From: Acidobacteriota bacterium
Lineage (GTDB): Bacteria > Acidobacteriota > Terriglobia > Bryobacterales > Bryobacteraceae
Assembly: GCA_026393985.1 (NCBI GenBank)
Contig: JAPKZB010000001.1
Location: 1-64,000, forward strand
Direction: 5' to 3'
Length of the DNA: 64,000 nt
In this document: one piece after another, positions 1 to 64,000 of the stretch
Layout: every line of letters begins with the position of its first letter
Position numbering within the stretch: position 1 is the stretch's first letter
The notes under the pieces: generated by a model
Told to the model about the DNA's origin: nothing
Databases searched by the model: none
What the model saw: the letters and a program-made list of their open reading frames with translations, nothing else
Translations under genes and position numbers: made by a program

Positions 1-278
1 GGAACCGCGCACAACGGACTCGCTTTGGCCCGGCAGGAGGGGCGAGTTCCTCGCCCGTTGGTGCCGGGCCTACGCGGCCTGTGCTTTTGAGGAACCGCGC
101 ACAACGGACTCGCTTTGGCCCGGCGGGAGGGGCGAGTTCCTCGCCCGTTGGTGCCGTGCCTACGCGGCCTGTGCTTTTGAGGAACCGCGCACAACGGACT
201 CGCTTTGGCCCGGCAGGAGGGGCGAGTTCCTCGCCCGTTGGTGCCGTGGCTGCGCGGCCTGCGCGGCCTGTGCGCTTC
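1..278. repeat. Three tandem copies of a 90-bp palindromic repeat
   Basis: Units begin at 1, 91 and 181 with an exact 90-bp period; the third carries a 10-bp internal duplication. Each unit is an imperfect nested palindrome. The core is GGGCGAG-TTC-CTCGCCC. Around it lie GGCCCGGC and GCCGGGCC (intact in unit 1, decayed in units 2 and 3), and unit 3 is bounded by GCGCACA and TGTGCGC. The array may continue left of the window. It lies downstream of the aminotransferase gene. Short open frames through it are side effects of the repeat, not genes. REP- or MITE-like origin is inferred. Confidence 0.9.
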
Positions 279-418
279 TGCCGGAGCTTGCGTGTGATCC
301 AGAACGGTGGTGATCAGGCGATAAAGCGGATCGGCTTGGGGTGAATTGTCCGAGTGATAGTCGATCACTCGCACGACGATGGCATTGCGATCCTTTCGCC
401 GGTCGAACAGTATTGGGG

Positions 419-1603
419 TTAGGCGATTCCTGCGGCGAGGCGGCGAATTCGCTGGGCAATGGCTTCCACGTCCGCCACCGTCACCGACAGCCCCGTCGGC
501 AGCACAACCACGCGGGCTGCGACCATTTCAGTATTGGGAAGCTGGCGGCCGGCTTCCGGATAGAGTTCCACGTACGGTTGCATCCGATGGCACCCGGGCC
601 AGAAGTAGCGGCGGGCCAATACGTTCGCCGCGCGGAGAGAGTCGACAATCTCATCCCTGGTCGCCACCGAATCCGGGCCGACCTCGATCACGATGTACTG
701 ATAGTTGGTCCGTTCCGCCTCGTTGTACGGATACAGACGGATCCCCGCGACCCCGGCCAGTGCATCCCGATACGCCAAATAGTTTCGCCTATTCACCGCC
801 ACAAACCGGTCCACGGAGGCAAGGTTCGTCAGGCCCATGGCGGCACAAATCTCCACCATCTTTCCATTCGTGCCGAGCTGGGCCACCTGATCGACGCCGG
901 AGAAGCCAAAGTTACGCATCAAGCGAGCGCTCTCCGCCAGCGTATCGTCGTTGGTGACAAGCGCACCGCCCTCAAAAGAGTTGAAGAATTTGGTGGCGTG
1001 AAAGCTGAAAACCTCCGCACGGCCGAATTGTCCGATCATTTTCCCGCCCGTGGAGCAGCCAAAGGCATGGGCGGCATCGAAGAGCAGCTGGAGCCCATGT
1101 TGCGCTGCCAGTGCCTGCAGAGGCTGAACCGGGCTGGCCTGGCCCCAGAGATGCACGCCGATGATGGCCGAGGTACTGGGAGAGATACAGCGGGCTACCG
1201 ATTCCGGATCTATCTGATGCGTAGCCGGATCAATATCGGCGAAAACGGGGGTCAGGTTTTGTATCTGGACGGCGTGGGCGGTGGCGACGAAGGTGTACGA
1301 GGGAAGGATCACCTCGCCGGTGAGGCCCATCGCTCGAATGGCAATCTCGAGCGCAACGGTGCCGTTGCAGGCGGCAACGCAGTGCTTCACCCCGACATAA
1401 TCCGCCACACGCTGTTCAAACAGCTGCACGAGTGGCCCGTTATTGGTCAGCCAGCCGCGGTCGAGCATCTGGTTAACGTACTGTAGGAAGATTTCCCGAT
1501 CCCCAACGTTCGGCGTACCGACATGGAGAACCGGAGCATCGTTGGAGGCGCTCTCTCGCGCTTTGCCGCCATCACCGACTTTCATGGCATCCACGTTCAC
1601 CAA
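419..1603 (-). CDS. DegT/DnrJ/EryC1/StrS-family PLP-dependent sugar aminotransferase
   Basis: The 394-aa protein has the fold-type I aminotransferase layout of the DegT family, which transfers an amino group to nucleotide-linked keto-sugars in the cytoplasm. Visible marks are a cofactor-binding FDAAHAFG segment (Asp176) and the PLP lysine in SFHATKFFNSFEGG (Lys205). The extra ~25 residues before the conserved GTPNVGD region suggest the true start may be slightly downstream. It is the last gene of a minus-strand run with a glycosyltransferase 33 bp upstream, so a role in making an amino-sugar for a surface glycan is likely. The exact sugar substrate cannot be read from the sequence. Confidence 0.88.
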   Translation of the reverse strand: MVNVDAMKVGDGGKARESASNDAPVLHVGTPNVGDREIFLQYVNQMLDRGWLTNNGPLVQLFEQRVADYVGVKHCVAACNGTVALEIAIRAMGLTGEVILPSYTFVATAHAVQIQNLTPVFADIDPATHQIDPESVARCISPSTSAIIGVHLWGQASPVQPLQALAAQHGLQLLFDAAHAFGCSTGGKMIGQFGRAEVFSFHATKFFNSFEGGALVTNDDTLAESARLMRNFGFSGVDQVAQLGTNGKMVEICAAMGLTNLASVDRFVAVNRRNYLAYRDALAGVAGIRLYPYNEAERTNYQYIVIEVGPDSVATRDEIVDSLRAANVLARRYFWPGCHRMQPYVELYPEAGRQLPNTEMVAARVVVLPTGLSVTVADVEAIAQRIRRLAAGIA

Positions 1604-1636
1604 GGTTCCCTGATTATATCGTCAGCCGCAATAGTG

Positions 1637-2617
1637 CTAAACCACTAACCCCAGGTCTTTCAAAATCCGCCCGGTGTGCACGGCGCGCAGATGCTGTACG
1701 AGAAACGCATTCAAAGGCGACAGCCCTGGCCGGTTGAATAGGCGTTCCACAGCCGCGATGGTTTGAAAGTCGGCAATCCGATCGACTTCGGTGATCTGTA
1801 GGAAGTGAAGAACCCGAATATCGGCGACCTCCTCGGGATAGAACTCGTGGAAGTAGTGTACATTCGGCACGTTATAGCGCAGAGGCAGGGGAGCCCACTC
1901 CAACCCCTGGCGGGCGATCGCGAGGCTCAGGGCGATCTGACCGGAAAGTTGATGCCGGAAGACAGAGTTCACCGTATCCAGATCTTCGTAAATACACGCG
2001 CCGATGCGCCGCATCGTTTCCGCGCTGCCGATAATCACGCCGGCGTTGGCGTAGGGCGGACTGTATTGCATCTGTTCCAGGTAGGGCGAGCTTTGCGTCT
2101 TCACCCACGGCCAGGACAGATGCTCCATCGATAACCGCGGCTGCGCCAGGCCAGCCAGGGAGAATACCGTGGCCCACCAATCGGCGGGAGAGCGGACTTC
2201 CAGGCAAGGCGGGTCACAGAAGAACGGCGAGTAGGGTGCCGGAATCGCGTGGAATCGCAGCGTACCGGCCACTGTTTGCAGGATTTCCATCAGCGAGCCG
2301 GTGACCAGCAGATCGGCATCCAACATCACGACGGCGTCACAGTCAAACGGGTAGCGGAAGCGGGAATACGCCGTGGCGAAGATGCCCCGCTCCCGCCACT
2401 CATTCTCGGGTACCCAGCGCCATTCCAATGGATAAAGACCGGCCCAGGGGCACAGACGATCCAGGTCGACCGGCCGCTCGTCACCAACCGTGACAACGAT
2501 CTTGTAATGGCCCTCCGGAATGCCGCTGTACATAGCGATCGACGCCGCCAGATAGTGTACCCGGAGCAGGAAATCGGGCGAAGGTCCAACGGGGATATGA
2601 ATTTCGATCGATGGCAT
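1637..2617 (-). CDS. Putative GT-A-fold glycosyltransferase
   Basis: The 326-aa protein resembles nucleotide-sugar transferases of the GT8-like type: a beta-strand followed by VVMLDADLLVTGSL with a DAD metal-binding motif at residues 100-102. I chose the ATG at 2617 because AAGGA lies 7 nt upstream and because an earlier in-frame start would add 71 residues encoded only by the palindromic repeats. It sits between the methyltransferase and the aminotransferase on the same strand. Family assignment rests on the DxD context and overall shape, so donor and acceptor are unknown. Confidence 0.72.
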   Translation of the reverse strand: MPSIEIHIPVGPSPDFLLRVHYLAASIAMYSGIPEGHYKIVVTVGDERPVDLDRLCPWAGLYPLEWRWVPENEWRERGIFATAYSRFRYPFDCDAVVMLDADLLVTGSLMEILQTVAGTLRFHAIPAPYSPFFCDPPCLEVRSPADWWATVFSLAGLAQPRLSMEHLSWPWVKTQSSPYLEQMQYSPPYANAGVIIGSAETMRRIGACIYEDLDTVNSVFRHQLSGQIALSLAIARQGLEWAPLPLRYNVPNVHYFHEFYPEEVADIRVLHFLQITEVDRIADFQTIAAVERLFNRPGLSPLNAFLVQHLRAVHTGRILKDLGLVV

Positions 2618-2637
2618 TGGGTAGTCCTTGTCAACTT

Positions 2638-2913
2638 CTGAGGAACGCGCACAACGGACTCGCTCCGGCCCGGCAGGAGGGGCGAGTTCCTCGCCCGTTG
2701 GAGCCGGGCCCGCGCGGCCTGTGCGCTTCTGAGGAACTCGCGCACAACGGACTCGCTTCGGCCCGGCAGGAGGGGCGAGTTCCTCGCCCGTTGGAGCCGG
2801 GCCCGCGCGGCCTGTGCGCTTTTGAGGCACACGCGCACAACGGACTCGCTTCGGCCCGGCAGGAGGGGCGAGTTCCTCGCCCGTTGGTGCCGTGCCTGCG
2901 CGGCCTGTGCGCT
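2638..2913. repeat. Second array: three copies of the 90-bp palindromic repeat
   Basis: Units start near 2640, 2731 and 2823 and repeat the same nested palindrome as the array at 1-278, here with intact GCGCACA and TGTGCGC ends. The array fills the gap between the methyltransferase stop codon and the ribosome-binding site of the glycosyltransferase. The last repeat bases (CT at 2912-2913) form part of the methyltransferase TAG stop, so insertion occurred exactly at the gene end. A transcript crossing it would form consecutive stable hairpins and could affect operon expression (inference). Confidence 0.9.
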
Positions 2914-3910
2914 AATTGGGAAACGCCAATTGTTGCATAACGGAGCGCCGCTGATTTACCGGGACCTCGGCAAGGTCACCACTTGCACGCCGGGCGTGGA
3001 CGCCACGGGTATCGATGAGATAGAGGATATGTCCGGCGCCGGACTCAACATACTTCACAATCTCCGCGGTACGCACACCCAGTACCTTCAGGAACGAGAC
3101 CAAGAGCCCGTCGCTGATCTGATAACTCAACATCTGCGCTGCGCCGGAACCGCGGTTCCAACCCGTCGAAAGTTCCATGGCATGCAGCTGCGATTCGAAG
3201 ACCCCGGTATCTATAATCAGTGTCTCCCGGGCCAGGGACAGCAATCGGGTGACCGCCCACATCGGGCAAAGCGTGTGATTGATCAACTCAGAAACGAACA
3301 CGACGTCATGCGCCGGAATGGTGAAGTCGACCAGGAAATCCGTGTTGACAAACTCGACGTTTTTCCAACCCAGAATACGATTAGCCCACACCGCACTCTC
3401 GTGCTTCCGCTTTTGCACATCGACGCCCGTCACTCGGGTAGCGCCCTGCTCGGCGAAGCGAAACGGAAAAAAGCCGTTGGCGGAACCAACTTCCATTGCC
3501 GATTTTCCGCGCAGATCCGGTAACAACTGGCGCAAGTACAGCCACTTGGGCCAGGGGCGCAACAGGCACGCTTCTTCACTCGTCAGGTGCCGGCCCAGTG
3601 TATTGACGCCGCCTTCATCAAACATTGCCCAAGCGCGATCGGAGGTAGTGGAAATGCCGAACTCCGGAAAATCGATACGCTGAAACCACTCCCCCGTAAA
3701 GGCGCGGATACCATCGGCCACCGGGCCCTGCAACAACGCGGGGTTGAACTGCTCACGATCCTGCCGCAGCCGCGTGCGGAGCTCCGCAAGCATGGCATCC
3801 AGTGTTTCTCCCGCAAAAAGGGGATGGGTCTCTGGCTCTTCGATAACGAGATCCCGTCCTTGAGCATACCTGTAGTTCTCAAATTCGTAAAGTATGGGTT
3901 CCCGCATCAC
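2912..3910 (-). CDS. Class I SAM-dependent methyltransferase
   Basis: The 332-aa protein has a Rossmann methyltransferase core with motif I AMEVGSANGFF (residues 138-148) and the acidic motif II residue in TGVDV (Asp164). An N-terminal extension of ~130 residues precedes the core, and the layout recalls methyltransferases of the CmoB/DUF1698-like and glycan-modification types. Two adjacent ATGs begin the frame at 3910, and no strong Shine-Dalgarno is visible. Its stop codon is fused to the repeat array. Placement beside a sulfotransferase and a glycosyltransferase suggests modification of a polysaccharide or its lipid carrier; the target is not known. Confidence 0.8.
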   Translation of the reverse strand: MMREPILYEFENYRYAQGRDLVIEEPETHPLFAGETLDAMLAELRTRLRQDREQFNPALLQGPVADGIRAFTGEWFQRIDFPEFGISTTSDRAWAMFDEGGVNTLGRHLTSEEACLLRPWPKWLYLRQLLPDLRGKSAMEVGSANGFFPFRFAEQGATRVTGVDVQKRKHESAVWANRILGWKNVEFVNTDFLVDFTIPAHDVVFVSELINHTLCPMWAVTRLLSLARETLIIDTGVFESQLHAMELSTGWNRGSGAAQMLSYQISDGLLVSFLKVLGVRTAEIVKYVESGAGHILYLIDTRGVHARRASGDLAEVPVNQRRSVMQQLAFPN

Positions 3911-3981
3911 AATACCCTAAAGTAAATCACAACAACCTAAACTGAAAATGCCAGTATATCGCGCCCTCCCTGTCCGAGAGA

Positions 3982-4995
3982 TCAGGCAGTGGCGGGGGCA
4001 CCGGCAAAGCGAATCAGCACCTGCTTCAACGGCGAATCGTCCGGCAGGTAAGACGGGATACGCTCTGCGGGAATTCGCACGGACGGAAGAGTGGCAAGAA
4101 TCCGAGCCTCCACTTGGGCAGCAACGGCCTCGAAGGCGGTAAATTCCTCGTCCCGCGGGTAGTGCGGGGGCCGGCAGTCGGAAAAGTCGGCGTGGATGCC
4201 CTCGGAAGCGAGTTGTAGGTTCAGCGCCTGCCACATGGCAGGGGCCCGTTCAGCCACTGTTAGATCAACCACCGCATCGGCGTCAGCACAGCTGAGGACA
4301 ACCGCGCAGACGTAGACGTGGTAGAAAAAGCGAAAGACGTCCACGCGATCAGCCAGCCACGGAACCACCTGTGCCTCTTCGCCGGTATAGAAAAGGGAGT
4401 CGGCAAGCGGCAGACTGCGATCCTCGACAAGCGGACGCATCAACGGATGGGTGGCGTTTAGCGTTGCGATCAGGTAGAACCGGCTGGGAAAGTAGGCATT
4501 CGGGAACGAGAGCATGGAGCGCCACAGGTCCCACCAGTGGCGGCTCACAAAGACATGGACAGCGGGGAACCGCGCGGTAAACCAGGAACTGCGGAGGAAG
4601 AGCCGGTTGGGCTGCAGGCAGGTACGTTGGCCGAAGCTGGAGGCGAAATCGATCAGGGACTGAAAATAGCTCTCGAGTGCCGGATCGCTGTCGGCCTCAT
4701 TCAGAAGAAAACGTTCGTAGGCAAACTTGGTCGAGTATCCTGGCACTCCGAGCTCGGCTTCGGACAAGGGATACTCTTGGAAATAGCCGATTGTCATGGC
4801 CGGATGGCGCATCATCCGCCACACTTCCTCGCGCATATTGTCGTCGTTTCGAGATGGATGGTAGACGCTGAGCACTTCATGCAGGGGCTCGTAGAAACAA
4901 CGCCACTGACCGTTTTCCCGGATTTTGCTCCAGAAATAGGTCGTACTCGCCCGCCACATTCCATTGACGAGCAACACTCTTTCGGCATTTACCAT
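3982..4995 (-). CDS. Sulfotransferase-like protein
   Basis: Two features match PAPS-dependent sulfotransferases: an N-terminal P-loop-like stretch VLLVNGMWRASTTYFW (residues 8-22) that would hold the 5'-phosphosulfate, and a later SRHWWDLWRS segment (about 151-160) resembling the 3'-phosphate-binding Arg...Ser motif. I placed the start at the ATG at 4995 (337 aa). A longer frame to 5130 adds 45 residues of unlikely sequence. It is the first gene of the minus-strand glycan run. Sulfation of a glycan is the likely role, but the P-loop deviates from the canonical form and a catalytically altered member is possible. Confidence 0.65.
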   Translation of the reverse strand: MVNAERVLLVNGMWRASTTYFWSKIRENGQWRCFYEPLHEVLSVYHPSRNDDNMREEVWRMMRHPAMTIGYFQEYPLSEAELGVPGYSTKFAYERFLLNEADSDPALESYFQSLIDFASSFGQRTCLQPNRLFLRSSWFTARFPAVHVFVSRHWWDLWRSMLSFPNAYFPSRFYLIATLNATHPLMRPLVEDRSLPLADSLFYTGEEAQVVPWLADRVDVFRFFYHVYVCAVVLSCADADAVVDLTVAERAPAMWQALNLQLASEGIHADFSDCRPPHYPRDEEFTAFEAVAAQVEARILATLPSVRIPAERIPSYLPDDSPLKQVLIRFAGAPATA

Positions 4996-5598
4996 TATGG
5001 TTTGAGGCTCCGGGATCGAAATAGGAGGCCAACGAAGATATGCGTTTGCAGGCGGTGGCCCCGGCTCCAACCCTTGATTATAAGCGATCGCTGCGCCGAG
5101 CAATGGCGGCAGAACATGGCGGCAGAACAAGGGCGATGGCGACGGGGTCTTCCGGCTACGGCACCGTAGTGGGCGGGCAAATCGCCACGCCCCGGAACGC
5201 CAGCGAGGCTGGCGATGCCTTTAATCGTTGATGCTCCGAGAGCATTTCTTCCGTTTTGTCTTTTCGTTGCTCTAGCCACATCGCCGTGCAGGAGAGTCGA
5301 CCCTGGCTGGCGAGGACGAGCGTCGAACCAACCGATCAGACCCGCGTGAACAAATCCAGTGCGCAGGATAGACAGGCGACGGCCGGCCTGGGTCATACAA
5401 AGAGAGGCACGACGAAGGCTGTCATGGATGGGAAACTTGTCGTGGCCAAGCATCGGTGGAATGACCGGGGCGTGCCGGAGTGCGTAGCGTGGGGCGCAGG
5501 GTTTGTCGCAGGACAGAAGCGTGATCAGAATGCTGCCGAGAATCCCGGACTTGGGGGAGCGTGGTTCCCTCTATCCGAGATGGAGGCCTTTTGCGGAC
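4996..5598. other. About 600 bp without a recognisable gene
   Basis: Several short frames on both strands show no family signature or consistent start signal. A 7-bp hairpin (CGCCAGC and GCTGGCG with a three-base loop) lies near 5200. The stretch may be a decayed gene on the minus strand, because fragments read open in alternating frames, but I cannot name it. Confidence 0.5.
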
Positions 5599-5690
5599 CA
5601 CGCGCACAACGGACTTGCTTGGTCCCGGCAGGATGGGCGAGTTCCTCGCCCGTTGGTGCCGGGCCTGCGCGGCCTGTGCGCTTTGGAGCG
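5599..5690. repeat. Solitary copy of the 90-bp palindromic repeat
   Basis: Same element as the arrays at 1-278 and 2638-2913, with intact GCGCACA and TGTGCGC ends and GGGCGAG/CTCGCCC core. It is single and slightly diverged (CTTGGTCCCGGCAGGATG in place of the usual left arm). It lies just downstream of an IS4-type transposase remnant. Confidence 0.85.
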
Positions 5691-5789
5691 AACCGTTGGG
5701 CCTTGCGGCTGTTGGGCGTTGGGTTTCTGTCCTTCTTTATGCCGGCCATCACCAGAGCAGGAAGGTGAATCTGCGGTCGAAGGTTCGCG

Positions 5790-6162
5790 GTTCATTACGA
5801 ACTGCCATCCAGACTCACCGATCGCCAATCCCGATGGCAGTCGCCTCGGTCCCCAGCCGGCTGCGCGCCTGTAAAGCACCCGTCTTGCCGGCCACACCGT
5901 CGCCAACCGGCGGGTCCGGCGGCCACGGCACACCCTCGCGTCAGTAGCGCCACGCCTCATGGGTGGATGATCGCAGGGGCAAAGCCAGTGCAATCCCGTG
6001 GTCGACCACAACGCGGGCAGACAGATCCCATTCGCGGAAGCTGGAGTGCCTGGTTCGAGCCAACACCTCACGAACAGCCCCTGAGGCAAGCACTTCGCAA
6101 ACACACCGAAGTTGACGAGGTCCATGATCCGGCTCCCGGCCGGCAGAAACGCTACGAGCCAT
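5790..6162 (-). pseudogene. IS4-family transposase, N-terminal remnant
   Basis: Read on the minus strand with one frameshift, the segment gives VNFGVFAKCLPQGL, then VREVLARTRHSSFREWDLSARVV and IALALPLRSSTHEAWRY (pieces of one region). This matches the conserved N-terminal domain of IS4 transposases (family knowledge: FxPP...VLAATG...RxRDLPAxVVVYYVIALAL). A stop follows HEAWRY and similarity fades after a short ARSRLGTEA segment. The DDE catalytic domain is missing, so it cannot transpose. Confidence 0.65.
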
Positions 6163-6426
6163 CACTGAGGCCGACTCCCCCATCAGAAGGGCACAGAAGC
6201 AGAAGGGCACAGAAGCTTTTCCGTAAACAGTACTAGGCTAAGCGAAACCGCCCCCCTAGGAGAATCAATCATTTGCGGGTGACACTATCCCGTGGTACTG
6301 CTGTTTGCCGGTGGGGGCAATATTTTTTACTTGCCCTATAAGTTGTTTATTTTCAATATCCTGGACGGGCCTCGCCTTCGCTGTCTAGTGCGATAGTACT
6401 GCCAAGGATCGCACTCAACGAAGTTC

Positions 6427-6456
6427 TTGACATTACTATAGTTCCATTCGTATACT
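6427..6456 (+). promoter_or_regulatory. Sigma70-type promoter of the PEP-CTERM gene
   Basis: A perfect TTGACA (6427-6432) and TATACT (6451-6456) are separated by 18 bp in an unusually AT-rich stretch. Transcription would start near 6463, giving a ~75-nt leader that ends in GGAGG 8 nt before the ATG. Confidence 0.75.
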
Positions 6457-6536
6457 GTGAGGGCATTGAAGACATTTGTATAGTACGGAGTACATCTGCT
6501 TCAAGGATTTCGGATCTACCTTCGGAGGATATCTAA

Positions 6537-7232
6537 ATGAAAAAAACTCTCTTCGCTGCTGCGGTTTTCGCAGCGGCCTCAGTAAACTCGTTTGGTGCGG
6601 CCTGCACCACCTTTAATGGCAATACTCTCAGCAGCCTCGGCTCTTGCGAGATCGGCAACAGTGGCACCTTGTGGACCCTCAGCAACTTCTTAGTGTTCAA
6701 CAACACGCTTAACGGCTTTGGCGTTCCGGACATGACCGCCGCCAACCTGCGGGTAAATTTCGAAGAAATTGCCAACGGGTTCTCTGTGACCTACTCTACC
6801 CAGGGAGGGTTCGCCTTCACCGGTACTCAGGCGAACGCTTGGGGGAATGGCATGTGGATTACCCGCATCGGGGCTGCTTCTCCGTCCAACACCGTCACGG
6901 ACGTCGACGCTTCCTACGTGGTTGGAAGCGGGGATCTGAATTTCACCTTCCGCAAGAACATCCAGGATCAGTTAGGTGCCGGCCTCGGTACCGCTTTGGC
7001 CACATTTGGATCAGGCACCACCAATGTGAATAACGCAACCACCAGCGGTAGCTTCGGCGGGGCTCTGAGTGTCAACGATCGAGTCTTTTTCGACGCCGCA
7101 GGACGTTCCGGCGGGACCATTACCAGCTACACCAACACTTTCACCACCAATAACATTCCGGAACCGATGTCCTTTCTCCTGATGGGAGCTGGCTTGGTCG
7201 GGATTGCGGCCCTCCGCCGCCGCTCTAGCTAA
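6537..7232 (+). CDS. PEP-CTERM domain surface/secreted protein
   Basis: The 231-aa protein begins with a Sec signal peptide (MKKTLFAAAVFAAASVNSFG) and ends with a PEP-CTERM sorting tail: IPEP, a hydrophobic helix FLLMGAGLVGIAAL, then RRRSS. Such proteins are cleaved by an exosortase and are often exported with exopolysaccharide (family knowledge). The middle is rich in Thr, Ser, Gly and Asn, as in other low-complexity PEP-CTERM proteins. GGAGG sits 8 nt before the ATG and a consensus promoter lies upstream. No exosortase gene is in the window. The neighbouring glycosyltransferases fit a surface-glycan setting. Confidence 0.92.
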   Translation: MKKTLFAAAVFAAASVNSFGAACTTFNGNTLSSLGSCEIGNSGTLWTLSNFLVFNNTLNGFGVPDMTAANLRVNFEEIANGFSVTYSTQGGFAFTGTQANAWGNGMWITRIGAASPSNTVTDVDASYVVGSGDLNFTFRKNIQDQLGAGLGTALATFGSGTTNVNNATTSGSFGGALSVNDRVFFDAAGRSGGTITSYTNTFTTNNIPEPMSFLLMGAGLVGIAALRRRSS

Positions 7233-7266
7233 CGTCACCGACACAACTTTAGTCCGACGTTTTTTC

Positions 7267-7294
7267 CTGGGGTCCACCTGACGGTGGACCCCAG
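7267..7294 (+). terminator. Hairpin after the PEP-CTERM gene
   Basis: A perfect 12-bp stem (CTGGGGTCCACC and its complement) with a TGAC loop lies 34 bp past the stop codon. The downstream tract is only moderately T-rich (CTTCGTTATGTT), so termination is likely but not textbook. Confidence 0.65.
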
Positions 7295-7906
7295 CTTCGT
7301 TATGTTCGTCCGCACCCCGTTGGCGTCGACCGTTTCGGTTTTTCGGTTCAGGTCATCTCTCCATGCCTGGCGCGGGCGGCGGGCTGAACGGGCCGCTCAC
7401 GAGCTGAACCGATCGTGTGGACCTCGAGTAGAGTGGGACGATCAAAACCTTCGCTGGCAGCCCTCCCAACACTCGGAGGATTCCAGTTTGGCATCCTGGC
7501 ATTCATCCGCTGCGTGCAAGTGGGAAGCCCTCAGCGCCGGCACCTGACCCGCTTGAGTTCGCTGCTTCGAGACCACCTCTTTGTCGCGTGTGGCACATGG
7601 CGGTTCTTCGATATGCCCTTTTAGGGTCAGTCGCCGCTCCGCTTAGCAGCCCGGGGCAAAAGTGCCCATTTTTCGGTATCCCGTCTCAAGCAGCCAGCAG
7701 CAGCAGTCCGGAGCCCGCAAAGCAACTTGCCGGACCAGGTAGCTCCTGCAGCCCGAAATCAAGCCCTCTCTGCGTAAAACACGCCGTCAAGGTGTCGAAT
7801 CAGGTGCCGATATTGCTGATACCAAGGCTCTTCCGCCCCTGGAAACCCTAGCAGTCCGTGGTTAAAGTTGGCTCGCCCTGCCGAAATCAATTGATGCTGA
7901 AAATGT
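7295..7906. other. Gene-poor stretch containing a dispersed degenerate repeat
   Basis: No convincing gene. The part at about 7645-7790 is clearly similar to the reverse complement of about 15520-15665: both contain CCCGTCTCAAGC, then GCCAGCAGCAGC, then CCCGCAAAG, and later GCAGCCC. The similarity survives with substitutions, so this is an old dispersed element, perhaps a transposon end. The rest shows nothing I can identify. Confidence 0.5.
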
Positions 7907-7924
7907 TTGCGCGTAAAGCTGGGT

Positions 7925-8338
7925 ATGGCGCTGGGAACACGGAAGCAAAGGATGCGTCAGGAGACATGGTGGATCGCCCAACAGGAGTTACCGGCCTCAG
8001 CCGCTCACCCCTTTTACACTCGGCTCAATGAACTGCTCGACGCCGAAAAGTTCGACGAGTTCGCCGAAGCTGCCTGCCAGCAGTTCTACGCCAAGAAAAT
8101 GGGTCGTCCCAGCCTCACCCCGGGCATCTGCTTCCGCGCCCTCCTCGTCGGCTATTTCGAGGTCATCGATTCCGAACGCGGGATCGCCTGGCGGGCCGCC
8201 GATTCGCTCAGCATCCGCCACTTTCCGGGAGTCGGACTCGACGAACGCAGTCCCGATCATTCCACCCTCTCGCGCACCCGCCGGCTGATCGACGTCGAAA
8301 CCCATGAGCAGATCTTCGGGTTTGTTCTGCGTTCATGA
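7925..8338 (+). pseudogene. Truncated transposase, IS1182/IS5-like (DUF772-type N-terminus)
   Basis: About 138 residues match the N-terminal domain of DUF772-containing transposases: FYTRLNELLDAEKFDEFAE, then GRPSLTPGICFRALLVGYFE, then DHSTLSRTRR. The reading frame stops after EQIFGFVLRS, exactly where full-length relatives continue into the DDE catalytic domain, so the 3' two thirds were lost. The ATG at 7925 is preferred over the one at 7907. The break lies 90 bp before the large glycosyltransferase gene. Confidence 0.75.
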
Positions 8339-8427
8339 CACGTGTCGATTTGCTATTCTTTAGATCTGTCTACCGTAACTTCCAGAAACATTGGGACCCT
8401 TTCCGGGACTGATTCCCCTCTTTGAGC

Positions 8428-11400
8428 ATGTCCGAAAATTCTGGCGCTATAGATCGACAATCCCTTCAAACGCTGGCCGAAGCCACCCTTGGCAGCCTAT
8501 CTCTCACGGATGCCATCGGTATAATCGCCGGGGCCACGGACGGCGCTGTGCTTCTTAGCCAGCTTGCGCCGGAAACAGTTCTCCCGGTTGTCCTTGCGGC
8601 CAGTGAAGAGTGCAACGTCTACTTCCTCCACCGTGATGCGTCCGTCCTTCGCGCTGCCTATCAATCCACCCTGCGCACCAAGTACGCCCATCGGGTTCTT
8701 TATTTCCACGGCCATTCGGTGGATTTCTTTCGGAATCTGCCGCTACATCCGGCGGTGGCCTGCGTTGTCAATGGCGGGGACGCGCTGTCGGTCTGGGGTG
8801 AACTCCCGGCTGGCGCGGCGCTCGTCGTCAACGATACCTTCCGCGAGGAGGATCACTGGGTGGATGCGGGGTTTCTGGAACGTATCCGCACAGAAGACAG
8901 CTACCGCGTCTTTCGGGCCAGCGGGCGTTTCCAACGCACCGCGACCGATCTTCCCGCGGATGTCTTCCAGCGGTGCCGGGCGCAGTTGGCGACGCGTTAT
9001 TTTCACGACAACAAGCTTGTCCTCTCCGCTGCGACGACGCCTTGCGAAACGGCCACGGAGTCCGCGCGCCAGTGGCGGCGTGGCCACGAACCCCCCGCGG
9101 TTGGCGGCTATGGCGAGTGGCCCTACGTTGCCTCGCCCACGCCACTGCCCGATACTCTGCCCGGAGGGGAACGGTGGCCGCTCATTTCGGTCGTCACCCC
9201 TTCTTACAATCAGGGCCAGTACATCGAGGAGACGATCCTTTCCGTCGCCCGCCAAGGCTACCCGCGCGTCGAGCACATCGTGATGGACGGCGGCTCGCAG
9301 GACAGCACGGTGAGCGTCATGGAGCGCTACCGCCATTGCCTGGCCGCAGCGATTTCGGAAAAGGACAAAGGGCAAAGTAACGCCATCAACAAGGGCATGG
9401 CGCTGGCCACCGGCGACATCCTGACCTGGCTGAACAGCGACGACATGCTGGCGCCGGGCGCGCTGGCCGGGGTGGCGATGGGCTTCCATACCTCCCGGGC
9501 CGATCTGGTGGCGGGCATCGTCACGCTCCGGAGCGGCGGCAGGACGGTGGCGCATCACATGACCTGCTGCGAGCCGGGGCCGCTGCCTCTCGACGACCTG
9601 CTGGACCTTGACGGCGGCTGGAACGCCGGACAGTTTTTTTATCAGCCGGAAGTGATGTTCTCTCGCGATATTTGGGAACGCGCTGGCGCGAAGGTTCGCG
9701 AGGATCTCTACTACAGCATGGATTACGATCTGTGGGTTCGCATGGCCGAGGCCGGCGGACGCATCCACGTGATCGGCCGTTCGGTCGCCTGGTTCCGCAT
9801 TCACGAAGAGCAGAAGACCAACGCCGAGACAAAGTTCAAGGCCGAGCTTTCCCGTTACGTAGAAGAGTTCTACCAGCGCACCGGTCGTCCGCGCCGGCCC
9901 AGCCGTGCGCACAAACAGCCCAGGCACCAGCTCCGAGTGGCGATGCTGAACGATCACGGTTTCCGTTACGGCGCGGGCATCGCGCATCAGCGCATGGCCG
10001 ATTCGATGGCGCTGGCCGGGCACACGGTGCTGCCGATGTCGTTGCGCGCCGAGCCGGGTTACACTGGCGAACCGACGCATCTGACGGCGGCCGAGGTGGA
10101 AGAAGCGGTGAGCGCGGCGCGGCCCGACATGATCATCGCGGGCAACATTCACTCTGCCGGGCCCGATCCGTGGCAGTTGGGTATTCTGGCCGAAAAGTAT
10201 CCGACGATGTCGGTCTTGCACGATTTCTGGCTGTTGACCGGCCGCTGTGCCTATCCCACGCCGTGCGAGAAGTACCTCACCGGGTGCGACGACACTTGCC
10301 CTACCGCCGATCAGTATCCGAAACTGGCGCCGGCACTGATCGCCGAAGCCTGGGAGCGGAAGCAGAAGTTGCTGCTCGGCAACAATCAGCTGATGCTGCT
10401 GGGGAACTCCGCGTGGACCAGTGAGTTTGCCCGCAAGACCATGCAGACGGCCGGCGGCGGCCGTTCGGCAAGCCCGGTCGGGCAGTTCCGTCTGAACTTT
10501 CCGCTTGACGTTTTCCAGCCGAAGGATCGCAGGACATGTCGCGCGATTCTGGGTTTGCCACAGGACCGGTTCCTTGTGCTGCTCACCGGAGACCTCTACG
10601 ACAAGCGCAAGAATACGCAGTTGGTGCTGGAGGCGCTCGAGAGCCTAGACCTTCCGGATCTGACGGTGGTCAGCCTGGGCCAGAAGCGGGACGGCGAGTC
10701 GTTCACGCTGCCGGACATTCGGCGGCTGGGCCACGTTACAGACATGACGCTGCTGACGAATCTCTTTTCGGCGGCCGATTTGTTCGTCGGGCCGAGCCAG
10801 GAGGAGACGTTTGGTCAGGTGTTCATCGAGGCGATCGCCTGCGGGACGCCAGCGATCGGCGTGCGCGCCTCCGGAATGGCGGAGGCGGTGGTGGAGGGGG
10901 TGACCGGCCTGCTGGCCGACGGTTTTGAGCCGGAGACGCTGGCGTCGGTGATCTACTACCTGTACGCGCGGCCGGAGTTGCGGCGGAAGATGGCGTTATG
11001 GGGACGGATATATGTAGAGAACGAATGGTCTCCGCAGGCCTCGTATTACCATCTGTTCCGGGCGTGGCGACAGTTGGGCTTGCTGGATTCGCTGCAGTTG
11101 CCGCCGAAGATCGGTTTTGTGGCCAACCAGCCGGAGACTCCTGAGTGCAAGCCGATCCACCGAGTGGAGGGCATCACGATGCGCTCCTCCTCGCTGGGGC
11201 CGGAGGAGGGACCCTACGAGGAGTACGGATTGCCGAAGTTCCGTTGGGCGTACGGGCCCAAGTCGCGCGTGCTGGTTCACTCGCAGATCGACGGGTCGCA
11301 CTCGCTAGTGCTGCGCTACCGGAATATGCATCCGGGGCAGATGATCGGGGTAACGGTGAACGGCGTGGCGGTGGGCTCCTATCCGCTGATCGCCACCGGG

Positions 11401-11607
11401 CTTAAGGAGGGCCGGATGCTGTGTTTGCCGGTCAAGTTGCGGGAGGGCGACAACGAAGTGGAGATGGAGTTCACGCGTTGGGACGACACCTCTAACGGCG
11501 GGCGTCCTTTGGCCGCGGCGATTACCGAGCTTTCCTTCCTTCCCGATCCGGTTTTGCGGCCCGGTCCGGGTTTTCGGCCCGATCCGGCCACGGCGCGGCC
11601 GGCCTAA
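8428..11607 (+). CDS. Bifunctional GT2-GT4 glycosyltransferase
   Basis: This 1059-aa protein has an N-terminal ~240-residue region of unknown role. A GT2 domain follows (about 250-470) with PLISVVTPSYNQGQYIEETI, NAINKGMALATGDI and the metal-binding NSDD near 338. A GT4/GT-B domain (about 504-890) has EETFGQVFIEAIACGTPAIG and the donor-binding ExFG-like segment. A C-terminal ~150-residue beta-rich tail ends it. Two successive sugar transfers in polysaccharide or glycoprotein-glycan assembly are likely. A TTG at 8422 is an alternative start; neither has a clear ribosome-binding site. Its TAA overlaps the TAG of the convergent GT9 gene. Confidence 0.85.
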   Translation: MSENSGAIDRQSLQTLAEATLGSLSLTDAIGIIAGATDGAVLLSQLAPETVLPVVLAASEECNVYFLHRDASVLRAAYQSTLRTKYAHRVLYFHGHSVDFFRNLPLHPAVACVVNGGDALSVWGELPAGAALVVNDTFREEDHWVDAGFLERIRTEDSYRVFRASGRFQRTATDLPADVFQRCRAQLATRYFHDNKLVLSAATTPCETATESARQWRRGHEPPAVGGYGEWPYVASPTPLPDTLPGGERWPLISVVTPSYNQGQYIEETILSVARQGYPRVEHIVMDGGSQDSTVSVMERYRHCLAAAISEKDKGQSNAINKGMALATGDILTWLNSDDMLAPGALAGVAMGFHTSRADLVAGIVTLRSGGRTVAHHMTCCEPGPLPLDDLLDLDGGWNAGQFFYQPEVMFSRDIWERAGAKVREDLYYSMDYDLWVRMAEAGGRIHVIGRSVAWFRIHEEQKTNAETKFKAELSRYVEEFYQRTGRPRRPSRAHKQPRHQLRVAMLNDHGFRYGAGIAHQRMADSMALAGHTVLPMSLRAEPGYTGEPTHLTAAEVEEAVSAARPDMIIAGNIHSAGPDPWQLGILAEKYPTMSVLHDFWLLTGRCAYPTPCEKYLTGCDDTCPTADQYPKLAPALIAEAWERKQKLLLGNNQLMLLGNSAWTSEFARKTMQTAGGGRSASPVGQFRLNFPLDVFQPKDRRTCRAILGLPQDRFLVLLTGDLYDKRKNTQLVLEALESLDLPDLTVVSLGQKRDGESFTLPDIRRLGHVTDMTLLTNLFSAADLFVGPSQEETFGQVFIEAIACGTPAIGVRASGMAEAVVEGVTGLLADGFEPETLASVIYYLYARPELRRKMALWGRIYVENEWSPQASYYHLFRAWRQLGLLDSLQLPPKIGFVANQPETPECKPIHRVEGITMRSSSLGPEEGPYEEYGLPKFRWAYGPKSRVLVHSQIDGSHSLVLRYRNMHPGQMIGVTVNGVAVGSYPLIATGLKEGRMLCLPVKLREGDNEVEMEFTRWDDTSNGGRPLAAAITELSFLPDPVLRPGPGFRPDPATARPA

Positions 11608-13754
11608 CTCTTCTTCAGGAGATTGATCAGGCGGCGGGGCAGGAGAGTGGCCTCAAGCTGGGCGATCCTCGCTTTCTGGTGCTCAATATGGGTGTGCAGG
11701 AGATCAATCTGGCGCCCGCGATCGGCACGGTCGGCTTCGATGCCGGGGATGCGGGCGACCTCGTCGAGGCAGCGCGCGAGTTCGTCGCGAAGCTCGGGGA
11801 CGAGAGTGAGAACGGCGCGGAGCTGCTCCTCGGCGCGGTGGAGCTGCTGGCGAAGATCGGCGATCGTGCCCCGGTAGCGGCTTTCGATCTGATCGAGGGC
11901 ACCACGGGCAGCGTCGAGGCTGGCGGCGCGTTGGTTGCATTCCTTGCCGAGGCGGCTGTTTTCCTCGCGGAGAGCCTCCAACTCGGGGACCAGGTGCACG
12001 AGGCGCTGGGCGGTGGCGCTCTGCTGCTGGAGGATGGCGATGCGGGACCTGTAGTCGAGGAGCCGGCGGGCGGTACGGTGGCGGAAGCGAGTGATGCGGT
12101 CGTCGCGGGCCTGATTGGTTTGGAGGACGTTGCGAAGAGATGCCAGTGCGTCGCGGAGCGTTTCGAACTGTTCAGCGGAGGAGGAGGAGAGGGCGGTGAG
12201 GCTGGCTTGGAGGGCCGAGTGTTGCTGCTGGAGGGCGGAGGATTCAGCCATCGAGACGGCGAGCTGCTGGTGGAGGGCGGCGATGCCGGACTTGCAGTCA
12301 AGCTGCTCGGCGGCGGACGAGGACAGGGCGGTGAGGCTGGATTGGAGAGCAGCGTTTTGCCGGCGGAGGGTGACCGATTCGGTCTGGTGTTCGAGGAGTT
12401 GTCGTTGGAGATCAGCGAGTTCGGTTTGGCGGTCGGACGGCTGGGAGGCGGCAGCGGCGAGGGTGGACTTTGGGCTTTCCACGCGGGCAAGCGCGTGGCG
12501 GAGTCCATCGATATCGCGGAGTCGCTCATCTTGCCACTGGTTGAATTTGGCGCGTTCGGTGGCAAGGACGCGCATTGCATTGCCTGCCGTGGCGGTGGCG
12601 TCGAGGATCATGGCGCGAGCAACCCAAGGTTCCGGCTCGAGGAGTGTGACTTCGAACTCCTTTTGGCGGCCCGCGACAACGGCGTCGATGGCGTCCCGGA
12701 CCGCCTCGATGGGGATGTTCTTGACGCAGTAGGAAGTTTTGTACGGGCAGATCCAGTTGCAATCCGAGCAGGGTACATTGACCGAGAGAACCCTGCCGAC
12801 GGCGGACGAGGGGAGGAAGCGGGGCCAGTGCCCACCGCCGAAGACGGCGACGACGGGTTTGCCAAGGGCGGCGGCGATGTGCATCGGACCTGTGTCTTTG
12901 CCGAGGTAGCCATCGGCGAGAGCGGTGAGGCCGACGAGCATATCCAGTCCATCGGGATGTACGGTCATGTCAAGCGTTTTGCCGGCGAGTTCGCCCATAA
13001 GGGCGCGGATGGCGGCGGTGGACTCGTGTTCGGACGGGGTGCCGACGAAGATCAGATGGAGGCCGTGATCGCGTACCATGGCGGAGCAGACGGCAGCCCA
13101 TTTTTCGAGATTCCAGTTTTTGAGCGCGGTATAGACGGAGCCTTGGCCGGCGCAGACGATCCAGAACTTGCGATTGGCGAAGCCATCCCGGTGGAGGCGG
13201 CCCGAGGCGATGGTCAGGAAGCGTTCCTCGGCGATGAGGCGCGGGGGCGCGAGCGTGACCGATGTGCCCAGGATGGCGCTGGCGAGAGCCTCGCTTTTGC
13301 GGAACTCCGGCCACTCGCGGGCGACCTGGACCTGAACGGCGAGGTTGATAGCGGGAACGCGGGTGAGGTTCCGCGGCGCATCGCGCTGAAGAAGTTCGCC
13401 CTGAAAGAGTTCGCTGCCGAAGCCGATGGCTTTGGCGCGTGGGAAACGTTGGGCCAACTGTTCTTCCAGTTGGGTGTGTTGGAAGGAGGCGACGACGAGG
13501 ATCTCGGGATCGAACGCGGTGACAGCCGGGATCAGACGATCATCGGGAGCGCCATCCAATTGAAAGCCAGGCTGATAGGGGTCCGCAAAGCATTGCACTA
13601 TTCCGGCGCCGGGCATGGCCCAGGCGGCCAGCGGGGCAACATGGGTACGGACGATCAGGAGTAACTCATGACCCGCTGCGGCGAGCGCGGCCAACATGGG
13701 TTGCCGGATGACAAAGTCCCCGAGATTGTCAGGATTGCTGACGACAATACGCAT
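11604..13754 (-). CDS. GT9 (heptosyltransferase-like) domain fused to a long coiled coil, copy 1
   Basis: The 716-aa protein starts MRIVVSNPDNLGDFVIRQPM, typical of GT9 (ADP-heptose:LPS heptosyltransferase) proteins, with the later GLTALADGYLGKDTGPMHIA acceptor/donor-site region. After ~370 residues come a Cys-containing segment (PCSDCNWICPYKTSYC) and then ~300 residues of Ala/Gln/Leu/Glu-rich coiled coil ending RRLINLLKKS. I chose the ATG at 13754 by comparison with the inverted paralogue at 17157; the frame is open to 13796. Lipid- or protein-linked glycan synthesis at the membrane is probable. The coiled coil may mediate oligomerisation or scaffolding (inference). Confidence 0.85.
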   Translation of the reverse strand: MRIVVSNPDNLGDFVIRQPMLAALAAAGHELLLIVRTHVAPLAAWAMPGAGIVQCFADPYQPGFQLDGAPDDRLIPAVTAFDPEILVVASFQHTQLEEQLAQRFPRAKAIGFGSELFQGELLQRDAPRNLTRVPAINLAVQVQVAREWPEFRKSEALASAILGTSVTLAPPRLIAEERFLTIASGRLHRDGFANRKFWIVCAGQGSVYTALKNWNLEKWAAVCSAMVRDHGLHLIFVGTPSEHESTAAIRALMGELAGKTLDMTVHPDGLDMLVGLTALADGYLGKDTGPMHIAAALGKPVVAVFGGGHWPRFLPSSAVGRVLSVNVPCSDCNWICPYKTSYCVKNIPIEAVRDAIDAVVAGRQKEFEVTLLEPEPWVARAMILDATATAGNAMRVLATERAKFNQWQDERLRDIDGLRHALARVESPKSTLAAAASQPSDRQTELADLQRQLLEHQTESVTLRRQNAALQSSLTALSSSAAEQLDCKSGIAALHQQLAVSMAESSALQQQHSALQASLTALSSSSAEQFETLRDALASLRNVLQTNQARDDRITRFRHRTARRLLDYRSRIAILQQQSATAQRLVHLVPELEALREENSRLGKECNQRAASLDAARGALDQIESRYRGTIADLRQQLHRAEEQLRAVLTLVPELRDELARCLDEVARIPGIEADRADRGRQIDLLHTHIEHQKARIAQLEATLLPRRLINLLKKS

Positions 13755-13766
13755 CCGGTCCCAACT

Positions 13767-13796
13767 AGAATACCCTGATTCCTTTTGAGAATCCAA
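13767..13796 (-). promoter_or_regulatory. Possible promoter of GT9 copy 1
   Basis: On the minus strand TTGGAT (13796-13791) and TATTCT (13772-13767) are 18 bp apart. Transcription would begin near 13760, only a few bases before the ATG at 13754. The -35 box is weak. Confidence 0.4.
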
Positions 13797-13976
13797 CTCA
13801 AGGCGATTCGCCTAAAATCGAGCACGTCGTCGAGATAGGCGAGCGAACATTTCATGCACGGGGTCGCACCGTCCGGCGCCCCTGGCCCATACGGGTTCCC
13901 AGGCACCGCGTGTCCAGGCGGAACATCATCCGGAACACGAACCTGGGCGTGGGCGAGTCGGGTAGCTGGCCTGCGG

Positions 13977-14576
13977 CTAAAAACCCTCGCTGCCATCGAG
14001 CTCCGTCTCGATACAGTCGATCCTGGCCGGCAAGGCCGGGTCTTCGTGGAGGATCGGAATGAGTCCTTGGTAACCTTCGGCGGATACGAAACAGCGGTCA
14101 AACAGGACGGCGGCCTCGCCCAACCGGCTGATCATCGGCGTCGGACGGTGCGGGAGCGAGATCAACTGAAACGCCCGCATCCGGTAGTCGAGCACCGACT
14201 TGGTTGTTGGAGCCTTCAAGCGGATCGCCACTGCCTGCGGACGGATCATCGCCTCCATGGGGCAGGCATCGCCCTCCAGTCGACCGTCGCGGATCTCGAA
14301 GGCGCCGAGCAGCCCGATAAAGCGCTTGGCCATCACCGCGTCCAGATCCGGGGCTCCGTCGACGCGCACCGCGTAGTAGAGAGCGTGGGCAGCCTTGGCG
14401 CTGTCTACCGGCGTCTCCGATCGCCCTCGACCGTGGTTCTGGAAGATAGTTCGGCAAAGGGCTGCATGGCGTGCCGAATCCTCGTTGGTCGGGACGCGAA
14501 CCACGACGGCGGCCGGGCCACTGTCGAGCCGGAGCGAGAAGGAAAACTCGTTTTCAATGCTGAAGGGTTGATTCAT
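13977..14576 (-). CDS. Hypothetical protein, possibly phage-tail-related
   Basis: A 199-aa open frame (MNQPFSIENEFSFSLRLDSG to IETELDGSEGF) with balanced composition and no transmembrane segment. It follows a frameshifted frame by ~23 bp. The pair resembles the order tail-tube protein then tail-assembly protein of phages, but I see no decisive motif. Base use differs from the flanking glycosyltransferase genes, suggesting separate origin. A ribosome-binding site is not evident. The name is a guess from context only. Confidence 0.4.
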   Translation of the reverse strand: MNQPFSIENEFSFSLRLDSGPAAVVVRVPTNEDSARHAALCRTIFQNHGRGRSETPVDSAKAAHALYYAVRVDGAPDLDAVMAKRFIGLLGAFEIRDGRLEGDACPMEAMIRPQAVAIRLKAPTTKSVLDYRMRAFQLISLPHRPTPMISRLGEAAVLFDRCFVSAEGYQGLIPILHEDPALPARIDCIETELDGSEGF

Positions 14577-14598
14577 GGGAGCCCTGTGGCTTGGCGCC

Positions 14599-15200
14599 TT
14601 ACGCCAGAATGTTGTCCTGATTCGTGGTCACGACGGCCGCCATCAGGCCGTCGGTCGTGTGCCGGAGCGGCTGTACTGTCACCCCGACGGTTACGATCCC
14701 GTCGGCCTCGTTGACGACTGCGTTGGCAATGCGCATCCGGTGCCAGGTGACCATGCAGCGGTGACAGGTCGAAGCAGGTCAGCGCGCCCTGGGGCGACCA
14801 AGTGACCGCGCCCTCGGTCTGCGCGTAGAGGTCCCGTGAGTTCCGTCGACCCGATGTCGAAGCGCGCCGGGAGCTTGAAGCCGGGCTCGCGGTCGCCGAA
14901 CTCCATCTGGTCGTGGATGGCGGCGTCGGTATCGGAGCCCGAGCCCGGACAGAAGCCCGTCTGTTCCCGCACCGAGTTGTTCCAGGTCTGGTCCAGCATG
15001 ACGAAGTTCCGGTTCGTCATGGAGTTGACGATACTGATGGTGATGGCGGCAGAGGCGGAGTTCCGGAACTCTTCGCTCACCGCCGAGGGAATCGTGATGG
15101 TCGAGGGCCGCACGACCTTGCCGGCGCCGATGAAGTTCGCGGTGACCCTGGCGTTGGCGAGGCCTGATCCGGAGGCCAGGGTAATGCTGAACTCCGAGAG
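14599..15200 (-). pseudogene. Frameshifted gene, possible phage structural protein
   Basis: The minus strand reads FSITLASGSGLANARVTANF through FDIGSTELTG. It then continues only after a frame change as DLYAQTEGAVTWSPQGALTC, and after a second change as MVTWHRMRIANAVVNEADG to a TAA at 14599-14601. The three parts join into one plausible beta-rich protein, so two frameshifts have broken it. No start codon is secure, because upstream sequence merges with an IS6 remnant read on the other strand. Phage tail origin is inferred and uncertain. Confidence 0.4.
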
Positions 15201-15299
15201 GAGGCCTCCCAAGGCGGCCCGGTCGAGCCCTGGCCAATCGCCTCGACGCAGGGGAACGCGTTCATTTCGATGCCGTTGGCGACCGGATCCTGCGGCTCG

Positions 15300-15510
15300 C
15301 TTCCGGCCGAAGAGCTGTTCGCCGGCCGCCATTTCGGCGCGGAGATTATCGTGTTCTGCGTTCGGTGGTACCTGAGCTTCAAGCTGAGCTATCGAGATTT
15401 AGTCAGCATGAGGAGCGAGCGGGGCACCGCGATGGGGCACGCGGCGCTTCTGCGGTGAGTGCAGAATCGCACGCCGGAGTTCGAGAAGCGCTCGAGACGG
15501 CTCCAGAAGG
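15300..15510 (+). pseudogene. IS6-family transposase fragment (N-terminal part)
   Basis: The plus strand encodes FAGRHFGAEIIVFCVRWYLS followed by FKLSYRDLVSMRSERGTAMG. This is the hallmark N-terminal region of IS6/IS26-type transposases (FKGRHFxxxIIxxxVRWYLxYxLSYRDLVEMMxERG in the family). A TGA breaks the frame after AALLR, where VQNRTPEFEKR continues. The DDE part is absent. The fragment matches the longer IS6 remnant at 19580-20320. Confidence 0.7.
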
Positions 15511-15943
15511 ACCGGCGGCCCTTTATCGAGGGAGTATGTTTCGCAGGGATGGTCTGACTTTGGGCTGCGGGAGTTGCGTGGCCCGGATAAGTACTTTGCG
15601 GGACATGAGCCGCTGCTGCTGGCAGCTTGAGACGGGAGACCGGAAATTGGGAACTTTTGCCATGGGCTGCTTACCCCGCGTACGCGCTCGTTAACTCCTG
15701 GAGGATCCATCCGCATCGCCTTGGCGAGGGAGTAGGCACCATGCTCGCGTGTCAGTTCCGCCACGCTCTCCCAGATCGACTCAGGCCGCTTGGCCCAGCT
15801 TGGCTGCAAACGGCGATCGTCCTCCAAGTCGCGTTGCATTTGCAAGATTGGCTCTGCTACCGGTTTTGTCTCTTCACAGTTCATTCCCAGTCGCCGCCGA
15901 GCGACTCCTCGGACCGTGTGCTTAATCGCGCTACTACATTATT
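15511..15943. other. Remnant-filled gap before IS630
   Basis: Contains the reverse-oriented copy (about 15520-15665) of the dispersed repeat at 7645-7790. On the minus strand at about 15700-15884, a fragment reads SIWESVAELTREHGAYSLAK, similar to the small accessory protein encoded beside IS66-type elements (recalled family pattern, weak). No intact gene is visible. Confidence 0.45.
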
Positions 15944-17118
15944 GTGTTAAAATGTTTGAAACATGCGCAGACATGCACCGCCCTTTATTACTCGACAGAG
16001 GCTCGCTCCGAGTTATTGACCATGAGCCGGAGCCGCGGGGAAGAGGCTCGGGTGGTGGAGCGCGCCCGCATTGTGCTCGGTTGCCTGGAGGGAAAGGAAA
16101 TTCAGCAAGTAGCAACGCAGAGCGGTGCGTCCATCCCCACCGTTAGCAAGTGGCGCAAACGGTACGCGCAGTCGGGAATCGCTGGACTGCGGGATCTTCC
16201 ACGCTCCGGAAAGCCTTCGACTTATGACGCCGGGTTCCGGGACCGGGTGTTAGCGCTTCTCGAGCAGCCTCCGCCGCCAGGCTTGGGACGTTGGGATGGC
16301 CGGGAAGTGGCGCGGGCTCTGGGCGCCAGTGTTCATGCGGTGTGGCGACTGCTGCGCCGAGAGGGCATTTATCTCCAGCGCCTCAGAACCTGGTGCGTCA
16401 GCACCGATTCGGAGTTCGCGCCCAAAGCGGTGGAGGTGGTGGGGCTGTATCTGAATCCGCCCTGGCACGCGCTGGATGGCGTGGAGGAAAAAAGCCCAAC
16501 CTCCACGCCATCCAGCGCTTGTCCGGCTACGTGGAAACCGATAGCGGGTCGGCGGTGTGGGCCATGAAAAACACCTACAAGCGCAACGGGACCTTGAATC
16601 TGTTTGCCGCCTTGGAAAGCGCCACCGCGCAGATTCACGGGCAAACCACCGAATTGAAGAGGCGCAAGGACTTCCGCCACTTCCTTGACGGCGTGGTCGC
16701 AGAATTGACCGCCCACAAGGAAATCCAGGTGATCTTGGATCATCACCGCACTCACCAACGCAATGATGATTGGCTCGCCAAGTACGAAGGCAGGATTCAG
16801 TTTCACTTGACGCCAACCTTGCCTAGTTTGCTCAATCAGATTGAGATCTGGTTCGGCTTGTTGACGCGCCAAGTGCTTCGGGGAGTAAGTTTATGCAGTA
16901 AGGACCAACTCCGCTCAGCCATCGAGGTTTTTGTTGCAAGGACCAACGAACATCTAAAGCCCTGTCGCTGGCGCAAAAGAGAGGTCAGAGGCAGTCAGCT
17001 TCGCAATACTATAGTCAATTTATGCAAGTATGCACTCGCTATCGCGCCGGTTCCTCGTCAGGCAGGCTTGCCGAAAGGACACTGTATGCCATCCGCAGGA
17101 CCCCGACCGGAATGTTGA
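15944..17118 (+). pseudogene. IS630-family transposase in two frames
   Basis: The first frame (15944-16567) carries the helix-turn-helix part (VVERARIVLGCLEGKEIQQV, IPTVSKWRKRYAQSGIAGLR). The catalytic part continues in the -1 frame (HAIQRLSGYVETDSG, VILDHHRTHQR, LLNQIEIWFG), ending near VNLCKY. The switch falls at a run of six A followed by G (16488-16494). That allows either programmed -1 slippage or a simple base insertion. The expected first catalytic Asp (VDEK in relatives) reads as Glu (GVEEK), which argues for a dead copy. Asp and Glu of the later motifs remain. Confidence 0.75.
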
Positions 17119-17156
17119 ATAGGTCAACACAATGACGATATCCTAAGTAGGTTTGT

Positions 17157-19529
17157 ATGCGTCTTGCCATAAGCAATCCCGACATGTTAGGGGACTTCGT
17201 TGTCCGCCAGCCTATGTTGGCCGCGCTCGCCGCTGCCGGCCACGAGATGCTCCTTATTGTCCGGGCCCACACGGCCCCGCTCGCCGCCTGGGCTGTTCCC
17301 AACGCCACCATCGTCCAATGTGTAGCCGACCCCTACCTGCCCGGCTATCAGCTCGACGCCGCGCCAGATGACCGTCTCGTCAACGCCGTCACCGCGTTTG
17401 ACCCCGATATTTTTGTGGTTGCGTCCTACCAACACACCCAGCTCGAAGAGCAACTCGCCCAGCGCCTTCCTCGCGCCAAAGTCATTGGCTTCAATGGCGA
17501 GCTATTCCAGAACGACAAAGCGCGCAAGATCACGCACCTCCCCGCCATTAACTGGACCGTCCAGGTCCAGGTCGGTCGCGATTGGCTGGAGTCCAGGAAA
17601 AATGAACTCCTCGCGGGTGCCATCCTCGGCACCTCCGTCACCCTCCCCGCCCCCCGGCTGACCCCCACCAAGGCCTTCCTCACCGCCGCCGCCCGGCGCC
17701 TCCGCCAGCATGGCTTCGAGAAGCGGAAGTTCTGGATCGTCTGCGCTGGCGAAGGTTCCGCCTACACCCGGCTCAAGAATTGGTCGCTTGAGAAGTGGGC
17801 CGCCGTCTGCTCTGCTGCGGTGCGCGACCACGGTCTGCTCCTCGTCTTCGTCGGCACGCCCGCCGAGCACGAGTCCATCGCCACCATCCGTGCCGCCATG
17901 GGCGAACTTGCCGCCAAAACCATCGACATGACGGCCACCCCGGATGGACTGGATATGCTCGTCGGCCTCACCGCTCTCGCCGATGGCTACCTCGGCAAAG
18001 ACTCAGGTCCGATGCACATCGCCGCCGCCCTTGGCAAACCCGTCGTCGCCGTCTTCGGCGGTGGGCACTGGCCCCGCTTCCTCCCCTCGTCCGCCGTCGG
18101 CAGGGTTCTCTCGGTCAACGTACCCTGCTCGGATTGCAACTGGATCTGCCCCTACAAAACCTCCTACTGCGTCAAGAACATCCCCACCGAAGAAGTCCTC
18201 CAGGCCGTCGCCGAAGTCGCCGCCGGCACCCGCAAGGAGTTTGAAGTTTCCCTCCTCCAGCCCGAACCATGGGTCGCTCGCGCCATGATGCTCGACGCCG
18301 CCGAAATCGGCCGCGACGCCATGGGCGTCCTCGAGGTCGAACGCGCCAACTTTGTCCAGTGGCACGACGATCGCGTCCGCGACATCGAAGGCCTCCAGCA
18401 AAAGATCAGCGCCCTCGACGCCGAAAAGAACTCCCTCTCCACCGGCAACTCCCTGATCGCGGCCGAACTCTCTACTTTCCGCGACGGCGCCATCGATGCC
18501 CTAGCCGCCCGCAAAGAGCTCGAACAGACTCTCGCCATCCGCGACCAGGAAATCGCCCACCTGAACCAGCAGACCGCTGCCATCGACGCCGCCCACCAGG
18601 CAGAAGCCGCCACCCTGCGCCTCCTCCTCTCGCAAAAGGATGAGGAACTCGGCCTTCTCAACGAACGCGCCGCCACCGCCGTCGCGCAGACCGAAATAGC
18701 CCGCGGCCAGACTGACGCCAGCCGCAAAGAGTGCGAAGAAGCCGTCGCCGTCCTCGCCTCCCAAACCGCCCAGCTCTCCGAACTCCAGACGCTGCTCGCC
18801 GCCCAACAGGCAGAAGCCGCCACCCTACGCCTCCTCCTCTCGCAAAAGGATGAGGAACTCGGTCGTCTCAACGAACGCGCCGCCACCGCCGCCGCGCAGA
18901 CCGAAATCGCCCGCAGCCAGACCGACGCTAGCCGCACACAGTACGAAGAAGCCTTCGCCGCCCTCGCCTCCCGCACCGCCCAGCTCTCCGAACACCAGAC
19001 GCTGTTCGCCGCCAGCCAGGCAGAAGTCACCACCCTACGCGAATCCAATCGCCGGCTTGATCTCGAATGCGCGGAACGCGCCGCCGCCCTTGATGCCGCC
19101 CTTGCCTCCTGCGATCAGATCGAAAGTCGCTATCAAGGTACCATCGCCGATCTCCGCCGGCAGCTTCGCCGCGCTCAGGACCAGCTCACTTCCGTCCTCA
19201 CCCTCGTCGCCAATCTACGCGACGAACTTGCCCGCAGCCTCGCCGAAATCGCTCGCATCCCCGGCTTCAAGCAGGATCTAGCCGCCAAACAGACGCACAT
19301 CGACGAGCTCACCGCCACCCTTAATGCCGTCGAAGCCGACCGCGCCGACCGCCTCGACATCATTCATACCCTCACCGCCCAGCTCGCCGTCGTCGAAACC
19401 GACCGCGCCAACCGAGGGATCCAGATCGACCTCCTCCACGAACACATAGCGCATCAGCAAGTCAAAATCGAGCGCATCGAAGCCAGCCTGCTCCCGCGCC
19501 GGCTGATGAAGCTCCTCGGCAGCTCCTAG
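17157..19529 (+). CDS. GT9 (heptosyltransferase-like) domain fused to a long coiled coil, copy 2
   Basis: The 790-aa paralogue of the gene at 11604-13754 lies in inverted orientation. It begins MRLAISNPDMLGDFVVRQPM with AGTAGG-like signal (AAGTAGG) 5 nt upstream, has the same GT9 core and Cys-rich segment, and ends in a longer coiled coil closing with RRLMKLLGSS. The coiled coil contains an exact-period 70-residue duplication. A ~240-bp block is almost identical at DNA level to copy 1 while flanking parts have diverged, pointing to gene conversion. A role in heptose-type or related glycan transfer at the membrane is inferred from the family. Confidence 0.85.
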   Translation: MRLAISNPDMLGDFVVRQPMLAALAAAGHEMLLIVRAHTAPLAAWAVPNATIVQCVADPYLPGYQLDAAPDDRLVNAVTAFDPDIFVVASYQHTQLEEQLAQRLPRAKVIGFNGELFQNDKARKITHLPAINWTVQVQVGRDWLESRKNELLAGAILGTSVTLPAPRLTPTKAFLTAAARRLRQHGFEKRKFWIVCAGEGSAYTRLKNWSLEKWAAVCSAAVRDHGLLLVFVGTPAEHESIATIRAAMGELAAKTIDMTATPDGLDMLVGLTALADGYLGKDSGPMHIAAALGKPVVAVFGGGHWPRFLPSSAVGRVLSVNVPCSDCNWICPYKTSYCVKNIPTEEVLQAVAEVAAGTRKEFEVSLLQPEPWVARAMMLDAAEIGRDAMGVLEVERANFVQWHDDRVRDIEGLQQKISALDAEKNSLSTGNSLIAAELSTFRDGAIDALAARKELEQTLAIRDQEIAHLNQQTAAIDAAHQAEAATLRLLLSQKDEELGLLNERAATAVAQTEIARGQTDASRKECEEAVAVLASQTAQLSELQTLLAAQQAEAATLRLLLSQKDEELGRLNERAATAAAQTEIARSQTDASRTQYEEAFAALASRTAQLSEHQTLFAASQAEVTTLRESNRRLDLECAERAAALDAALASCDQIESRYQGTIADLRRQLRRAQDQLTSVLTLVANLRDELARSLAEIARIPGFKQDLAAKQTHIDELTATLNAVEADRADRLDIIHTLTAQLAVVETDRANRGIQIDLLHEHIAHQQVKIERIEASLLPRRLMKLLGSS
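18597..19040 (+). repeat. 210-bp in-frame tandem duplication inside GT9 copy 2
   Basis: Two full units begin at 18597 and 18807, and a third partial unit begins at 19017; each starts QAEAATLR or QAEVTTLR. The exact 210-bp spacing equals 70 residues, i.e. ten heptads, so the duplication extends the coiled coil without breaking its register. Confidence 0.9.
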
Positions 19530-19579
19530 TTCGGTCGGCTCTGGTGCAAATTCTGGGAAGGCGAGAGTTCGGCCGCTAG

Positions 19580-20320
19580 GGTTGCATTATTCGATTCCGA
19601 CAGCGATCACCCGGCGAGCGCCGCTCTCCCAATCTCTGGCATCGTCGACGCTGCTCGGCCAGTTTCCCCGTCTTGAATCGCCCCTGCTTGCTCATTTCCC
19701 TCAGTTCGATACCGCCGATCACAAAGCCAGCCGTCTGGAAGCATTTCAGCCCCGGCTTGGGACGCAATCGCTGCTGAATATTCTTCGATGATCCCGCTCG
19801 ATCAAGTTGTTTAAGTACTTACGGCTGCGCACGATCACCCCCTTAGGCAACTCGCCAGCTTCCTTCGGATCGGGCACTGCACGTTGGGATGCCGCATATG
19901 TGTCCAGCGTCACACCCTGGTCGGTGTTGTCTCTTCCTCGCTTTGCGCAGAAACGCTTGCGCCGCATTCACATCCCGTTGCCGGCTCAAAAAGAACGCCC
20001 CGTCTTGCCCGCTTTGCCGACCGCTCCGTACAGGTAAACCCATTCACCGCGCACCTTCACTCAGGTCTCCTCCTTCGGCCAGGAACCACCAACCCGCAGG
20101 GTCTACCGTCTCGAGCGCTTCTCGAACTCCGACGGGTAATGCTGCACTCACCGCAGAATCGTCGTGGGCGCCATCGCGATGCCCCGCTAGCTCATCCTGC
20201 TTACCAAATCTCGATAGCTCAGTTTGAAGCTGAGGTACCGCCGAACGTACAACACGACAATCTCCGCAACAAAATCAAAATGGCGGACGGCGAACAGCTC
20301 TTCGGCCGGAACGAATCGTG
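19580..20320 (-). pseudogene. IS6-family transposase, degenerate but nearly full length
   Basis: On the minus strand, with several frameshifts and stops, recognisable blocks occur in the family order: YLSFKLSYRDLV, WVYLYGAVGKAGKTG, RDVNAAQAFLRKA, VTLDTYAASQRAV, ELPKGVIVRSRKYLNNLIER, DHRRI, IGGIELREMSKQGRF. These match IS6/IS26 transposases across the whole DDE domain. It is non-functional. It shares its 5' part with the fragment at 15300-15510. Confidence 0.8.
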
Positions 20321-20367
20321 GTACTCGCCCAGGTTTGCCCATCCCGCCGGGTTTGCACTAGCGGGCT

Positions 20368-20640
20368 CGGCTCGCTGCCTATTGCGTGATCGACAACTAC
20401 GTCTACCAAGTCGTAAGGGGCTTCTTGACGCGGCGGCATCAGAGGTCGTCCCGAGGCACTCGCTGCTTCAGTGATGACCTGGTGTTTGGGCAACTCGGAG
20501 TTATCTGGCTCCGACATATCCACATTGGCCGCCCTGCGTGAGCCTGCGATGAAGCTACTCGGAAAGCCGGATGCGGGAGATCCGCACGTCCGGCTGGATA
20601 AGCGGGGATGGGACACGGGCGACTGCCAGAGGGTCTCGCA
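20368..20640 (+). mobile_element. 3' remnant of a group II intron with reverse-transcriptase tail
   Basis: The plus strand encodes VIDNYVYQVVRGFLTRRHQR, then SRGTRCFSDDLVFGQLGVI and a TGA at 20539-20541. This is the typical C-terminus of bacterial group II intron maturases. It is followed directly by sequence resembling the end of intron domain IV onward (GGAAAGCCGGATGCGGGAGA, TCCGCACGTCCGG, GATAAGCGGGG). The rest of the intron is gone. The commonly predicted frame at 20471-20722 is out of register with this tail. Confidence 0.65.
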
Positions 20641-20895
20641 CCGCGCCCTCCCTCGACTCTGCCAAACCCATCGTTTGAACGTCCGTCTGGACCCCGACGG
20701 GGGCGACCCGAGTCGGTTTTGACGCTTTTCCCCGGTTCGCCCCTCGCGCAGACGAAGCTTCGGCGATTCCAGGCCGCTCCATCGCCAAGGCGGGGCGCTC
20801 CGGGCCCGCTGCGGACGTGCTTCCCCCACCAACAGCGCAGACACTGCCCCCTTGGCCGATCTGCCGGACTCAATCCTGTCTCGGTCCGCCGCCTC

Positions 20896-21780
20896 TCAGC
20901 AGCGAACTTGTTTCGCTACTCGCCAGTGCAAACCCTGCAGCGGAAAGCTCCCTGCCCTCTGCACCCACACCCGACGCGCCGTCACCCGCACCTGCGCACC
21001 AATCTGCGACAACCGCAGCCGGATCGTCGCCGCCTGCGCCTGCGCCCGCGCCAACTCCGTCCCCGCCAACCCCACCCGCCGCAATGCACTCAGCACTACA
21101 TACGCCGCGCCCGACAAGTACAACCGCAGCTGGTTCGCCTACATCACCTCCGTACTCACCCGGTCCGCAAATAGCGATAACTGCTCTTTTATCCGGTTTT
21201 CCATCTCGCCCCGCGCGCAATACAAGTGCTCGCACAGCCTCCGACGACCGCACCGACACCCTCGCCGCGATGTCACTCCGAACCACAGAAAACCGCGGAC
21301 TCCCCTTGTCCCTCCAACACCTCCGCCTTGGCCACCGCCCGCCGCGCCCGGTTCCAACTCCCGCTCCCGGTCTGATCCACAAACTCGGCGATGGTCGGGG
21401 CCGGCTTGCCGGATCTGCGCCACGATACGCTGGACCTCCTCGACACTGCCCGCCGCGGCGTCCTGATTGGCGGGACGCAGGCGGGCAGACAGGAGGTGCT
21501 CGCCGCAGAAGATGTAGAGCGGCAGGTCGAACTAGCCGTCATGATAGCCATGGAAGAACCGCTGTTCCTGGTGGCCGTGGAGGGGCAGATCGGTCGCATC
21601 GAGATCGAGTACGATCTGCCGGGGTGGTTGCGGGTGCCGTTTGCCGGTGAGCAGGCCGAGCAGGGAATCGTGGCGCCATTGGTCGTGATCCTCAAGATTG
21701 TGGTGACGGTTTGGCGCAGGAGCAGGGTTCCGGCGTCGGTGGTGGTGGCGGGGCGGCTGAAGTCAGCAACCACTGGCCGG
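20896..21780 (-). pseudogene. IS1380-family transposase, internally deleted
   Basis: Minus-strand blocks in order: LLGLLTGKRHPQPPRQIVLD, LDATDLPLHGHQEQRFFHGY, LPLYIFCGEHLLSARLRPAN, VEEVQRIVAQIR, EHLYCARGEMENRIKEQL, LFADRVSTEVM, LALRRVGLAGTELARAQ-like and VTARRVWVQRAGSFP. These are hallmarks of IS1380 transposases. The central segment (DSGFCR region of relatives) is missing and frames change repeatedly, so the copy is dead. Confidence 0.75.
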
Positions 21781-21828
21781 CCGTGGTGAGCGGCAAAAAG
21801 GAACTCGGATTGGGTACACTCTGTCGTC

Positions 21829-21901
21829 GCAAAAGCCGTTCTCCGTTGGACCGTAACTGCCTGTTTCGAAACTCAGCGATGCCACGGAGGACGGCTTTTG
21901 C
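21829..21901. repeat. 18-bp inverted repeat with 37-nt loop
   Basis: Arms 21829-21846 and 21884-21901 match as inverted repeats with one mismatch. It lies 24 bp beyond the stop of the minus-strand coiled-coil gene and could end its transcript, although no T-tract follows. It may also mark an element end between the IS1380 remnant and core genes. Confidence 0.7.
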
Positions 21902-21924
21902 GGGTAATTTGCAAGAAATCCGGG

Positions 21925-22812
21925 CTAGCGGGCGTTCTGTACTTTCGGCGTGGCCAGATAACCGCTGATCGTGTCTTTGCCGATCGAGTTGATCACCAGT
22001 TCATACGGCTGACGTGCCTTGGAAGTGTAGAATTGCAGCGGCTCGTTTAGTGTCTTGTCTTTCTTTTCCATCTTCTTATCGTCGAAGGTCAAATCGACCG
22101 TGAAGCGGTTCTTCTTGGCGTCGGCCTTCTTGAGCTGGAGCATGATGTCGCCCACGCGGCGAGCCGTCTTCTCCTTGGGCAGCGTGAACTCAAAGTAGTT
22201 CCGGTCGCCCAAAGCCTTCAGCGCCAAAAACTCTTTGTAATTGGTGGCAATCAAGCCGCTCTGCTCGCCCAGGTCGCCCCGCGTGCGCTTCAAATCGGCA
22301 ATCGTCTTGTCGAGCTCGGTCTTCGTGTTGGCGACTTCGGTCTTCACCGAGCCCACCTCGGTGGAAACCGCGGCGATCTTCGTATTCGCCGAACTGGCCT
22401 CCTGCTTGACCTCGGTAATCTGGCTCGCCATCTGCTGCTGCACGGCCTTGGTTTCCCGTTCCAGTTTGGCGGTCAGTTCCACGGCCTTCTTTTCCGCCTC
22501 GACCTTGGCCTGACCGGCCGCCATGGCCGACTGCCGGCGCGCCGCCTCAAGTTCATCTTTCAACTCATTGATGTGGCGCCGACTGGCGGCCGTCGTCACG
22601 CTGGAGGTCTCTTTGACGGTGGAGATCTCGCGCGTCATGGCCTCTTTGAGGCCGGCAACATCGGTTTTGGTCTTGTCCAGTTGCAGAAACAGATAGACGT
22701 TGGCCCCGAGCAGCGCGATCACCGCGCCAAACAGAATAGGGATCTTAATGCCGCCGCCGGAAGAGGGGGGGGGCGGCGGGGGCATGTACATGGGGTTTGG
22801 ATTGGGATTCAT
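21925..22812 (-). CDS. Membrane-anchored coiled-coil protein of unknown function
   Basis: The 295-aa protein has a Pro-rich cytoplasmic start (MYMPPPPPPSSGG), one transmembrane helix (about 22-45, IPILFGAVIALLGANVYLFL), a coiled coil of ~150 residues rich in Lys, Glu, Ala and Thr, and a compact C-terminal domain (about 205-295) rich in Lys and Phe. GGAGG is 10 nt upstream of the ATG. No family I can name; a periplasm-facing structural or envelope-organising role is conceivable. It is transcribed away from the thymidine kinase region on the same strand, with 78 bp to tdk upstream. Confidence 0.75.
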   Translation of the reverse strand: MNPNPNPMYMPPPPPPSSGGGIKIPILFGAVIALLGANVYLFLQLDKTKTDVAGLKEAMTREISTVKETSSVTTAASRRHINELKDELEAARRQSAMAAGQAKVEAEKKAVELTAKLERETKAVQQQMASQITEVKQEASSANTKIAAVSTEVGSVKTEVANTKTELDKTIADLKRTRGDLGEQSGLIATNYKEFLALKALGDRNYFEFTLPKEKTARRVGDIMLQLKKADAKKNRFTVDLTFDDKKMEKKDKTLNEPLQFYTSKARQPYELVINSIGKDTISGYLATPKVQNAR

Positions 22813-22890
22813 TTACGTTGAGCCTCCAGGGCGACCAAATTAGAATAACACTCGTTCTTACAACTATATGCGGCAGGCGACGGGCTGGTT

Positions 22891-23505
22891 TCAGGATTCC
22901 GCCGCCAGCGGTTTGGCCGGGGCGAACTCAAACCGCTCCTGCTTGGAGATGCCGGCCTCAAAGCAGCGGCGGCAGCGGGCTTCGTACATGCCCGTCGCCC
23001 CTACGACAATCAGATCCTCGCTCTCCACCAAACGTTGCGTATGTTTTGCCGGATTGCCGCAGCGCATACAGATCGCCAGGATCTTCGTAATCGACTCGGC
23101 CCGCGCCAGCAGTTCGGGAATCGGCGGAAACGGCCGGCCCAGATAATCGGTGTCCAACCCGGCGATAATCACCTGCTTCCCGCTATCCGCCAGCTGTTCT
23201 GCCACCTCCACCAGCGCCGGCCCCATAAAATTCGCCTCGTCAATCCCAACCACCTGCGTCCGCCAGTCGAGAATCCCCAGAATGTCCTGCGCCCCGTCCA
23301 CCACCTCCGACGCCATCCGCTGATCGGCGTGAGAAACTATCTCTTCGTGCGAATAGCGGTTGTCAATCCGGGGCTTGAAAACCTGCACCCGCTTGCGGGC
23401 AATGCGGGCCCGCCGCAAACGCCGGATCAACTCCTCACTCTTGCCCGAAAACATCGGTCCGCACACCACCTCGATCCATCCGGTGTGTCCGGTAAAAATA
23501 TCCAT
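22891..23505 (-). CDS. tdk: Thymidine kinase (type II)
   Basis: The 204-aa protein phosphorylates thymidine to dTMP with ATP in the pyrimidine salvage pathway. It has the Walker A motif GPMFSGKS (16-23), the catalytic glutamate in DEANF (Glu90) and a zinc site formed by Cys146, Cys149, Cys178 and Cys181. Length and motif order are normal for bacterial TK1-like enzymes. Its start lies only 8 bp from the divergent methyltransferase start, so the two promoters must overlap the opposite coding regions or one start is misplaced. Confidence 0.95.
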   Translation of the reverse strand: MDIFTGHTGWIEVVCGPMFSGKSEELIRRLRRARIARKRVQVFKPRIDNRYSHEEIVSHADQRMASEVVDGAQDILGILDWRTQVVGIDEANFMGPALVEVAEQLADSGKQVIIAGLDTDYLGRPFPPIPELLARAESITKILAICMRCGNPAKHTQRLVESEDLIVVGATGMYEARCRRCFEAGISKQERFEFAPAKPLAAES

Positions 23506-23513
23506 ATCGCTTT

Positions 23514-24179
23514 ATGATGCCATGGCCCCCCGCGCGCACCCACCGCCAGATCGAACCCGAACTCCTCGGCCACGCCTCACCCGCCGAGATCGAAGCCAAC
23601 CTCGGTGACCTGCGGCGCATCAACCGGCACTTCGGCGGCATGCCGACCCTGCGTTCGGCCCTGCGCCCCTTCCGGCGCCCGGGCCTGCGGATCCTCGACG
23701 TCGGCGCCGCCTCCGGCGACCACGCCGCCGCCCTCGCCGGCGTCCTCCCCCAGGCTCGTGTCGTCAGTCTCGACCTGTCGGCCGCCCACCTCGCCCACGC
23801 CGCCGGCAACCGCGTCGTGGCCGACGCCTTCGCCCTGCCCTTCGCACCGGGCTCTTTCGACATCGTCATGGCCAACCTCTTTCTCCATCACTTTGAAGAC
23901 GCCGCCATCGTCGCACTGCTCCGGCAGTTCGCCCGCGTGGCCACCGAGGGCATCGTCATTAACGATCTCGAACGCAGCCGCCTCGCCTGGAGCTTTCTAC
24001 CGCTCACCGCCCCCCTGTTCGGCTGGCATCCGATCACCCTCCACGATGGCCCCGTCAGCGTCGCGGCCGGTTTTCGCCCCGCCGAACTCGCCGCTCTGTT
24101 CACCCGCGCCGGCCTCCAAGGCGTCCGCGTCCGCCGCCACCTCCCCTGGTTCCGCCTCTCGGCCGTCTGGCGCGCCTAG
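23514..24179 (+). CDS. Class I SAM-dependent methyltransferase
   Basis: The 221-aa protein shows motif I RILDVGAASGDHAAAL (59-74), an acidic SLDLS motif II and the ANLFLHH stretch used in many small-molecule methyltransferases. The N-terminal IEPELL...DLRRIN segment is shared with methyltransferases found beside type III polyketide synthases in some bacteria, but no such synthase is here. The stop TAG overlaps the stop of the convergent PQQ dehydrogenase (shared CTAG). Substrate unknown. Confidence 0.8.
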   Translation: MMPWPPARTHRQIEPELLGHASPAEIEANLGDLRRINRHFGGMPTLRSALRPFRRPGLRILDVGAASGDHAAALAGVLPQARVVSLDLSAAHLAHAAGNRVVADAFALPFAPGSFDIVMANLFLHHFEDAAIVALLRQFARVATEGIVINDLERSRLAWSFLPLTAPLFGWHPITLHDGPVSVAAGFRPAELAALFTRAGLQGVRVRRHLPWFRLSAVWRA

Positions 24180-26008
24180 GGCAGCGCGAAGGCGATATAC
24201 GCCCCGTCAATCGGCCTCTGCGTCGCTGGAATCAGCCCCACCTGCGCCGAAGCGCAAAAGACAATGTACTGCTTGCCGTTCACCTCATAAACCGACGGAA
24301 TTCCCTCGATCGCCATCGGTACCTCCTGCTCAAACAACAGCTTGCCGTTGTCGAGATCAAACGCCCGCACCTTCCGGTCCCGCGTTCCCGTGAAAATCAA
24401 CCCCGCCGCTGTCACCACCGGCCCGACTTTCGGATAGTGCGTCCCCGTATTCCGGATCCCCTTGGCCGCCAGCTCCGGCACCTCGCCAAGCGGCTGCTTC
24501 CACTGGATCGACCCGGTATTGAGGTCATACACCGTCAGCGAGGTCCACGGCGGCTTAATCGCGGCCAACCCGTCGCTGGCGATCATGAAGCCGAACTGAC
24601 TCTCGTAGCGCTCCTCGGCCGTCAGCCCCGGCACCTCGTCGCTTTTCTTATCCAGCTTGAGCAGACAAGGCAGGTCTTTGCTGACCACTACCAGCGTCCC
24701 CCGGAACGGATCCACCGCCGCGCCGCCCCAGTTCGCCCCGCCGTTGTTACCCGGCATCTGAATCGCCCCCCGCGCCGCCGGCGGGGTAAACAATCCCTCG
24801 TTGCGCGCGCTCAAAATCTGGTCGCGGAACTTCGCCCGGTCGGCCGCGCTCAGAAACGGGCTCAGGTCATCTACCGAAAACGACTGTCGCGCAAAGGGCT
24901 CCGGCTTGGTGGGAAAAGGTTGCGTCGGCCAGGTCGTCTCGCCCGGCATGTCCGTCTTCGGCACCGGCCGCTCCTCAATCGGCCACAGCGGTTTGCCGTT
25001 GGTCCGGTCAAACACCCACACAAACCCCTGCTTTGATACCTGCGCCACGGCGTCTATCGTCCGGCCCTCGTGCCGCACCGTCAGTAGCTTCGGCGCCGTC
25101 GAATCATCGTAATCCCAGATGTCATGGTGCACCATCTGGTAGTGCCATAGGCGCTTGCCCGTCCGCACATCGAGCGCCAGCAGCGAATCGGCAAACAGAT
25201 TGTGTCCCGCGCGGTCTTTCCCGTAGAAGTTGTACTTGGCGCTCGCCGTCGGCGCAAACAGGATCCCCCGCTTCTCGTCAATCGACATCTCCGACCACAC
25301 ATTCGCGCCCCCCACTGTCTTCCAGGCGTCCTTCGGCCAGCCCTCGTAGCCGAACTCGCCGGGGCGGGGAATCGTGTGGAAGGTCCAAACCAATTTGCCC
25401 GTCCTCACGTCAAAAGCCCGGATATCGCCCGGCGCCGAACCGTAGCCCTGGTTGGTCGCCGACCCGACAATGATCAGGTTTTCAAACACCCGTCCCGGCG
25501 ACATCGACTGCAGCACCGTCAGCAGCTTCGGATCGCGGTCAAGCCCGACTCGCAGATCCACGCTGCCGCCCGTACCGAAGCTGGCGATGCTCTTGCCCGT
25601 AAAGGCATCAATCGCCCGCAGCGCGTGGTTGCTCGCCAGCAGCAGGCGCCGCTCCTTCCGGTCCCGGCTCTCCCAGTAGTTGATGCCCCGGGTGGTGATG
25701 ACCTTCGTATCCGCCGGCGGCGTCCAGGTCCAGACCGGCTTGCCGGTCGTGGCCTCGAGCGCGACGATCGCGTTGCCGGCGCCCATGACGTACATCCGGT
25801 CATCGACGATCACCGGGTTGAAACTGTACTTTTTGTTCTCGCCGATCCGGTAGCTCCAGGCAACTCGCAGTTGGCCGACGTTGGCCTTGGTGATCTGCCG
25901 CAGCGAGGAGTACTGGCTCGAATCCGGGCCGCCCCCGTAGTCGGACCAGGTCTTGTAGTCCTGGGCTCCGGCCAGCGCGGCCACGGCGAAACAAAGAAGA
26001 ATGCGCAT
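24176..26008 (-). CDS. PQQ-dependent dehydrogenase (quinoprotein, membrane/periplasmic)
   Basis: The 610-aa protein has a short signal peptide (cleavage after LAGAQ) and the eight-bladed propeller repeats of quinoproteins. Visible marks include WSDYGGGPDSSQYSSLRQI, repeated Trp-docking-like blades (GKLVWTF, GKRLWHY, GSIQWKQPLG) and HHDIWDYD. It resembles PQQ glucose/alcohol dehydrogenases without a cytochrome domain. It would oxidise a sugar or alcohol in the periplasm. No PQQ biosynthesis gene is in the window. GGGAG lies 3 nt before the ATG. Confidence 0.88.
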   Translation of the reverse strand: MRILLCFAVAALAGAQDYKTWSDYGGGPDSSQYSSLRQITKANVGQLRVAWSYRIGENKKYSFNPVIVDDRMYVMGAGNAIVALEATTGKPVWTWTPPADTKVITTRGINYWESRDRKERRLLLASNHALRAIDAFTGKSIASFGTGGSVDLRVGLDRDPKLLTVLQSMSPGRVFENLIIVGSATNQGYGSAPGDIRAFDVRTGKLVWTFHTIPRPGEFGYEGWPKDAWKTVGGANVWSEMSIDEKRGILFAPTASAKYNFYGKDRAGHNLFADSLLALDVRTGKRLWHYQMVHHDIWDYDDSTAPKLLTVRHEGRTIDAVAQVSKQGFVWVFDRTNGKPLWPIEERPVPKTDMPGETTWPTQPFPTKPEPFARQSFSVDDLSPFLSAADRAKFRDQILSARNEGLFTPPAARGAIQMPGNNGGANWGGAAVDPFRGTLVVVSKDLPCLLKLDKKSDEVPGLTAEERYESQFGFMIASDGLAAIKPPWTSLTVYDLNTGSIQWKQPLGEVPELAAKGIRNTGTHYPKVGPVVTAAGLIFTGTRDRKVRAFDLDNGKLLFEQEVPMAIEGIPSVYEVNGKQYIVFCASAQVGLIPATQRPIDGAYIAFALP

Positions 26009-26072
26009 AAACTCCCAACATTATCACGCGGCGCGCCGCCGCCCGCTCCCAATCCAGTACACTCAGGCCAAG

Positions 26073-26495
26073 GTGATCGATTTCGGCTTACTGACGCTCC
26101 GGATAGGATTTGGCCTCGGCATGGCGGTGCTGCACGGGGCGGGGAAGGTGGCGGCCGCCTGGGCCTACTTTCGGCATGGCGTTGCGTGGGACCTGCCGCC
26201 GGAGGTCGTCCTGCTCGGCTTCCCCTGGCCGGTGGCATTCGCCCTTGCGGCGACGGCCGCCGAGTTTGGTGCCGCCCTGCTGTTAGCCTGCGGACTCTTC
26301 ACCCGCCCAAGCGCCGCGGCGCTGGCTTTCACGATGGCGATGGCGGCACGCTACCATGCCGTGGCGGGCGGCCTCGGCGAGCCTGCCGCAGCCTACGGGC
26401 TCGTCTTCCTGAGCTTGGCGATTACCGGTGGCGGACGCTACGCCGCCGACGCCTACCGCCTCCGCCGCCCGGCCCGCAGCGAACCATCCCGATGA
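26073..26495 (+). CDS. DoxX-family membrane protein
   Basis: A 140-aa protein with about four hydrophobic helices. The first helix begins FGLLTLRIGFGLGMAVLHG and is followed by the HGAGK segment common in DoxX proteins. I prefer the GTG at 26073 because it starts just before helix 1 and gives a normal family length; the ATG at 26001 would overlap the divergent dehydrogenase start. TACACT (26058-26063) is suitably placed for a near-leaderless transcript. Function in the family is poorly defined, often redox- or quinone-linked. Confidence 0.75.
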   Translation: MIDFGLLTLRIGFGLGMAVLHGAGKVAAAWAYFRHGVAWDLPPEVVLLGFPWPVAFALAATAAEFGAALLLACGLFTRPSAAALAFTMAMAARYHAVAGGLGEPAAAYGLVFLSLAITGGGRYAADAYRLRRPARSEPSR

Positions 26496-26663
26496 GGAGG
26501 TCCGGCCCGAGCCCCGAGCCGTAGAATTGCCCATCACCGTCCCGGCGCCCGCACCCCGGCCCCGCCGCGCATCCCGCCTCCGCCTGACCTCCAGCCCACG
26601 GTAGAACGTCTCCCACCGCGTCACCGGATCCGCACTCCCCACCCCGCGCCCCGGCCCCACCCC

Positions 26664-29150
26664 TCAACCCGCCTGCGCCTGTGCCTCCAGCCGCCGATGA
26701 AACTCCTCGTACCGCGTCGCCGGATCATGAAACCGCACCGTGTACTCCCCCGGACCCGGCACCGGCGCCGCAAACCGGTTCCCCGTCAGCCGCAAACTGT
26801 ACAGCACCCGCCCCTCGGCGTCCTGCACCTCCGCCACGCAACGCGTCCGCCCCGTTAACTCCGGCAGCCGGTAGGCCGACCGCGGCATATCGCTGATCCT
26901 CACCGGCCAGCCCGGATACGGTTTATCGCCCTTGGCGATACTCGCCCAACGCGGCCAGTTCGTCAACGTGATCTGATGGTCGGCCCGCGAGATCTCCACC
27001 GCGCCAAACCCCGGCGCCCGGTTGTTCAACGCCGTTGGCAGCACCCCGAACTGCATCGGGTTCGCCACGGCGTGCACCGTGATCTTGTTCCCAAAGCCAT
27101 CGGTGAACTCGCCCGTGTTCCGCGGGCTGTGCGGCAGCGGATGCCGGCCCGGCTTGGGCGGAAACCACCGCCGCGGAAAGATATTCGAAACCGCCGGCGT
27201 GCACAACGCAAACGGACCGTCGTTCCAATCCTCGATCCCGTACTGCACCGTGCTCCCCAGATGCTGATCGCCGGCAATGTGAAACGCGCTCGCCTGCCGC
27301 AGCAGCCGCAGCGCCTGGTTGCGGCCGTGCTGCGGCCAGCCGTTCGAGTCATGATCCATCGTCGGAATCTCGCCCTCGCCGTACTCGCCCGGCTTCAGCA
27401 CCGGCAGTTTCGTCGTCACGGCGTCGGTCCGCGCCGGCGCCGGCAGCGTGGCCAGCGTGCAAAAGATCGTGGCGCTGACGGCACACTTCATCCAAATGCC
27501 GTTCGTCCAGTCCATCGCCCAATCGGCCAGAAACCGCTCCTGCCGCGGCCCGAGCAGCTCGGCAGCCGGCGAATCCTGGCCCCTCCACTCCGGATTCTGC
27601 GGAAACCCATTCACAATCCGCGCCTCCGGCAGCACGGTCTTCGGCGCGGTCTTCCATTTGCGGTCCTCGAGCAGCGCAAAGCTCACCCCGCCCCACACCA
27701 GATGGGTGTACAGCACCCCGATACCCTGCTCGACCGGCGTCTTCTCGTACGGATCCGGCAGATGGCTCGCCTGCGTCCGCTGCACCAGATTCACCCACGG
27801 CGCCGGCATCGTATACCCGCCCGAATCCTGCCCCGGCTGCCCCTGCCCCTCGGCCTTCCGCCCCCCGGCCCCCCACACGTTCCCGTGAAACACATCATGA
27901 TCATCCGGCAGGCACACGCACGGCGTGTTCCGCGTCAACTCGCCCCACGCCCAGCCGAACAGATACCACTTGCGCAGATAATCCAGCCGCGCCGCCGCCG
28001 CCGGCGCCCGCTCAATCCCGTAGTCGCCGTTGCGCTCATAGATCTGATCCCCCGTGAAAAACAGAATATCGGGCCGCAGCGTCTGCAAATTCTCAAAAAT
28101 AGGCGCGTGCGGATACCCGTAGTCGCCCTGACAGGTCAGCGCGCCGATCGTCAGCTTGGGCTTGTCCACGGGGTCATGCGGAATCGTCCCCTTCAGCCGC
28201 GCGGCCCCGTAATGTACCTCATATGGGGTATCTGCGGCCGCGGTCCACGCCACCCGAAAAGTAGCCGTCGCCGAATCCCGGTCCACCGCCGCCGTGGCCA
28301 GTTTCCGCCCCTCCGCGTGCAACTCGACTGTCGCCCCCGGCTCCTCCACCGGCGCCAACTGCACGGTCATCTTCAGCACTTTATGCGAAACCGTGAACTG
28401 ATTGAACAGCAGCGGCCCCCACGCCCGCTCCGGCCGCGCCGCCACCTGGGTGCCGGAGACCTTCAGGTTGCGAAACCAGTACCGCACGTTGCCGCCGCGT
28501 TCGGTAAACGGACGCGGGGCAAAGCCAAAGTCGGCGGCCGTTGACCGTTCCGGCGATCGCCGCACCGGCCCATGGGAGCAAACCACGGCGACGAGGCCTG
28601 GAACCCACTCCGCCGGCACCCGTTCGCGCTTGTACTCGGCCAGCACCGGCCCCGCCGGGTCGAACGCGGTCAGCGTCAGCACCCCGGGTTCGGAACTCAG
28701 CCGCAGCCGCACCGGCTTCGTCGGATCGAGCACCGGAGAGGAGTTCGTCAAGTCGGCAATGAACAGCCGCCCGTCCGTCGTTATCCCGCAGTTGACCCCA
28801 CGGCCAAAGATCGCATCGTCCCGGTAGTCGCCGAAGTTGCCGCGCATCCCGATCCGCAGCCCCGCCCAACCCTCCTCCATCTTCGTCCCCGGCGCAAGCG
28901 GACCCATTTCGACCTCCACCAGCACCGTGCCTGGCGCCGCCACAATCTCCTGGGTCAGCAGCGCCACCGACCGGTCGCCGCCCGAGACGATGCACTCGAT
29001 CCGCCCGTCGTGCAACTGCCAGTCCTGCAGCGGATTGGCCCAGTAGTCGGGGCCAATCCAGGGGCGGGTGATCCCGCCGGGCAGGGCGGTTTGGGCCAGG
29101 GCCGGAGTGGCGAGGGCGACAGTGCGCAGGAGTTCGCGGCGAGTAGGCAT
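26664..29150 (-). CDS. PhoD-like metallophosphoesterase with N-terminal beta domains
   Basis: The 828-aa protein has a twin-arginine-type signal (MPTRRELLRTVALATPALA), ~320 residues of beta-rich domains, and a PhoD-like phosphatase core with metal-binding GDQIYE (367-372), PDDHD (415-419) and HIAGDQHLGS. PhoD enzymes hydrolyse phosphomono- or diesters outside the cytoplasm. The region before the core is longer than in classical PhoD. It lies just past the terminator of the TonB-type receptor gene on the same strand, so it needs its own promoter. No Shine-Dalgarno is visible. Confidence 0.85.
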   Translation of the reverse strand: MPTRRELLRTVALATPALAQTALPGGITRPWIGPDYWANPLQDWQLHDGRIECIVSGGDRSVALLTQEIVAAPGTVLVEVEMGPLAPGTKMEEGWAGLRIGMRGNFGDYRDDAIFGRGVNCGITTDGRLFIADLTNSSPVLDPTKPVRLRLSSEPGVLTLTAFDPAGPVLAEYKRERVPAEWVPGLVAVVCSHGPVRRSPERSTAADFGFAPRPFTERGGNVRYWFRNLKVSGTQVAARPERAWGPLLFNQFTVSHKVLKMTVQLAPVEEPGATVELHAEGRKLATAAVDRDSATATFRVAWTAAADTPYEVHYGAARLKGTIPHDPVDKPKLTIGALTCQGDYGYPHAPIFENLQTLRPDILFFTGDQIYERNGDYGIERAPAAAARLDYLRKWYLFGWAWGELTRNTPCVCLPDDHDVFHGNVWGAGGRKAEGQGQPGQDSGGYTMPAPWVNLVQRTQASHLPDPYEKTPVEQGIGVLYTHLVWGGVSFALLEDRKWKTAPKTVLPEARIVNGFPQNPEWRGQDSPAAELLGPRQERFLADWAMDWTNGIWMKCAVSATIFCTLATLPAPARTDAVTTKLPVLKPGEYGEGEIPTMDHDSNGWPQHGRNQALRLLRQASAFHIAGDQHLGSTVQYGIEDWNDGPFALCTPAVSNIFPRRWFPPKPGRHPLPHSPRNTGEFTDGFGNKITVHAVANPMQFGVLPTALNNRAPGFGAVEISRADHQITLTNWPRWASIAKGDKPYPGWPVRISDMPRSAYRLPELTGRTRCVAEVQDAEGRVLYSLRLTGNRFAAPVPGPGEYTVRFHDPATRYEEFHRRLEAQAQAG

Positions 29151-29157
29151 GAGTTTT

Positions 29158-29198
29158 TAAACTAACAAACAAACAGGCCGCCCTGAGCGGGCGGCCTG
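29158..29198 (-). terminator. Intrinsic terminator of the TonB-type receptor gene
   Basis: Read on the minus strand, a perfect 10-bp stem (CAGGCCGCCC and its complement, 29174-29198) is followed by a T-rich tract TTTGTTTGTTAGTTT. It stands 29 bp beyond the receptor stop codon. Confidence 0.88.
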
Positions 29199-29226
29199 TA
29201 GAAGGAGCGAGTCTGACTTTCTTTCG

Positions 29227-32200
29227 TTACCAGATCAACCGGAGCACCAGGGTGATGTTCCGCGAATTGGTGTCCGTGTCCTGGTAGTAACCGAAGGCGG
29301 CGGGTGCGGCCAACGAGACCCCGGGACGGCTGAACTGGGTATTGTTGAAAAAGTTGAAGAACTGGCTCTGCGCCTGGATGCGGAACCGCTCGGTCAGCAC
29401 GAAATCCTTTTGCAAGGTGGCGTCGTACTGCGTCAGGCCGTTCACCCGGATCACGTTGCGTCCCAGCGTCCCGAAGTTGCCGATCAGCGGCTGAGACAGG
29501 CCGGAGTTGACGGTCTTGAACTGTGCCTGCGTCACCGTTCCCGGGTTGGGAAGGAACTTCAGGTTCAGCGGACCATCCAGGTTCGGGCGCAGCGCGCCGC
29601 CGCCGCCGAGCAGCAGCGGATCGGGCAAGGCTAACCGGGCGCCGCTCAGCAGGTTGATGGGGTTGCCGCTCTGCATCTGGAAGATGCCGGAGAGGTTCCA
29701 CCCGCCGATCAGGGTGCGGACGAAGCGATTGGTGTTGGTGAACTTCGGCAGATCGTAGGAGTGGGTGAAGACGACCCGGTGGGGCACGTCGAAGCCCGAA
29801 ACCGCGCGGTTATCGCGGTTGTTGAACGGGTTCTGCTGGCTCGGGGTGTCGGTGGCGATTACGTTCAGCACGTCGCTGACGTCATCGATGGACTTGGACC
29901 AGGTGTAGGCCGCCGTGAAGCCGAAACCGCTGCGGAAGGTGCGGGCGGCGTAGGCCTGGAAGGAGTGGTAGTTCGAGTTGGCCGAAGATTCGGCGAGCGT
30001 CACGCCCGTAAATCGGGGGTCGATCCGGTTGGTCGTCCCCGTCGGCGGAGCGTTCAAACCCGCGTTGATGGCCCGGTAGTCGTTAATCCGGGCGTTCTCG
30101 TCGGCCACCGAGGTAGCCGGTACGACCAGACCCGGACGCACGGTGTTGATCGGACGGGCACGTTGCAGGAAGTTGCTCTTGGTTCCCACGTAGCCGATCC
30201 GGCCCACGAAGCCATTGCCGAGCTGCCGTTCAATGTTCAGACTCCACTGCTGCGTCTGCGGATTGCGCATCGCGTAATCGACCGGCGAGATGCCACCGAA
30301 GTTGCGCACGGTGGTGCCAAAGTTGCCCACCGTGGCGCGGCCCGTCTGTTGGAAGGCCGCGGTGCCCGCGACAAAGTTGGCCAGCGAGTTGGCGCCGGTG
30401 AAATCCGTCGTCGAGAAGTTGTACATGAACGGCGGAGCAAACCGCAGGTTGGTAATCGGGTTCAGGAAAATGAAGTCATACGCCCAGCCATAGCCGCCAC
30501 GCACGCTCCACTTGTCGGAGTTGCCCGGGCTCCAGGCGAAGCCGAACCGGGGCGCCCAGTTGTAGTTGGTGTTGAACGCCGTGGGCGTCACCTCGATTGA
30601 TCCCAACGCCCCCGTGCCGGCACCGCCCAGGGCGGCCTGCCGGTCCAGATTCAGGTTCGACAGCAGCTTGTTCACTTCAGAAACGCCACCGGCGATCTCC
30701 AGCCGAACGCCCAGGTTCAGCGTCAAATTCCGCCGGATCCGCCAATCGTCCTGGAAGAAGGCACCCTGATTGGAAACCCGGTTGCCGCGGATCGAACCGC
30801 CGAACCGCTGGCTATAGATCACCGGGTTGCCGAGTTGGAACTCCTGGAAGTTGGCAAAGGTGAACGAGCCGCGCGTGTTCGAATCAAAAATCGAATTGGC
30901 CTGAATCCTTTCGAAGTTATAGCCGCCCTTGAACGTGTGGGCCCCCGAACTCTTTGTCACCGTCGTCAGCGAGTTGTAGACGTTCTGCGTGCGGCCCTGT
31001 GGTAGACCGGACCAGCTTCCCAATTCGGCCAAGCCGTTCTGGAATCCTACCGAAGCCGCTTTGATGTCGGCCAGCGGCGTAAAGTTCGGATTGCTGCGCA
31101 GGAACCCACCGAGCTGATTCAGCACCAGCGTGGGCGAAATGACACGCGTGTAGCTGAGGGTAATCGACTGCGGCGTGCTCGTCGAACTGGCTCCGTTCAC
31201 CGGGAGATTCGAGGAGATAAAGGTCAACCCGGGGCTGCGCGACTCAGAATCCTGATACGCGTAGCGCCCCCAGATCGTGTCCTTGGACGTCATGTTGTAG
31301 TCGATCTTGCCCGAGTAGGCGATCGAGTTGGTCCCGAGAGGCGCCGGGTTCGACACCGTACCCGAATCCGAGGCTACGCCCTGCGTCGCCTGCCATAGAG
31401 CCCGCGCCGCCGGGTTGGTGATGCCGGCCACCTGCGCGTTGGTTGGCACTACGGCCACTCGGGTGCCGCCGGCTCCCCGAATCTTCTGCTGTTCGTAAGT
31501 CCCGAAGTAGAACAACTTGTCGCGGAAAATGCGGCCCCCAATCGCCGCGCCCCACTGGTTGTCCCGCAGCGTCGCCGCCCGACCGGTCCGGTCAAAATAG
31601 TCGCGCGAGTTCAGCTTGTCGTTGCGGAGGAATTCAAACAGTCGACCATGGAAATCGTTGGTCCCGCTCTTGGTGAGGATCTGGTACTGCGAACTCCCGT
31701 TGCGGCCATACTCGGCGCTGAAGTTATTCGCAATCACATTCACTTCTTTAATGCCATCCAGCAGCACCGTGCCGATGCCCGCCCCGCCCGTCGTCGAAAC
31801 GTCGGAGGCGTTGGCGTTATCAATCGTGATGTTGTTCGCGCGGCCGCGTCCACCGTTCGAGTTGTAGCTGCCCAGGCCAAGAAACGGGTTCCGCACGCTC
31901 ACCGGCGTCACGCCCGGCGTCGTACCCGCCAACGCCAGAGCGCCACCCTGCAACGGCAGCTGCGTCACCGCTTTGGACTCTACGCTGGTCTGCATCTGCG
32001 CCGAGGTGGTCGCAATCGTCAACGCCGACTCTTCAATCACAACTTCAGACTTGGTGGCCGAGACTTCCAGCTTGACACTCACTTCCCGGGTGGCCCCGGA
32101 GTTGACGAGCGCCGTTGTCGCCACGCTCGAAAAGCCCGCGTTTTCAATGCGAACCGAGTAGTCGCCGACTGCCAGCAGCGAAAACCGTGCCGTTCCGGTG

Positions 32201-32385
32201 GCATCCGTCACCGCATCGCGGGAGGTTCCCTGGGTCGAGTTGCGAACAGAAACCTTGGCGCCAACCACGACGGCCGCCGAAGGGTCACTGACGCGGACAA
32301 CAAGATCACCGGTAATCTGCGCGAAGGAGGATATGGCCAATCCTGTGAAAGCCAACAGGAGCTTGGCGGAGTTTCTGTGTGTCAT
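29227..32385 (-). CDS. TonB-dependent receptor, Oar-like with carboxypeptidase-regulatory domain
   Basis: The 1052-aa outer-membrane protein has a signal peptide (cleavage near SSFAQ), an N-terminal CarboxypepD_reg-like Ig fold (about 25-110, VTDATGTARFSLLAVGDYSV), a plug region with GGRGRANNITIDNANAS, and a long beta-barrel. It ends in RNITLVLRLIW with the terminal aromatic typical of outer-membrane barrels. These very long Oar-like receptors are greatly expanded in Acidobacteriota and are thought to import large or glycan substrates. It is 104 bp downstream of the permease gene and ends in a clear terminator. Confidence 0.92.
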   Translation of the reverse strand: MTHRNSAKLLLAFTGLAISSFAQITGDLVVRVSDPSAAVVVGAKVSVRNSTQGTSRDAVTDATGTARFSLLAVGDYSVRIENAGFSSVATTALVNSGATREVSVKLEVSATKSEVVIEESALTIATTSAQMQTSVESKAVTQLPLQGGALALAGTTPGVTPVSVRNPFLGLGSYNSNGGRGRANNITIDNANASDVSTTGGAGIGTVLLDGIKEVNVIANNFSAEYGRNGSSQYQILTKSGTNDFHGRLFEFLRNDKLNSRDYFDRTGRAATLRDNQWGAAIGGRIFRDKLFYFGTYEQQKIRGAGGTRVAVVPTNAQVAGITNPAARALWQATQGVASDSGTVSNPAPLGTNSIAYSGKIDYNMTSKDTIWGRYAYQDSESRSPGLTFISSNLPVNGASSTSTPQSITLSYTRVISPTLVLNQLGGFLRSNPNFTPLADIKAASVGFQNGLAELGSWSGLPQGRTQNVYNSLTTVTKSSGAHTFKGGYNFERIQANSIFDSNTRGSFTFANFQEFQLGNPVIYSQRFGGSIRGNRVSNQGAFFQDDWRIRRNLTLNLGVRLEIAGGVSEVNKLLSNLNLDRQAALGGAGTGALGSIEVTPTAFNTNYNWAPRFGFAWSPGNSDKWSVRGGYGWAYDFIFLNPITNLRFAPPFMYNFSTTDFTGANSLANFVAGTAAFQQTGRATVGNFGTTVRNFGGISPVDYAMRNPQTQQWSLNIERQLGNGFVGRIGYVGTKSNFLQRARPINTVRPGLVVPATSVADENARINDYRAINAGLNAPPTGTTNRIDPRFTGVTLAESSANSNYHSFQAYAARTFRSGFGFTAAYTWSKSIDDVSDVLNVIATDTPSQQNPFNNRDNRAVSGFDVPHRVVFTHSYDLPKFTNTNRFVRTLIGGWNLSGIFQMQSGNPINLLSGARLALPDPLLLGGGGALRPNLDGPLNLKFLPNPGTVTQAQFKTVNSGLSQPLIGNFGTLGRNVIRVNGLTQYDATLQKDFVLTERFRIQAQSQFFNFFNNTQFSRPGVSLAAPAAFGYYQDTDTNSRNITLVLRLIW

Positions 32386-32489
32386 AGTTCGATGTACCTC
32401 TTGGAAAACAAGTCGCCTGGAGAAGGACCAACTCGTCTCTCAAATACTTATCGGGATCGAATGACAAACTTTTATGAAATCCGCATCGT

Positions 32490-33980
32490 TTACCGCGCCG
32501 CCGTCCGCTGCTTGCCGTACAGGAAATAAATCCCCAGCCCCAACGCCAGCCACACAAAGAACCGAACCCAAGTCTCGAGTGGCAAACTCAGCATCAAAAC
32601 CAAGCAAAAGAAGATAGACAACAGCGGCAGGAAGGGAACCCAGGGGACCCGGAACCCCCGCGGCCGGTCCGGCTCCGTCCTCCGCAAAACCAGCACCCCG
32701 ATCGACGCCAGCATAAACGCAAACAACGTACCAATATTCGATAGATCCGCAAAGGTTCCAATATCAAAGATACCGGCCGGAATTCCCACTAAAAAGCCCG
32801 CCACCCACGTGGCCGTATGCGGCGTCTTATACCGCGGATGCACCGTGGCAAACCGGTCCGGCAAAAACCGGTCCCGCGCCATCGCAAACCAGATCCGCGC
32901 CTGCCCGTACTGAAACACGAGCAGCGAACTCAACATCCCGATCACCGCCCCCGTCGAAACCACCACCTGCAGGTTATCCTTGCCGATCGCGGTCAACGCC
33001 TTAGCCACCGGCGCCGCCGTATCGAGCTCCTTCCAGTTGATGACCCCCGTCAGCACCGTCGCTACCGACGCATAGAGCACCGCGCAAATCCCCAGCGTCA
33101 TGAAGATGCCAAACGGGAGATCCCGCTTCGGGTTCCGGCACTCCTCCGCCGCCGTCGAGACCGAATCAAAACCGATATAGGTGAAAAAGACAATCGCCGC
33201 GCCCGTCAACACCCCGGAAAACCCGTTCGGCATAAACGGCGTATAGTTGGCCGCCTGCACCGAACCCGCCGCGCCAAACACAAAAATCAGAATCGCCGCC
33301 ACCTTGATGAACACCATCATCAGGTTAGCCCGCGCCGACTCCTGCACCCCCTTCACGAGCACCCAGGTGACGCCAATCAAGATAATCAGCGTCGGCAGAT
33401 TAAACCACGCCCCCGAAAACTCCCCCCCCACAATCATCGGCTGCGACAACACAAACGGCAGCTCGACCCCGATCAGCGCCTTCAAAATCGCATTGATGTA
33501 GGCCGAAAACCCCACCGCTACGGCCATATTCGAGACCGCGTACTCCAGAATCAGATCCCAGCCGATAATCCAGGCCACAATTTCGCCCATCGTCGCGTAA
33601 GCGTACGTGTAGGCGCTGCCCGCCACCGGGATCATTGACGCCAACTCGGCGTAGCACAACCCCGCCAGCCCACAGATTAGCGCAAGAATCAGGAAAGAAA
33701 GCGCTACCGCCGGACCCGCGCCAGGCCGGCCAATGGTGGACACGGCATTCGGACCCTGCATCAGCAGGTCCAACACCGGAGCGTGGAAAATAGAGTGCGT
33801 CTTCAGCGTAACGCCGGAGGCGGCGGTACCGGTAAGGCTGAAGATGCCGGAGCCGATAACGGCTCCGATGCCTAACGCGGTGAGGCTCCACGGTCCCAGC
33901 GACCGCTCGAGCCGCCTGCCGGATTGTTCCGAATCTGCAATCAGAGCATCGATGCTCTTCTTACGAAACAACTGGCTCAA
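32490..33980 (-). CDS. APC-superfamily amino acid permease (cationic amino acid transporter-like)
   Basis: The 496-aa inner-membrane protein has about 12-14 hydrophobic helices. It shows the APC signature GIGAVIGSGIFSLTG in helix 1, the Glu-rich CYAELASMIPVAGSAYTYAY segment, and FFTYIGFDSVSTAAEECRNP typical of the CAT subgroup. It would import amino acids by proton- or exchange-driven transport. Start at 33980 gives the usual short N-terminus MSQLFRKKS ahead of the first helix. Substrate specificity is not readable. Confidence 0.92.
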   Translation of the reverse strand: MSQLFRKKSIDALIADSEQSGRRLERSLGPWSLTALGIGAVIGSGIFSLTGTAASGVTLKTHSIFHAPVLDLLMQGPNAVSTIGRPGAGPAVALSFLILALICGLAGLCYAELASMIPVAGSAYTYAYATMGEIVAWIIGWDLILEYAVSNMAVAVGFSAYINAILKALIGVELPFVLSQPMIVGGEFSGAWFNLPTLIILIGVTWVLVKGVQESARANLMMVFIKVAAILIFVFGAAGSVQAANYTPFMPNGFSGVLTGAAIVFFTYIGFDSVSTAAEECRNPKRDLPFGIFMTLGICAVLYASVATVLTGVINWKELDTAAPVAKALTAIGKDNLQVVVSTGAVIGMLSSLLVFQYGQARIWFAMARDRFLPDRFATVHPRYKTPHTATWVAGFLVGIPAGIFDIGTFADLSNIGTLFAFMLASIGVLVLRRTEPDRPRGFRVPWVPFLPLLSIFFCLVLMLSLPLETWVRFFVWLALGLGIYFLYGKQRTAAR

Positions 33981-34013
33981 AACAGGAGCCTCCCGCGATG
34001 GATTTTCTATCGC

Positions 34014-34178
34014 CTAGCGCTTACGGATCGTCTGGCCCTTGGCCATCTTCTTCACTTTCTTCTTCATCGATCCGCGCGCTACGGTTTCGGCGCGCTTCGG
34101 CTTGGCCGGCGCCTCGGCGCGAGCCTTCCGCTTCAGCGCTTTGCGTTCTTTTCTGTCAGAGACGTGCTTGGTATTCAT
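34014..34178 (-). CDS. 54-aa highly basic protein coupled to uvrD/pcrA
   Basis: Its ATG overlaps the helicase stop codon as ATGA (34175-34178), a classic arrangement for translational coupling. The product starts MNTKHVSDRKERKALKRKAR and ends KKMAKGQTIRKR. About a third of its residues are Lys or Arg, with no Cys, so nucleic-acid or ribosome binding is plausible (inference). No family recognised. Too short for ordinary gene finders. Confidence 0.7.
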   Translation of the reverse strand: MNTKHVSDRKERKALKRKARAEAPAKPKRAETVARGSMKKKVKKMAKGQTIRKR

Positions 34179-36655
34179 TCGGAAATTTTCAATCCTGCGT
34201 ATTTGGCAACGAGCTTCTTCAAGCCGTGGCCGGCAAAACTTACTGTCAGTTTAGCATCATCTCCGTCCCCTTCCTGCCGGAGTACGTTGCCGCGGCCATA
34301 TTTCGGGTGATTGACCACCGCTCCGACGTAGTTTCCCGGCTTCCGCGCCGCCTGCCGGGGCGGGGCCGGGGTGAAGGGCACCTTGCTTGGCGCAATCATC
34401 GGCCGGCCGCTGGTCACCGCCGGGGCCGGACGCGGGGCCGGCGGTGCGGTAGCCGTCTCGGCCTCCAACTCGGCAAACCAGGGCGGCCGGTTGTCGTCGG
34501 TCGGCGATGGGGAGGAGGCCGGCGTCGGGGGCGCCGGCGCCGCGGCCTTGGCCGCAATATTCGGCGGCACTTTCACCCCCCGCTCTTCAAAATACCGGGC
34601 GATGTTGTCCACCGAGTTATAGGTCTTGCCCGTGAACAGGTTCTTTTTGACCGACTCCCGCACCTCGCCCCGCTCGGCAAACAGCTCCACCTCGGTCTCA
34701 CCCGTCGCGCCGCCGCCGGCGCCCGCCCGCGCCACCAACGCCTTCGGCACCTCGGCCAGAAAACGCGAAGGCATGGTCGGCTCGGCCGGCCCCCCGCCAA
34801 ACTTCCTTCGGAAACGCGCCCAGGAAAGCGTCAGCCGCTGTTCGGCCCGCGTCATGCCCACGTAGCAGAGCCGCCGCTCCTCTTCCATGCCCGTGTCATC
34901 GTTCAAGCTGCGCGAGTGCGGAAACAGCCCGTCCTCCATCCCGGCCAGAAACACGACCGGAAACTCCAGACCCTTGGCGTTGTGGATCGTCAGCAGGGAA
35001 ATCCGCGCCGTCTCGTCGAGATTATCGGAATCGGCCACCAGCGCCGTGTGATCGAGAAAATCGGTAATCGAATCGCCCCGTTCGGTCGCCTCGGCCGCCG
35101 CGTTCAGCAGTTCGGCGATGTTTTCAAGCCGTCCCTCGGCCTCGGGCGCCGTATCGGTTTCGAGCATCCGCTTGTAGCCGGACTCTTCAAAAACCGTCCG
35201 CAAAACCAGCCCGATGTTGTTGGTCGCCACCGCCTGCTGGCAGACCTGGATCAGCTCCCGAAACGCCTTCAACGCACTCTCGGCCCGCGCCCCCAGGCTA
35301 TGCTTCTGCAGCATGTCCCCAATGGCTTCCCACATCGAAATCCGAAACTGCGCCGCATGCTGCTCAATCTGCTCAAGCGTCGTCTTGCCAATGCCCCGCG
35401 CCGGGATGTTGATGCAGCGCACAAGGCCGATGGAATCGTCCAGATTCATCAGCAGCCGCAGATACGCCAGCAGGTCCTTGATCTCGGCGCGCTGATAGAA
35501 ACTGAACCCCCCGACGACGATATACGGGCGCCCATACCGCCGCAGCGCCTCTTCAATCTGACGCGACTGCGAGTTCGTCCGGTAAAGCACTGCGACCCGC
35601 GAATCCGGCTGCCGGCTCAAATGCCGGTCAATCTCGCTCGCGATATAGAGCGCCTCGTTCTCCCCGTCGAGAGCCTCATACACGGTGATCCGGTCGCCCG
35701 CCCCGGCCGCCGTCCACAGCGTCTTGCCCTTCCGCTGCTGATTATGCGCTACCACCGCCCCCGCGGCGTCCAGGATGTTCTTCGTCGACCGGTAGTTCTG
35801 CTCGAGCCGTATGATCTGCGCCCCGGGGTAGTCCTGTTCAAAATCGAGAATGTTGCGGATATCGGCCCCGCGCCAGCTATAGATCGACTGATCCTCGTCG
35901 CCCACCACGCACACATTCCGCCGCACCTGCGACAGCAGCCGCATCAGGTCGTACTGCGAACGGTTGGTGTCCTGGTATTCATCAATCATCAGGTACTCAA
36001 TCCAGTCGTTGTACTTCCGCAGCGTCTCAGTGTCGTAGGTCAGCAGCCGCACCGATTCGAGCAGCAGATCATCGAAATCGAGCGCATTGGCCTGCCGCAG
36101 CTTGGCTTCGTACTGCTCATAAACAACCGCCAGCCGCGACATCTTCGGATCCTGCGTGCGCTTGTAAAAATCGGCCGGCGTCTCATGCTGCGACTTGGCC
36201 CGCGAAATCGCGCTCAACGCCGCCCGGTACTGCATGAACTTCTCATCCAGCCCCAGATTCTTGAAGATCCCTTTAATCAGTGCCGTCTGGTCGTCGTCGT
36301 CATAAATCAAATACTGCGTCGTAAAATTCGGCCGCAGCTCCGCCAGCCTGGCGCCGTCCTGCCGCAGCAGCCGCACGCAAAACCCATGAAAGGTCGACAC
36401 CCGCGGCAGGCGCCCGGGATACGATTCCTGCAGCACCTTCGCCACGCGGTCGCGCATTTCGCCCGCCGCCTTATTGGTGAACGTCACCGCCATCACCGCC
36501 TGCGGATGCGTGCCCAAATTCTTGATCAGGTGGCCCATCCGGTGCGTGATCACCCGGGTCTTGCCCGAGCCCGCGCCCGCGAGAATAAGGAGCGGCCCGG
36601 AGGTGGCGGCGACCGCCTGCTGCTGCTGAGGGTTGAGACCGGAAAGGAAATCCAT
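34175..36655 (-). CDS. pcrA: ATP-dependent DNA helicase UvrD/PcrA
   Basis: The 826-aa SF1A helicase unwinds DNA 3' to 5' in repair and replication-fork maintenance. Motifs seen are: Q motif LNPQQQQAV, Walker A AGAGSGKT (26-33), motif Ia TFTNKAAGEM, motif II DEYQDTN, motif III VVGDEDQSIYSWRGA, motif IV LEQNYRS and motif V/VI (TIHNAKGLEFPVVF, CYVGMTRAEQRLTLSWA). The C-terminal ~150 residues are Pro/Ala-rich, then form a Tudor-like end (VVNHPKYGRGNVL), as in PcrA. It is divergent from the 53-aa ORF, with a 19-bp palindrome in between. Confidence 0.95.
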   Translation of the reverse strand: MDFLSGLNPQQQQAVAATSGPLLILAGAGSGKTRVITHRMGHLIKNLGTHPQAVMAVTFTNKAAGEMRDRVAKVLQESYPGRLPRVSTFHGFCVRLLRQDGARLAELRPNFTTQYLIYDDDDQTALIKGIFKNLGLDEKFMQYRAALSAISRAKSQHETPADFYKRTQDPKMSRLAVVYEQYEAKLRQANALDFDDLLLESVRLLTYDTETLRKYNDWIEYLMIDEYQDTNRSQYDLMRLLSQVRRNVCVVGDEDQSIYSWRGADIRNILDFEQDYPGAQIIRLEQNYRSTKNILDAAGAVVAHNQQRKGKTLWTAAGAGDRITVYEALDGENEALYIASEIDRHLSRQPDSRVAVLYRTNSQSRQIEEALRRYGRPYIVVGGFSFYQRAEIKDLLAYLRLLMNLDDSIGLVRCINIPARGIGKTTLEQIEQHAAQFRISMWEAIGDMLQKHSLGARAESALKAFRELIQVCQQAVATNNIGLVLRTVFEESGYKRMLETDTAPEAEGRLENIAELLNAAAEATERGDSITDFLDHTALVADSDNLDETARISLLTIHNAKGLEFPVVFLAGMEDGLFPHSRSLNDDTGMEEERRLCYVGMTRAEQRLTLSWARFRRKFGGGPAEPTMPSRFLAEVPKALVARAGAGGGATGETEVELFAERGEVRESVKKNLFTGKTYNSVDNIARYFEERGVKVPPNIAAKAAAPAPPTPASSPSPTDDNRPPWFAELEAETATAPPAPRPAPAVTSGRPMIAPSKVPFTPAPPRQAARKPGNYVGAVVNHPKYGRGNVLRQEGDGDDAKLTVSFAGHGLKKLVAKYAGLKISE

Positions 36656-36723
36656 GCAAAGGAGAGAGACGCTTTGAGCGTAGCACGCGGGTCCGGGTGC
36701 GGAGGCCTAGTACTTTAGGGCGA

Positions 36724-36755
36724 TTGACTTATTACTACTAGTACTGTACTAGTAT
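36724..36755 (+). promoter_or_regulatory. Promoter overlapped by a 19-bp palindromic operator
   Basis: TTGACT (36724-36729) and TACTAG (36747-36752) are 17 bp apart. The perfect palindrome TACTAGTACTGTACTAGTA (36736-36754) covers the spacer and -10 region, so a bound dimeric repressor would block RNA polymerase. The TACTA...TAGTA half-sites recall BlaI/MecI-type operators; that link is an inference. The transcript would begin at or next to the ATG at 36760. Confidence 0.6.
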
Positions 36756-36759
36756 TCCT

Positions 36760-36921
36760 ATGGAAGAGCAAGCCTTCTTAACCCCGGAAGCCCTCCGGGC
36801 CGGCCACGAGGATCTTCTGGCCGACCTGCGCGAACAGCGGGCTGAGATGGACCTGGTGATCGCGGTGCTCGAACGTTTGGCATCCGTCCGGACGCGCCCC
36901 GTGCGCGATATCATCATCTAG
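36760..36921 (+). CDS. 53-aa hypothetical protein
   Basis: The short frame encodes MEEQAFLTPEALRAGHEDLL, a predicted acidic-to-amphipathic helix, and ends PVRDIII. Codon use matches the neighbours (C/G-ending), and the promoter/palindrome ends 5 bp before the ATG, consistent with a leaderless message. It precedes the sigma-factor operon by about 70 bp. No family recognised. Leaderless start and short length leave room for doubt. Confidence 0.5.
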   Translation: MEEQAFLTPEALRAGHEDLLADLREQRAEMDLVIAVLERLASVRTRPVRDIII

Positions 36922-36992
36922 CACCAAACCGATCCAGCAAATCGTGTAACCTACGGGGGTGCGTGGTCGCCTTTCCCTCTGGAGAGTTCGAG

Positions 36993-37646
36993 TTGGCCAG
37001 TCTCGGTGTCATTACAGGTCGCGCACACGAGTTGGGTATGGCTGAAGGCCAGCTTCCCACTCGCGCCAAGCCCTCGATGCTCGTTGATTTCTCGCTGATT
37101 GAGAAAGCGCGGGAGGGCGACGATGGCGCCTTCAACCAGGTGGTGCAGGCTTACCGCCGTCGGATCCTGGGCACGATCTCGCGTCTCATCAGCCGTCGCG
37201 AGGATGTCGAAGATGTGGGCCAGGAGGTCTTTCTCCGGCTCTATTACTCGCTCGATCAGTTACGGGAACCGGAGATGTTCGAACCCTGGCTCTACCGGTT
37301 GACCGTGAATGCCGCCTACGACTACCTGCGGCGGCAGAAGCGGCGTCCCGAGGCGCGCATGGCCGATCTAAGCGAGCAGCAGGTGGTCGTCGCCGACGCC
37401 AGCGCCGGAACCCTGGCGCAGACCGAAGCGAACCGGAAGGGAAAGGTGCGCGAGTTCGTTGAAGCGCTGCTTGGCGGCGTAAGCGAAGAAGACCGCATCC
37501 TTTTGACGCTCAAAGAGGTGGAAGGACTGTCGCTCAAGCAGTTGGAAGCGATCTACAAGGTCAACGAAAACGCCCTGAAGGTACGCCTGTTCCGCGCCCG
37601 CCAGCGTGTATTAAAAGCCTTTGAAAGAAGCGAGTTAAGCTATTAG
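36993..37646 (+). CDS. ECF-type RNA polymerase sigma factor
   Basis: The protein has sigma region 2 (DGAFNQVVQAYRRRILGTIS, EDVEDVGQEVFLRLYYSLDQ, PWLYRLTVNAAYDYLRRQKR) and region 4 (LTLKEVEGLSLKQLEAIY, NENALKVRLFRARQRVLKAF). It lacks regions 1 and 3, as ECF factors do. I prefer the TTG at 36993 because GGAGAG lies 6 nt upstream; GTG 36963, ATG 37038 and ATG 37077 are alternatives. The next gene follows after a 9-bp gap with AGGTGA overlapping the stop, suggesting translational coupling to a putative anti-sigma factor. Confidence 0.9.
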   Translation: MASLGVITGRAHELGMAEGQLPTRAKPSMLVDFSLIEKAREGDDGAFNQVVQAYRRRILGTISRLISRREDVEDVGQEVFLRLYYSLDQLREPEMFEPWLYRLTVNAAYDYLRRQKRRPEARMADLSEQQVVVADASAGTLAQTEANRKGKVREFVEALLGGVSEEDRILLTLKEVEGLSLKQLEAIYKVNENALKVRLFRARQRVLKAFERSELSY

Positions 37647-37655
37647 GTGACCGAT

Positions 37656-38006
37656 ATGCCGTCTATGCAGCCCCATCATGATCGCCAAGACCAGTTGAAC
37701 GAACTGTTTGCGGCCTATCGCCAGGAGATGACCGACTTGGACGGCGGCCCCGATTTCCTGCCCGGCCTGTGGGGCAAAATCGAGAGCCGAAGGGTCCAGA
37801 CCTCTGTCTGGTTGGCTTGGACGCGCGCCATTCTGTCCGGCGCCTGCGTGGCCGTCGTTCTGTTGGTCAGCGTCGGCCTCTGGGCGCCGCTCGAACGATC
37901 CACCTACTATGACGCCTCGTATGTCGAAGCGCTCGACGCCAGCGAGGACGTGGTCGTAATGGCCGCCCTCCATCCGGCCTCTCCCGTTGAGCCCCCTACC
38001 GAGTAA
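37656..38006 (+). CDS. Small single-pass membrane protein, putative anti-sigma factor
   Basis: The 116-aa protein has a cytoplasmic-looking N-terminal helix region (QLNELFAAYRQEMTDLDGGP), one transmembrane helix at about 60-80 (AILSGACVAVVLLVSVGLW) and a short acidic tail. The layout and its position directly after an ECF sigma gene fit a membrane anti-sigma factor, but no zinc-binding HxxxCxxC motif is present. AGGTGA across the sigma stop gives the best start at ATG 37656; GTG 37647 is possible. Confidence 0.65.
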   Translation: MPSMQPHHDRQDQLNELFAAYRQEMTDLDGGPDFLPGLWGKIESRRVQTSVWLAWTRAILSGACVAVVLLVSVGLWAPLERSTYYDASYVEALDASEDVVVMAALHPASPVEPPTE

Positions 38007-38009
38007 TCC

Positions 38010-38420
38010 ATGCCCAGAAGTGATCGTCGTATCGGTTTATACTTGACCCTCGTGTTTCTGAGCGGCGTTGCCGTCGGAGCGGGCGGTCTCCAGCTGGTCC
38101 GCGGATCGGCCGTCAGCGCCAGCGGCCCGGCCCGCAAGAGCCCTGAGGAGTACCGGCGGGAGTACCTCCGGGAGATGAATCAGCGCCTGCACCTCGACGA
38201 ACAACAGACCACCGGCCTCCGTGTCATCCTTGAAAAGACCCACGAAGAGTACAAGCGCTTCCGCGAGCAGACCAAGCCCGAAATGCAGCGGATTCAGCAG
38301 GAACAGGTTACGGCCGTCAACGCCTTGCTGCGGGACGATCAAAAGCTAGAATACGAGAAGATGCGCTCCGAACGAGAAGCCAGGCGTAAGGCCCGGGGCG
38401 AACGCGGCGACGGCTTCTGA
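38010..38420 (+). CDS. Periplasmic CpxP/Spy-like (metal-resistance type) protein
   Basis: The 136-aa protein has an N-terminal signal anchor (IGLYLTLVFLSGVAVGAGGL) and a charged helical domain (EYRREYLREMNQRLHLDEQQ, then LEKTHEEYKRFREQ, KPEMQRIQQEQ and LRDDQKLEYEKM). This pattern, including the paired helices and the LxxDQ spacing, resembles the Spy/CpxP/ZraP fold that senses envelope stress or metals. It begins 3 bp after the putative anti-sigma gene, completing a three-gene stress-response operon with the ECF factor. Confidence 0.72.
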   Translation: MPRSDRRIGLYLTLVFLSGVAVGAGGLQLVRGSAVSASGPARKSPEEYRREYLREMNQRLHLDEQQTTGLRVILEKTHEEYKRFREQTKPEMQRIQQEQVTAVNALLRDDQKLEYEKMRSEREARRKARGERGDGF

Positions 38421-38465
38421 TCAACCAGACTCTCAAGCCAGCACAAAAGAACTCGAACAAAGAGA

Positions 38466-38500
38466 GGGCCGATCCTGTGATCGGCCCTTCCGCTTCTTGA
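38466..38500. terminator. Bidirectional intrinsic terminator
   Basis: A perfect 9-bp stem (GGGCCGATC and its complement) with a CTGT loop sits between the convergent sigma operon and rpmE. T-rich sequence follows on both strands (TTCCGCTTCTT on plus, TCTCTTTGTTC on minus). Confidence 0.82.
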
Positions 38501-38513
38501 GATTCCGGTGCCG

Positions 38514-38762
38514 CTAGGCCGTAGCGGCGGGAGCAACCTCGCGGGCCCTTTTGAGGTCGGCCGACTTCTGCATCCGCTTGTTGAACCGCTCTACCCGCCC
38601 TTCGGTGTCAATCAACTTCTGGCGACCCGTAAAGAACGGATGGCAGGAGGCACAGATTTCCACACGAAGATCCGTCTTATTCGTGGACCGGGTCTGGAAC
38701 GTGCTGCCACACGCGCAGATCACTTTCAAAAGGTTGTAGGCGGGGTGAATTCCAGCTTTCAT
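38514..38762 (-). CDS. rpmE: Ribosomal protein bL31 (type A, zinc-binding)
   Basis: The 82-aa protein starts [20 protein letters not shown] and has [13 protein letters not shown], giving the Cys set of zinc-containing L31. The C-terminus is the usual basic [15 protein letters not shown]. The start at 38762 is fixed by the conserved MKxxIHP; the frame runs open to 38813. An extended -10 (TG-C-TATTCT, 38780-38772) would produce a near-leaderless message. A longer transcript from the promoter at 39068 would pass the upstream hairpin first. Confidence 0.95.
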
Positions 38763-38810
38763 GACCTTCTTAGAATAGCACATCCGCGCACGTCCGGCGC
38801 GCGGGTTACG

Positions 38811-38850
38811 CAAAAACCAAAAACCCCTGCCGGGACGAACCGGTCAGGGG
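38811..38850 (-). terminator. Intrinsic terminator of the candidate RNA
   Basis: On the minus strand an imperfect 10-11 bp stem (CCCCTGACCGG against CCGGCAGGGG, 38850-38824) is followed by GGTTTTTGGTTTTT-like T-tracts. It lies upstream of rpmE, so it must end the RNA described above or attenuate rpmE. Confidence 0.8.
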
Positions 38851-39033
38851 CTTTCAGCTTTCTAAGAGTGGGCTTCGTGCAGGGAGGGGTCGGGGTACCG
38901 CTTACGACTCCCTCGCCACTGATCGAGGCCTGAGCAAATCAGAGGAGCCGCTACTAGGAGCCAGCACCCTCCCTGCGCCCAGAATTACTGCCTTCTATAA
39001 CCATGAAACTGGACCACCTCCTTTTTCAGTGAT
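38811..39033 (-). ncRNA. Candidate structured RNA with an anti-anti-SD sequence (or rpmE leader)
   Basis: A transcript starting near 39033 would be about 220 nt. Near its 5' end it carries AAAGGAGGTGGTCCAG (39025-39010), able to pair over 16 nt with the 16S rRNA 3' tail (one G-U pair). A 10-nt arm (38976-38967) pairs perfectly with 38888-38879 and encloses a CCTCG/CGAGG hairpin. An intrinsic terminator closes it. A 16-codon frame (ATG at 39004, tandem stops at 38954-38951) sits 12 nt after GGAGG, so it may instead be a leader peptide mRNA. It ends 49 nt before rpmE on the same strand, so attenuation of rpmE is an alternative. No known RNA family was recognised. Confidence 0.65.
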
Positions 39034-39039
39034 GACCAC

Positions 39040-39068
39040 AGAATAGCCGCACCGCCCCTCCCTGTCAA
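39040..39068 (-). promoter_or_regulatory. Consensus sigma70 promoter of the candidate RNA
   Basis: On the minus strand TTGACA (39068-39063) and TATTCT (39045-39040) are separated by exactly 17 bp, one of the best promoter matches in the window. No protein gene of normal size follows before the terminator. Confidence 0.8.
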
Positions 39069-39294
39069 GAAGATTTTGCCACCGAACCCCCACCCTTGGT
39101 GGTCCCCTCCCGACAAAGCACTATCGGTACGCAGAACGTCTCACACAGGGCCTCCCCTGAATCGAGGCCCCGTGCAAACGTTGGGAGGCAATCGCCGCCA
39201 AAGCATGTAGTCCCTGAGATGCAACGCGGCTGTCACACGGAGACTTCTTTTTTCTGCGCCGAACCCGCTCCTCCGTTCCGGCCCCGTCCCTGTC

Positions 39295-39379
39295 AAGCCT
39301 TCGGACAAGCTAAGCCTTCGGACAAGCCAAGCCGTCGGACAAGTCAAGCCTTCGGACAAGCCAAGCCGTCGGACAAGGT
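39295..39379 (+). repeat. Five tandem 17-bp repeats upstream of the MFS gene
   Basis: Five units of AAGCCTTCGGACAAGCC (two with G for T at the sixth position, last bases varying) start at 39295, 39312, 39329, 39346 and 39363. The last unit runs into TACACT (39379-39384), a good -10 box placed 7 nt before the ATG, so the array occupies the promoter's upstream side. Copy-number change could alter expression (inference). Confidence 0.9.
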
Positions 39380-39391
39380 ACACTGTTCAAA

Positions 39392-40780
39392 ATGGCAAAG
39401 CGCAAAGCTCGCAAGGCGAAACGGGAAATCGCCTCGCCGCCCGCCCCGGCGGCGGTGCCCCTTGCCGCTCGCGTCGCCGAACCCATCGCCGAACCCATCG
39501 CCGAACCCTTCGGCGAGCCCCCCGCCGAGCCCCCCGCCGCCACCCCGGCCTGGGAGCCGCCGGTCGAACCCGTTGCCGCGCCCGTCGTCACGCCAGCCCC
39601 GCCCGGCCCCGCCCTGCACGCCGCCTCCGGTCGCCGCGCCCTCGGCGGTTTTTTCCTCTCCGGCCTGCTCTTCTCCCTCCTCGGAGCGTTTTTGCTCTCC
39701 TGGGGATACCACCTCCACTCGGATTACCTCACCGTCGGCTTCTACTTTCTGTTCCTCAACTTCGGCGTCTACGCCGCCTTCCACTTCACTCCCTGGCTCC
39801 TCAACCGCCACGGCATCCGCTTCGTCCTAGCTCTTGGCAGCGCCATCGCCGCCGCCGCCCTCGTCTATCTGGCCAGCGTCTCCGGCCCCGTCCCCCCGTC
39901 GCTCCGCATGGCCGGCCTGTTCGCCGTCGGTCTCAGCGCCGCCATGGTGAACACCGCCATCTTCCACGCCATCACCCCGCTGTACCAGCACGACCCGGCC
40001 TCCACCGTAAACCTCGCCGGTATCTTCTTCGGCCTCGGCTCCCTGGCCACCTCCGTCCTCGTCGCCGGGACCTTCAATACCTATTCCTCGGAAGCCATCC
40101 TCCTGATCATCGGCTGCATCCCGCTGTTCTACCTCCTGGCCTGGCTCCGCGCCGCCAAAGCCCCTCCCGCACCCCTCGCCAGTGAATTCCCCAGCCTCCG
40201 CGTCGCCATTCGCGATTTCCGCTCCCCCGGCGCCATTCTGTTCGGCCTCCTGCTCTTCTTCCAATTCGGCAACGAATGGGCCATCGCCGGCTGGCTGCCT
40301 CTGTTCGTCGTCCAACGCCTCGGCGCCAGTCCCGCTACCGGCCTCGGTCTGCTCGCCCTCTACTTCGCCGCCCTCCTCGTCGGCCGCGTCGCCGCCCAAG
40401 CGCTCCTCGACCGCATCAAACACTCCCGTCTGCTGCTGTTCAGCGCACTCGGTGCCTTCCTGGGCTGCCTGCTGCTGTCCCTCACGGCTACCGTCCAAGG
40501 CGCCTTCGTCGCCATCCTGCTCACCGGCGCCGGCTTTGCCGCCATCTACCCGCTCACCGCCGAAAGCATCGAGCATCGTTTCCGCCTCTATCACCCCGGT
40601 TTCTACAACGGCATCTTCTCGCTCGGCCTCACCGGGGCCCTCCTCGCCCCCGCCCTGCTCGGCCTTGCCGCTCACTTCTGGGGCATCGGCACCATCATGT
40701 GGTTGCCGCTATTCGGATCCCTCGCCGTCTCCGCCCTCGTGCTCGCCATCTGGCTCGAAGCCCGCCTCAGCCGCGGCTAA
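39392..40780 (+). CDS. Major facilitator superfamily transporter with Pro/Glu-rich N-terminal extension
   Basis: The 462-aa inner-membrane protein has about 12 helices after an unusual ~80-residue cytoplasmic lead, which is basic at first and then rich in Ala-Glu-Pro repeats (VAEPIAEPIAEPFGEPPAEP). Motifs such as NFGVYAAFHFTPWLLNRHG and the central loop fit sugar-type MFS proteins of the FucP-like group; the substrate is unknown. No Shine-Dalgarno precedes the ATG. A -10 box 7 nt upstream suggests a leaderless message. The 17-bp repeat array abuts the promoter. Confidence 0.82.
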   Translation: MAKRKARKAKREIASPPAPAAVPLAARVAEPIAEPIAEPFGEPPAEPPAATPAWEPPVEPVAAPVVTPAPPGPALHAASGRRALGGFFLSGLLFSLLGAFLLSWGYHLHSDYLTVGFYFLFLNFGVYAAFHFTPWLLNRHGIRFVLALGSAIAAAALVYLASVSGPVPPSLRMAGLFAVGLSAAMVNTAIFHAITPLYQHDPASTVNLAGIFFGLGSLATSVLVAGTFNTYSSEAILLIIGCIPLFYLLAWLRAAKAPPAPLASEFPSLRVAIRDFRSPGAILFGLLLFFQFGNEWAIAGWLPLFVVQRLGASPATGLGLLALYFAALLVGRVAAQALLDRIKHSRLLLFSALGAFLGCLLLSLTATVQGAFVAILLTGAGFAAIYPLTAESIEHRFRLYHPGFYNGIFSLGLTGALLAPALLGLAAHFWGIGTIMWLPLFGSLAVSALVLAIWLEARLSRG

Positions 40781-40921
40781 CCACGCACCAGAGCACCTAC
40801 CCGGCCGCCGCCCCGGGCCTCGTCACCTCGCCACCAGCGAGGCGCTTCGCCATGCAAAAAAGGCTTGCGTTTTGTCATTAGCGTGATACGCTGTAATTAC
40901 CTGATAGAGAAAGGCTCAGAT

Positions 40922-43531
<2,610 letters not shown>

Positions 43532-43561
43532 GACGCATCTATGTTGATAGGAGTGCACTAA

Positions 43562-45910
43562 ATGACTACCAGCGAAGAGCTAAAAACTCTCCCCGTACTG
43601 CCCCTCAAAAACACCGTCCTGTTCCCCGGACTCATGCTGCCCCTGTCCGTCGGCCGCAAATCCACCCAGGCGGCCGTCGAAGCAGCGTTGGCGTCCGAAG
43701 GAAAGGAGATCCTCATCGTCTCCCAACGCGACGCCGGCATGGAAAACCCCACCCAGGACGACCTCTATGGCGTCGGCACCACCGCCGTCATTCGCCGTCA
43801 CTCCCGCTCCGCCGATGGCTCTTTTGAACTCATGGTCCTCGGCGTCGACCGTGTCGCTGTCGTCAAAGTGAGCTCCGATCAGGACTACCTACTCGCCCGC
43901 GTCCGTCCCCTCGCGCTCCCCGAAGACGCCGGCACCGAAGTCGAGGCCCTCGAACGCACCATCCTCGAACTCGCCTCCCGCGCTATCTCCCTCGCCCACG
44001 GCGACGCCACCCCGGACCTCGCCAAACTCCTCTCCGGCCAGGAAGACCCCCTCCGCATGGTCTTCCTGCTCGGCTCCATGATGTCCCTCCCCGTTGACAA
44101 AGAGCAGTCGCTCCTTGAAGCCGACACCCGCGTCGACGCCCTCCGCCTTCTCCACAAGTACCTCTGGCACGAAGTCCAGGTCCTCGAACTCCGCTCGAAA
44201 ATCGCCAGCGAAGCCCGCAGCGAAATGTCCAAAGAGCAGCGCGAGTACATGCTCCGCCAGCAGATGAAAGCCATCCAGCAGGAGCTCGGCGACGACGAAG
44301 AGGGCTCCGAGATCGACCAGCTCCACAGCCGCCTCGAAGCCACCCAGCTCCCCGAACAGGCCCGCAAAGAGGTCCAGCGCGAACTCAAAAAGCTCGAACG
44401 CACCAACCCCAACGCCCCCGACCACCAGGTCACCCGCGGCTGGATCGAGTACGTCCTCGACCTCCCCTGGACCACCACCACACCCGATAATCTCGACATC
44501 GCCAACGCCCGCGCCATCCTCGACGAAGACCACTTCGAACTCAAGGACGTCAAAGAGCGCATCCTCGAACACCTCAGCGTGCTCAAGCTCAACCCCGCCG
44601 CCAAAGCGCCCATCCTCTGCCTCGTCGGCCCCCCCGGCGTCGGCAAAACCTCCCTCGGCCAGTCCATCGCCCGCGCCATCGGCCGGAAATTCGAACGCAT
44701 GAGCCTCGGCGGCATGCACGACGAAGCCGAACTCCGCGGCCACCGCCGCACCTACATCGGCGCCATGGCCGGCCGCCTCATCCAGGCCGTCCGCCGCGCC
44801 GGCTCCCACAACCCCGTCCTCCTGCTCGACGAAGTCGACAAGGTCGGCCGCGACTTCCGCGGCGACCCCACCTCCGCCCTCCTCGAAGTCCTCGACCCCG
44901 AGCAGAACAAAACCTTCCGCGACAACTATCTCGACCTCGACTTCGACCTCTCGAAGGTCATGTTCATCACCACCGCCAACTCGCTCGACACGATCCCCCG
45001 GCCCCTGCTCGACCGCATGGAGATCCTCCGCCTCTCCGGCTACTCCGAAGAAGAAAAGGTACAAATCTCCCGCAAATACCTCATCCCCCGCCAGCTCTCC
45101 GAAGCCGGCGTCACCGCCGAACAGTGCGAAATCAGCGACGCCGCCCTGCGCCGCATCATCACCGGCTACACCCGCGAAGCCGGCCTCCGCCGCCTCGAAC
45201 GCACCATCGGCAAGGTCGTCCGCAAGGTCGCCCTCAAGATCGTCGAAAACAGCCACCACCCGGTCACCATCGCTCCCGAGCACCTCTACGACCTGCTCGG
45301 CCCGGAAGCCGTCCCCCCCGAAAAGTTCCGCAAGGAACTCCCGGCCGGCGTCGTCACCGGCCTCGCCTGGACCGAAACCGGCGGCGACGTCCTCTATCTC
45401 GAAGCCACCACCCTGCCCGAAGGCAAAGGCCTCACCATCACCGGCCAGCTCGGCGAAGTCATGCAGGAGTCCATGCGCACCGCCCAAAGCTACATCTGGG
45501 CCCATGCCCAGGAGTTCGGCATCGATCCCGAGGCCTTTAAAAAACATGGCCTCCACGTCCACGTCCCCGCCGGCGCCATCCCCAAGGACGGACCCTCGGC
45601 CGGCATCGCCGCCGCCACCGCCATGACCTCGGCCTACACCAAACTCCCCGTCCGCTCCGACACGGCCATGACCGGCGAAATCACCCTCACCGGCCTCGTC
45701 CTCCCCATCGGCGGCGTCAAGGAAAAGGTGCTCGCCGCCCGCCGCGCCGGCATGAAACGCGTCATCCTCCCCGCCGCCAACGAAAAGGATCTCCGCGAAC
45801 TCCCCGAAGCCGTCCGCAGCGAACTCACCTTCCTCTTCGTCGAACGCATCGAAGAGGTGCTCGCCGCCATGATCCCCGGCCTCGAAGGCAAAATCGCCGC
45901 CGCCGCCTAG
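43562..45910 (+). CDS. lon: ATP-dependent Lon protease
   Basis: The 782-aa protein degrades misfolded and regulatory proteins in the cytoplasm. The LAN substrate-binding domain (LPVLPLKNTVLFPGLMLPLS) is followed by the AAA+ module with GPPGVGKTSLGQSIA and the protease domain. There the serine of KDGPSAG is residue 679 and the lysine of GGVKEK is residue 722, the same numbers as in the E. coli enzyme. GGAG is 8 nt before the ATG. It is paired with clpB upstream, probably co-transcribed. Confidence 0.97.
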   Translation: MTTSEELKTLPVLPLKNTVLFPGLMLPLSVGRKSTQAAVEAALASEGKEILIVSQRDAGMENPTQDDLYGVGTTAVIRRHSRSADGSFELMVLGVDRVAVVKVSSDQDYLLARVRPLALPEDAGTEVEALERTILELASRAISLAHGDATPDLAKLLSGQEDPLRMVFLLGSMMSLPVDKEQSLLEADTRVDALRLLHKYLWHEVQVLELRSKIASEARSEMSKEQREYMLRQQMKAIQQELGDDEEGSEIDQLHSRLEATQLPEQARKEVQRELKKLERTNPNAPDHQVTRGWIEYVLDLPWTTTTPDNLDIANARAILDEDHFELKDVKERILEHLSVLKLNPAAKAPILCLVGPPGVGKTSLGQSIARAIGRKFERMSLGGMHDEAELRGHRRTYIGAMAGRLIQAVRRAGSHNPVLLLDEVDKVGRDFRGDPTSALLEVLDPEQNKTFRDNYLDLDFDLSKVMFITTANSLDTIPRPLLDRMEILRLSGYSEEEKVQISRKYLIPRQLSEAGVTAEQCEISDAALRRIITGYTREAGLRRLERTIGKVVRKVALKIVENSHHPVTIAPEHLYDLLGPEAVPPEKFRKELPAGVVTGLAWTETGGDVLYLEATTLPEGKGLTITGQLGEVMQESMRTAQSYIWAHAQEFGIDPEAFKKHGLHVHVPAGAIPKDGPSAGIAAATAMTSAYTKLPVRSDTAMTGEITLTGLVLPIGGVKEKVLAARRAGMKRVILPAANEKDLRELPEAVRSELTFLFVERIEEVLAAMIPGLEGKIAAAA

Positions 45911-45921
45911 TAACCGTTCTG

Positions 45922-45950
45922 TTGCAATTATTTAACAATATTGAAATAAT
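45922..45950 (+). promoter_or_regulatory. Promoter for a leaderless gene
   Basis: TTGCAA (45922-45927), a 17-bp AT-rich spacer and AATAAT (45945-45950) fit sigma70. The expected start site coincides with the GTG start codon at 45957, which has no Shine-Dalgarno. Confidence 0.6.
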
Positions 45951-45956
45951 CACCCC

Positions 45957-46580
45957 GTGGGACGCCTCGGGGTGATTCTTCTGCTTACGGCTTCGACCCT
46001 GGCCGCCCAGGACGTCGAATCGCTCCATCAGTTCAATGCGATCTATAAACCCAACGCTCGCTGGAACCTCCAGGGCAACTTCCGCCTCCGCTCCAACCGC
46101 AACCTCACCAACCTGTTCGAACTCCGCGGCGGCCCCGTCGCCTCCTACACGCTGAATCCCCGCCTCAGCCTCATCGCCGGCTACTACTACACCGGCCAGG
46201 AGCCGCGCCTGCAGCCCGTTTTCCTGCCCCAACATCGCGGCTTCGGCGGCTTTCAAACCCCCCTCATCAAAAACCGAAAAATGTCTCTCGATGCCCGCAC
46301 CCTCGTCGAGCGCTTCTTCAAAACCCCGTCCGGCAGCTTCACCCGCACCCGCCAGCGCCTCTACTGGCAGCGCCAGCGTGCCGCCTTCATGCCCTACGCC
46401 TCCGTCGAAGGCCTCTACGCCCGCCAGCGCGCCACCTTCCGCCTCGGCCTCGGCCTCCTCCGCCAACTCTCCCCCCAACTCCAAATGGCCATGGGCTATG
46501 AGCTGCGCCACTACCCTAACGGCTCCCTCGGCCATATCCTCACCACAAATCTCCAATTCGTCCAAAAACCCGAAAACTAA
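45957..46580 (+). CDS. DUF2490-like outer-membrane protein
   Basis: The 207-aa protein has a signal peptide ([13 protein letters not shown]) and alternating beta-strand pattern with many Arg, Tyr and Phe ([56 protein letters not shown]). This resembles DUF2490 small barrels; function is unknown. The GTG start appears leaderless behind a good promoter. Its TAA shares bases with the TAG of the convergent cupin gene. Confidence 0.7.
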
Positions 46581-47122
46581 CTACCCCACCATCGCCCCAA
46601 CTCACCCCCCACCGGATCCCCCGCCGGGAAGGGAAGCCGCCGCATCCGCTCCACCCCCGCCGCGTCCGCCCCCTCCCGGCACAAATCCCACCGCTGCCCC
46701 AACCCATAAGCCCCAATCACCAGAAAATCCGCCGACGCCGCCAACCGGCAATGCCCCGTCCCGCAAGGCAGCAGCGCCACATCTCCCGCCCGCACCGTCA
46801 CCTCCCGCCCCCCCGGCGCCGGCCCGCCCAGCAACAGCCGCGCCTCCCCCGCCGCAAACCCCAACGCCTCATGCGCCGTCGAATGGTAATGGTGAAACGG
46901 ATATACCCCGTTCCGCCACTCCGGCGTCCACCCCTGCCTCCGGAACAACGCCTCCATGGCGTCCACCTTCCCCGAACCCATCACCCCCCGCCACAACAAC
47001 ACCGGCAGAGCCTTGTTGTTCGGCACCCACCCGTTCCGCTTCAGCCACAGCACCTCCGGCCCCCCCGCCGCCCCCAACCCCGTCACCCCCGCCATCCATC
47101 CCGCCATCGCTCGCCGTCGCAT
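46577..47122 (-). CDS. Cupin-domain protein with short N-terminal leader
   Basis: The 181-aa protein has cupin motif 1 features ([20 protein letters not shown]) and motif 2 features ([18 protein letters not shown]), as in YjlB-like cupins. The first ~20 residues are basic then hydrophobic ([20 protein letters not shown]) and could be an export signal. The metal-binding His pair is visible in motif 1. Substrate is unknown. GAGGGAG lies directly before the ATG, so the second Met may be the better start. Its stop overlaps the convergent gene's stop. Confidence 0.7.
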
Positions 47123-47168
47123 CTCCCTCTGACATTACCCCCAAACAACGTAAAATAAAACTCCCATT

Positions 47169-48566
47169 ATGCTCACCCGCCGCCACTTCGCCGCCCTCCT
47201 CGCCACCGCCGTCCAAGCCCAGCCGCTCCCTTACTCCACCCTCACCGCCGCCGCCCAAGCCCTCCGCCGCCGCCAAACCACCTCCCTCGCCCTCACCAAC
47301 GCCTGCCTCCACCGCATCGCCGCCGCCCAACCCCGCCTCCACGCCTTCATCACCGTCCTCGCCGACTCCGCCCGCGCCGAAGCCACCGCCGCCGACCGCG
47401 AACTCGCCGCCGGACGCCCCCGCGGCCCCCTCCACGGCATCCCCATCGCCGTCAAAGACCTCCTCGACGCCAAAGGCGTCCCCACCACCGCCGCCTCCCG
47501 CCACTGGGCCAACAATATCCCCGCGCAAGACGCCCCCGCCCTCGCCAACCTCCGCCGCGCCGGCGCCATCCTCCTCGGCAAGCTCAACATGGATGAGTTC
47601 GCCTACAACTTCACCGGCGAAACCAGCGCCTACGGCACCGCCCGCAACCCCTGGAACCCCGCCCACTCCCCCGGCGGCAGCAGTGGCGGCTCCGCCGTCG
47701 CCATCGCCGCCGGCCTCTGCTTCGGCGCCATCGGCTCCGACACCGGCGGCTCCATCCGCCTCCCCGCCGCCTTCTGCGGCGTCACCGGCCTCAAAGGAAC
47801 CTACGGGGCCGTCCCCACCGCCGGCGCCGCCGTCCTCGCCGGCAGCCTCGACCACCTCGGCCCCCTCGCCCGCACCGCCGAAGATGCCGCCCGCCTCCAC
47901 GAAGCCCTCGGCGCCCCGCCCATCCTCGAAAAACGCGTCAACGTCAAATCCCTCCGCCTCGGCCTCGCCCGCCAGCTCTTCTGGGACAACATCGACCCCG
48001 AAACCGACTCCCTCCTCGCCGCCGCCATCCAAACCCTCGCCGCCCTCACCGCCGGCGCCCGCCCCGTCACCCTCCCGCCCCTCACCCGCTCCCCCCTCCT
48101 CCCCGGCTTCCCCCACGCCTACGCCGAAATCATCGCCGCCGAATCCTACGCCTACCACGCCCAACGCCTCCAGCAAAACCCCGCACTCTTCCACACCACC
48201 ACCAAAACCAACCTCACCGGCGGCGCCGACGTCACCCCCGCCCGCTACCAGGCCGCCCTCGCCGAACTCCGCCGCCTCCGCGCCGATCCCGCCCCCTGGT
48301 TCCGCCAAGCCGACATCCTCCTCACCCCCACCGCCCCCGGCCCCGCCTTCCCCTTCGGCCAGCACGATCTCGTCTACCTCCGCAACGCCGCCCAGTGGAA
48401 CCTCCTCGGCTTCCCGGCCCTCTCCCTCCCCTGCGGCTTCACCAAAAACAACCTCCCCGTCGGCCTCCAACTCATCGCCGCCCCCCACCGCGAAGACCAA
48501 CTCATCGCCGCCGCCACCGCCTTCGAACGCCATACCGACTGGCACCGCAAGCAACCCCGCAGCTAG
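47169..48566 (+). CDS. Amidase-signature-family hydrolase
   Basis: The 465-aa enzyme has the Ser-cisSer-Lys triad of the amidase signature family: Lys96 in IAVKDLLDAKG, Ser171 in GGSSGGS and nucleophile Ser195 in GSDTGGSIRLPA. An RR-containing leader (MLTRRHFAALLATAVQA) suggests export, and other amidase-signature proteins such as GatA lack such a leader. Substrate is unknown. It is followed 13 bp after its stop by the dipeptidase gene, hinting at a shared role in using amide or peptide compounds. Confidence 0.88.
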   Translation: MLTRRHFAALLATAVQAQPLPYSTLTAAAQALRRRQTTSLALTNACLHRIAAAQPRLHAFITVLADSARAEATAADRELAAGRPRGPLHGIPIAVKDLLDAKGVPTTAASRHWANNIPAQDAPALANLRRAGAILLGKLNMDEFAYNFTGETSAYGTARNPWNPAHSPGGSSGGSAVAIAAGLCFGAIGSDTGGSIRLPAAFCGVTGLKGTYGAVPTAGAAVLAGSLDHLGPLARTAEDAARLHEALGAPPILEKRVNVKSLRLGLARQLFWDNIDPETDSLLAAAIQTLAALTAGARPVTLPPLTRSPLLPGFPHAYAEIIAAESYAYHAQRLQQNPALFHTTTKTNLTGGADVTPARYQAALAELRRLRADPAPWFRQADILLTPTAPGPAFPFGQHDLVYLRNAAQWNLLGFPALSLPCGFTKNNLPVGLQLIAAPHREDQLIAAATAFERHTDWHRKQPRS

Positions 48567-48579
48567 TATACTGACCCCA

Positions 48580-49752
48580 ATGACGCGCCTGGCCCCCCTC
48601 CTCCTCCTCACCTCGCTCCTCCTCCCCGCTCAGGACGCCCGCTTCCGCAACCTGATGAAGGACCTCCTCATCTTCGACGCCCACATCGATACCCCCCGCT
48701 ACTTCGCCGACGAAAACTACCGCCTCCGCGACCGCCACAACTACTACGAACTCGACATCCCCCGCATGCGCGAAGGCAAGCTCGGCGCCGTCCTGTTCGG
48801 CCTCTACGCCCAACCCCAGGACTTCCCCCCCGAACGCTGGCTCCCCCGGGCTCTCGAAACCCTCGAAGCCCTCCACGCCGAAGTCGACGCCAATCCCAAG
48901 GATATGGAGTTCGCCTACACCGCCGCCGACGTCGAAAGAATCCACCGCTCCGGCAAACTCGCCGCCCTGGCCAGCCTCGAAGGCGGCCACCTCATCGCCG
49001 ACAGCCTCGGCGTCCTCCGCCTCTTCCACCGCCTCGGCATCCGCTACATGACCCTGGCCCACTTCGCTTCCAATAACTTCGCCGACTCCATGACCGGACA
49101 AACCATCCACACCGGCATCTCCCCCTTCGGCCGCGAACTCATCGCCGAAATGAACCGCCTCGGCATGATCATCGACGTCTCCCACATCTCCGACAAAGCC
49201 GTCCTCGACGCCGTCGAACACTCCCGCGCCCCCGTCATCGCCTCCCACTCCTCGGCCAAAGCCATCGCCCCCATCATCCGCAACATGCCCGACTCCGTCA
49301 TCCAAACCATCGCCCAACGCGGCGGCGTCATCTGCCTCAACTTCCACGCCGGTTACCTCGACAAGGCCGCCTACGAAGTCTACTTCCGCAACCGCCCCGC
49401 CCGCGACGCCGAAATCAAAGCCGTCACCGATGGAAAGCCCGTCAATTGGGAAAAGGTCCGCGCCATCCAACGCAAATACTTCGAAAAAATGCCCAAAGTC
49501 GACGTCTCCGTCCTCGTCCGCCACCTCGACCACCTCGCCAAAACCGCCGGCGTCGACCATGTCGGCCTCGGCTCAGACTTCGACGGCATCTCCGGCATGG
49601 CCCCCGTCGGCATGGAAGATGTCTCGAAATACCCCAACATCGTCAAAGGCCTCATCCAACTCGGCTACTCCGACACCGACATCCGCAAAATCATGGGCCT
49701 CAATCTCCTCCGCGTGCTCCGTCAAAACGAAGAGGTCGCCAGGCAAAAATGA
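48580..49752 (+). CDS. Membrane dipeptidase (peptidase family M19)
   Basis: The 390-aa exported zinc dipeptidase has a signal peptide (LAPLLLLTSLLLPAQ), the HxD metal motif in FDAHIDTP (His35, Asp37), the bridging Glu in ASLEGGHLI, LAHFASNNFADS, and the late VGLGSDFDGI segment typical of renal-dipeptidase-like enzymes. The correct start is ATG 48580; the same frame runs open far upstream to 46291 because of C-rich codon use, but that part is not coding. TATACT ends 7 nt before the ATG, so the message may be leaderless. Its stop overlaps the next start (ATGA). Confidence 0.93.
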   Translation: MTRLAPLLLLTSLLLPAQDARFRNLMKDLLIFDAHIDTPRYFADENYRLRDRHNYYELDIPRMREGKLGAVLFGLYAQPQDFPPERWLPRALETLEALHAEVDANPKDMEFAYTAADVERIHRSGKLAALASLEGGHLIADSLGVLRLFHRLGIRYMTLAHFASNNFADSMTGQTIHTGISPFGRELIAEMNRLGMIIDVSHISDKAVLDAVEHSRAPVIASHSSAKAIAPIIRNMPDSVIQTIAQRGGVICLNFHAGYLDKAAYEVYFRNRPARDAEIKAVTDGKPVNWEKVRAIQRKYFEKMPKVDVSVLVRHLDHLAKTAGVDHVGLGSDFDGISGMAPVGMEDVSKYPNIVKGLIQLGYSDTDIRKIMGLNLLRVLRQNEEVARQK

Positions 49753-50921
49753 ACCGCCGCCAATTCCTCGCCCTCGCCGCCCAGCCCCGCAAAAAACGCA
49801 TCGCCTGCCTATCTTCCACCTATCACGTCCGCTCCCACTCCGATAACTTCATCACCCGCTTCCTCGAAGGCTACTGGATCCACGAAGCCCACTACGATCC
49901 CCCCTTCGAAGTCGCCTCCCTCTGGATCGACCAGATCCACCCCGGCGACATCGGCCAGCGCCTCGCCGCCGCCTACAACGTCACCCTCGCCCCCGACATC
50001 GCCGGCGCCCTCACCCTCGGCACCGGCCAACTCGCCGTCGATGGCGTCGTCCTCGTCTGCGAACACGGCAACTACCCCCACAACGAAAAGGACCAGCACC
50101 TCTACCCCCGCTACGAGTTCTTCGAACAGGTGGTCAACGTCTTCCGCCGCTCCGGCCGCTCCTGCCCCGTCTTCGTCGACAAACATCTCTCCTATGACTG
50201 GGCCAAAGCCCAGCAAATGTTCCGCTGGTCCCGCGAGTTAGGCTTCCCCCTCATGGCCGGCTCCAGCGTCCCCGTCACCTTCCGCCGCCCCGACTACGAT
50301 CCCCCCCGCGGCCTCGTCATGGACTCCGCCCTCGCCGTCGGCGGCGGCTGGGTCGGCGACGGCGGCATCTTCCATATCCTAGAAACCCTGCAAGCCTTCG
50401 CCGAACGCCGCCGGGGCGGGGAAACGGGCATCCGCGCCGTCCGCCTCCTCAAAGGGGACGAAGTCTGGAAGGCCGAAAAACAGGGCCTCTGGCGCCGCGA
50501 CCTCCTCGACGCCGCCCTCGCCCGCCAGCAAAAACCCGCTCCGCAACGCCCCGAAGAGATGAAGGCCACCCTCGGCCTCATCGAATACCGCGACGGCTTC
50601 ACCGCCGCCACCCTCGCCCTCAGCGGCGTCTCGGACTACCTCGCCGCCGTCAAACCCAAACACGGCCCCCCGCAAGCCACCTGCTGCTACATCCCCATTG
50701 AAAACTCCAACAACTTCTCCATGCTCGTCCACGCCATCACCCGCATGATCGCCACCGGCCAGCCCCCCCTCGACGTCCGCCGCACCCTCCTCGTCACCGG
50801 CGCCCTCGCCAGCCTCATGGAATCCGGCCACCAGCAAGGCCGCCGCCTCGAAACCCCCCATCTCACCATCGCCTACAAACCCCCGCCCCAATCCTGGTAC
50901 GCCCCCGGGGAGGGCTCCTAA
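49749..50921 (+). CDS. Conserved-looking protein of unknown function, exported or cytoplasmic
   Basis: The 390-aa protein begins MNRRQFLALAAQPRKKRIAC, a short RR leader that may be a degenerate Tat signal. Recognisable stretches are VVLVCEHGNYPHNEKDQHLY, VFVDKHLSYDWAKAQQMF and FPLMAGSSVPVTFRRP, which look like the end of a Rossmann-type or hydrolase domain. I cannot assign a function. Similar proteins occur in acidobacteria and planctomycetes, as I recall. It overlaps the dipeptidase stop (ATGA) and abuts the SMP-30-like gene, so the three are one operon. Confidence 0.75.
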   Translation: MNRRQFLALAAQPRKKRIACLSSTYHVRSHSDNFITRFLEGYWIHEAHYDPPFEVASLWIDQIHPGDIGQRLAAAYNVTLAPDIAGALTLGTGQLAVDGVVLVCEHGNYPHNEKDQHLYPRYEFFEQVVNVFRRSGRSCPVFVDKHLSYDWAKAQQMFRWSRELGFPLMAGSSVPVTFRRPDYDPPRGLVMDSALAVGGGWVGDGGIFHILETLQAFAERRRGGETGIRAVRLLKGDEVWKAEKQGLWRRDLLDAALARQQKPAPQRPEEMKATLGLIEYRDGFTAATLALSGVSDYLAAVKPKHGPPQATCCYIPIENSNNFSMLVHAITRMIATGQPPLDVRRTLLVTGALASLMESGHQQGRRLETPHLTIAYKPPPQSWYAPGEGS

Positions 50922-51671
50922 ATGCCGCTCCCCCTCGACCCCGCCCAGAAACTCACGCAACTCGCCACCGGCTTCGCCGCCGCCCACGGCCCCGTCTTCA
51001 GCCGCCGCGGCTATCTCCTGTTTACCGACGTCCCCAACCAACGCATCCACAAATGGGAGCCGGGCCAACTCACCACCCTCCGGGAAAACACCCGCCGCGC
51101 CACCAACCTCACCTTCGACCATCAGGGCCGCCTCCTCACCGCCGAAGCCGCCGGCCGCCTCACCCGCACTGAAAAGAACGGAGCCCTCACCGTTCTCGCC
51201 GAAAAAGGCCTCCAATCCCCCCACGATCTCGTCTACGCCATCGACGGCAGCATCTACTTCACCGATCCTCCCGCCCACCGCGTCTATCAGATCACCCGCC
51301 AGGGCCAGCTCCGCCCCGTCGCCGAAGCCCCCCACGCCCGCGCCCTCGCCCTCAGCTCCAACCAGCAGCATCTCTACGTCGCCGGACCCGCCGTCCAGCG
51401 CCACGCCATCGCCCCCGACGGCCGCCTCGGCCCCGGCCAACCCTATGCCCCCCTCGCCGTCGAAGGCCTCAAAACCGACGAAGACGGCAACGTCTGGATG
51501 GCCACCCCCCAAGGCCTCGCCGTCCACAACCGCCAAGGGGAACCCCTCGGCCTGCTTCCCACCCCGGAGCCGCCCACCAACTGCGCCTTCAGCGGCCCCA
51601 CCCTTTACCTCACCACGCCCTCCGCCGTCCACCGGATCCAAACCAAGGTATTCGGCACGCGCACGTTCTAA
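50922..51671 (+). CDS. SMP-30/gluconolactonase-like beta-propeller protein
   Basis: The 249-aa protein has propeller blades of the SMP-30 type: GPVFSRRGYLLFTDVPNQRI, FDHQGRLLTAEA, HDLVYAIDGSIYFTDPP, EDGNVWMATPQGL. These usually hydrolyse lactones, e.g. gluconolactone, using a bound metal ion. The protein is slightly shorter than typical (~290 aa). The ATG follows the previous gene's TAA without a gap. No signal peptide is evident. Confidence 0.82.
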   Translation: MPLPLDPAQKLTQLATGFAAAHGPVFSRRGYLLFTDVPNQRIHKWEPGQLTTLRENTRRATNLTFDHQGRLLTAEAAGRLTRTEKNGALTVLAEKGLQSPHDLVYAIDGSIYFTDPPAHRVYQITRQGQLRPVAEAPHARALALSSNQQHLYVAGPAVQRHAIAPDGRLGPGQPYAPLAVEGLKTDEDGNVWMATPQGLAVHNRQGEPLGLLPTPEPPTNCAFSGPTLYLTTPSAVHRIQTKVFGTRTF

Positions 51672-51920
51672 CCGGTCCACCCCGCCCCTCGCCTCTCCGC
51701 CGGCTATCTCGCCGGGGTAAGTACTTGTTACTTATATCCTCTCCGTGCGGGGGTAAGGCGAAAAGAAGCGGCGAATGAATCTATAGTAACTTCTCGTCCG
51801 CCCCCCTGCTCTGATACTTTCTTCTCGTACCTGTATTCCCATGGTTCGCAATTTGCTCGGGGAGCGCCCTCTCGCCAACCCGCGCGGCTCAGTGAAGCAG
51901 GAAAAGTTATTGGAGATTCT
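51672..51920. other. Intergenic region before the subtilase gene
   Basis: No gene seen. TTGGAG is 5 nt before the ATG at 51921 and provides its ribosome-binding site. A small inverted repeat (CGCCGGC...GCCGG) lies just past the SMP-30-like gene and might end its transcript. Confidence 0.4.
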
Positions 51921-53819
51921 ATGAAACTTATTGGTCTATCTTCGAACATATCTCTGCGCACGCGGCATGCCTCGCTCCGGTTTGCTGGCTTCCTTTTCGC
52001 CGTCGGGTCCAGCCTGTTCGGCGCCACTGCTTCTCCGAAAATCTCGCCCGACCTCGCGGCGATGCTCAACTCCCCCAGCGGTCCCGGCACCTCCGTCAAT
52101 GTAATCGTCCAGTTCTAGCCGCAGTCCGGCGGCTCCCCGTCGTCCCCTCCGCCCCCCGGCGGCTTGGGACCCTCCACCGGCACAGGCCTCGGTTCGCCGG
52201 GATCGCCGGGGTCGCCGGGAGGGACCGTATCGATGACCCTTCCCTATCCCGGCGGCGGCCTCGAGTTCATCAATGCTCTAGCAACCACCGTGTCCCTGAG
52301 CTCTGTTCCCACCCTGGCCCAGGACTCCCGCATCACCTACATCTCCCTCGACCGGCCCATCGGCGCCAACCTCGAATTCGCCACCCCGGCCGTCAACGCT
52401 GCCGCTGTCCACAGTCTCAGCTTCCGCGGCGCCGGCATCGGCATCGCGGTCATCGATAGCGGCGTGCGCAGCGTGGACGACCTCCGGACCGGCAACTGCA
52501 TTGCTAGCCGCATCGTCTACAACGAAAACTTCGTCGAGGGAGAAAACACCACCGACGATCTCTACGGCCACGGGACCCACGTCGCCGGCATCATCGCCGG
52601 CAACGGCAAATGCTCCGACAACAAAGCTACCCTACGCTCCCGCGTCTTCCTGGGCGTCGCTCCGGAAGCGAATATCATCAATCTCCGGGCCCTCAACGCT
52701 CAGGGCGCCGGAACCGACTCCTCCGTGCTCCGCGCCATCGGTCGCGCCATCGAACTCCGCGCCGCCCACAACATCCGCGTCATCAACCTCTCCCTGGGCC
52801 GCAAGCCCATGGAATCCTACCAGATTGACCCGCTCGGCCGCGCCGTCGCCGCAGCCTGGCAACACGGTATCTTCGTCGCCGTCGCCGCCGGCAATCGCGG
52901 CCGGGACAACTCCCGGGGCACCAATGGCTACGGCACCATCGGCTCCCCCGGCAATCACCCCCTCGTCCTCACCGTCGGTGCCATGCGCGACATGGGCACC
53001 GTCTCCCGCGCCGACGATCTGATGGCCTCCTACAGCTCCAAGGGCCCCACGGCCGGCGATCGCATCGTCAAGCCCGACCTCGTCGCCCCCGGCAACGAAA
53101 TCACCTCCGTCCTGGCCCCCGGAACCACCCTCGCCAACACGTTCTCCGCGAAGATCGCGCTCCGCTCCTCCTACCTGAGGGAGGGCACCTTCACGCCCGG
53201 GAGCTACATCAACCTCAGCGGTACTAGCATGGCTACCCCCATGGCTGCCGGCGCCGCCGCGCTCTACATCCAAAAGTGGGGCTTCAGCGCCACTCCCGAT
53301 GCCATTAAGGCCGCTCTGATGAAGACCGCCGTCAAGTCCTTCCCCCGCACCAGCACCTACATCGACCCGCAAACCGGACAACTGCGCACCATCCAGTACG
53401 ACCTGCTCACCGTCGGCGCCGGCTTTCTCGATGTCCGCGCCGCTCTCAACGAGTTCGCGGCGCCGGCTTTCCTGGGCCGCGCTCTCTCCCCCCGCCTCAC
53501 CTACAACTGCGGGATGGGCCGCCCCGGCTGCGTCAACCTAACCCACCTTTCGGGCTCGCTGTTCGGCAACGCCGGCCAGCTTCCTGATCGCAACGTCTGG
53601 GGCACCTCCGTCCTCTGGGGCGATAGCCTTCTCTGGGGCGATAGCGTCCTGTGGGGCGACAGCGTGGTGTGGGGCGACAGCCGCTCGCAGGGCTACAGTC
53701 TCCTCTGGGGCGATAGCCTCCTGTGGGGTGACAGCCTCCTGTGGGGCGACAACACCGGACTCTTCCCCTTGTCCACCGTCGGCGGAGAGGGGGCTTCGGG
53801 AGCAGCCGCGATCTTCTAA
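51921..53819 (+). pseudogene. Subtilisin-like S8 protease with WGD repeats, interrupted by an in-frame TAG
   Basis: The frame from ATG 51921 encodes a signal peptide and propeptide start, then meets TAG at 52116-52118 (after VNVIVQF). It continues in the same frame to TAA at 53819. Beyond the stop lie all S8 catalytic motifs: Asp in IGIAVIDSGV, His in YGHGTHVAGIIAG, and Ser in SGTSMATPMAAG. The C-terminus has several WGDS units (VLWGDSLLWGDSVLWGDS). Translation from a downstream TTG or ATG would lack the signal peptide. It is a nonsense-mutated gene, or a case of stop readthrough; the rest of the frame is intact. Confidence 0.8.
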
Positions 53820-53847
53820 CCGCTCGAATCCGCCTCCCTCCCACTCG

Positions 53848-53879
53848 TGCGGGGCCCCGGTATCTGCCGGGGCCCCGCA
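53848..53879 (+). terminator. GC-rich hairpin after the subtilase
   Basis: A perfect 13-bp stem (TGCGGGGCCCCGG and complement) with a TATCTG loop stands 29 bp past the stop. There is no strong T-tract, only TCGCGTTCCC. Confidence 0.65.
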
Positions 53880-54022
53880 TCGCGTTCCCACTCCCTTTAA
53901 AAAAATATCTCCTTCCCCCTCAATCACTTACGGTTTCTCCCCCCGGCTTCGCACCCTCCCTGCGCACACACTGGACTCGAAAAGGGAACCGCTGTTTCCC
54001 TTTAATCCAGGGAGGATCTTCC

Positions 54023-54739
54023 ATGCTCACTACAGGGGACCAGACGAACCCACCGGCATCGACCATCATCGAACGCAACCGCAGGAACGCTCAAAACTCC
54101 ACCGGACCCAAATCCATCGCCGGCAAAGCCGTCTCCAGCCAAAACCGGCTCGCGCACGGTCTCTGCGCCAAGTCGCTGCTCATCGCCGGGGAATCGGAAG
54201 CCGATTTCGACCAGCTCCGGCAAACCCTCATCGAAGCCTATCAGCCGGTCAGCGCCGAAGAGCGCCTGCTCACCGGCCAGCTCGCGCAGGCCCTCTGGCG
54301 CTACAACCGCGCCCAGCGCATCGAAGCCATGTTTCTCCTCCACGGCCAGGCCGAAACCGGAGCATGCCTCGCCGCCCAGGGACACGAAATCCCGGACTTC
54401 GACCAACTTTCGCTCCCGCAAGGCGACTGTCGCGTCCTCGGCGTCTTCCTGCGGGAATCCGATGCCCGCGAGTACGATCGCATCCAGCGCTATCTCACCA
54501 CGGCGGAACGCTCCTACCAAAGAGCTGTTAAACTCCTCGAGCACGCCCAGGAGAAGCGCCGCCACCTGCCGCCCCCGGCAGAACCCGCGCCGCTGCCGGC
54601 CGCCGAACCCGTCAAGGTCGTCGCCGCCGCCGCCCTTGGCTTCGAATCGCAAAATGACGGTAACGCCGCGCCGGCCGCTACTCCAAAACCTCGGTTGAAC
54701 CCAACGGTTGCTCGGTTAACGCCACCAGACGCCGCGTAA
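54023..54739 (+). CDS. Hypothetical protein with NRRNAQNSTGPK motif
   Basis: The 238-aa protein has IIERNRRNAQNSTGPKSIAG followed by KAVSSQNRLAHGL, a signature of a multi-copy family in acidobacteria and planctomycetes whose function is unknown (recalled). The middle is helical (LRQTLIEAYQPVSAEERLLT, ALWRYNRAQRIEAM) and the tail is Pro/Ala-rich. The start is ATG 54023 with GGGAGG 7 nt upstream. The 3' end overlaps the convergent ABC ATPase by 62 bp, which is unusual and could mean the tail is longer than the functional protein needs. Confidence 0.75.
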   Translation: MLTTGDQTNPPASTIIERNRRNAQNSTGPKSIAGKAVSSQNRLAHGLCAKSLLIAGESEADFDQLRQTLIEAYQPVSAEERLLTGQLAQALWRYNRAQRIEAMFLLHGQAETGACLAAQGHEIPDFDQLSLPQGDCRVLGVFLRESDAREYDRIQRYLTTAERSYQRAVKLLEHAQEKRRHLPPPAEPAPLPAAEPVKVVAAAALGFESQNDGNAAPAATPKPRLNPTVARLTPPDAA

Positions 54740-55502
54740 ACGGATGCCGCGGAGCGGCAAACATCCCGGCCGGGTCCTGCCGCTCCACAATCCGGCCCTC
54801 GTGCAACACGGCAATCTCGTCGCAAAACGCCCGCATCACCGCCAGATCGTGCGATAAAAACAGCAGCGCCAGCCCGCTCTCCCGCTGCACATGCCGTACC
54901 GTCTCAAGCACCTGGCTCCGCGAGTAGTTGTCGAGCGAGCTCGTCAACTCGTCACCAATCACCAGATCCGGCGCGTGCAGCACCGCCAGCGCAATCACAA
55001 ACCGCTGCGCCTGCCCCACCGAGATCTGCCGCGGATACCGGCCCAGAAACCCCGTATCCCCCGGCAGGTTGCACCCCGCCAGCAGCCCCTGCATCCGCGC
55101 CAAGCCCTCGCCCCACGGCCGCTCGCTGTGCGTCTTCCAAAACAGCCGCACGTGCTCGCCCAGCGTCAGCGCCGGGTTCAACGCCGTCTGCGGCAGTTGC
55201 GGAATCAACGCAATCCGCCGCCCCCGAATCCGCCGCCACTCCCGCTCCCCGCGCCCCACCAGCTCCTCGCCCCGAAACCGCACCGAACCCTCCACCACCG
55301 CCGGCGCCCGCAACAAACCCAATAGAATCTGCCCCAGCGAACTCTTCCCGCTCCCGCTCTCGCCCGCCAACCCCACCGTCGCCCCCGGCGCAATCGTCAT
55401 CTCGAGGTCCCGCAGCACCGCCTGCGCCCCGTAGCGTAAACTCACCCGCGCCTCAATCAGCAGCTCCGCTCCCAACTCAGCGCCCCCCCTCCAACTGATC
55501 AA
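54678..55502 (-). CDS. ABC transporter ATP-binding protein, oligopeptide/dipeptide type
   Basis: The 274-aa ATPase powers import of peptides or similar ligands. Walker A is GESGSGKSS, the signature is ISVGQAQR (a variant of LSGGQ) and Walker B runs LVIGDELTS with the D-loop region LDNYSRSQ, followed by LLFLSHDLAVM (H-loop). It is the only ATPase in the operon although oligopeptide transporters usually have two, so it would work as a homodimer. It overlaps the substrate-binding gene by 26 bp. Confidence 0.88.
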   Translation of the reverse strand: MISWRGGAELGAELLIEARVSLRYGAQAVLRDLEMTIAPGATVGLAGESGSGKSSLGQILLGLLRAPAVVEGSVRFRGEELVGRGEREWRRIRGRRIALIPQLPQTALNPALTLGEHVRLFWKTHSERPWGEGLARMQGLLAGCNLPGDTGFLGRYPRQISVGQAQRFVIALAVLHAPDLVIGDELTSSLDNYSRSQVLETVRHVQRESGLALLFLSHDLAVMRAFCDEIAVLHEGRIVERQDPAGMFAAPRHPFTRRLVALTEQPLGSTEVLE

Positions 55503-57060
55503 TGTTCCAGAACACCCGCGGCCGATGGTTCCCCGCCGCCGCGTTCTTCAGCTTCGGCGAGACCGCGCTCAGCGCATGCGGATGCGCCAGGTACAACAGC
55601 GGCGCCTCCTCGTCCACAATCCGCTGAAACCGCTCAAGCAAAGCCTTCCGCTTGCCCACGTCCACCGTCTTCACCTGCCGCCGCAGCAGATCATCAATCT
55701 CGCCCTCCCACGCCGTCCCCGGCTTGGCCTGCCCCGGCCGCCACGGATGATTCGCCGACGAACTCAGCCACACCGTCATCTGCTGATTCGGATCATCGCT
55801 CACCCCCGTCAACCCCAGCACAATCGCCTCGTACGCCTTCGAGCTCCCCATCCGCTCGAGCAGCGACGGCATATCGAGCCCCGCCGGCGTTACCTTGATC
55901 CCCGCCCTCCCTAAATCCGCCTGCAGCAGCGTCAGCATCTGCATCCGCGTCCGGCTCGAAGCATTGGTCGCAATCGAAATCTCCACCGCGTTGCCCGCCC
56001 CGTCCCGCATCACCCCGCTCCCATCCCGCCGGAAGCCAATCCGCGCCAGGTCCGCCACCACCTCCTCCACCTTCGCCGGCGCCGCCGCCGGCCGCCGGAG
56101 CGCCCACTGCGAACCCGGCAGAAACGGGCCAATCCCCCCCGTCCCGCGGCCCCGGTAGACAATCCGCGCCAGGTCGGCCCGCCGGATCAGCCGCGAGACC
56201 GCCCGCCGGAACTCCCGGTTCTGAAACCAGACTTTCTTATGCGCCGGAATCGGGGCGTTCTCGTTCAAATTGAACCACAACACCTCGGCCTCCGCCGTCG
56301 GCCCGCTGTCCCGCGCCGCCCCCGTCCCGGCGATCTGATCAAAAAACGCCGGGTCCACCGTCTCAAGAAAATCGAGCCGCCCCGCCGTCCACGCCCCCCG
56401 CTCAATCTCGGCCGAAGGCAAAATCTCCACCACCACCGCCGACGCCGCCGGATACCCCGCCCCCTTCCAGAAATGCGGGTTCTTCTCAAAACGGATCTGC
56501 CGCCCCCGCTCGTACTGCGCCACCCGGAACGGCCCCAACCCTGCCGCCGCCCCGCTCGCCGGCACCATCGGAATCTCGCTGAAGTACAGCGCCGGCGCCG
56601 CCAGCGCCTCGGCGAACTTCACCACCACCTCGTCCGCCTTCGGGCTCTCCACGGTCACAATCTGCAGCGTCCGCAGCTCCTCGCCCGCCGGCAGGTTCCG
56701 CTTGGCGTCGAGCAGCGCTCGCAGTGTGTGCACCACGTCCCGGCCCGCAAACGGTGTTCCGTCAGAAAACTTCACCCCCGGCCGCAGCCGGAACGTCAAC
56801 ACCCGGTTGCCCGCGCTCAGCTTCCAACTCGCCGCCAGCTCCGGCTCCACCGCCCGCGTCTTGGCGTGCACCCGCACAAGCCGCGCCGTCGTCAGATACC
56901 GCACCGCCTCGGAGGCCTGATCGGAAACCGCCAGCGGATCCATCGTCCGCGGATCCGACCGCAGCGAAAACCGGATCTCCGAGGCCCGCAACTCCAACGC
57001 CCCCAACCCGGAGACCCACAACCATCCCGCCGCCAACAGAAAAAAGAAGATTCGCATCAT
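55477..57060 (-). CDS. ABC transporter substrate-binding protein, family 5 (peptide/nickel type)
   Basis: The 527-aa secreted protein has a signal segment (FFFLLAAGWLWVSGLGAL) and the family 5 layout: RSDPRTMDPLAVSDQASEAV, the LRPGVKFSDGTPFAGRDVV signature, FEKNPHFWKG and FRRAVSRLIRRADLARIVYR. It binds oligopeptides, nickel or similar ligands for the permeases. No lipobox cysteine is apparent. It overlaps the upstream permease by 4 bp (ATGA type). Confidence 0.88.
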   Translation of the reverse strand: MMRIFFFLLAAGWLWVSGLGALELRASEIRFSLRSDPRTMDPLAVSDQASEAVRYLTTARLVRVHAKTRAVEPELAASWKLSAGNRVLTFRLRPGVKFSDGTPFAGRDVVHTLRALLDAKRNLPAGEELRTLQIVTVESPKADEVVVKFAEALAAPALYFSEIPMVPASGAAAGLGPFRVAQYERGRQIRFEKNPHFWKGAGYPAASAVVVEILPSAEIERGAWTAGRLDFLETVDPAFFDQIAGTGAARDSGPTAEAEVLWFNLNENAPIPAHKKVWFQNREFRRAVSRLIRRADLARIVYRGRGTGGIGPFLPGSQWALRRPAAAPAKVEEVVADLARIGFRRDGSGVMRDGAGNAVEISIATNASSRTRMQMLTLLQADLGRAGIKVTPAGLDMPSLLERMGSSKAYEAIVLGLTGVSDDPNQQMTVWLSSSANHPWRPGQAKPGTAWEGEIDDLLRRQVKTVDVGKRKALLERFQRIVDEEAPLLYLAHPHALSAVSPKLKNAAAGNHRPRVFWNIDQLEGGR

Positions 57061-57854
57061 GTCCTCTTACTCTCATCGGTCGGTCGCCGCGAGATCGTTT
57101 GCAAACTGAGCACCGCGGTGAGCAAAAGGAGCAGCGGCGCCGCCTCCCACCACCGCGCCCCCGGCTGCAGCAGATCCGTCAGCGACGACCCCAACGACGG
57201 CGCCGAATCCGGCACCCCCAGTCCCAACAGTCCCAGCGACGACTCCGCCAGCAGAATCGCCGGCGTCAGCATCAGGAAATGGACCCGCGCCAGCGGCACC
57301 AGGTGCGGCCAGTAGTGCCGCCGGAACATCTGCGCCCCGCCCATCCCGCTCGCCCGCGCAAACGCCGCCCACGGCTCCTGCCGCAGCTGCCGGCACGCCG
57401 CCGCCACGGTCCGCGCCGGCGGCGCCCACCCCAGCGCCGCCAGCATCGTAAACAAAATCACCGTCAACTGCTCCGGCCCCGTATCGAGCGGCGTCCACGC
57501 CCGCACGAGAAACACGAGCAGATACCACGGCATCGACTGGAACGTATCGAGCGCCGGCCCCCAGAACGCCATTCCCGCGCGCCCCAGCCGCGACAACAGA
57601 AACCCGGCCAGCAGGCCGATACCCGTCGCCACCACCGCCGCCGCGCATGCCCCGGAAAGCGACATCCGCATCCCCCGCAAGTACCGGTAGAGATTATCCC
57701 GCCCCAGCGCATCGGTCCCGAGCGGATGCTCCCCCGTCGGCGCGCTCCGTACCGCCTCCCGGTCCTCCTCGGCCAGCCGCTCGGGCACCAGCAGCGGGCC
57801 CGCCGCCAGCAGCAGCAGCAGCAGCGAGGCCAGCCGGCGCATCCCCCTTCTCAT
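57057..57854 (-). CDS. ABC transporter permease, DppC-like
   Basis: The 265-aa inner-membrane protein has about six helices, a helix after the N-terminal lead (SLLLLLLAAGPLLVP), GTDALGRDNLYRYLRGMRMS typical of DppC/OppC, and the EAA-like segment PWAAFARASGMGGAQMFRRH. It pairs with the upstream DppB-like permease to form the channel. It overlaps both neighbours by 4 bp. Confidence 0.87.
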   Translation of the reverse strand: MRRGMRRLASLLLLLLAAGPLLVPERLAEEDREAVRSAPTGEHPLGTDALGRDNLYRYLRGMRMSLSGACAAAVVATGIGLLAGFLLSRLGRAGMAFWGPALDTFQSMPWYLLVFLVRAWTPLDTGPEQLTVILFTMLAALGWAPPARTVAAACRQLRQEPWAAFARASGMGGAQMFRRHYWPHLVPLARVHFLMLTPAILLAESSLGLLGLGVPDSAPSLGSSLTDLLQPGARWWEAAPLLLLLTAVLSLQTISRRPTDESKRT

Positions 57855-58699
57855 CGCTCCCTCTGCGCCAACGCCGACGACAGGCTCGTCAGGGCCGAAA
57901 ACAGTAGCGTCACCGCCCCCAGCAGCGGCAGATCCCGCCCGTAAACCCCGCGCCAGGCCAGCGTCCCCAAACCCGGAAAGCCAACCACAATCTCGACGGC
58001 CAGCAGACTCCCCAACAGCAGCGGCACCATGCTCGCCGCGCCCTCAAACAGCTCGCGACCCGCGGCCCGGATCTGCCCGTGCCACGTCATCGTCCACCAC
58101 CCGCAGCCCATCGCCCGCATCCAAGCCAAGTGCGCCGCCCCTTGCTGCCGCTCGAGCACCGCGTCGAGCACCCGCAGCGTGCGCGGCAGCGCCGCCAGGG
58201 CAATGGCCAAAAACGGCGGTCCCTCGGCCAGCGCAATCGGAATCGCAAACAGCGCCGACGGCACACTCTGCAGCACCATCGCCGCCGCCCCGATCCACCC
58301 GCGCAGCCAGCCCCGCCACAGGCCCGCCAGCGTCAGCACGCACACCGCCACGCTCAGCACCCCGGCGGCGCAGAACAACTGCCCGCCTGTCGCCGCGGCC
58401 CGCTCGGCCACCAGCGTTCGCACCGGGCTCTGAAAGGTGCTCGAGAATCCAAAATCGCCGCGCAGCAGCTTGCCCAGGTACTGCCAGACAAACTGCCCCG
58501 GACCGGTCACCGTTCCGCCCGTCGCCCCGCCCGTCGCCCCCAACCCAAACCCGCTCATCGACTCGGCGGCATACTCCCGGCCGGGAGAGTAATAGAGCAG
58601 CAAGCCCAACACGGCTGCCGTCAACCCCAGCGCCGCCACCACCCGGACCGCCGCGCGCAGCGGACCTAGGCCGCCCAATCGGCTTCCGACGCCAGCCAT
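57851..58699 (-). CDS. ABC transporter permease, DppB-like
   Basis: The 282-aa inner-membrane protein has about six helices. The periplasmic loop contains LGKLLRGDFGFSSTFQSPVR, characteristic of DppB/OppB, and the EAA-like segment QQGAAHLAWMRAMGCGWW. AGGA lies 4 nt before the ATG. It is the first transporter gene, 26 bp after the HD-GYP/GGDEF stop, so the whole unit may be co-transcribed. Confidence 0.85.
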   Translation of the reverse strand: MAGVGSRLGGLGPLRAAVRVVAALGLTAAVLGLLLYYSPGREYAAESMSGFGLGATGGATGGTVTGPGQFVWQYLGKLLRGDFGFSSTFQSPVRTLVAERAAATGGQLFCAAGVLSVAVCVLTLAGLWRGWLRGWIGAAAMVLQSVPSALFAIPIALAEGPPFLAIALAALPRTLRVLDAVLERQQGAAHLAWMRAMGCGWWTMTWHGQIRAAGRELFEGAASMVPLLLGSLLAVEIVVGFPGLGTLAWRGVYGRDLPLLGAVTLLFSALTSLSSALAQRER

Positions 58700-58725
58700 C
58701 GCGTCCTACCCCGCCCGCCGGCGGT

Positions 58726-61134
58726 TCACGCCACCGGCTCCATGGACTTATGCACCTGCTTGTCCTGGTACATGGCCACATCGGCCGCCGCCACATACCG
58801 CTCACTCGGCTGCACCTCTTCGCCTACCGCCACAAATCCCAAGCTCAAATTGATGTTGAGCGAATCCAACTCCTGCTGCCGCAGCCGCCACCGCAGGCTG
58901 GCCGTGATCTCCTGCCGCAGTTGGCTCAACTGCTCGGCTTCCTTGCCCGCCACCGTGAGGACAAACTCATCGCCGCCGAACCGGAACACGGACCCGTGCG
59001 CCCCGCAGGCATCGCGCAGCGCGTCGCACACACAGCACAGCACCAGGTCCCCGGTCGCGTGCCCGTGGTCATCGTTCACGGCTTTAAAGTGATTGATGTC
59101 CACGTATCCCAGGAACAACTTCTCGCGCCGCCGCCGCGCCTCCTGCTGGATCCGCCAGAAGCGGTCTTCAAAGTCTCTCCGGTTGCCCGCACCCGTCAAC
59201 GGATCAAGACGCGCCTCCAGCGCCATCGCCTCGTGCAGCCGCAGCAACTGCATCATCACACCCATCCGGCTCGTCACCGAAGAGAGCAGCCGGACATGAT
59301 CGCGCGTAAACGCCCCCGGCCGGTTCGAGATGATACACATCACCCCCACCAACTCCCGCTCAGAGCCGAACAGCGGCATGGCGCAGGCCGTACGGACCGC
59401 CTGCGCATCGGCTGGCTCGCCCACCGCCTCGGCCGTCGCCTCTGTCGCTGCGGTCTGCCGCACCGCCCGATTCTCGGCCGCGCTCGCGGCATTCTCGGCC
59501 TGCAGAATTCCGTAGCAGTGATCCCGGCGCATCCGGCCGCCCTCAGTCGCGCTGTAGACAACCATCCCTTCAAAGCCCAGCGCCCGCTCCAGGCGCACAC
59601 CTACCCGTTCGATCAGATCCGGATAGGACTTCGATCCCACCATGATGTTGAAGACATCCAGCAGGGTTTGCGCCTCGCTGGTCGCCAGATTGATGGCCGC
59701 CGCCGCGCTCGCCGGCAGCGAATTCGGTACCCCCGGCGTCGAAGGCGCCGCAAAGCCGGCCGCCGGCGCCTCGCCCCGCACCACCGGGCTCAGATCCTGG
59801 AAGGCCAGGTTATTGTCACTCTCCTTGGCCAGTTTCTCGAGCCGCTCACAATGGGCTTCGAGCAGCGCCACAATCTCCGGGTCGTACCGCGTCCCCGAGT
59901 CGGCGACGATAATACCCACCGCCGCGGCGACCGTCATGCCCTTCCGGTACGGCCGGTCGCTGACGAGCGCATCAAAACAGTCCACCACCGACAAAATCCG
60001 CGCCCCGATCGGAATCGCCAAGCCGCTCAACCCATCCGGATAGCCCGCCCCGGCCCACTGTTCGTGGTGGTGGCGCACAATCGGCACCACCGGATAGGGG
60101 AACTCGACCCGTTCAAGAATCTCGGCCCCGATCTTCGGGTGCAGCTTGACCTGTTCAAACTCCTCGGGCGTCAGCTTGCCGGGCTTGGACAGAATATGCT
60201 CCGGCACGGCCAGCTTGCCGATATCGTGCAGCAGACTCGCCGCATCGAGGGCATGCGTATCCTGCTCCTCGAGGCCCATCATCCGCCCGAACTCCCGGCA
60301 GTAGACGCGCACCCGGTTCAAGTGGCTGCCGGTCACCTCGTCTTTGGCCCCGATGGCGAGCGCCAGCGCCTCCACCGTCCGCATGTGCACCCCGTTCATC
60401 TCCCGCACATGCTCGGTGAGCAGCCGCAGCCGCGCCTGCGCCTCCTCAAGCGAGGTCATCTTCATCGAATGGTAGCGGTGGATGAACAGAGCCACCGGCG
60501 CCGCCACCAGCAACACCGTCTGCCCCAGCGTCTTTTCAAGAAGCGTCAGAGAACCCACCAATACCGCGCCAATCAGGTGCAAGGATCCCTGCCAGAGAAA
60601 TGTTTCTCTCCATAGCGGAACAAACGGTTGACGCTTCGCTACGGATAGCATCCCGCACACGAGTCCCGTGTTCACCAAAAAATAAATCAGACCCAGCGCC
60701 AGGGAGCCGATCACCAACTCCATGGTGGAATGAAACGGCCTTAGCCTCTCGACCACCAAAATGGCAGCAATCGTCGGCAAAAAGACGCAACAAACATTAA
60801 AAACAAATCGGAAAACGAACAACGACTGAGACCCGTTCGACTTCCACTTCGTCTGTCCGACTACCGCCAGTAAGGCAACCAATAGCGCTTCGATGAACGA
60901 AAGCTCCAGCAGCGCAAACATCGTGAAGAGAAAAGCGACAGAGATGTTGCCTGCCAAGCCCGGAATCACAACTCGCTGCCGCGAAACCCCTAAGACAATT
61001 ATCGAAAGCAGCCCCGCCAACAGAGGGTCTGTCCCCTCATCAGGCCGCAGAGTCAACATAGCGGCCGTGGCTACTATGCCAACCACCATCACTGCGGCAC
61101 CATAATGCCGCTCCGCTCTGGAGACCCGATTCAT
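58726..61134 (-). CDS. Membrane GAF-GGDEF protein with HD-GYP domain (c-di-GMP turnover)
   Basis: The protein (802 aa from ATG 61134) has an N-terminal membrane region with about seven helices. An HD-GYP domain follows, with the HD pair at 303-304 (LLHDIGKLAVP) and GYP at 364-366 (HHEQWAGAGYPDG). A GAF-like domain spans about 480-630, and the C-terminal GGDEF domain is intact (719-723, RFGGDEFVLTV). No RxxD inhibitory site is visible before GGDEF. It could both make and degrade c-di-GMP. The frame is open to 61236, but the first ~34 residues look unlikely. It may be co-transcribed with the downstream ABC genes. Confidence 0.88.
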   Translation of the reverse strand: MNRVSRAERHYGAAVMVVGIVATAAMLTLRPDEGTDPLLAGLLSIIVLGVSRQRVVIPGLAGNISVAFLFTMFALLELSFIEALLVALLAVVGQTKWKSNGSQSLFVFRFVFNVCCVFLPTIAAILVVERLRPFHSTMELVIGSLALGLIYFLVNTGLVCGMLSVAKRQPFVPLWRETFLWQGSLHLIGAVLVGSLTLLEKTLGQTVLLVAAPVALFIHRYHSMKMTSLEEAQARLRLLTEHVREMNGVHMRTVEALALAIGAKDEVTGSHLNRVRVYCREFGRMMGLEEQDTHALDAASLLHDIGKLAVPEHILSKPGKLTPEEFEQVKLHPKIGAEILERVEFPYPVVPIVRHHHEQWAGAGYPDGLSGLAIPIGARILSVVDCFDALVSDRPYRKGMTVAAAVGIIVADSGTRYDPEIVALLEAHCERLEKLAKESDNNLAFQDLSPVVRGEAPAAGFAAPSTPGVPNSLPASAAAAINLATSEAQTLLDVFNIMVGSKSYPDLIERVGVRLERALGFEGMVVYSATEGGRMRRDHCYGILQAENAASAAENRAVRQTAATEATAEAVGEPADAQAVRTACAMPLFGSERELVGVMCIISNRPGAFTRDHVRLLSSVTSRMGVMMQLLRLHEAMALEARLDPLTGAGNRRDFEDRFWRIQQEARRRREKLFLGYVDINHFKAVNDDHGHATGDLVLCCVCDALRDACGAHGSVFRFGGDEFVLTVAGKEAEQLSQLRQEITASLRWRLRQQELDSLNINLSLGFVAVGEEVQPSERYVAAADVAMYQDKQVHKSMEPVA

Positions 61135-61660
61135 AAAAACCATCTCAACTATAGTGTATATCGGCTGGAAAATCGAGAGTCCTAACCGCAAGCCTCGCTT
61201 TTTTGCCGAAATCTGCAAAGCCAGGGGGGCCGCCACCCTGCCCTGCGGCGATTCCCTGGCAAACCATAGTAGAAACAGTCAATTCTCCAACTGGCCGCTC
61301 GCCAACGGTGAAAAGATGATCCGCCGTGACCCACCAAAGAGTGGAGTACTGCGCACCCGCTCCTTAAAGAAAGCTTCCATCCTTTGTCAGTTGAAGTCTT
61401 TCCCCGCGGCCAGTCAATGATTCTCGCCATTCGATCCCCTATATCCCGGATCGATCGCTCCACCCCAAACGCCACGCCTATCCCTTCGCCCCAAGCCTCA
61501 AACGCATCCGCGCCGTGCGCTGCCGCTTGTAAACAAGAACAACCACCGCAGACTCGATGGCTCAGGAAACCGGGGGGAATGGCCACTGAGCTCCAAAAAC
61601 ATTTCCAAATGGCCTTCTGCGGAACCCGCTCGTAACCGATGTTGCTGAAAACAGCAGATC
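61135..61660. other. About 525 bp with no confident gene
   Basis: Separates the HD-GYP/GGDEF gene from the subtilase gene. A minus-strand frame crosses much of it but overlaps the end of the subtilase and shows no family pattern, and a 33-codon frame (MEAFFKERVRSTPLF start) lies within it. Neither has convincing start signals. TATAGT near 61150 may be a -10 box for the c-di-GMP gene. Confidence 0.45.
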
Positions 61661-63340
61661 CTATTGTTCTCCTCGGAGTATGCGGTCTCCCCAAAGCACG
61701 TTATCCCCCCAGAGAACGTTGTCCCCCCAGAGAACATTGTCCCCCCAGATCTTCATATCACTCCAAGCAACAGGCTGACCCCACAAACTCCAGTCCCGTG
61801 TCACTGAACCAGGGTGCACCAATCGTACCCCCTTACCTCTGACGACCCGCACCTGCGGCGAAGCAGCGCGCACCCCCACCGGCAGGCCATCCCGCGACGC
61901 CAACGCCCGGCCAACGTGGAGATATCCGGCCCCCAAGGATCTTACGTCGTGCCTCACTGTCCGCGTTATGCCGGTCGAATCGGTCGAAGTGACGGAAGCA
62001 GGAAAAGTCGTCGCCTTGGACGCTGTCTTCATGATCCGCGCCTTAATCACGTCGGGCACAAAAGGTTGCCGCGCGGAGGACCACGGGGGGCGTAAAGACG
62101 CATCGTTCTGGATCATCAAGGCCGCGGTCCCCGCTACCAGCGGCGCTGCCATCGAAGTGCCGCTTAGGTAAAGATAATCCAGCGAAGGCGTCGTACCGCA
62201 CGCGCCCGCATTGCTGCAATAAGCGCTCTTCGGAACGCGCAGCGCAGAAGCACTGGTGGCCAGCGTCGAGCCCGGCGCCAGCACGGAAGCCACCATGTTG
62301 CCCGCGGCCATTATATCCGGCTTCAGAACTCCGTCCAGAATCGACGGCCCTTTCGAACTGAAAGTCGCCACCGTCTCGTCCGTGCGCGCAATCGTGTTGC
62401 TGTGCCGCAAGGCCCCCACGGTAATCACCGCCGGATGGTTCCCCGGTGAGGTAATAGTTCCATGTCCGCCCATACCATTCAAATTGTGACGGCCCCAGTT
62501 ACCCGCTGAAACCACCACCACAATGCCACTCCGCCAAGCCGCCGCCACCGCCCGGCCCAAGGGATCCATTGTGTAGGACTCCGACACCGGCCTCCCCAGC
62601 GAGAGATTGATCACCCGAATGTTGTGCTGCTCCCGGTTGCGAATGGCCCAAAGCATCGCCCGCAGAACATCATACTCCTGGCCCTCGCCGTTCCGGTTGA
62701 GCACCTTCAGGCTGAGGAGACGCGCCGAGGGCGCTACCCCATGCAGACGGTTGGAAGCGCTCGGTTCCGCCGCGGACCGCGCACCGCTGCCCGCAATGAT
62801 GCCGGCCACGTGCGTCCCGTGCCCGTACGCATCGCCCGCCGCCGGCTCACCCGCCACAAAACTCTGCCGCACCACGACCTGGGAGCCGAAATCCGGATGA
62901 TCCGCAATCCCGGAGTCAATCACCGCTACCCCAACCGACGCGGCCGCCGCAGCGTTCTGCGCCAAAGAGGAGTTTGCCGTGTAGGGAAAGTTGGGAACCC
63001 CCGCCCCGGCCATGCCGAAGTCCGCAGTCGGCTTCAGCTTCCGGTCGACACTCACCAGATCGATTTCGACGACGGGCGCCATCGTGCACATTGCCCTCGC
63101 CGTCGATCTTACGAAAGCCATGTGAAACTCCGGGATGAACTGCCAGGTCGACACCCCTTGGAGCGTTCGAAACGCCACCTGTAGAGGCAAAGGATCGCTC
63201 CCCGGTCGCAACGTCACCAGGTACTCGACCACGGCGGTTTGCGGGGTGCCGGCCGGAATGCCACACTTGCCGGCCCAGCCCAGCACGCCACACGCGAGCG
63301 ACATCGACAGAAATCTAAATATACGCATGTTATCGGTCAT
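61661..63340 (-). CDS. Subtilisin-like S8 serine protease with WGDN repeats
   Basis: The 559-aa protein is exported (IFRFLSMSLACGVLGWAGKC). It contains an I9-like propeptide region and the catalytic triad: Asp in SVGVAVIDSGIADHP, His in YGHGTHVAGIIAG, Ser in LSGTSMAAPLVAG. The C-terminus carries WSDMKIWGDN followed by three WGDNVL-type units and ends RILRGEQ. Asn stands before VLWGD, unlike the Ser of the subtilase at 51921. It is the same type as the partial gene to its right, probably a tandem duplicate. Confidence 0.93.
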   Translation of the reverse strand: MTDNMRIFRFLSMSLACGVLGWAGKCGIPAGTPQTAVVEYLVTLRPGSDPLPLQVAFRTLQGVSTWQFIPEFHMAFVRSTARAMCTMAPVVEIDLVSVDRKLKPTADFGMAGAGVPNFPYTANSSLAQNAAAAASVGVAVIDSGIADHPDFGSQVVVRQSFVAGEPAAGDAYGHGTHVAGIIAGSGARSAAEPSASNRLHGVAPSARLLSLKVLNRNGEGQEYDVLRAMLWAIRNREQHNIRVINLSLGRPVSESYTMDPLGRAVAAAWRSGIVVVVSAGNWGRHNLNGMGGHGTITSPGNHPAVITVGALRHSNTIARTDETVATFSSKGPSILDGVLKPDIMAAGNMVASVLAPGSTLATSASALRVPKSAYCSNAGACGTTPSLDYLYLSGTSMAAPLVAGTAALMIQNDASLRPPWSSARQPFVPDVIKARIMKTASKATTFPASVTSTDSTGITRTVRHDVRSLGAGYLHVGRALASRDGLPVGVRAASPQVRVVRGKGVRLVHPGSVTRDWSLWGQPVAWSDMKIWGDNVLWGDNVLWGDNVLWGDRILRGEQ

Positions 63341-63393
63341 AGCCCATTCCCTACTCTCTGTCTCTGAACCCTAAATCCGAATCCGATACCCAC

Positions 63394-63427
63394 GCCGGGT
63401 GGGGAGTTCTCGGTCTCCCCACCCGGC
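63394..63427 (-). terminator. 13-bp hairpin after the partial subtilase
   Basis: A perfect 13-bp stem (GCCGGGTGGGGAG and complement) with an 8-nt loop lies 7 bp past the stop codon of the partial gene. No T-tract follows, so it may end transcription with Rho or protect the 3' end. Confidence 0.65.
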
Positions 63428-63433
63428 GAATCG

Positions 63434-64000
63434 CTACTGATCGCCTTTCAGGACTTGGTCGCCCCAGAGGACGTTGTCGCCCCAGAGGACGTTGTCGCCC
63501 CAGAGGACGTTGTCACCCCAGAGGACATTGTCACCCCAGAGGACATTGTCACCCCAGAGGACATTGTCACCCCAGAGGACATTGTCACCCCAGAGGACGT
63601 TGTCGCCCCAGAGGACGTTGTCACCCCAGAGGACGTTGTCACCCCGCAGGACATTGTCGCCCCACAGGACATTGTTCGGATACACCGACCCCGGATGCAC
63701 CACGTACACCCCGCCACCCTTCCTCACCCGCACCTGCGGCGATGCCGCCCGCACCCCAGGCTTCAACGTGTCCCTCGACTTCAGCGCCGCCCCGATATCC
63801 AGGTACCCGGCTCCCATGGAACGTACGTTTTGATACACCGTCCGCATCACCCCGGTTGAATCCGGAGCCGTAAACGAAGCAGGAAACGCGGAAGGCTTCG
63901 TCGCCGTCTTCATGATCCGCGCCTTGATCGTATCCGGCACAAAAGTCTGTCCTGCTGCTGTCCAAGCCGGTCGCAACGCGGCATCGTTCAGAATCATCAG
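63434..64000 (-). CDS. Subtilisin-like S8 protease, C-terminal part (5' end beyond window)
   Basis: The window contains only the last 188 codons. The region after the catalytic serine (LNDAALRPAWTAAGQTFVPD, TIKARIMKTATKPSAFPASF) is closely related to the complete subtilase at 61661, and it ends in 12 hexapeptides NVLWGD (one NVLRGD) plus QVLKGDQ. The catalytic triad is outside the window. The WGD array is the longest of the three subtilases here. Function is secretion-type proteolysis by family. Confidence 0.9.
   Translation of the reverse strand: MMILNDAALRPAWTAAGQTFVPDTIKARIMKTATKPSAFPASFTAPDSTGVMRTVYQNVRSMGAGYLDIGAALKSRDTLKPGVRAASPQVRVRKGGGVYVVHPGSVYPNNVLWGDNVLRGDNVLWGDNVLWGDNVLWGDNVLWGDNVLWGDNVLWGDNVLWGDNVLWGDNVLWGDNVLWGDQVLKGDQ
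63440..63673 (-). repeat. 18-bp tandem repeat coding WGD hexapeptides
   Basis: Twelve 18-bp units (63458-63673) plus one degenerate unit (63440-63457) code NVLWGD; most differ only by C/T at silent sites. DNA identity is much higher than needed for the protein, implying recent expansion by slippage or unequal exchange. Confidence 0.93.

Follow-up and report, generated by a model that had tools for sequence, protein, structure and literature searches.

The minus strand of positions 39068-38812 in the window, the 64,000-nt stretch of DNA from an uncultured acidobacterium (Acidobacteriota bacterium) analysed here, carries an element with the layout of a small separate transcript, as confirmed by re-reading the sequence. 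Comparison with relatives points to a promoter and a terminator belonging to the element itself, a conserved RNA structure, a short open reading frame (ORF) with a selected frame, a fixed spacing between a second Shine–Dalgarno-like hexamer (SD2) and the stop codon, and a helix that involves SD2. We propose that the element specifies a stand-alone structured RNA of about 220 nt that would capture ribosomes and respond to them, with the act of translating the ORF, not the peptide, being what matters; this full reading has, in our judgement, an even chance of being right. Ribosome capture or sensing is the most likely function that the sequence data suggest. A ribosome-titrating or ribosome-sensing RNA was one of the roles considered in an initial annotation of this DNA, and on comparative grounds it is the one that survives best.

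Anatomy of the element and its 16S tail complement

All features described below lie on the minus strand. The element starts with a predicted promoter of the sigma-70 type (39068-39040), in which the boxes TTGACA (39068-39063) and TATTCT (39045-39040) are separated by a 17-nt spacer. A promoter scan, checked against the letters, identifies it as the sole promoter-like site within 38500-39400, where shuffled sequences yield 0.2 on average, and TTGAC is present upstream in 72 of the 74 related elements with enough upstream sequence. The predicted transcript of about 220 nt begins at A39033 and runs to 38812, where the T tract ends. At its 5′ end, TCACTG (39032-39027) can form a pseudoknot by pairing with CAGTG, which is part of a hairpin loop further downstream. 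SD1, the 16S tail complement AAAGGAGGTGGTCCAG (39024-39009), begins at transcript nt 10, provided that A39033 is +1. It is followed by the small ORF of 16 codons, MVIEGSNSGRREGAGS, with a TAG stop (39004-38954), which was delineated from the sequence and by comparison. The SD2 position, GAGGGT (38971-38966), is located 9 nt before this stop, where most relatives have GAGGTG. Overlapping SD2, the 5′ strand of helix P1, GCAGGGAGGG (38976-38967), joins the 3′ strand CCCTCCCTGC (38888-38879) in a perfect long-range helix of 10 bp, which is present in the minimum free energy (MFE) fold and covaries in relatives. The element is closed by a predicted intrinsic terminator (38857-38812) composed of a hairpin at 38857-38823 and a T tract at 38822-38812. 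The promoter, the 16-nt complement, the 10-nt pairing, the terminator and the 16-codon ORF had all been pointed out in the initial annotation, and each of them is borne out here.

The window copy taken by itself has an MFE z-score of only -1.35, with an equally good fold in 21 of 200 shuffles, so the proof of structure rests on comparison. The terminator is found by a simple scan, but at chance level (shuffles yield 1.1 such sites), and the call therefore depends on a longer stem recognised by visual inspection and on the hairpins that relatives carry at the same place. Outside the element, a tandem array with 4.9 copies of the 17-nt unit CAAGCCTTCGGACAAGC occupies 39294-39377, just upstream of an ORF at 39392.

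SD1 pairs with all 16 nt of CTGGATCACCTCCTTT, including one G–U pair. The end of the 16S rRNA, ...CTGGATCACCTCCTTTCT / CCTGCGGCTGGATCACCTCCTTTCT, is taken from three other genomes belonging to the same family or order and not from the genome itself, where a 16-mer search with up to two mismatches returns one perfect match, the element, and three sites with two mismatches; the genome's own 16S end thus seems to be missing from the assembly. With CTGGATCACCTCCTTTCT as the tail (a longer tail reaching h45 gave several spurious stronger sites), SD1 forms the strongest pairing, -28.8 kcal/mol, among the 21,322 overlapping 36-nt stretches taken from the two strands of the window, while the starts of 34 long ORFs reach -22.4 kcal/mol at best, with a median of -10.5 kcal/mol. 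Moreover, among 80 relatives whose loci were fetched with rpmE as query, 56 have an SD1 site no more than 600 nt upstream of rpmE, and downstream of each of these sites come an ATG and an ORF of 12-22 codons. This recurrence and the first rank among 21,322 stretches argue that SD1 is more than a chance complement. A further helix between GGTCC of SD1 and a downstream GGACC was considered for the whole order and dropped, with several relatives having GGAAC while GGTCC is kept.

A duplex as long as that of SD1 is physically plausible, because an SD duplex extended toward the start codon has been observed by cryo-EM in Staphylococcus aureus, according to the accessible part of that report (PMC13009471). 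The two systems share the pairing toward the start codon and the long spacing. The S. aureus cases, as described in the same part, are ordinary mRNA starts, whereas here a single structured RNA combines a complement to the full tail with a second SD at the stop (PMC13009471). The tight pairing of SD1 could also reflect nothing beyond efficient translation of a small mRNA.

The small ORF and the pairing of SD2

Among 74 relatives of the order, the GAGGTG hexamer, counted together with variants such as GAGGTT and GAGGGT, is found 9 nt before a stop codon in 72. Although the distance from the ATG to the hexamer takes 13 different values, it is divisible by 3 in 71 of the 74. The distance from SD1 to the hexamer spreads 42/20/12 over the three frames, i.e. 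its frame is not fixed. All three stop codons are used at hexamer+9 (TGA in 29, TAA in 27 and TAG in 16). In addition, the Glu codon is GAG in 73 of the 74 and never GAA, and the following codon is GTG in 62, GTT and GGT in 5 each, and GTA and GTC in 1 each. The GGT group, with the weaker SD2 GAGGGT, consists of the window and four close relatives. Two loci depart from this plan: the ORF of L012 ends elsewhere, and L129 has the RNA with an ORF that does not fit. Taken together, the counts for frame, stop spacing and codons indicate that frame and stop are selected, the peptide hardly so, and that the hexamer is held at the RNA level. On this comparative evidence the ORF is under selection for translation; the conservation of GAGGTG could be partly due to helix P1. 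The plan with ATG or GTG starts is common to 52 of 55 loci across the phylum, a count in which the plan itself served as the search rule, six loci are duplicates, and the three loci that do not fit are L159 (never an element), L185 and L186; L167, where the SD1 site is absent, was left off the list.

The conserved frame and stop, the strong SD and the C-terminal EVA (followed by two residues in most relatives, and present as EVA or a close variant across the phylum) would also suit a small-protein gene, whose product would be the peptide of 11-22 amino acids and whose RNA structure would only tune translation. However, the ORF ranges from 11 to 22 codons and the N-terminus of the peptide varies freely, EVA coincides with the constraint on GAG and GTG seen at the RNA level, and the window peptide itself has EGA in place of EVA. 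We consider a small-protein gene unlikely.

The structure was compared through a covariance model, R1, derived from 52 sequences, 50 of which come from the rpmE-fetched loci. R1 matches the window at 39033-38877 with 81.8 bits, a score that is not independent because the window copy belongs to the training set. The 80 distinct aligned matches include three that are truncated at the 5′ end and a spurious one on the reverse strand. In this set, 84.4% of the cells are paired compared with 75.6% after shuffling, changes on both sides occur in 22 of 26 pairs (14.3 shuffled), and the covariation is 0.334 (0.188 shuffled); none of 500 shuffles is as high on any of these measures. Sliding the structure along the alignment lowers the paired cells to 33-51%. 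The alignment leans toward the model, to which it was fitted. Two further tests used raw strands from 75 of 76 sequences, with L129 excluded for its ill-fitting ORF. The strands of P1 score 11.92 with their own partner and 10.09 with swapped partners (0/2000 permutations). The 5′ end paired with the region after the ORF scores 6.86 with its own partner, 6.57 when swapped (0/2000) and 5.12 with shuffled 5′ ends; since the 5′ end is nearly invariant, this pseudoknot gains little over swapped partners. The relatedness of the sequences inflates the numbers of all these structure tests. Judged by comparison across the order, the RNA structure is real.

In other families, a segment of the CAGnnCACC type follows the ORF, close to the terminator wherever one was placed, and pairs with GGUGnCUG of SD2. 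One pair of this helix varies, being A–T in L133, T–A in L132 and L134, G–C in L148, and C–G in L139 and L160. Altered but still pairing versions of the helix are present in L169 and L170, and a mismatch at the variable pair is found in L141 and L157. A swap test anchored on the motif in 52 sequences gives 6.65 for a segment's own partner and 5.58 for swapped ones (0/5000 permutations), with at least six rows kept in which the motif is visibly misplaced (L150, L177, L182, L183, L204 and L210) and with two loci, L180 and L181, having no motif. Anchoring on the terminator, which was placed in only 30 of 61 loci, yields a weaker result (7.27 versus 6.81, with 39/5000 permutations reaching the observed value). 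The order of the window uses a different 3′ partner for SD2, of the GGCCnCCUC type, and possesses an extra pseudoknot hairpin.

The 3′ partner of SD2 is the part on which another interpretation depends, in which the RNA would be a base-pairing sRNA gated by the translation of its own ORF. The ribosome would release the anti-SD-like 3′ segment (CAGnnCACC, or GGCCnCCUC in the order of the window), which would then pair with the SD regions of mRNAs. The segment is indeed conserved, resembles an anti-SD and lies near the terminator. Moreover, the MFE fold of a single locus, L148, pairs ten SD1 bases with GGACCGCCUC, a mimic of the 16S tail. Against this, the covariation of the segment with SD2 accounts for its conservation in cis, and we regard a translation-gated sRNA as improbable.

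Distribution and relation to rpmE

Within the order, both the structure and the promoter of the element are conserved, and relatives of the RNA occur in many other acidobacteria. R1 matches 62 of the 80 rpmE-fetched loci, three of these matches being cut at a contig end and three lying more than 600 nt from rpmE; among the 18 loci without a match, three (L009, L033 and L034) have an upstream region shorter than 170 nt. Searched against whole genomes, R1 matches 52 of 61 relatives, one of them (G047) by 30 nt only. Across the phylum, 76 of 396 genomes are matched, 14 of the 76 by matches of at most 40 nt; three short matches of about 30 nt proved on checking to be the 16S 3′ end in reverse orientation and were rejected as elements. 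The strict filters leave 320 of the 396 genomes without an R1 match, where either the RNA is absent or the searches miss divergent copies. Within the genus, the RNA is found in 14 of 19 genomes; four of the other five also lack rpmE, and in the fifth the rpmE start is located 166 nt from a contig end. The exact pattern SD1-ORF-GAGGTG-N9-stop occurs in 67 of 121 genomes of the family (1 in the reversed control) and in 44 of 396 genomes of the phylum (reversed control, 11 matches spread over 10 genomes); among the 44, the match in G390 resembles chance coding sequence. The window genome fails this pattern because its SD2 is GAGGGT. A search for viral carriers gave no match with a first pattern and six with a second; on visual inspection, these six fall within repeats or ordinary coding regions.

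Several single loci merit description. Genome G019 holds two copies, on contigs C93 and C208, one of the order type and one ending in GAGGTGGCTGAGGCTTAG as in other families, which suggests that the second copy is an older paralogue. In L202-L205 and L209-L213, from several families, blocks resembling GGGCGG...GAGGG-TTGGG-CCCTC...CGCC take the place of a clear TTGACA promoter upstream of SD1 and are perhaps a 5′ extension of the RNA. Two record titles look wrong: L084, titled Bordetella parapertussis, carries the element in the form typical of the window's order, and L049, titled Acidimicrobiia, comes from a genome that appears grouped with genomes of the window's phylum.

Downstream of the RNA lies an ORF at 38762-38514, with its ATG at 38762, which we take to be rpmE (bL31). 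It is preceded by an extended -10 of its own, TGCTATTCT (38780-38772), and 53 of 59 relatives have the corresponding TGnTAnnnT no further than 90 nt from rpmE, compared with 4.7% in shuffles. The extended -10 ends very close to the ATG (38780-38762), so the rpmE mRNA would be nearly leaderless in the clade of the window. rpmE is probably a transcription unit separate from the RNA. Elsewhere the RNA has other neighbours. By tblastn, no rpmE is found within the 1.5 kb fetched on each side of L132-L158, nor within about 1.5 kb in 9 of the 31 loci L100-L130, which belong to the same family or order. Flanking ORFs were read in 18 loci; inside the order, they presumably include hisG and a Rieske protein gene (L104), clpP and thiE (L130) and tsaD (L117, L126), and outside it thiG and ruvC (L133, L158) and NUDIX genes (L132, L148).

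These observations bear on the proposal, made in the initial annotation, that the element is an attenuator for rpmE. A cis-acting leader of this kind, with feedback by bL31 or the ribosome, would fit the position of the RNA within 600 nt upstream of rpmE in the 56 loci mentioned above, a linkage that is biased by the use of rpmE as query, and L31 leaders, likewise structured RNAs upstream of rpmE, are known in other phyla (PMC7247131, accessible part). The leaders described in that part of the source are single hairpins within the rpmE transcript of other taxa (PMC7247131), whereas the acidobacterial RNA looks separate. The conserved promoter of the RNA, the extended -10 of rpmE past the terminator and the different neighbours elsewhere make an rpmE leader very unlikely, and the terminator and the -10 likewise argue, at the sequence level, against the RNA lying in the rpmE transcript. 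The alternative that the element is plain intergenic sequence whose SD-like site and terminator arose by chance would be allowed by the MFE z-score and the terminator scan of the window copy, but is refuted by the conservation, the covariation and the frame.

Related RNAs and a possible mode of action

No family of Rfam 15, including L31 leaders as far as they are represented there, exceeds its cut-off anywhere in the window. At E values up to 10 the element is still unmatched, and the region 36000-42000 contains only four matches, all elsewhere. The statement of the initial annotation that no family matches thus holds for the window copy. It does not extend to the phylum, where relatives lead to the actinobacterial sRNA family Ms_IGR-5 (RF02471; gathering cut-off 45 bits). 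This model leaves the window copy unmatched and finds nothing in its genome at E up to 1. It scores 50.6 bits at L160 (the same element as L197), 44.8 at L136, 43.9 at L139 and 43.3 at L199, with lower scores or none in other relatives. At E up to 0.01 it matches 8 of 149 genomes of the phylum, one of them over the cut-off (50.6 bits). Among 14 unrelated control genomes, none matches at E up to 0.01; two do so at E up to 1, both below the cut-off. Sub-threshold scores alone consequently prove little. In the other direction, R1 matches the same place as RF02471 in G197, with 20.5 bits. Further Rfam matches on distant relatives (miRNA, CRISPR and others) are at chance level and were set aside; a true tRNA adjoins L205.

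The Ms_IGR-5 consensus begins with ACACAaGGAAGGAgGugGuCcGag, a block of the SD1 type, and the window copy too has an extended SD block at its 5′ end, AAGGAGGUGGUCC. The consensus further contains GAGGUG-gCugCccGC-uaG, with the hexamer 9 nt before an in-frame stop and, on our own reading, a UUG start. Its CAGuCACC can pair with GGUGgCUG, and a terminator-like hairpin follows, although the structure line printed by Rfam lacks this SD2 helix. The window copy keeps the position of the hexamer and the stop, with GAGGGT as hexamer, and its SD2 region pairs with CCCTCCCTGC instead of a CAGnCACC segment; that hexamer, stop and helix define the family is a reading of the consensus. Relative to Ms_IGR-5, the order of the window has another 3′ partner for SD2 and an added pseudoknot hairpin. 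From the sequences compared, the acidobacterial RNA resembles Ms_IGR-5 and is a divergent relative of it, not a member by the Rfam cut-off.

Ms_IGR-5 itself is reported to be expressed. According to the accessible parts of the respective papers, it was validated by RNA-seq in Streptomyces lividans (PMC8079986), forms an sRNA unit in S. avermitilis (PMC8780764) and overlaps ncMSMEG15794c in Mycobacterium smegmatis (PMC10454040), and one Ribo-seq study reports significant ribosome reads on its homologues in M. abscessus and M. smegmatis (PMC4974804). The accessible portions of the literature searched, mostly outside subscription journals, describe no function, ORF or twin SDs for Ms_IGR-5.

A second RNA with the same kind of 16S complement is the Caulobacter sRNA CC2171 (RF01867), whose consensus, compared in part only, has GAAAGGAGGUGAUCCAGUG in its 5′ part. 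The matches of this model to relatives are weak (24.7 and 22.9 bits, where the cut-off is 75), and the best score in the genome of the window is 17.1 bits, at another place and below that cut-off. The model also matches 6 of the 14 control genomes, 1 of them over the cut-off. L146 and L213 carry CC2171 matches, and CC2171 likewise starts with GAAAGGAGGUGAUCCAGUG. CC2171 may be an alphaproteobacterial counterpart of the RNA.

Short ORFs or internal SDs that act on the ribosome itself are familiar from leader peptides and recoding sites such as TnaC, prfB and dnaX. Unlike these, the acidobacterial RNA has no known controlled downstream gene or frameshift product. In the ribosome-capturing reading that we prefer, a 30S subunit would bind SD1 very tightly, and the translating ribosome would open the SD2 helix and then pause at the stop codon with its anti-SD on SD2. 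The RNA would act as a ribosome trap or as a switch whose fold reports ribosome loading; its output would be in trans or directed at the RNA itself, and rpmE would not be its target. More tentatively, and with somewhat less confidence than an even chance, we suggest a class of twin-SD ribosome-trapping RNAs that spans phyla and includes Ms_IGR-5. In such RNAs, SD1 would load the 30S subunit, SD2 would catch the same ribosome at the fixed stop, and anti-SD mimics in cis would close both sites, so that the RNA could serve as a gauge or a reservoir of free ribosomes.

If this is true, the orphan sRNA Ms_IGR-5 and the acidobacterial RNA, which lies outside the matches above the Rfam cut-off, would be parts of one widespread family. 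The family would have a concrete anatomy: SD1, a short ORF, SD2 nine nucleotides upstream of the stop codon, and an SD2 helix that covaries. The RNA would further be one dedicated to binding ribosomes, by way of the entire 16S tail, with homologues reported to be expressed in Mycobacterium smegmatis and Streptomyces.
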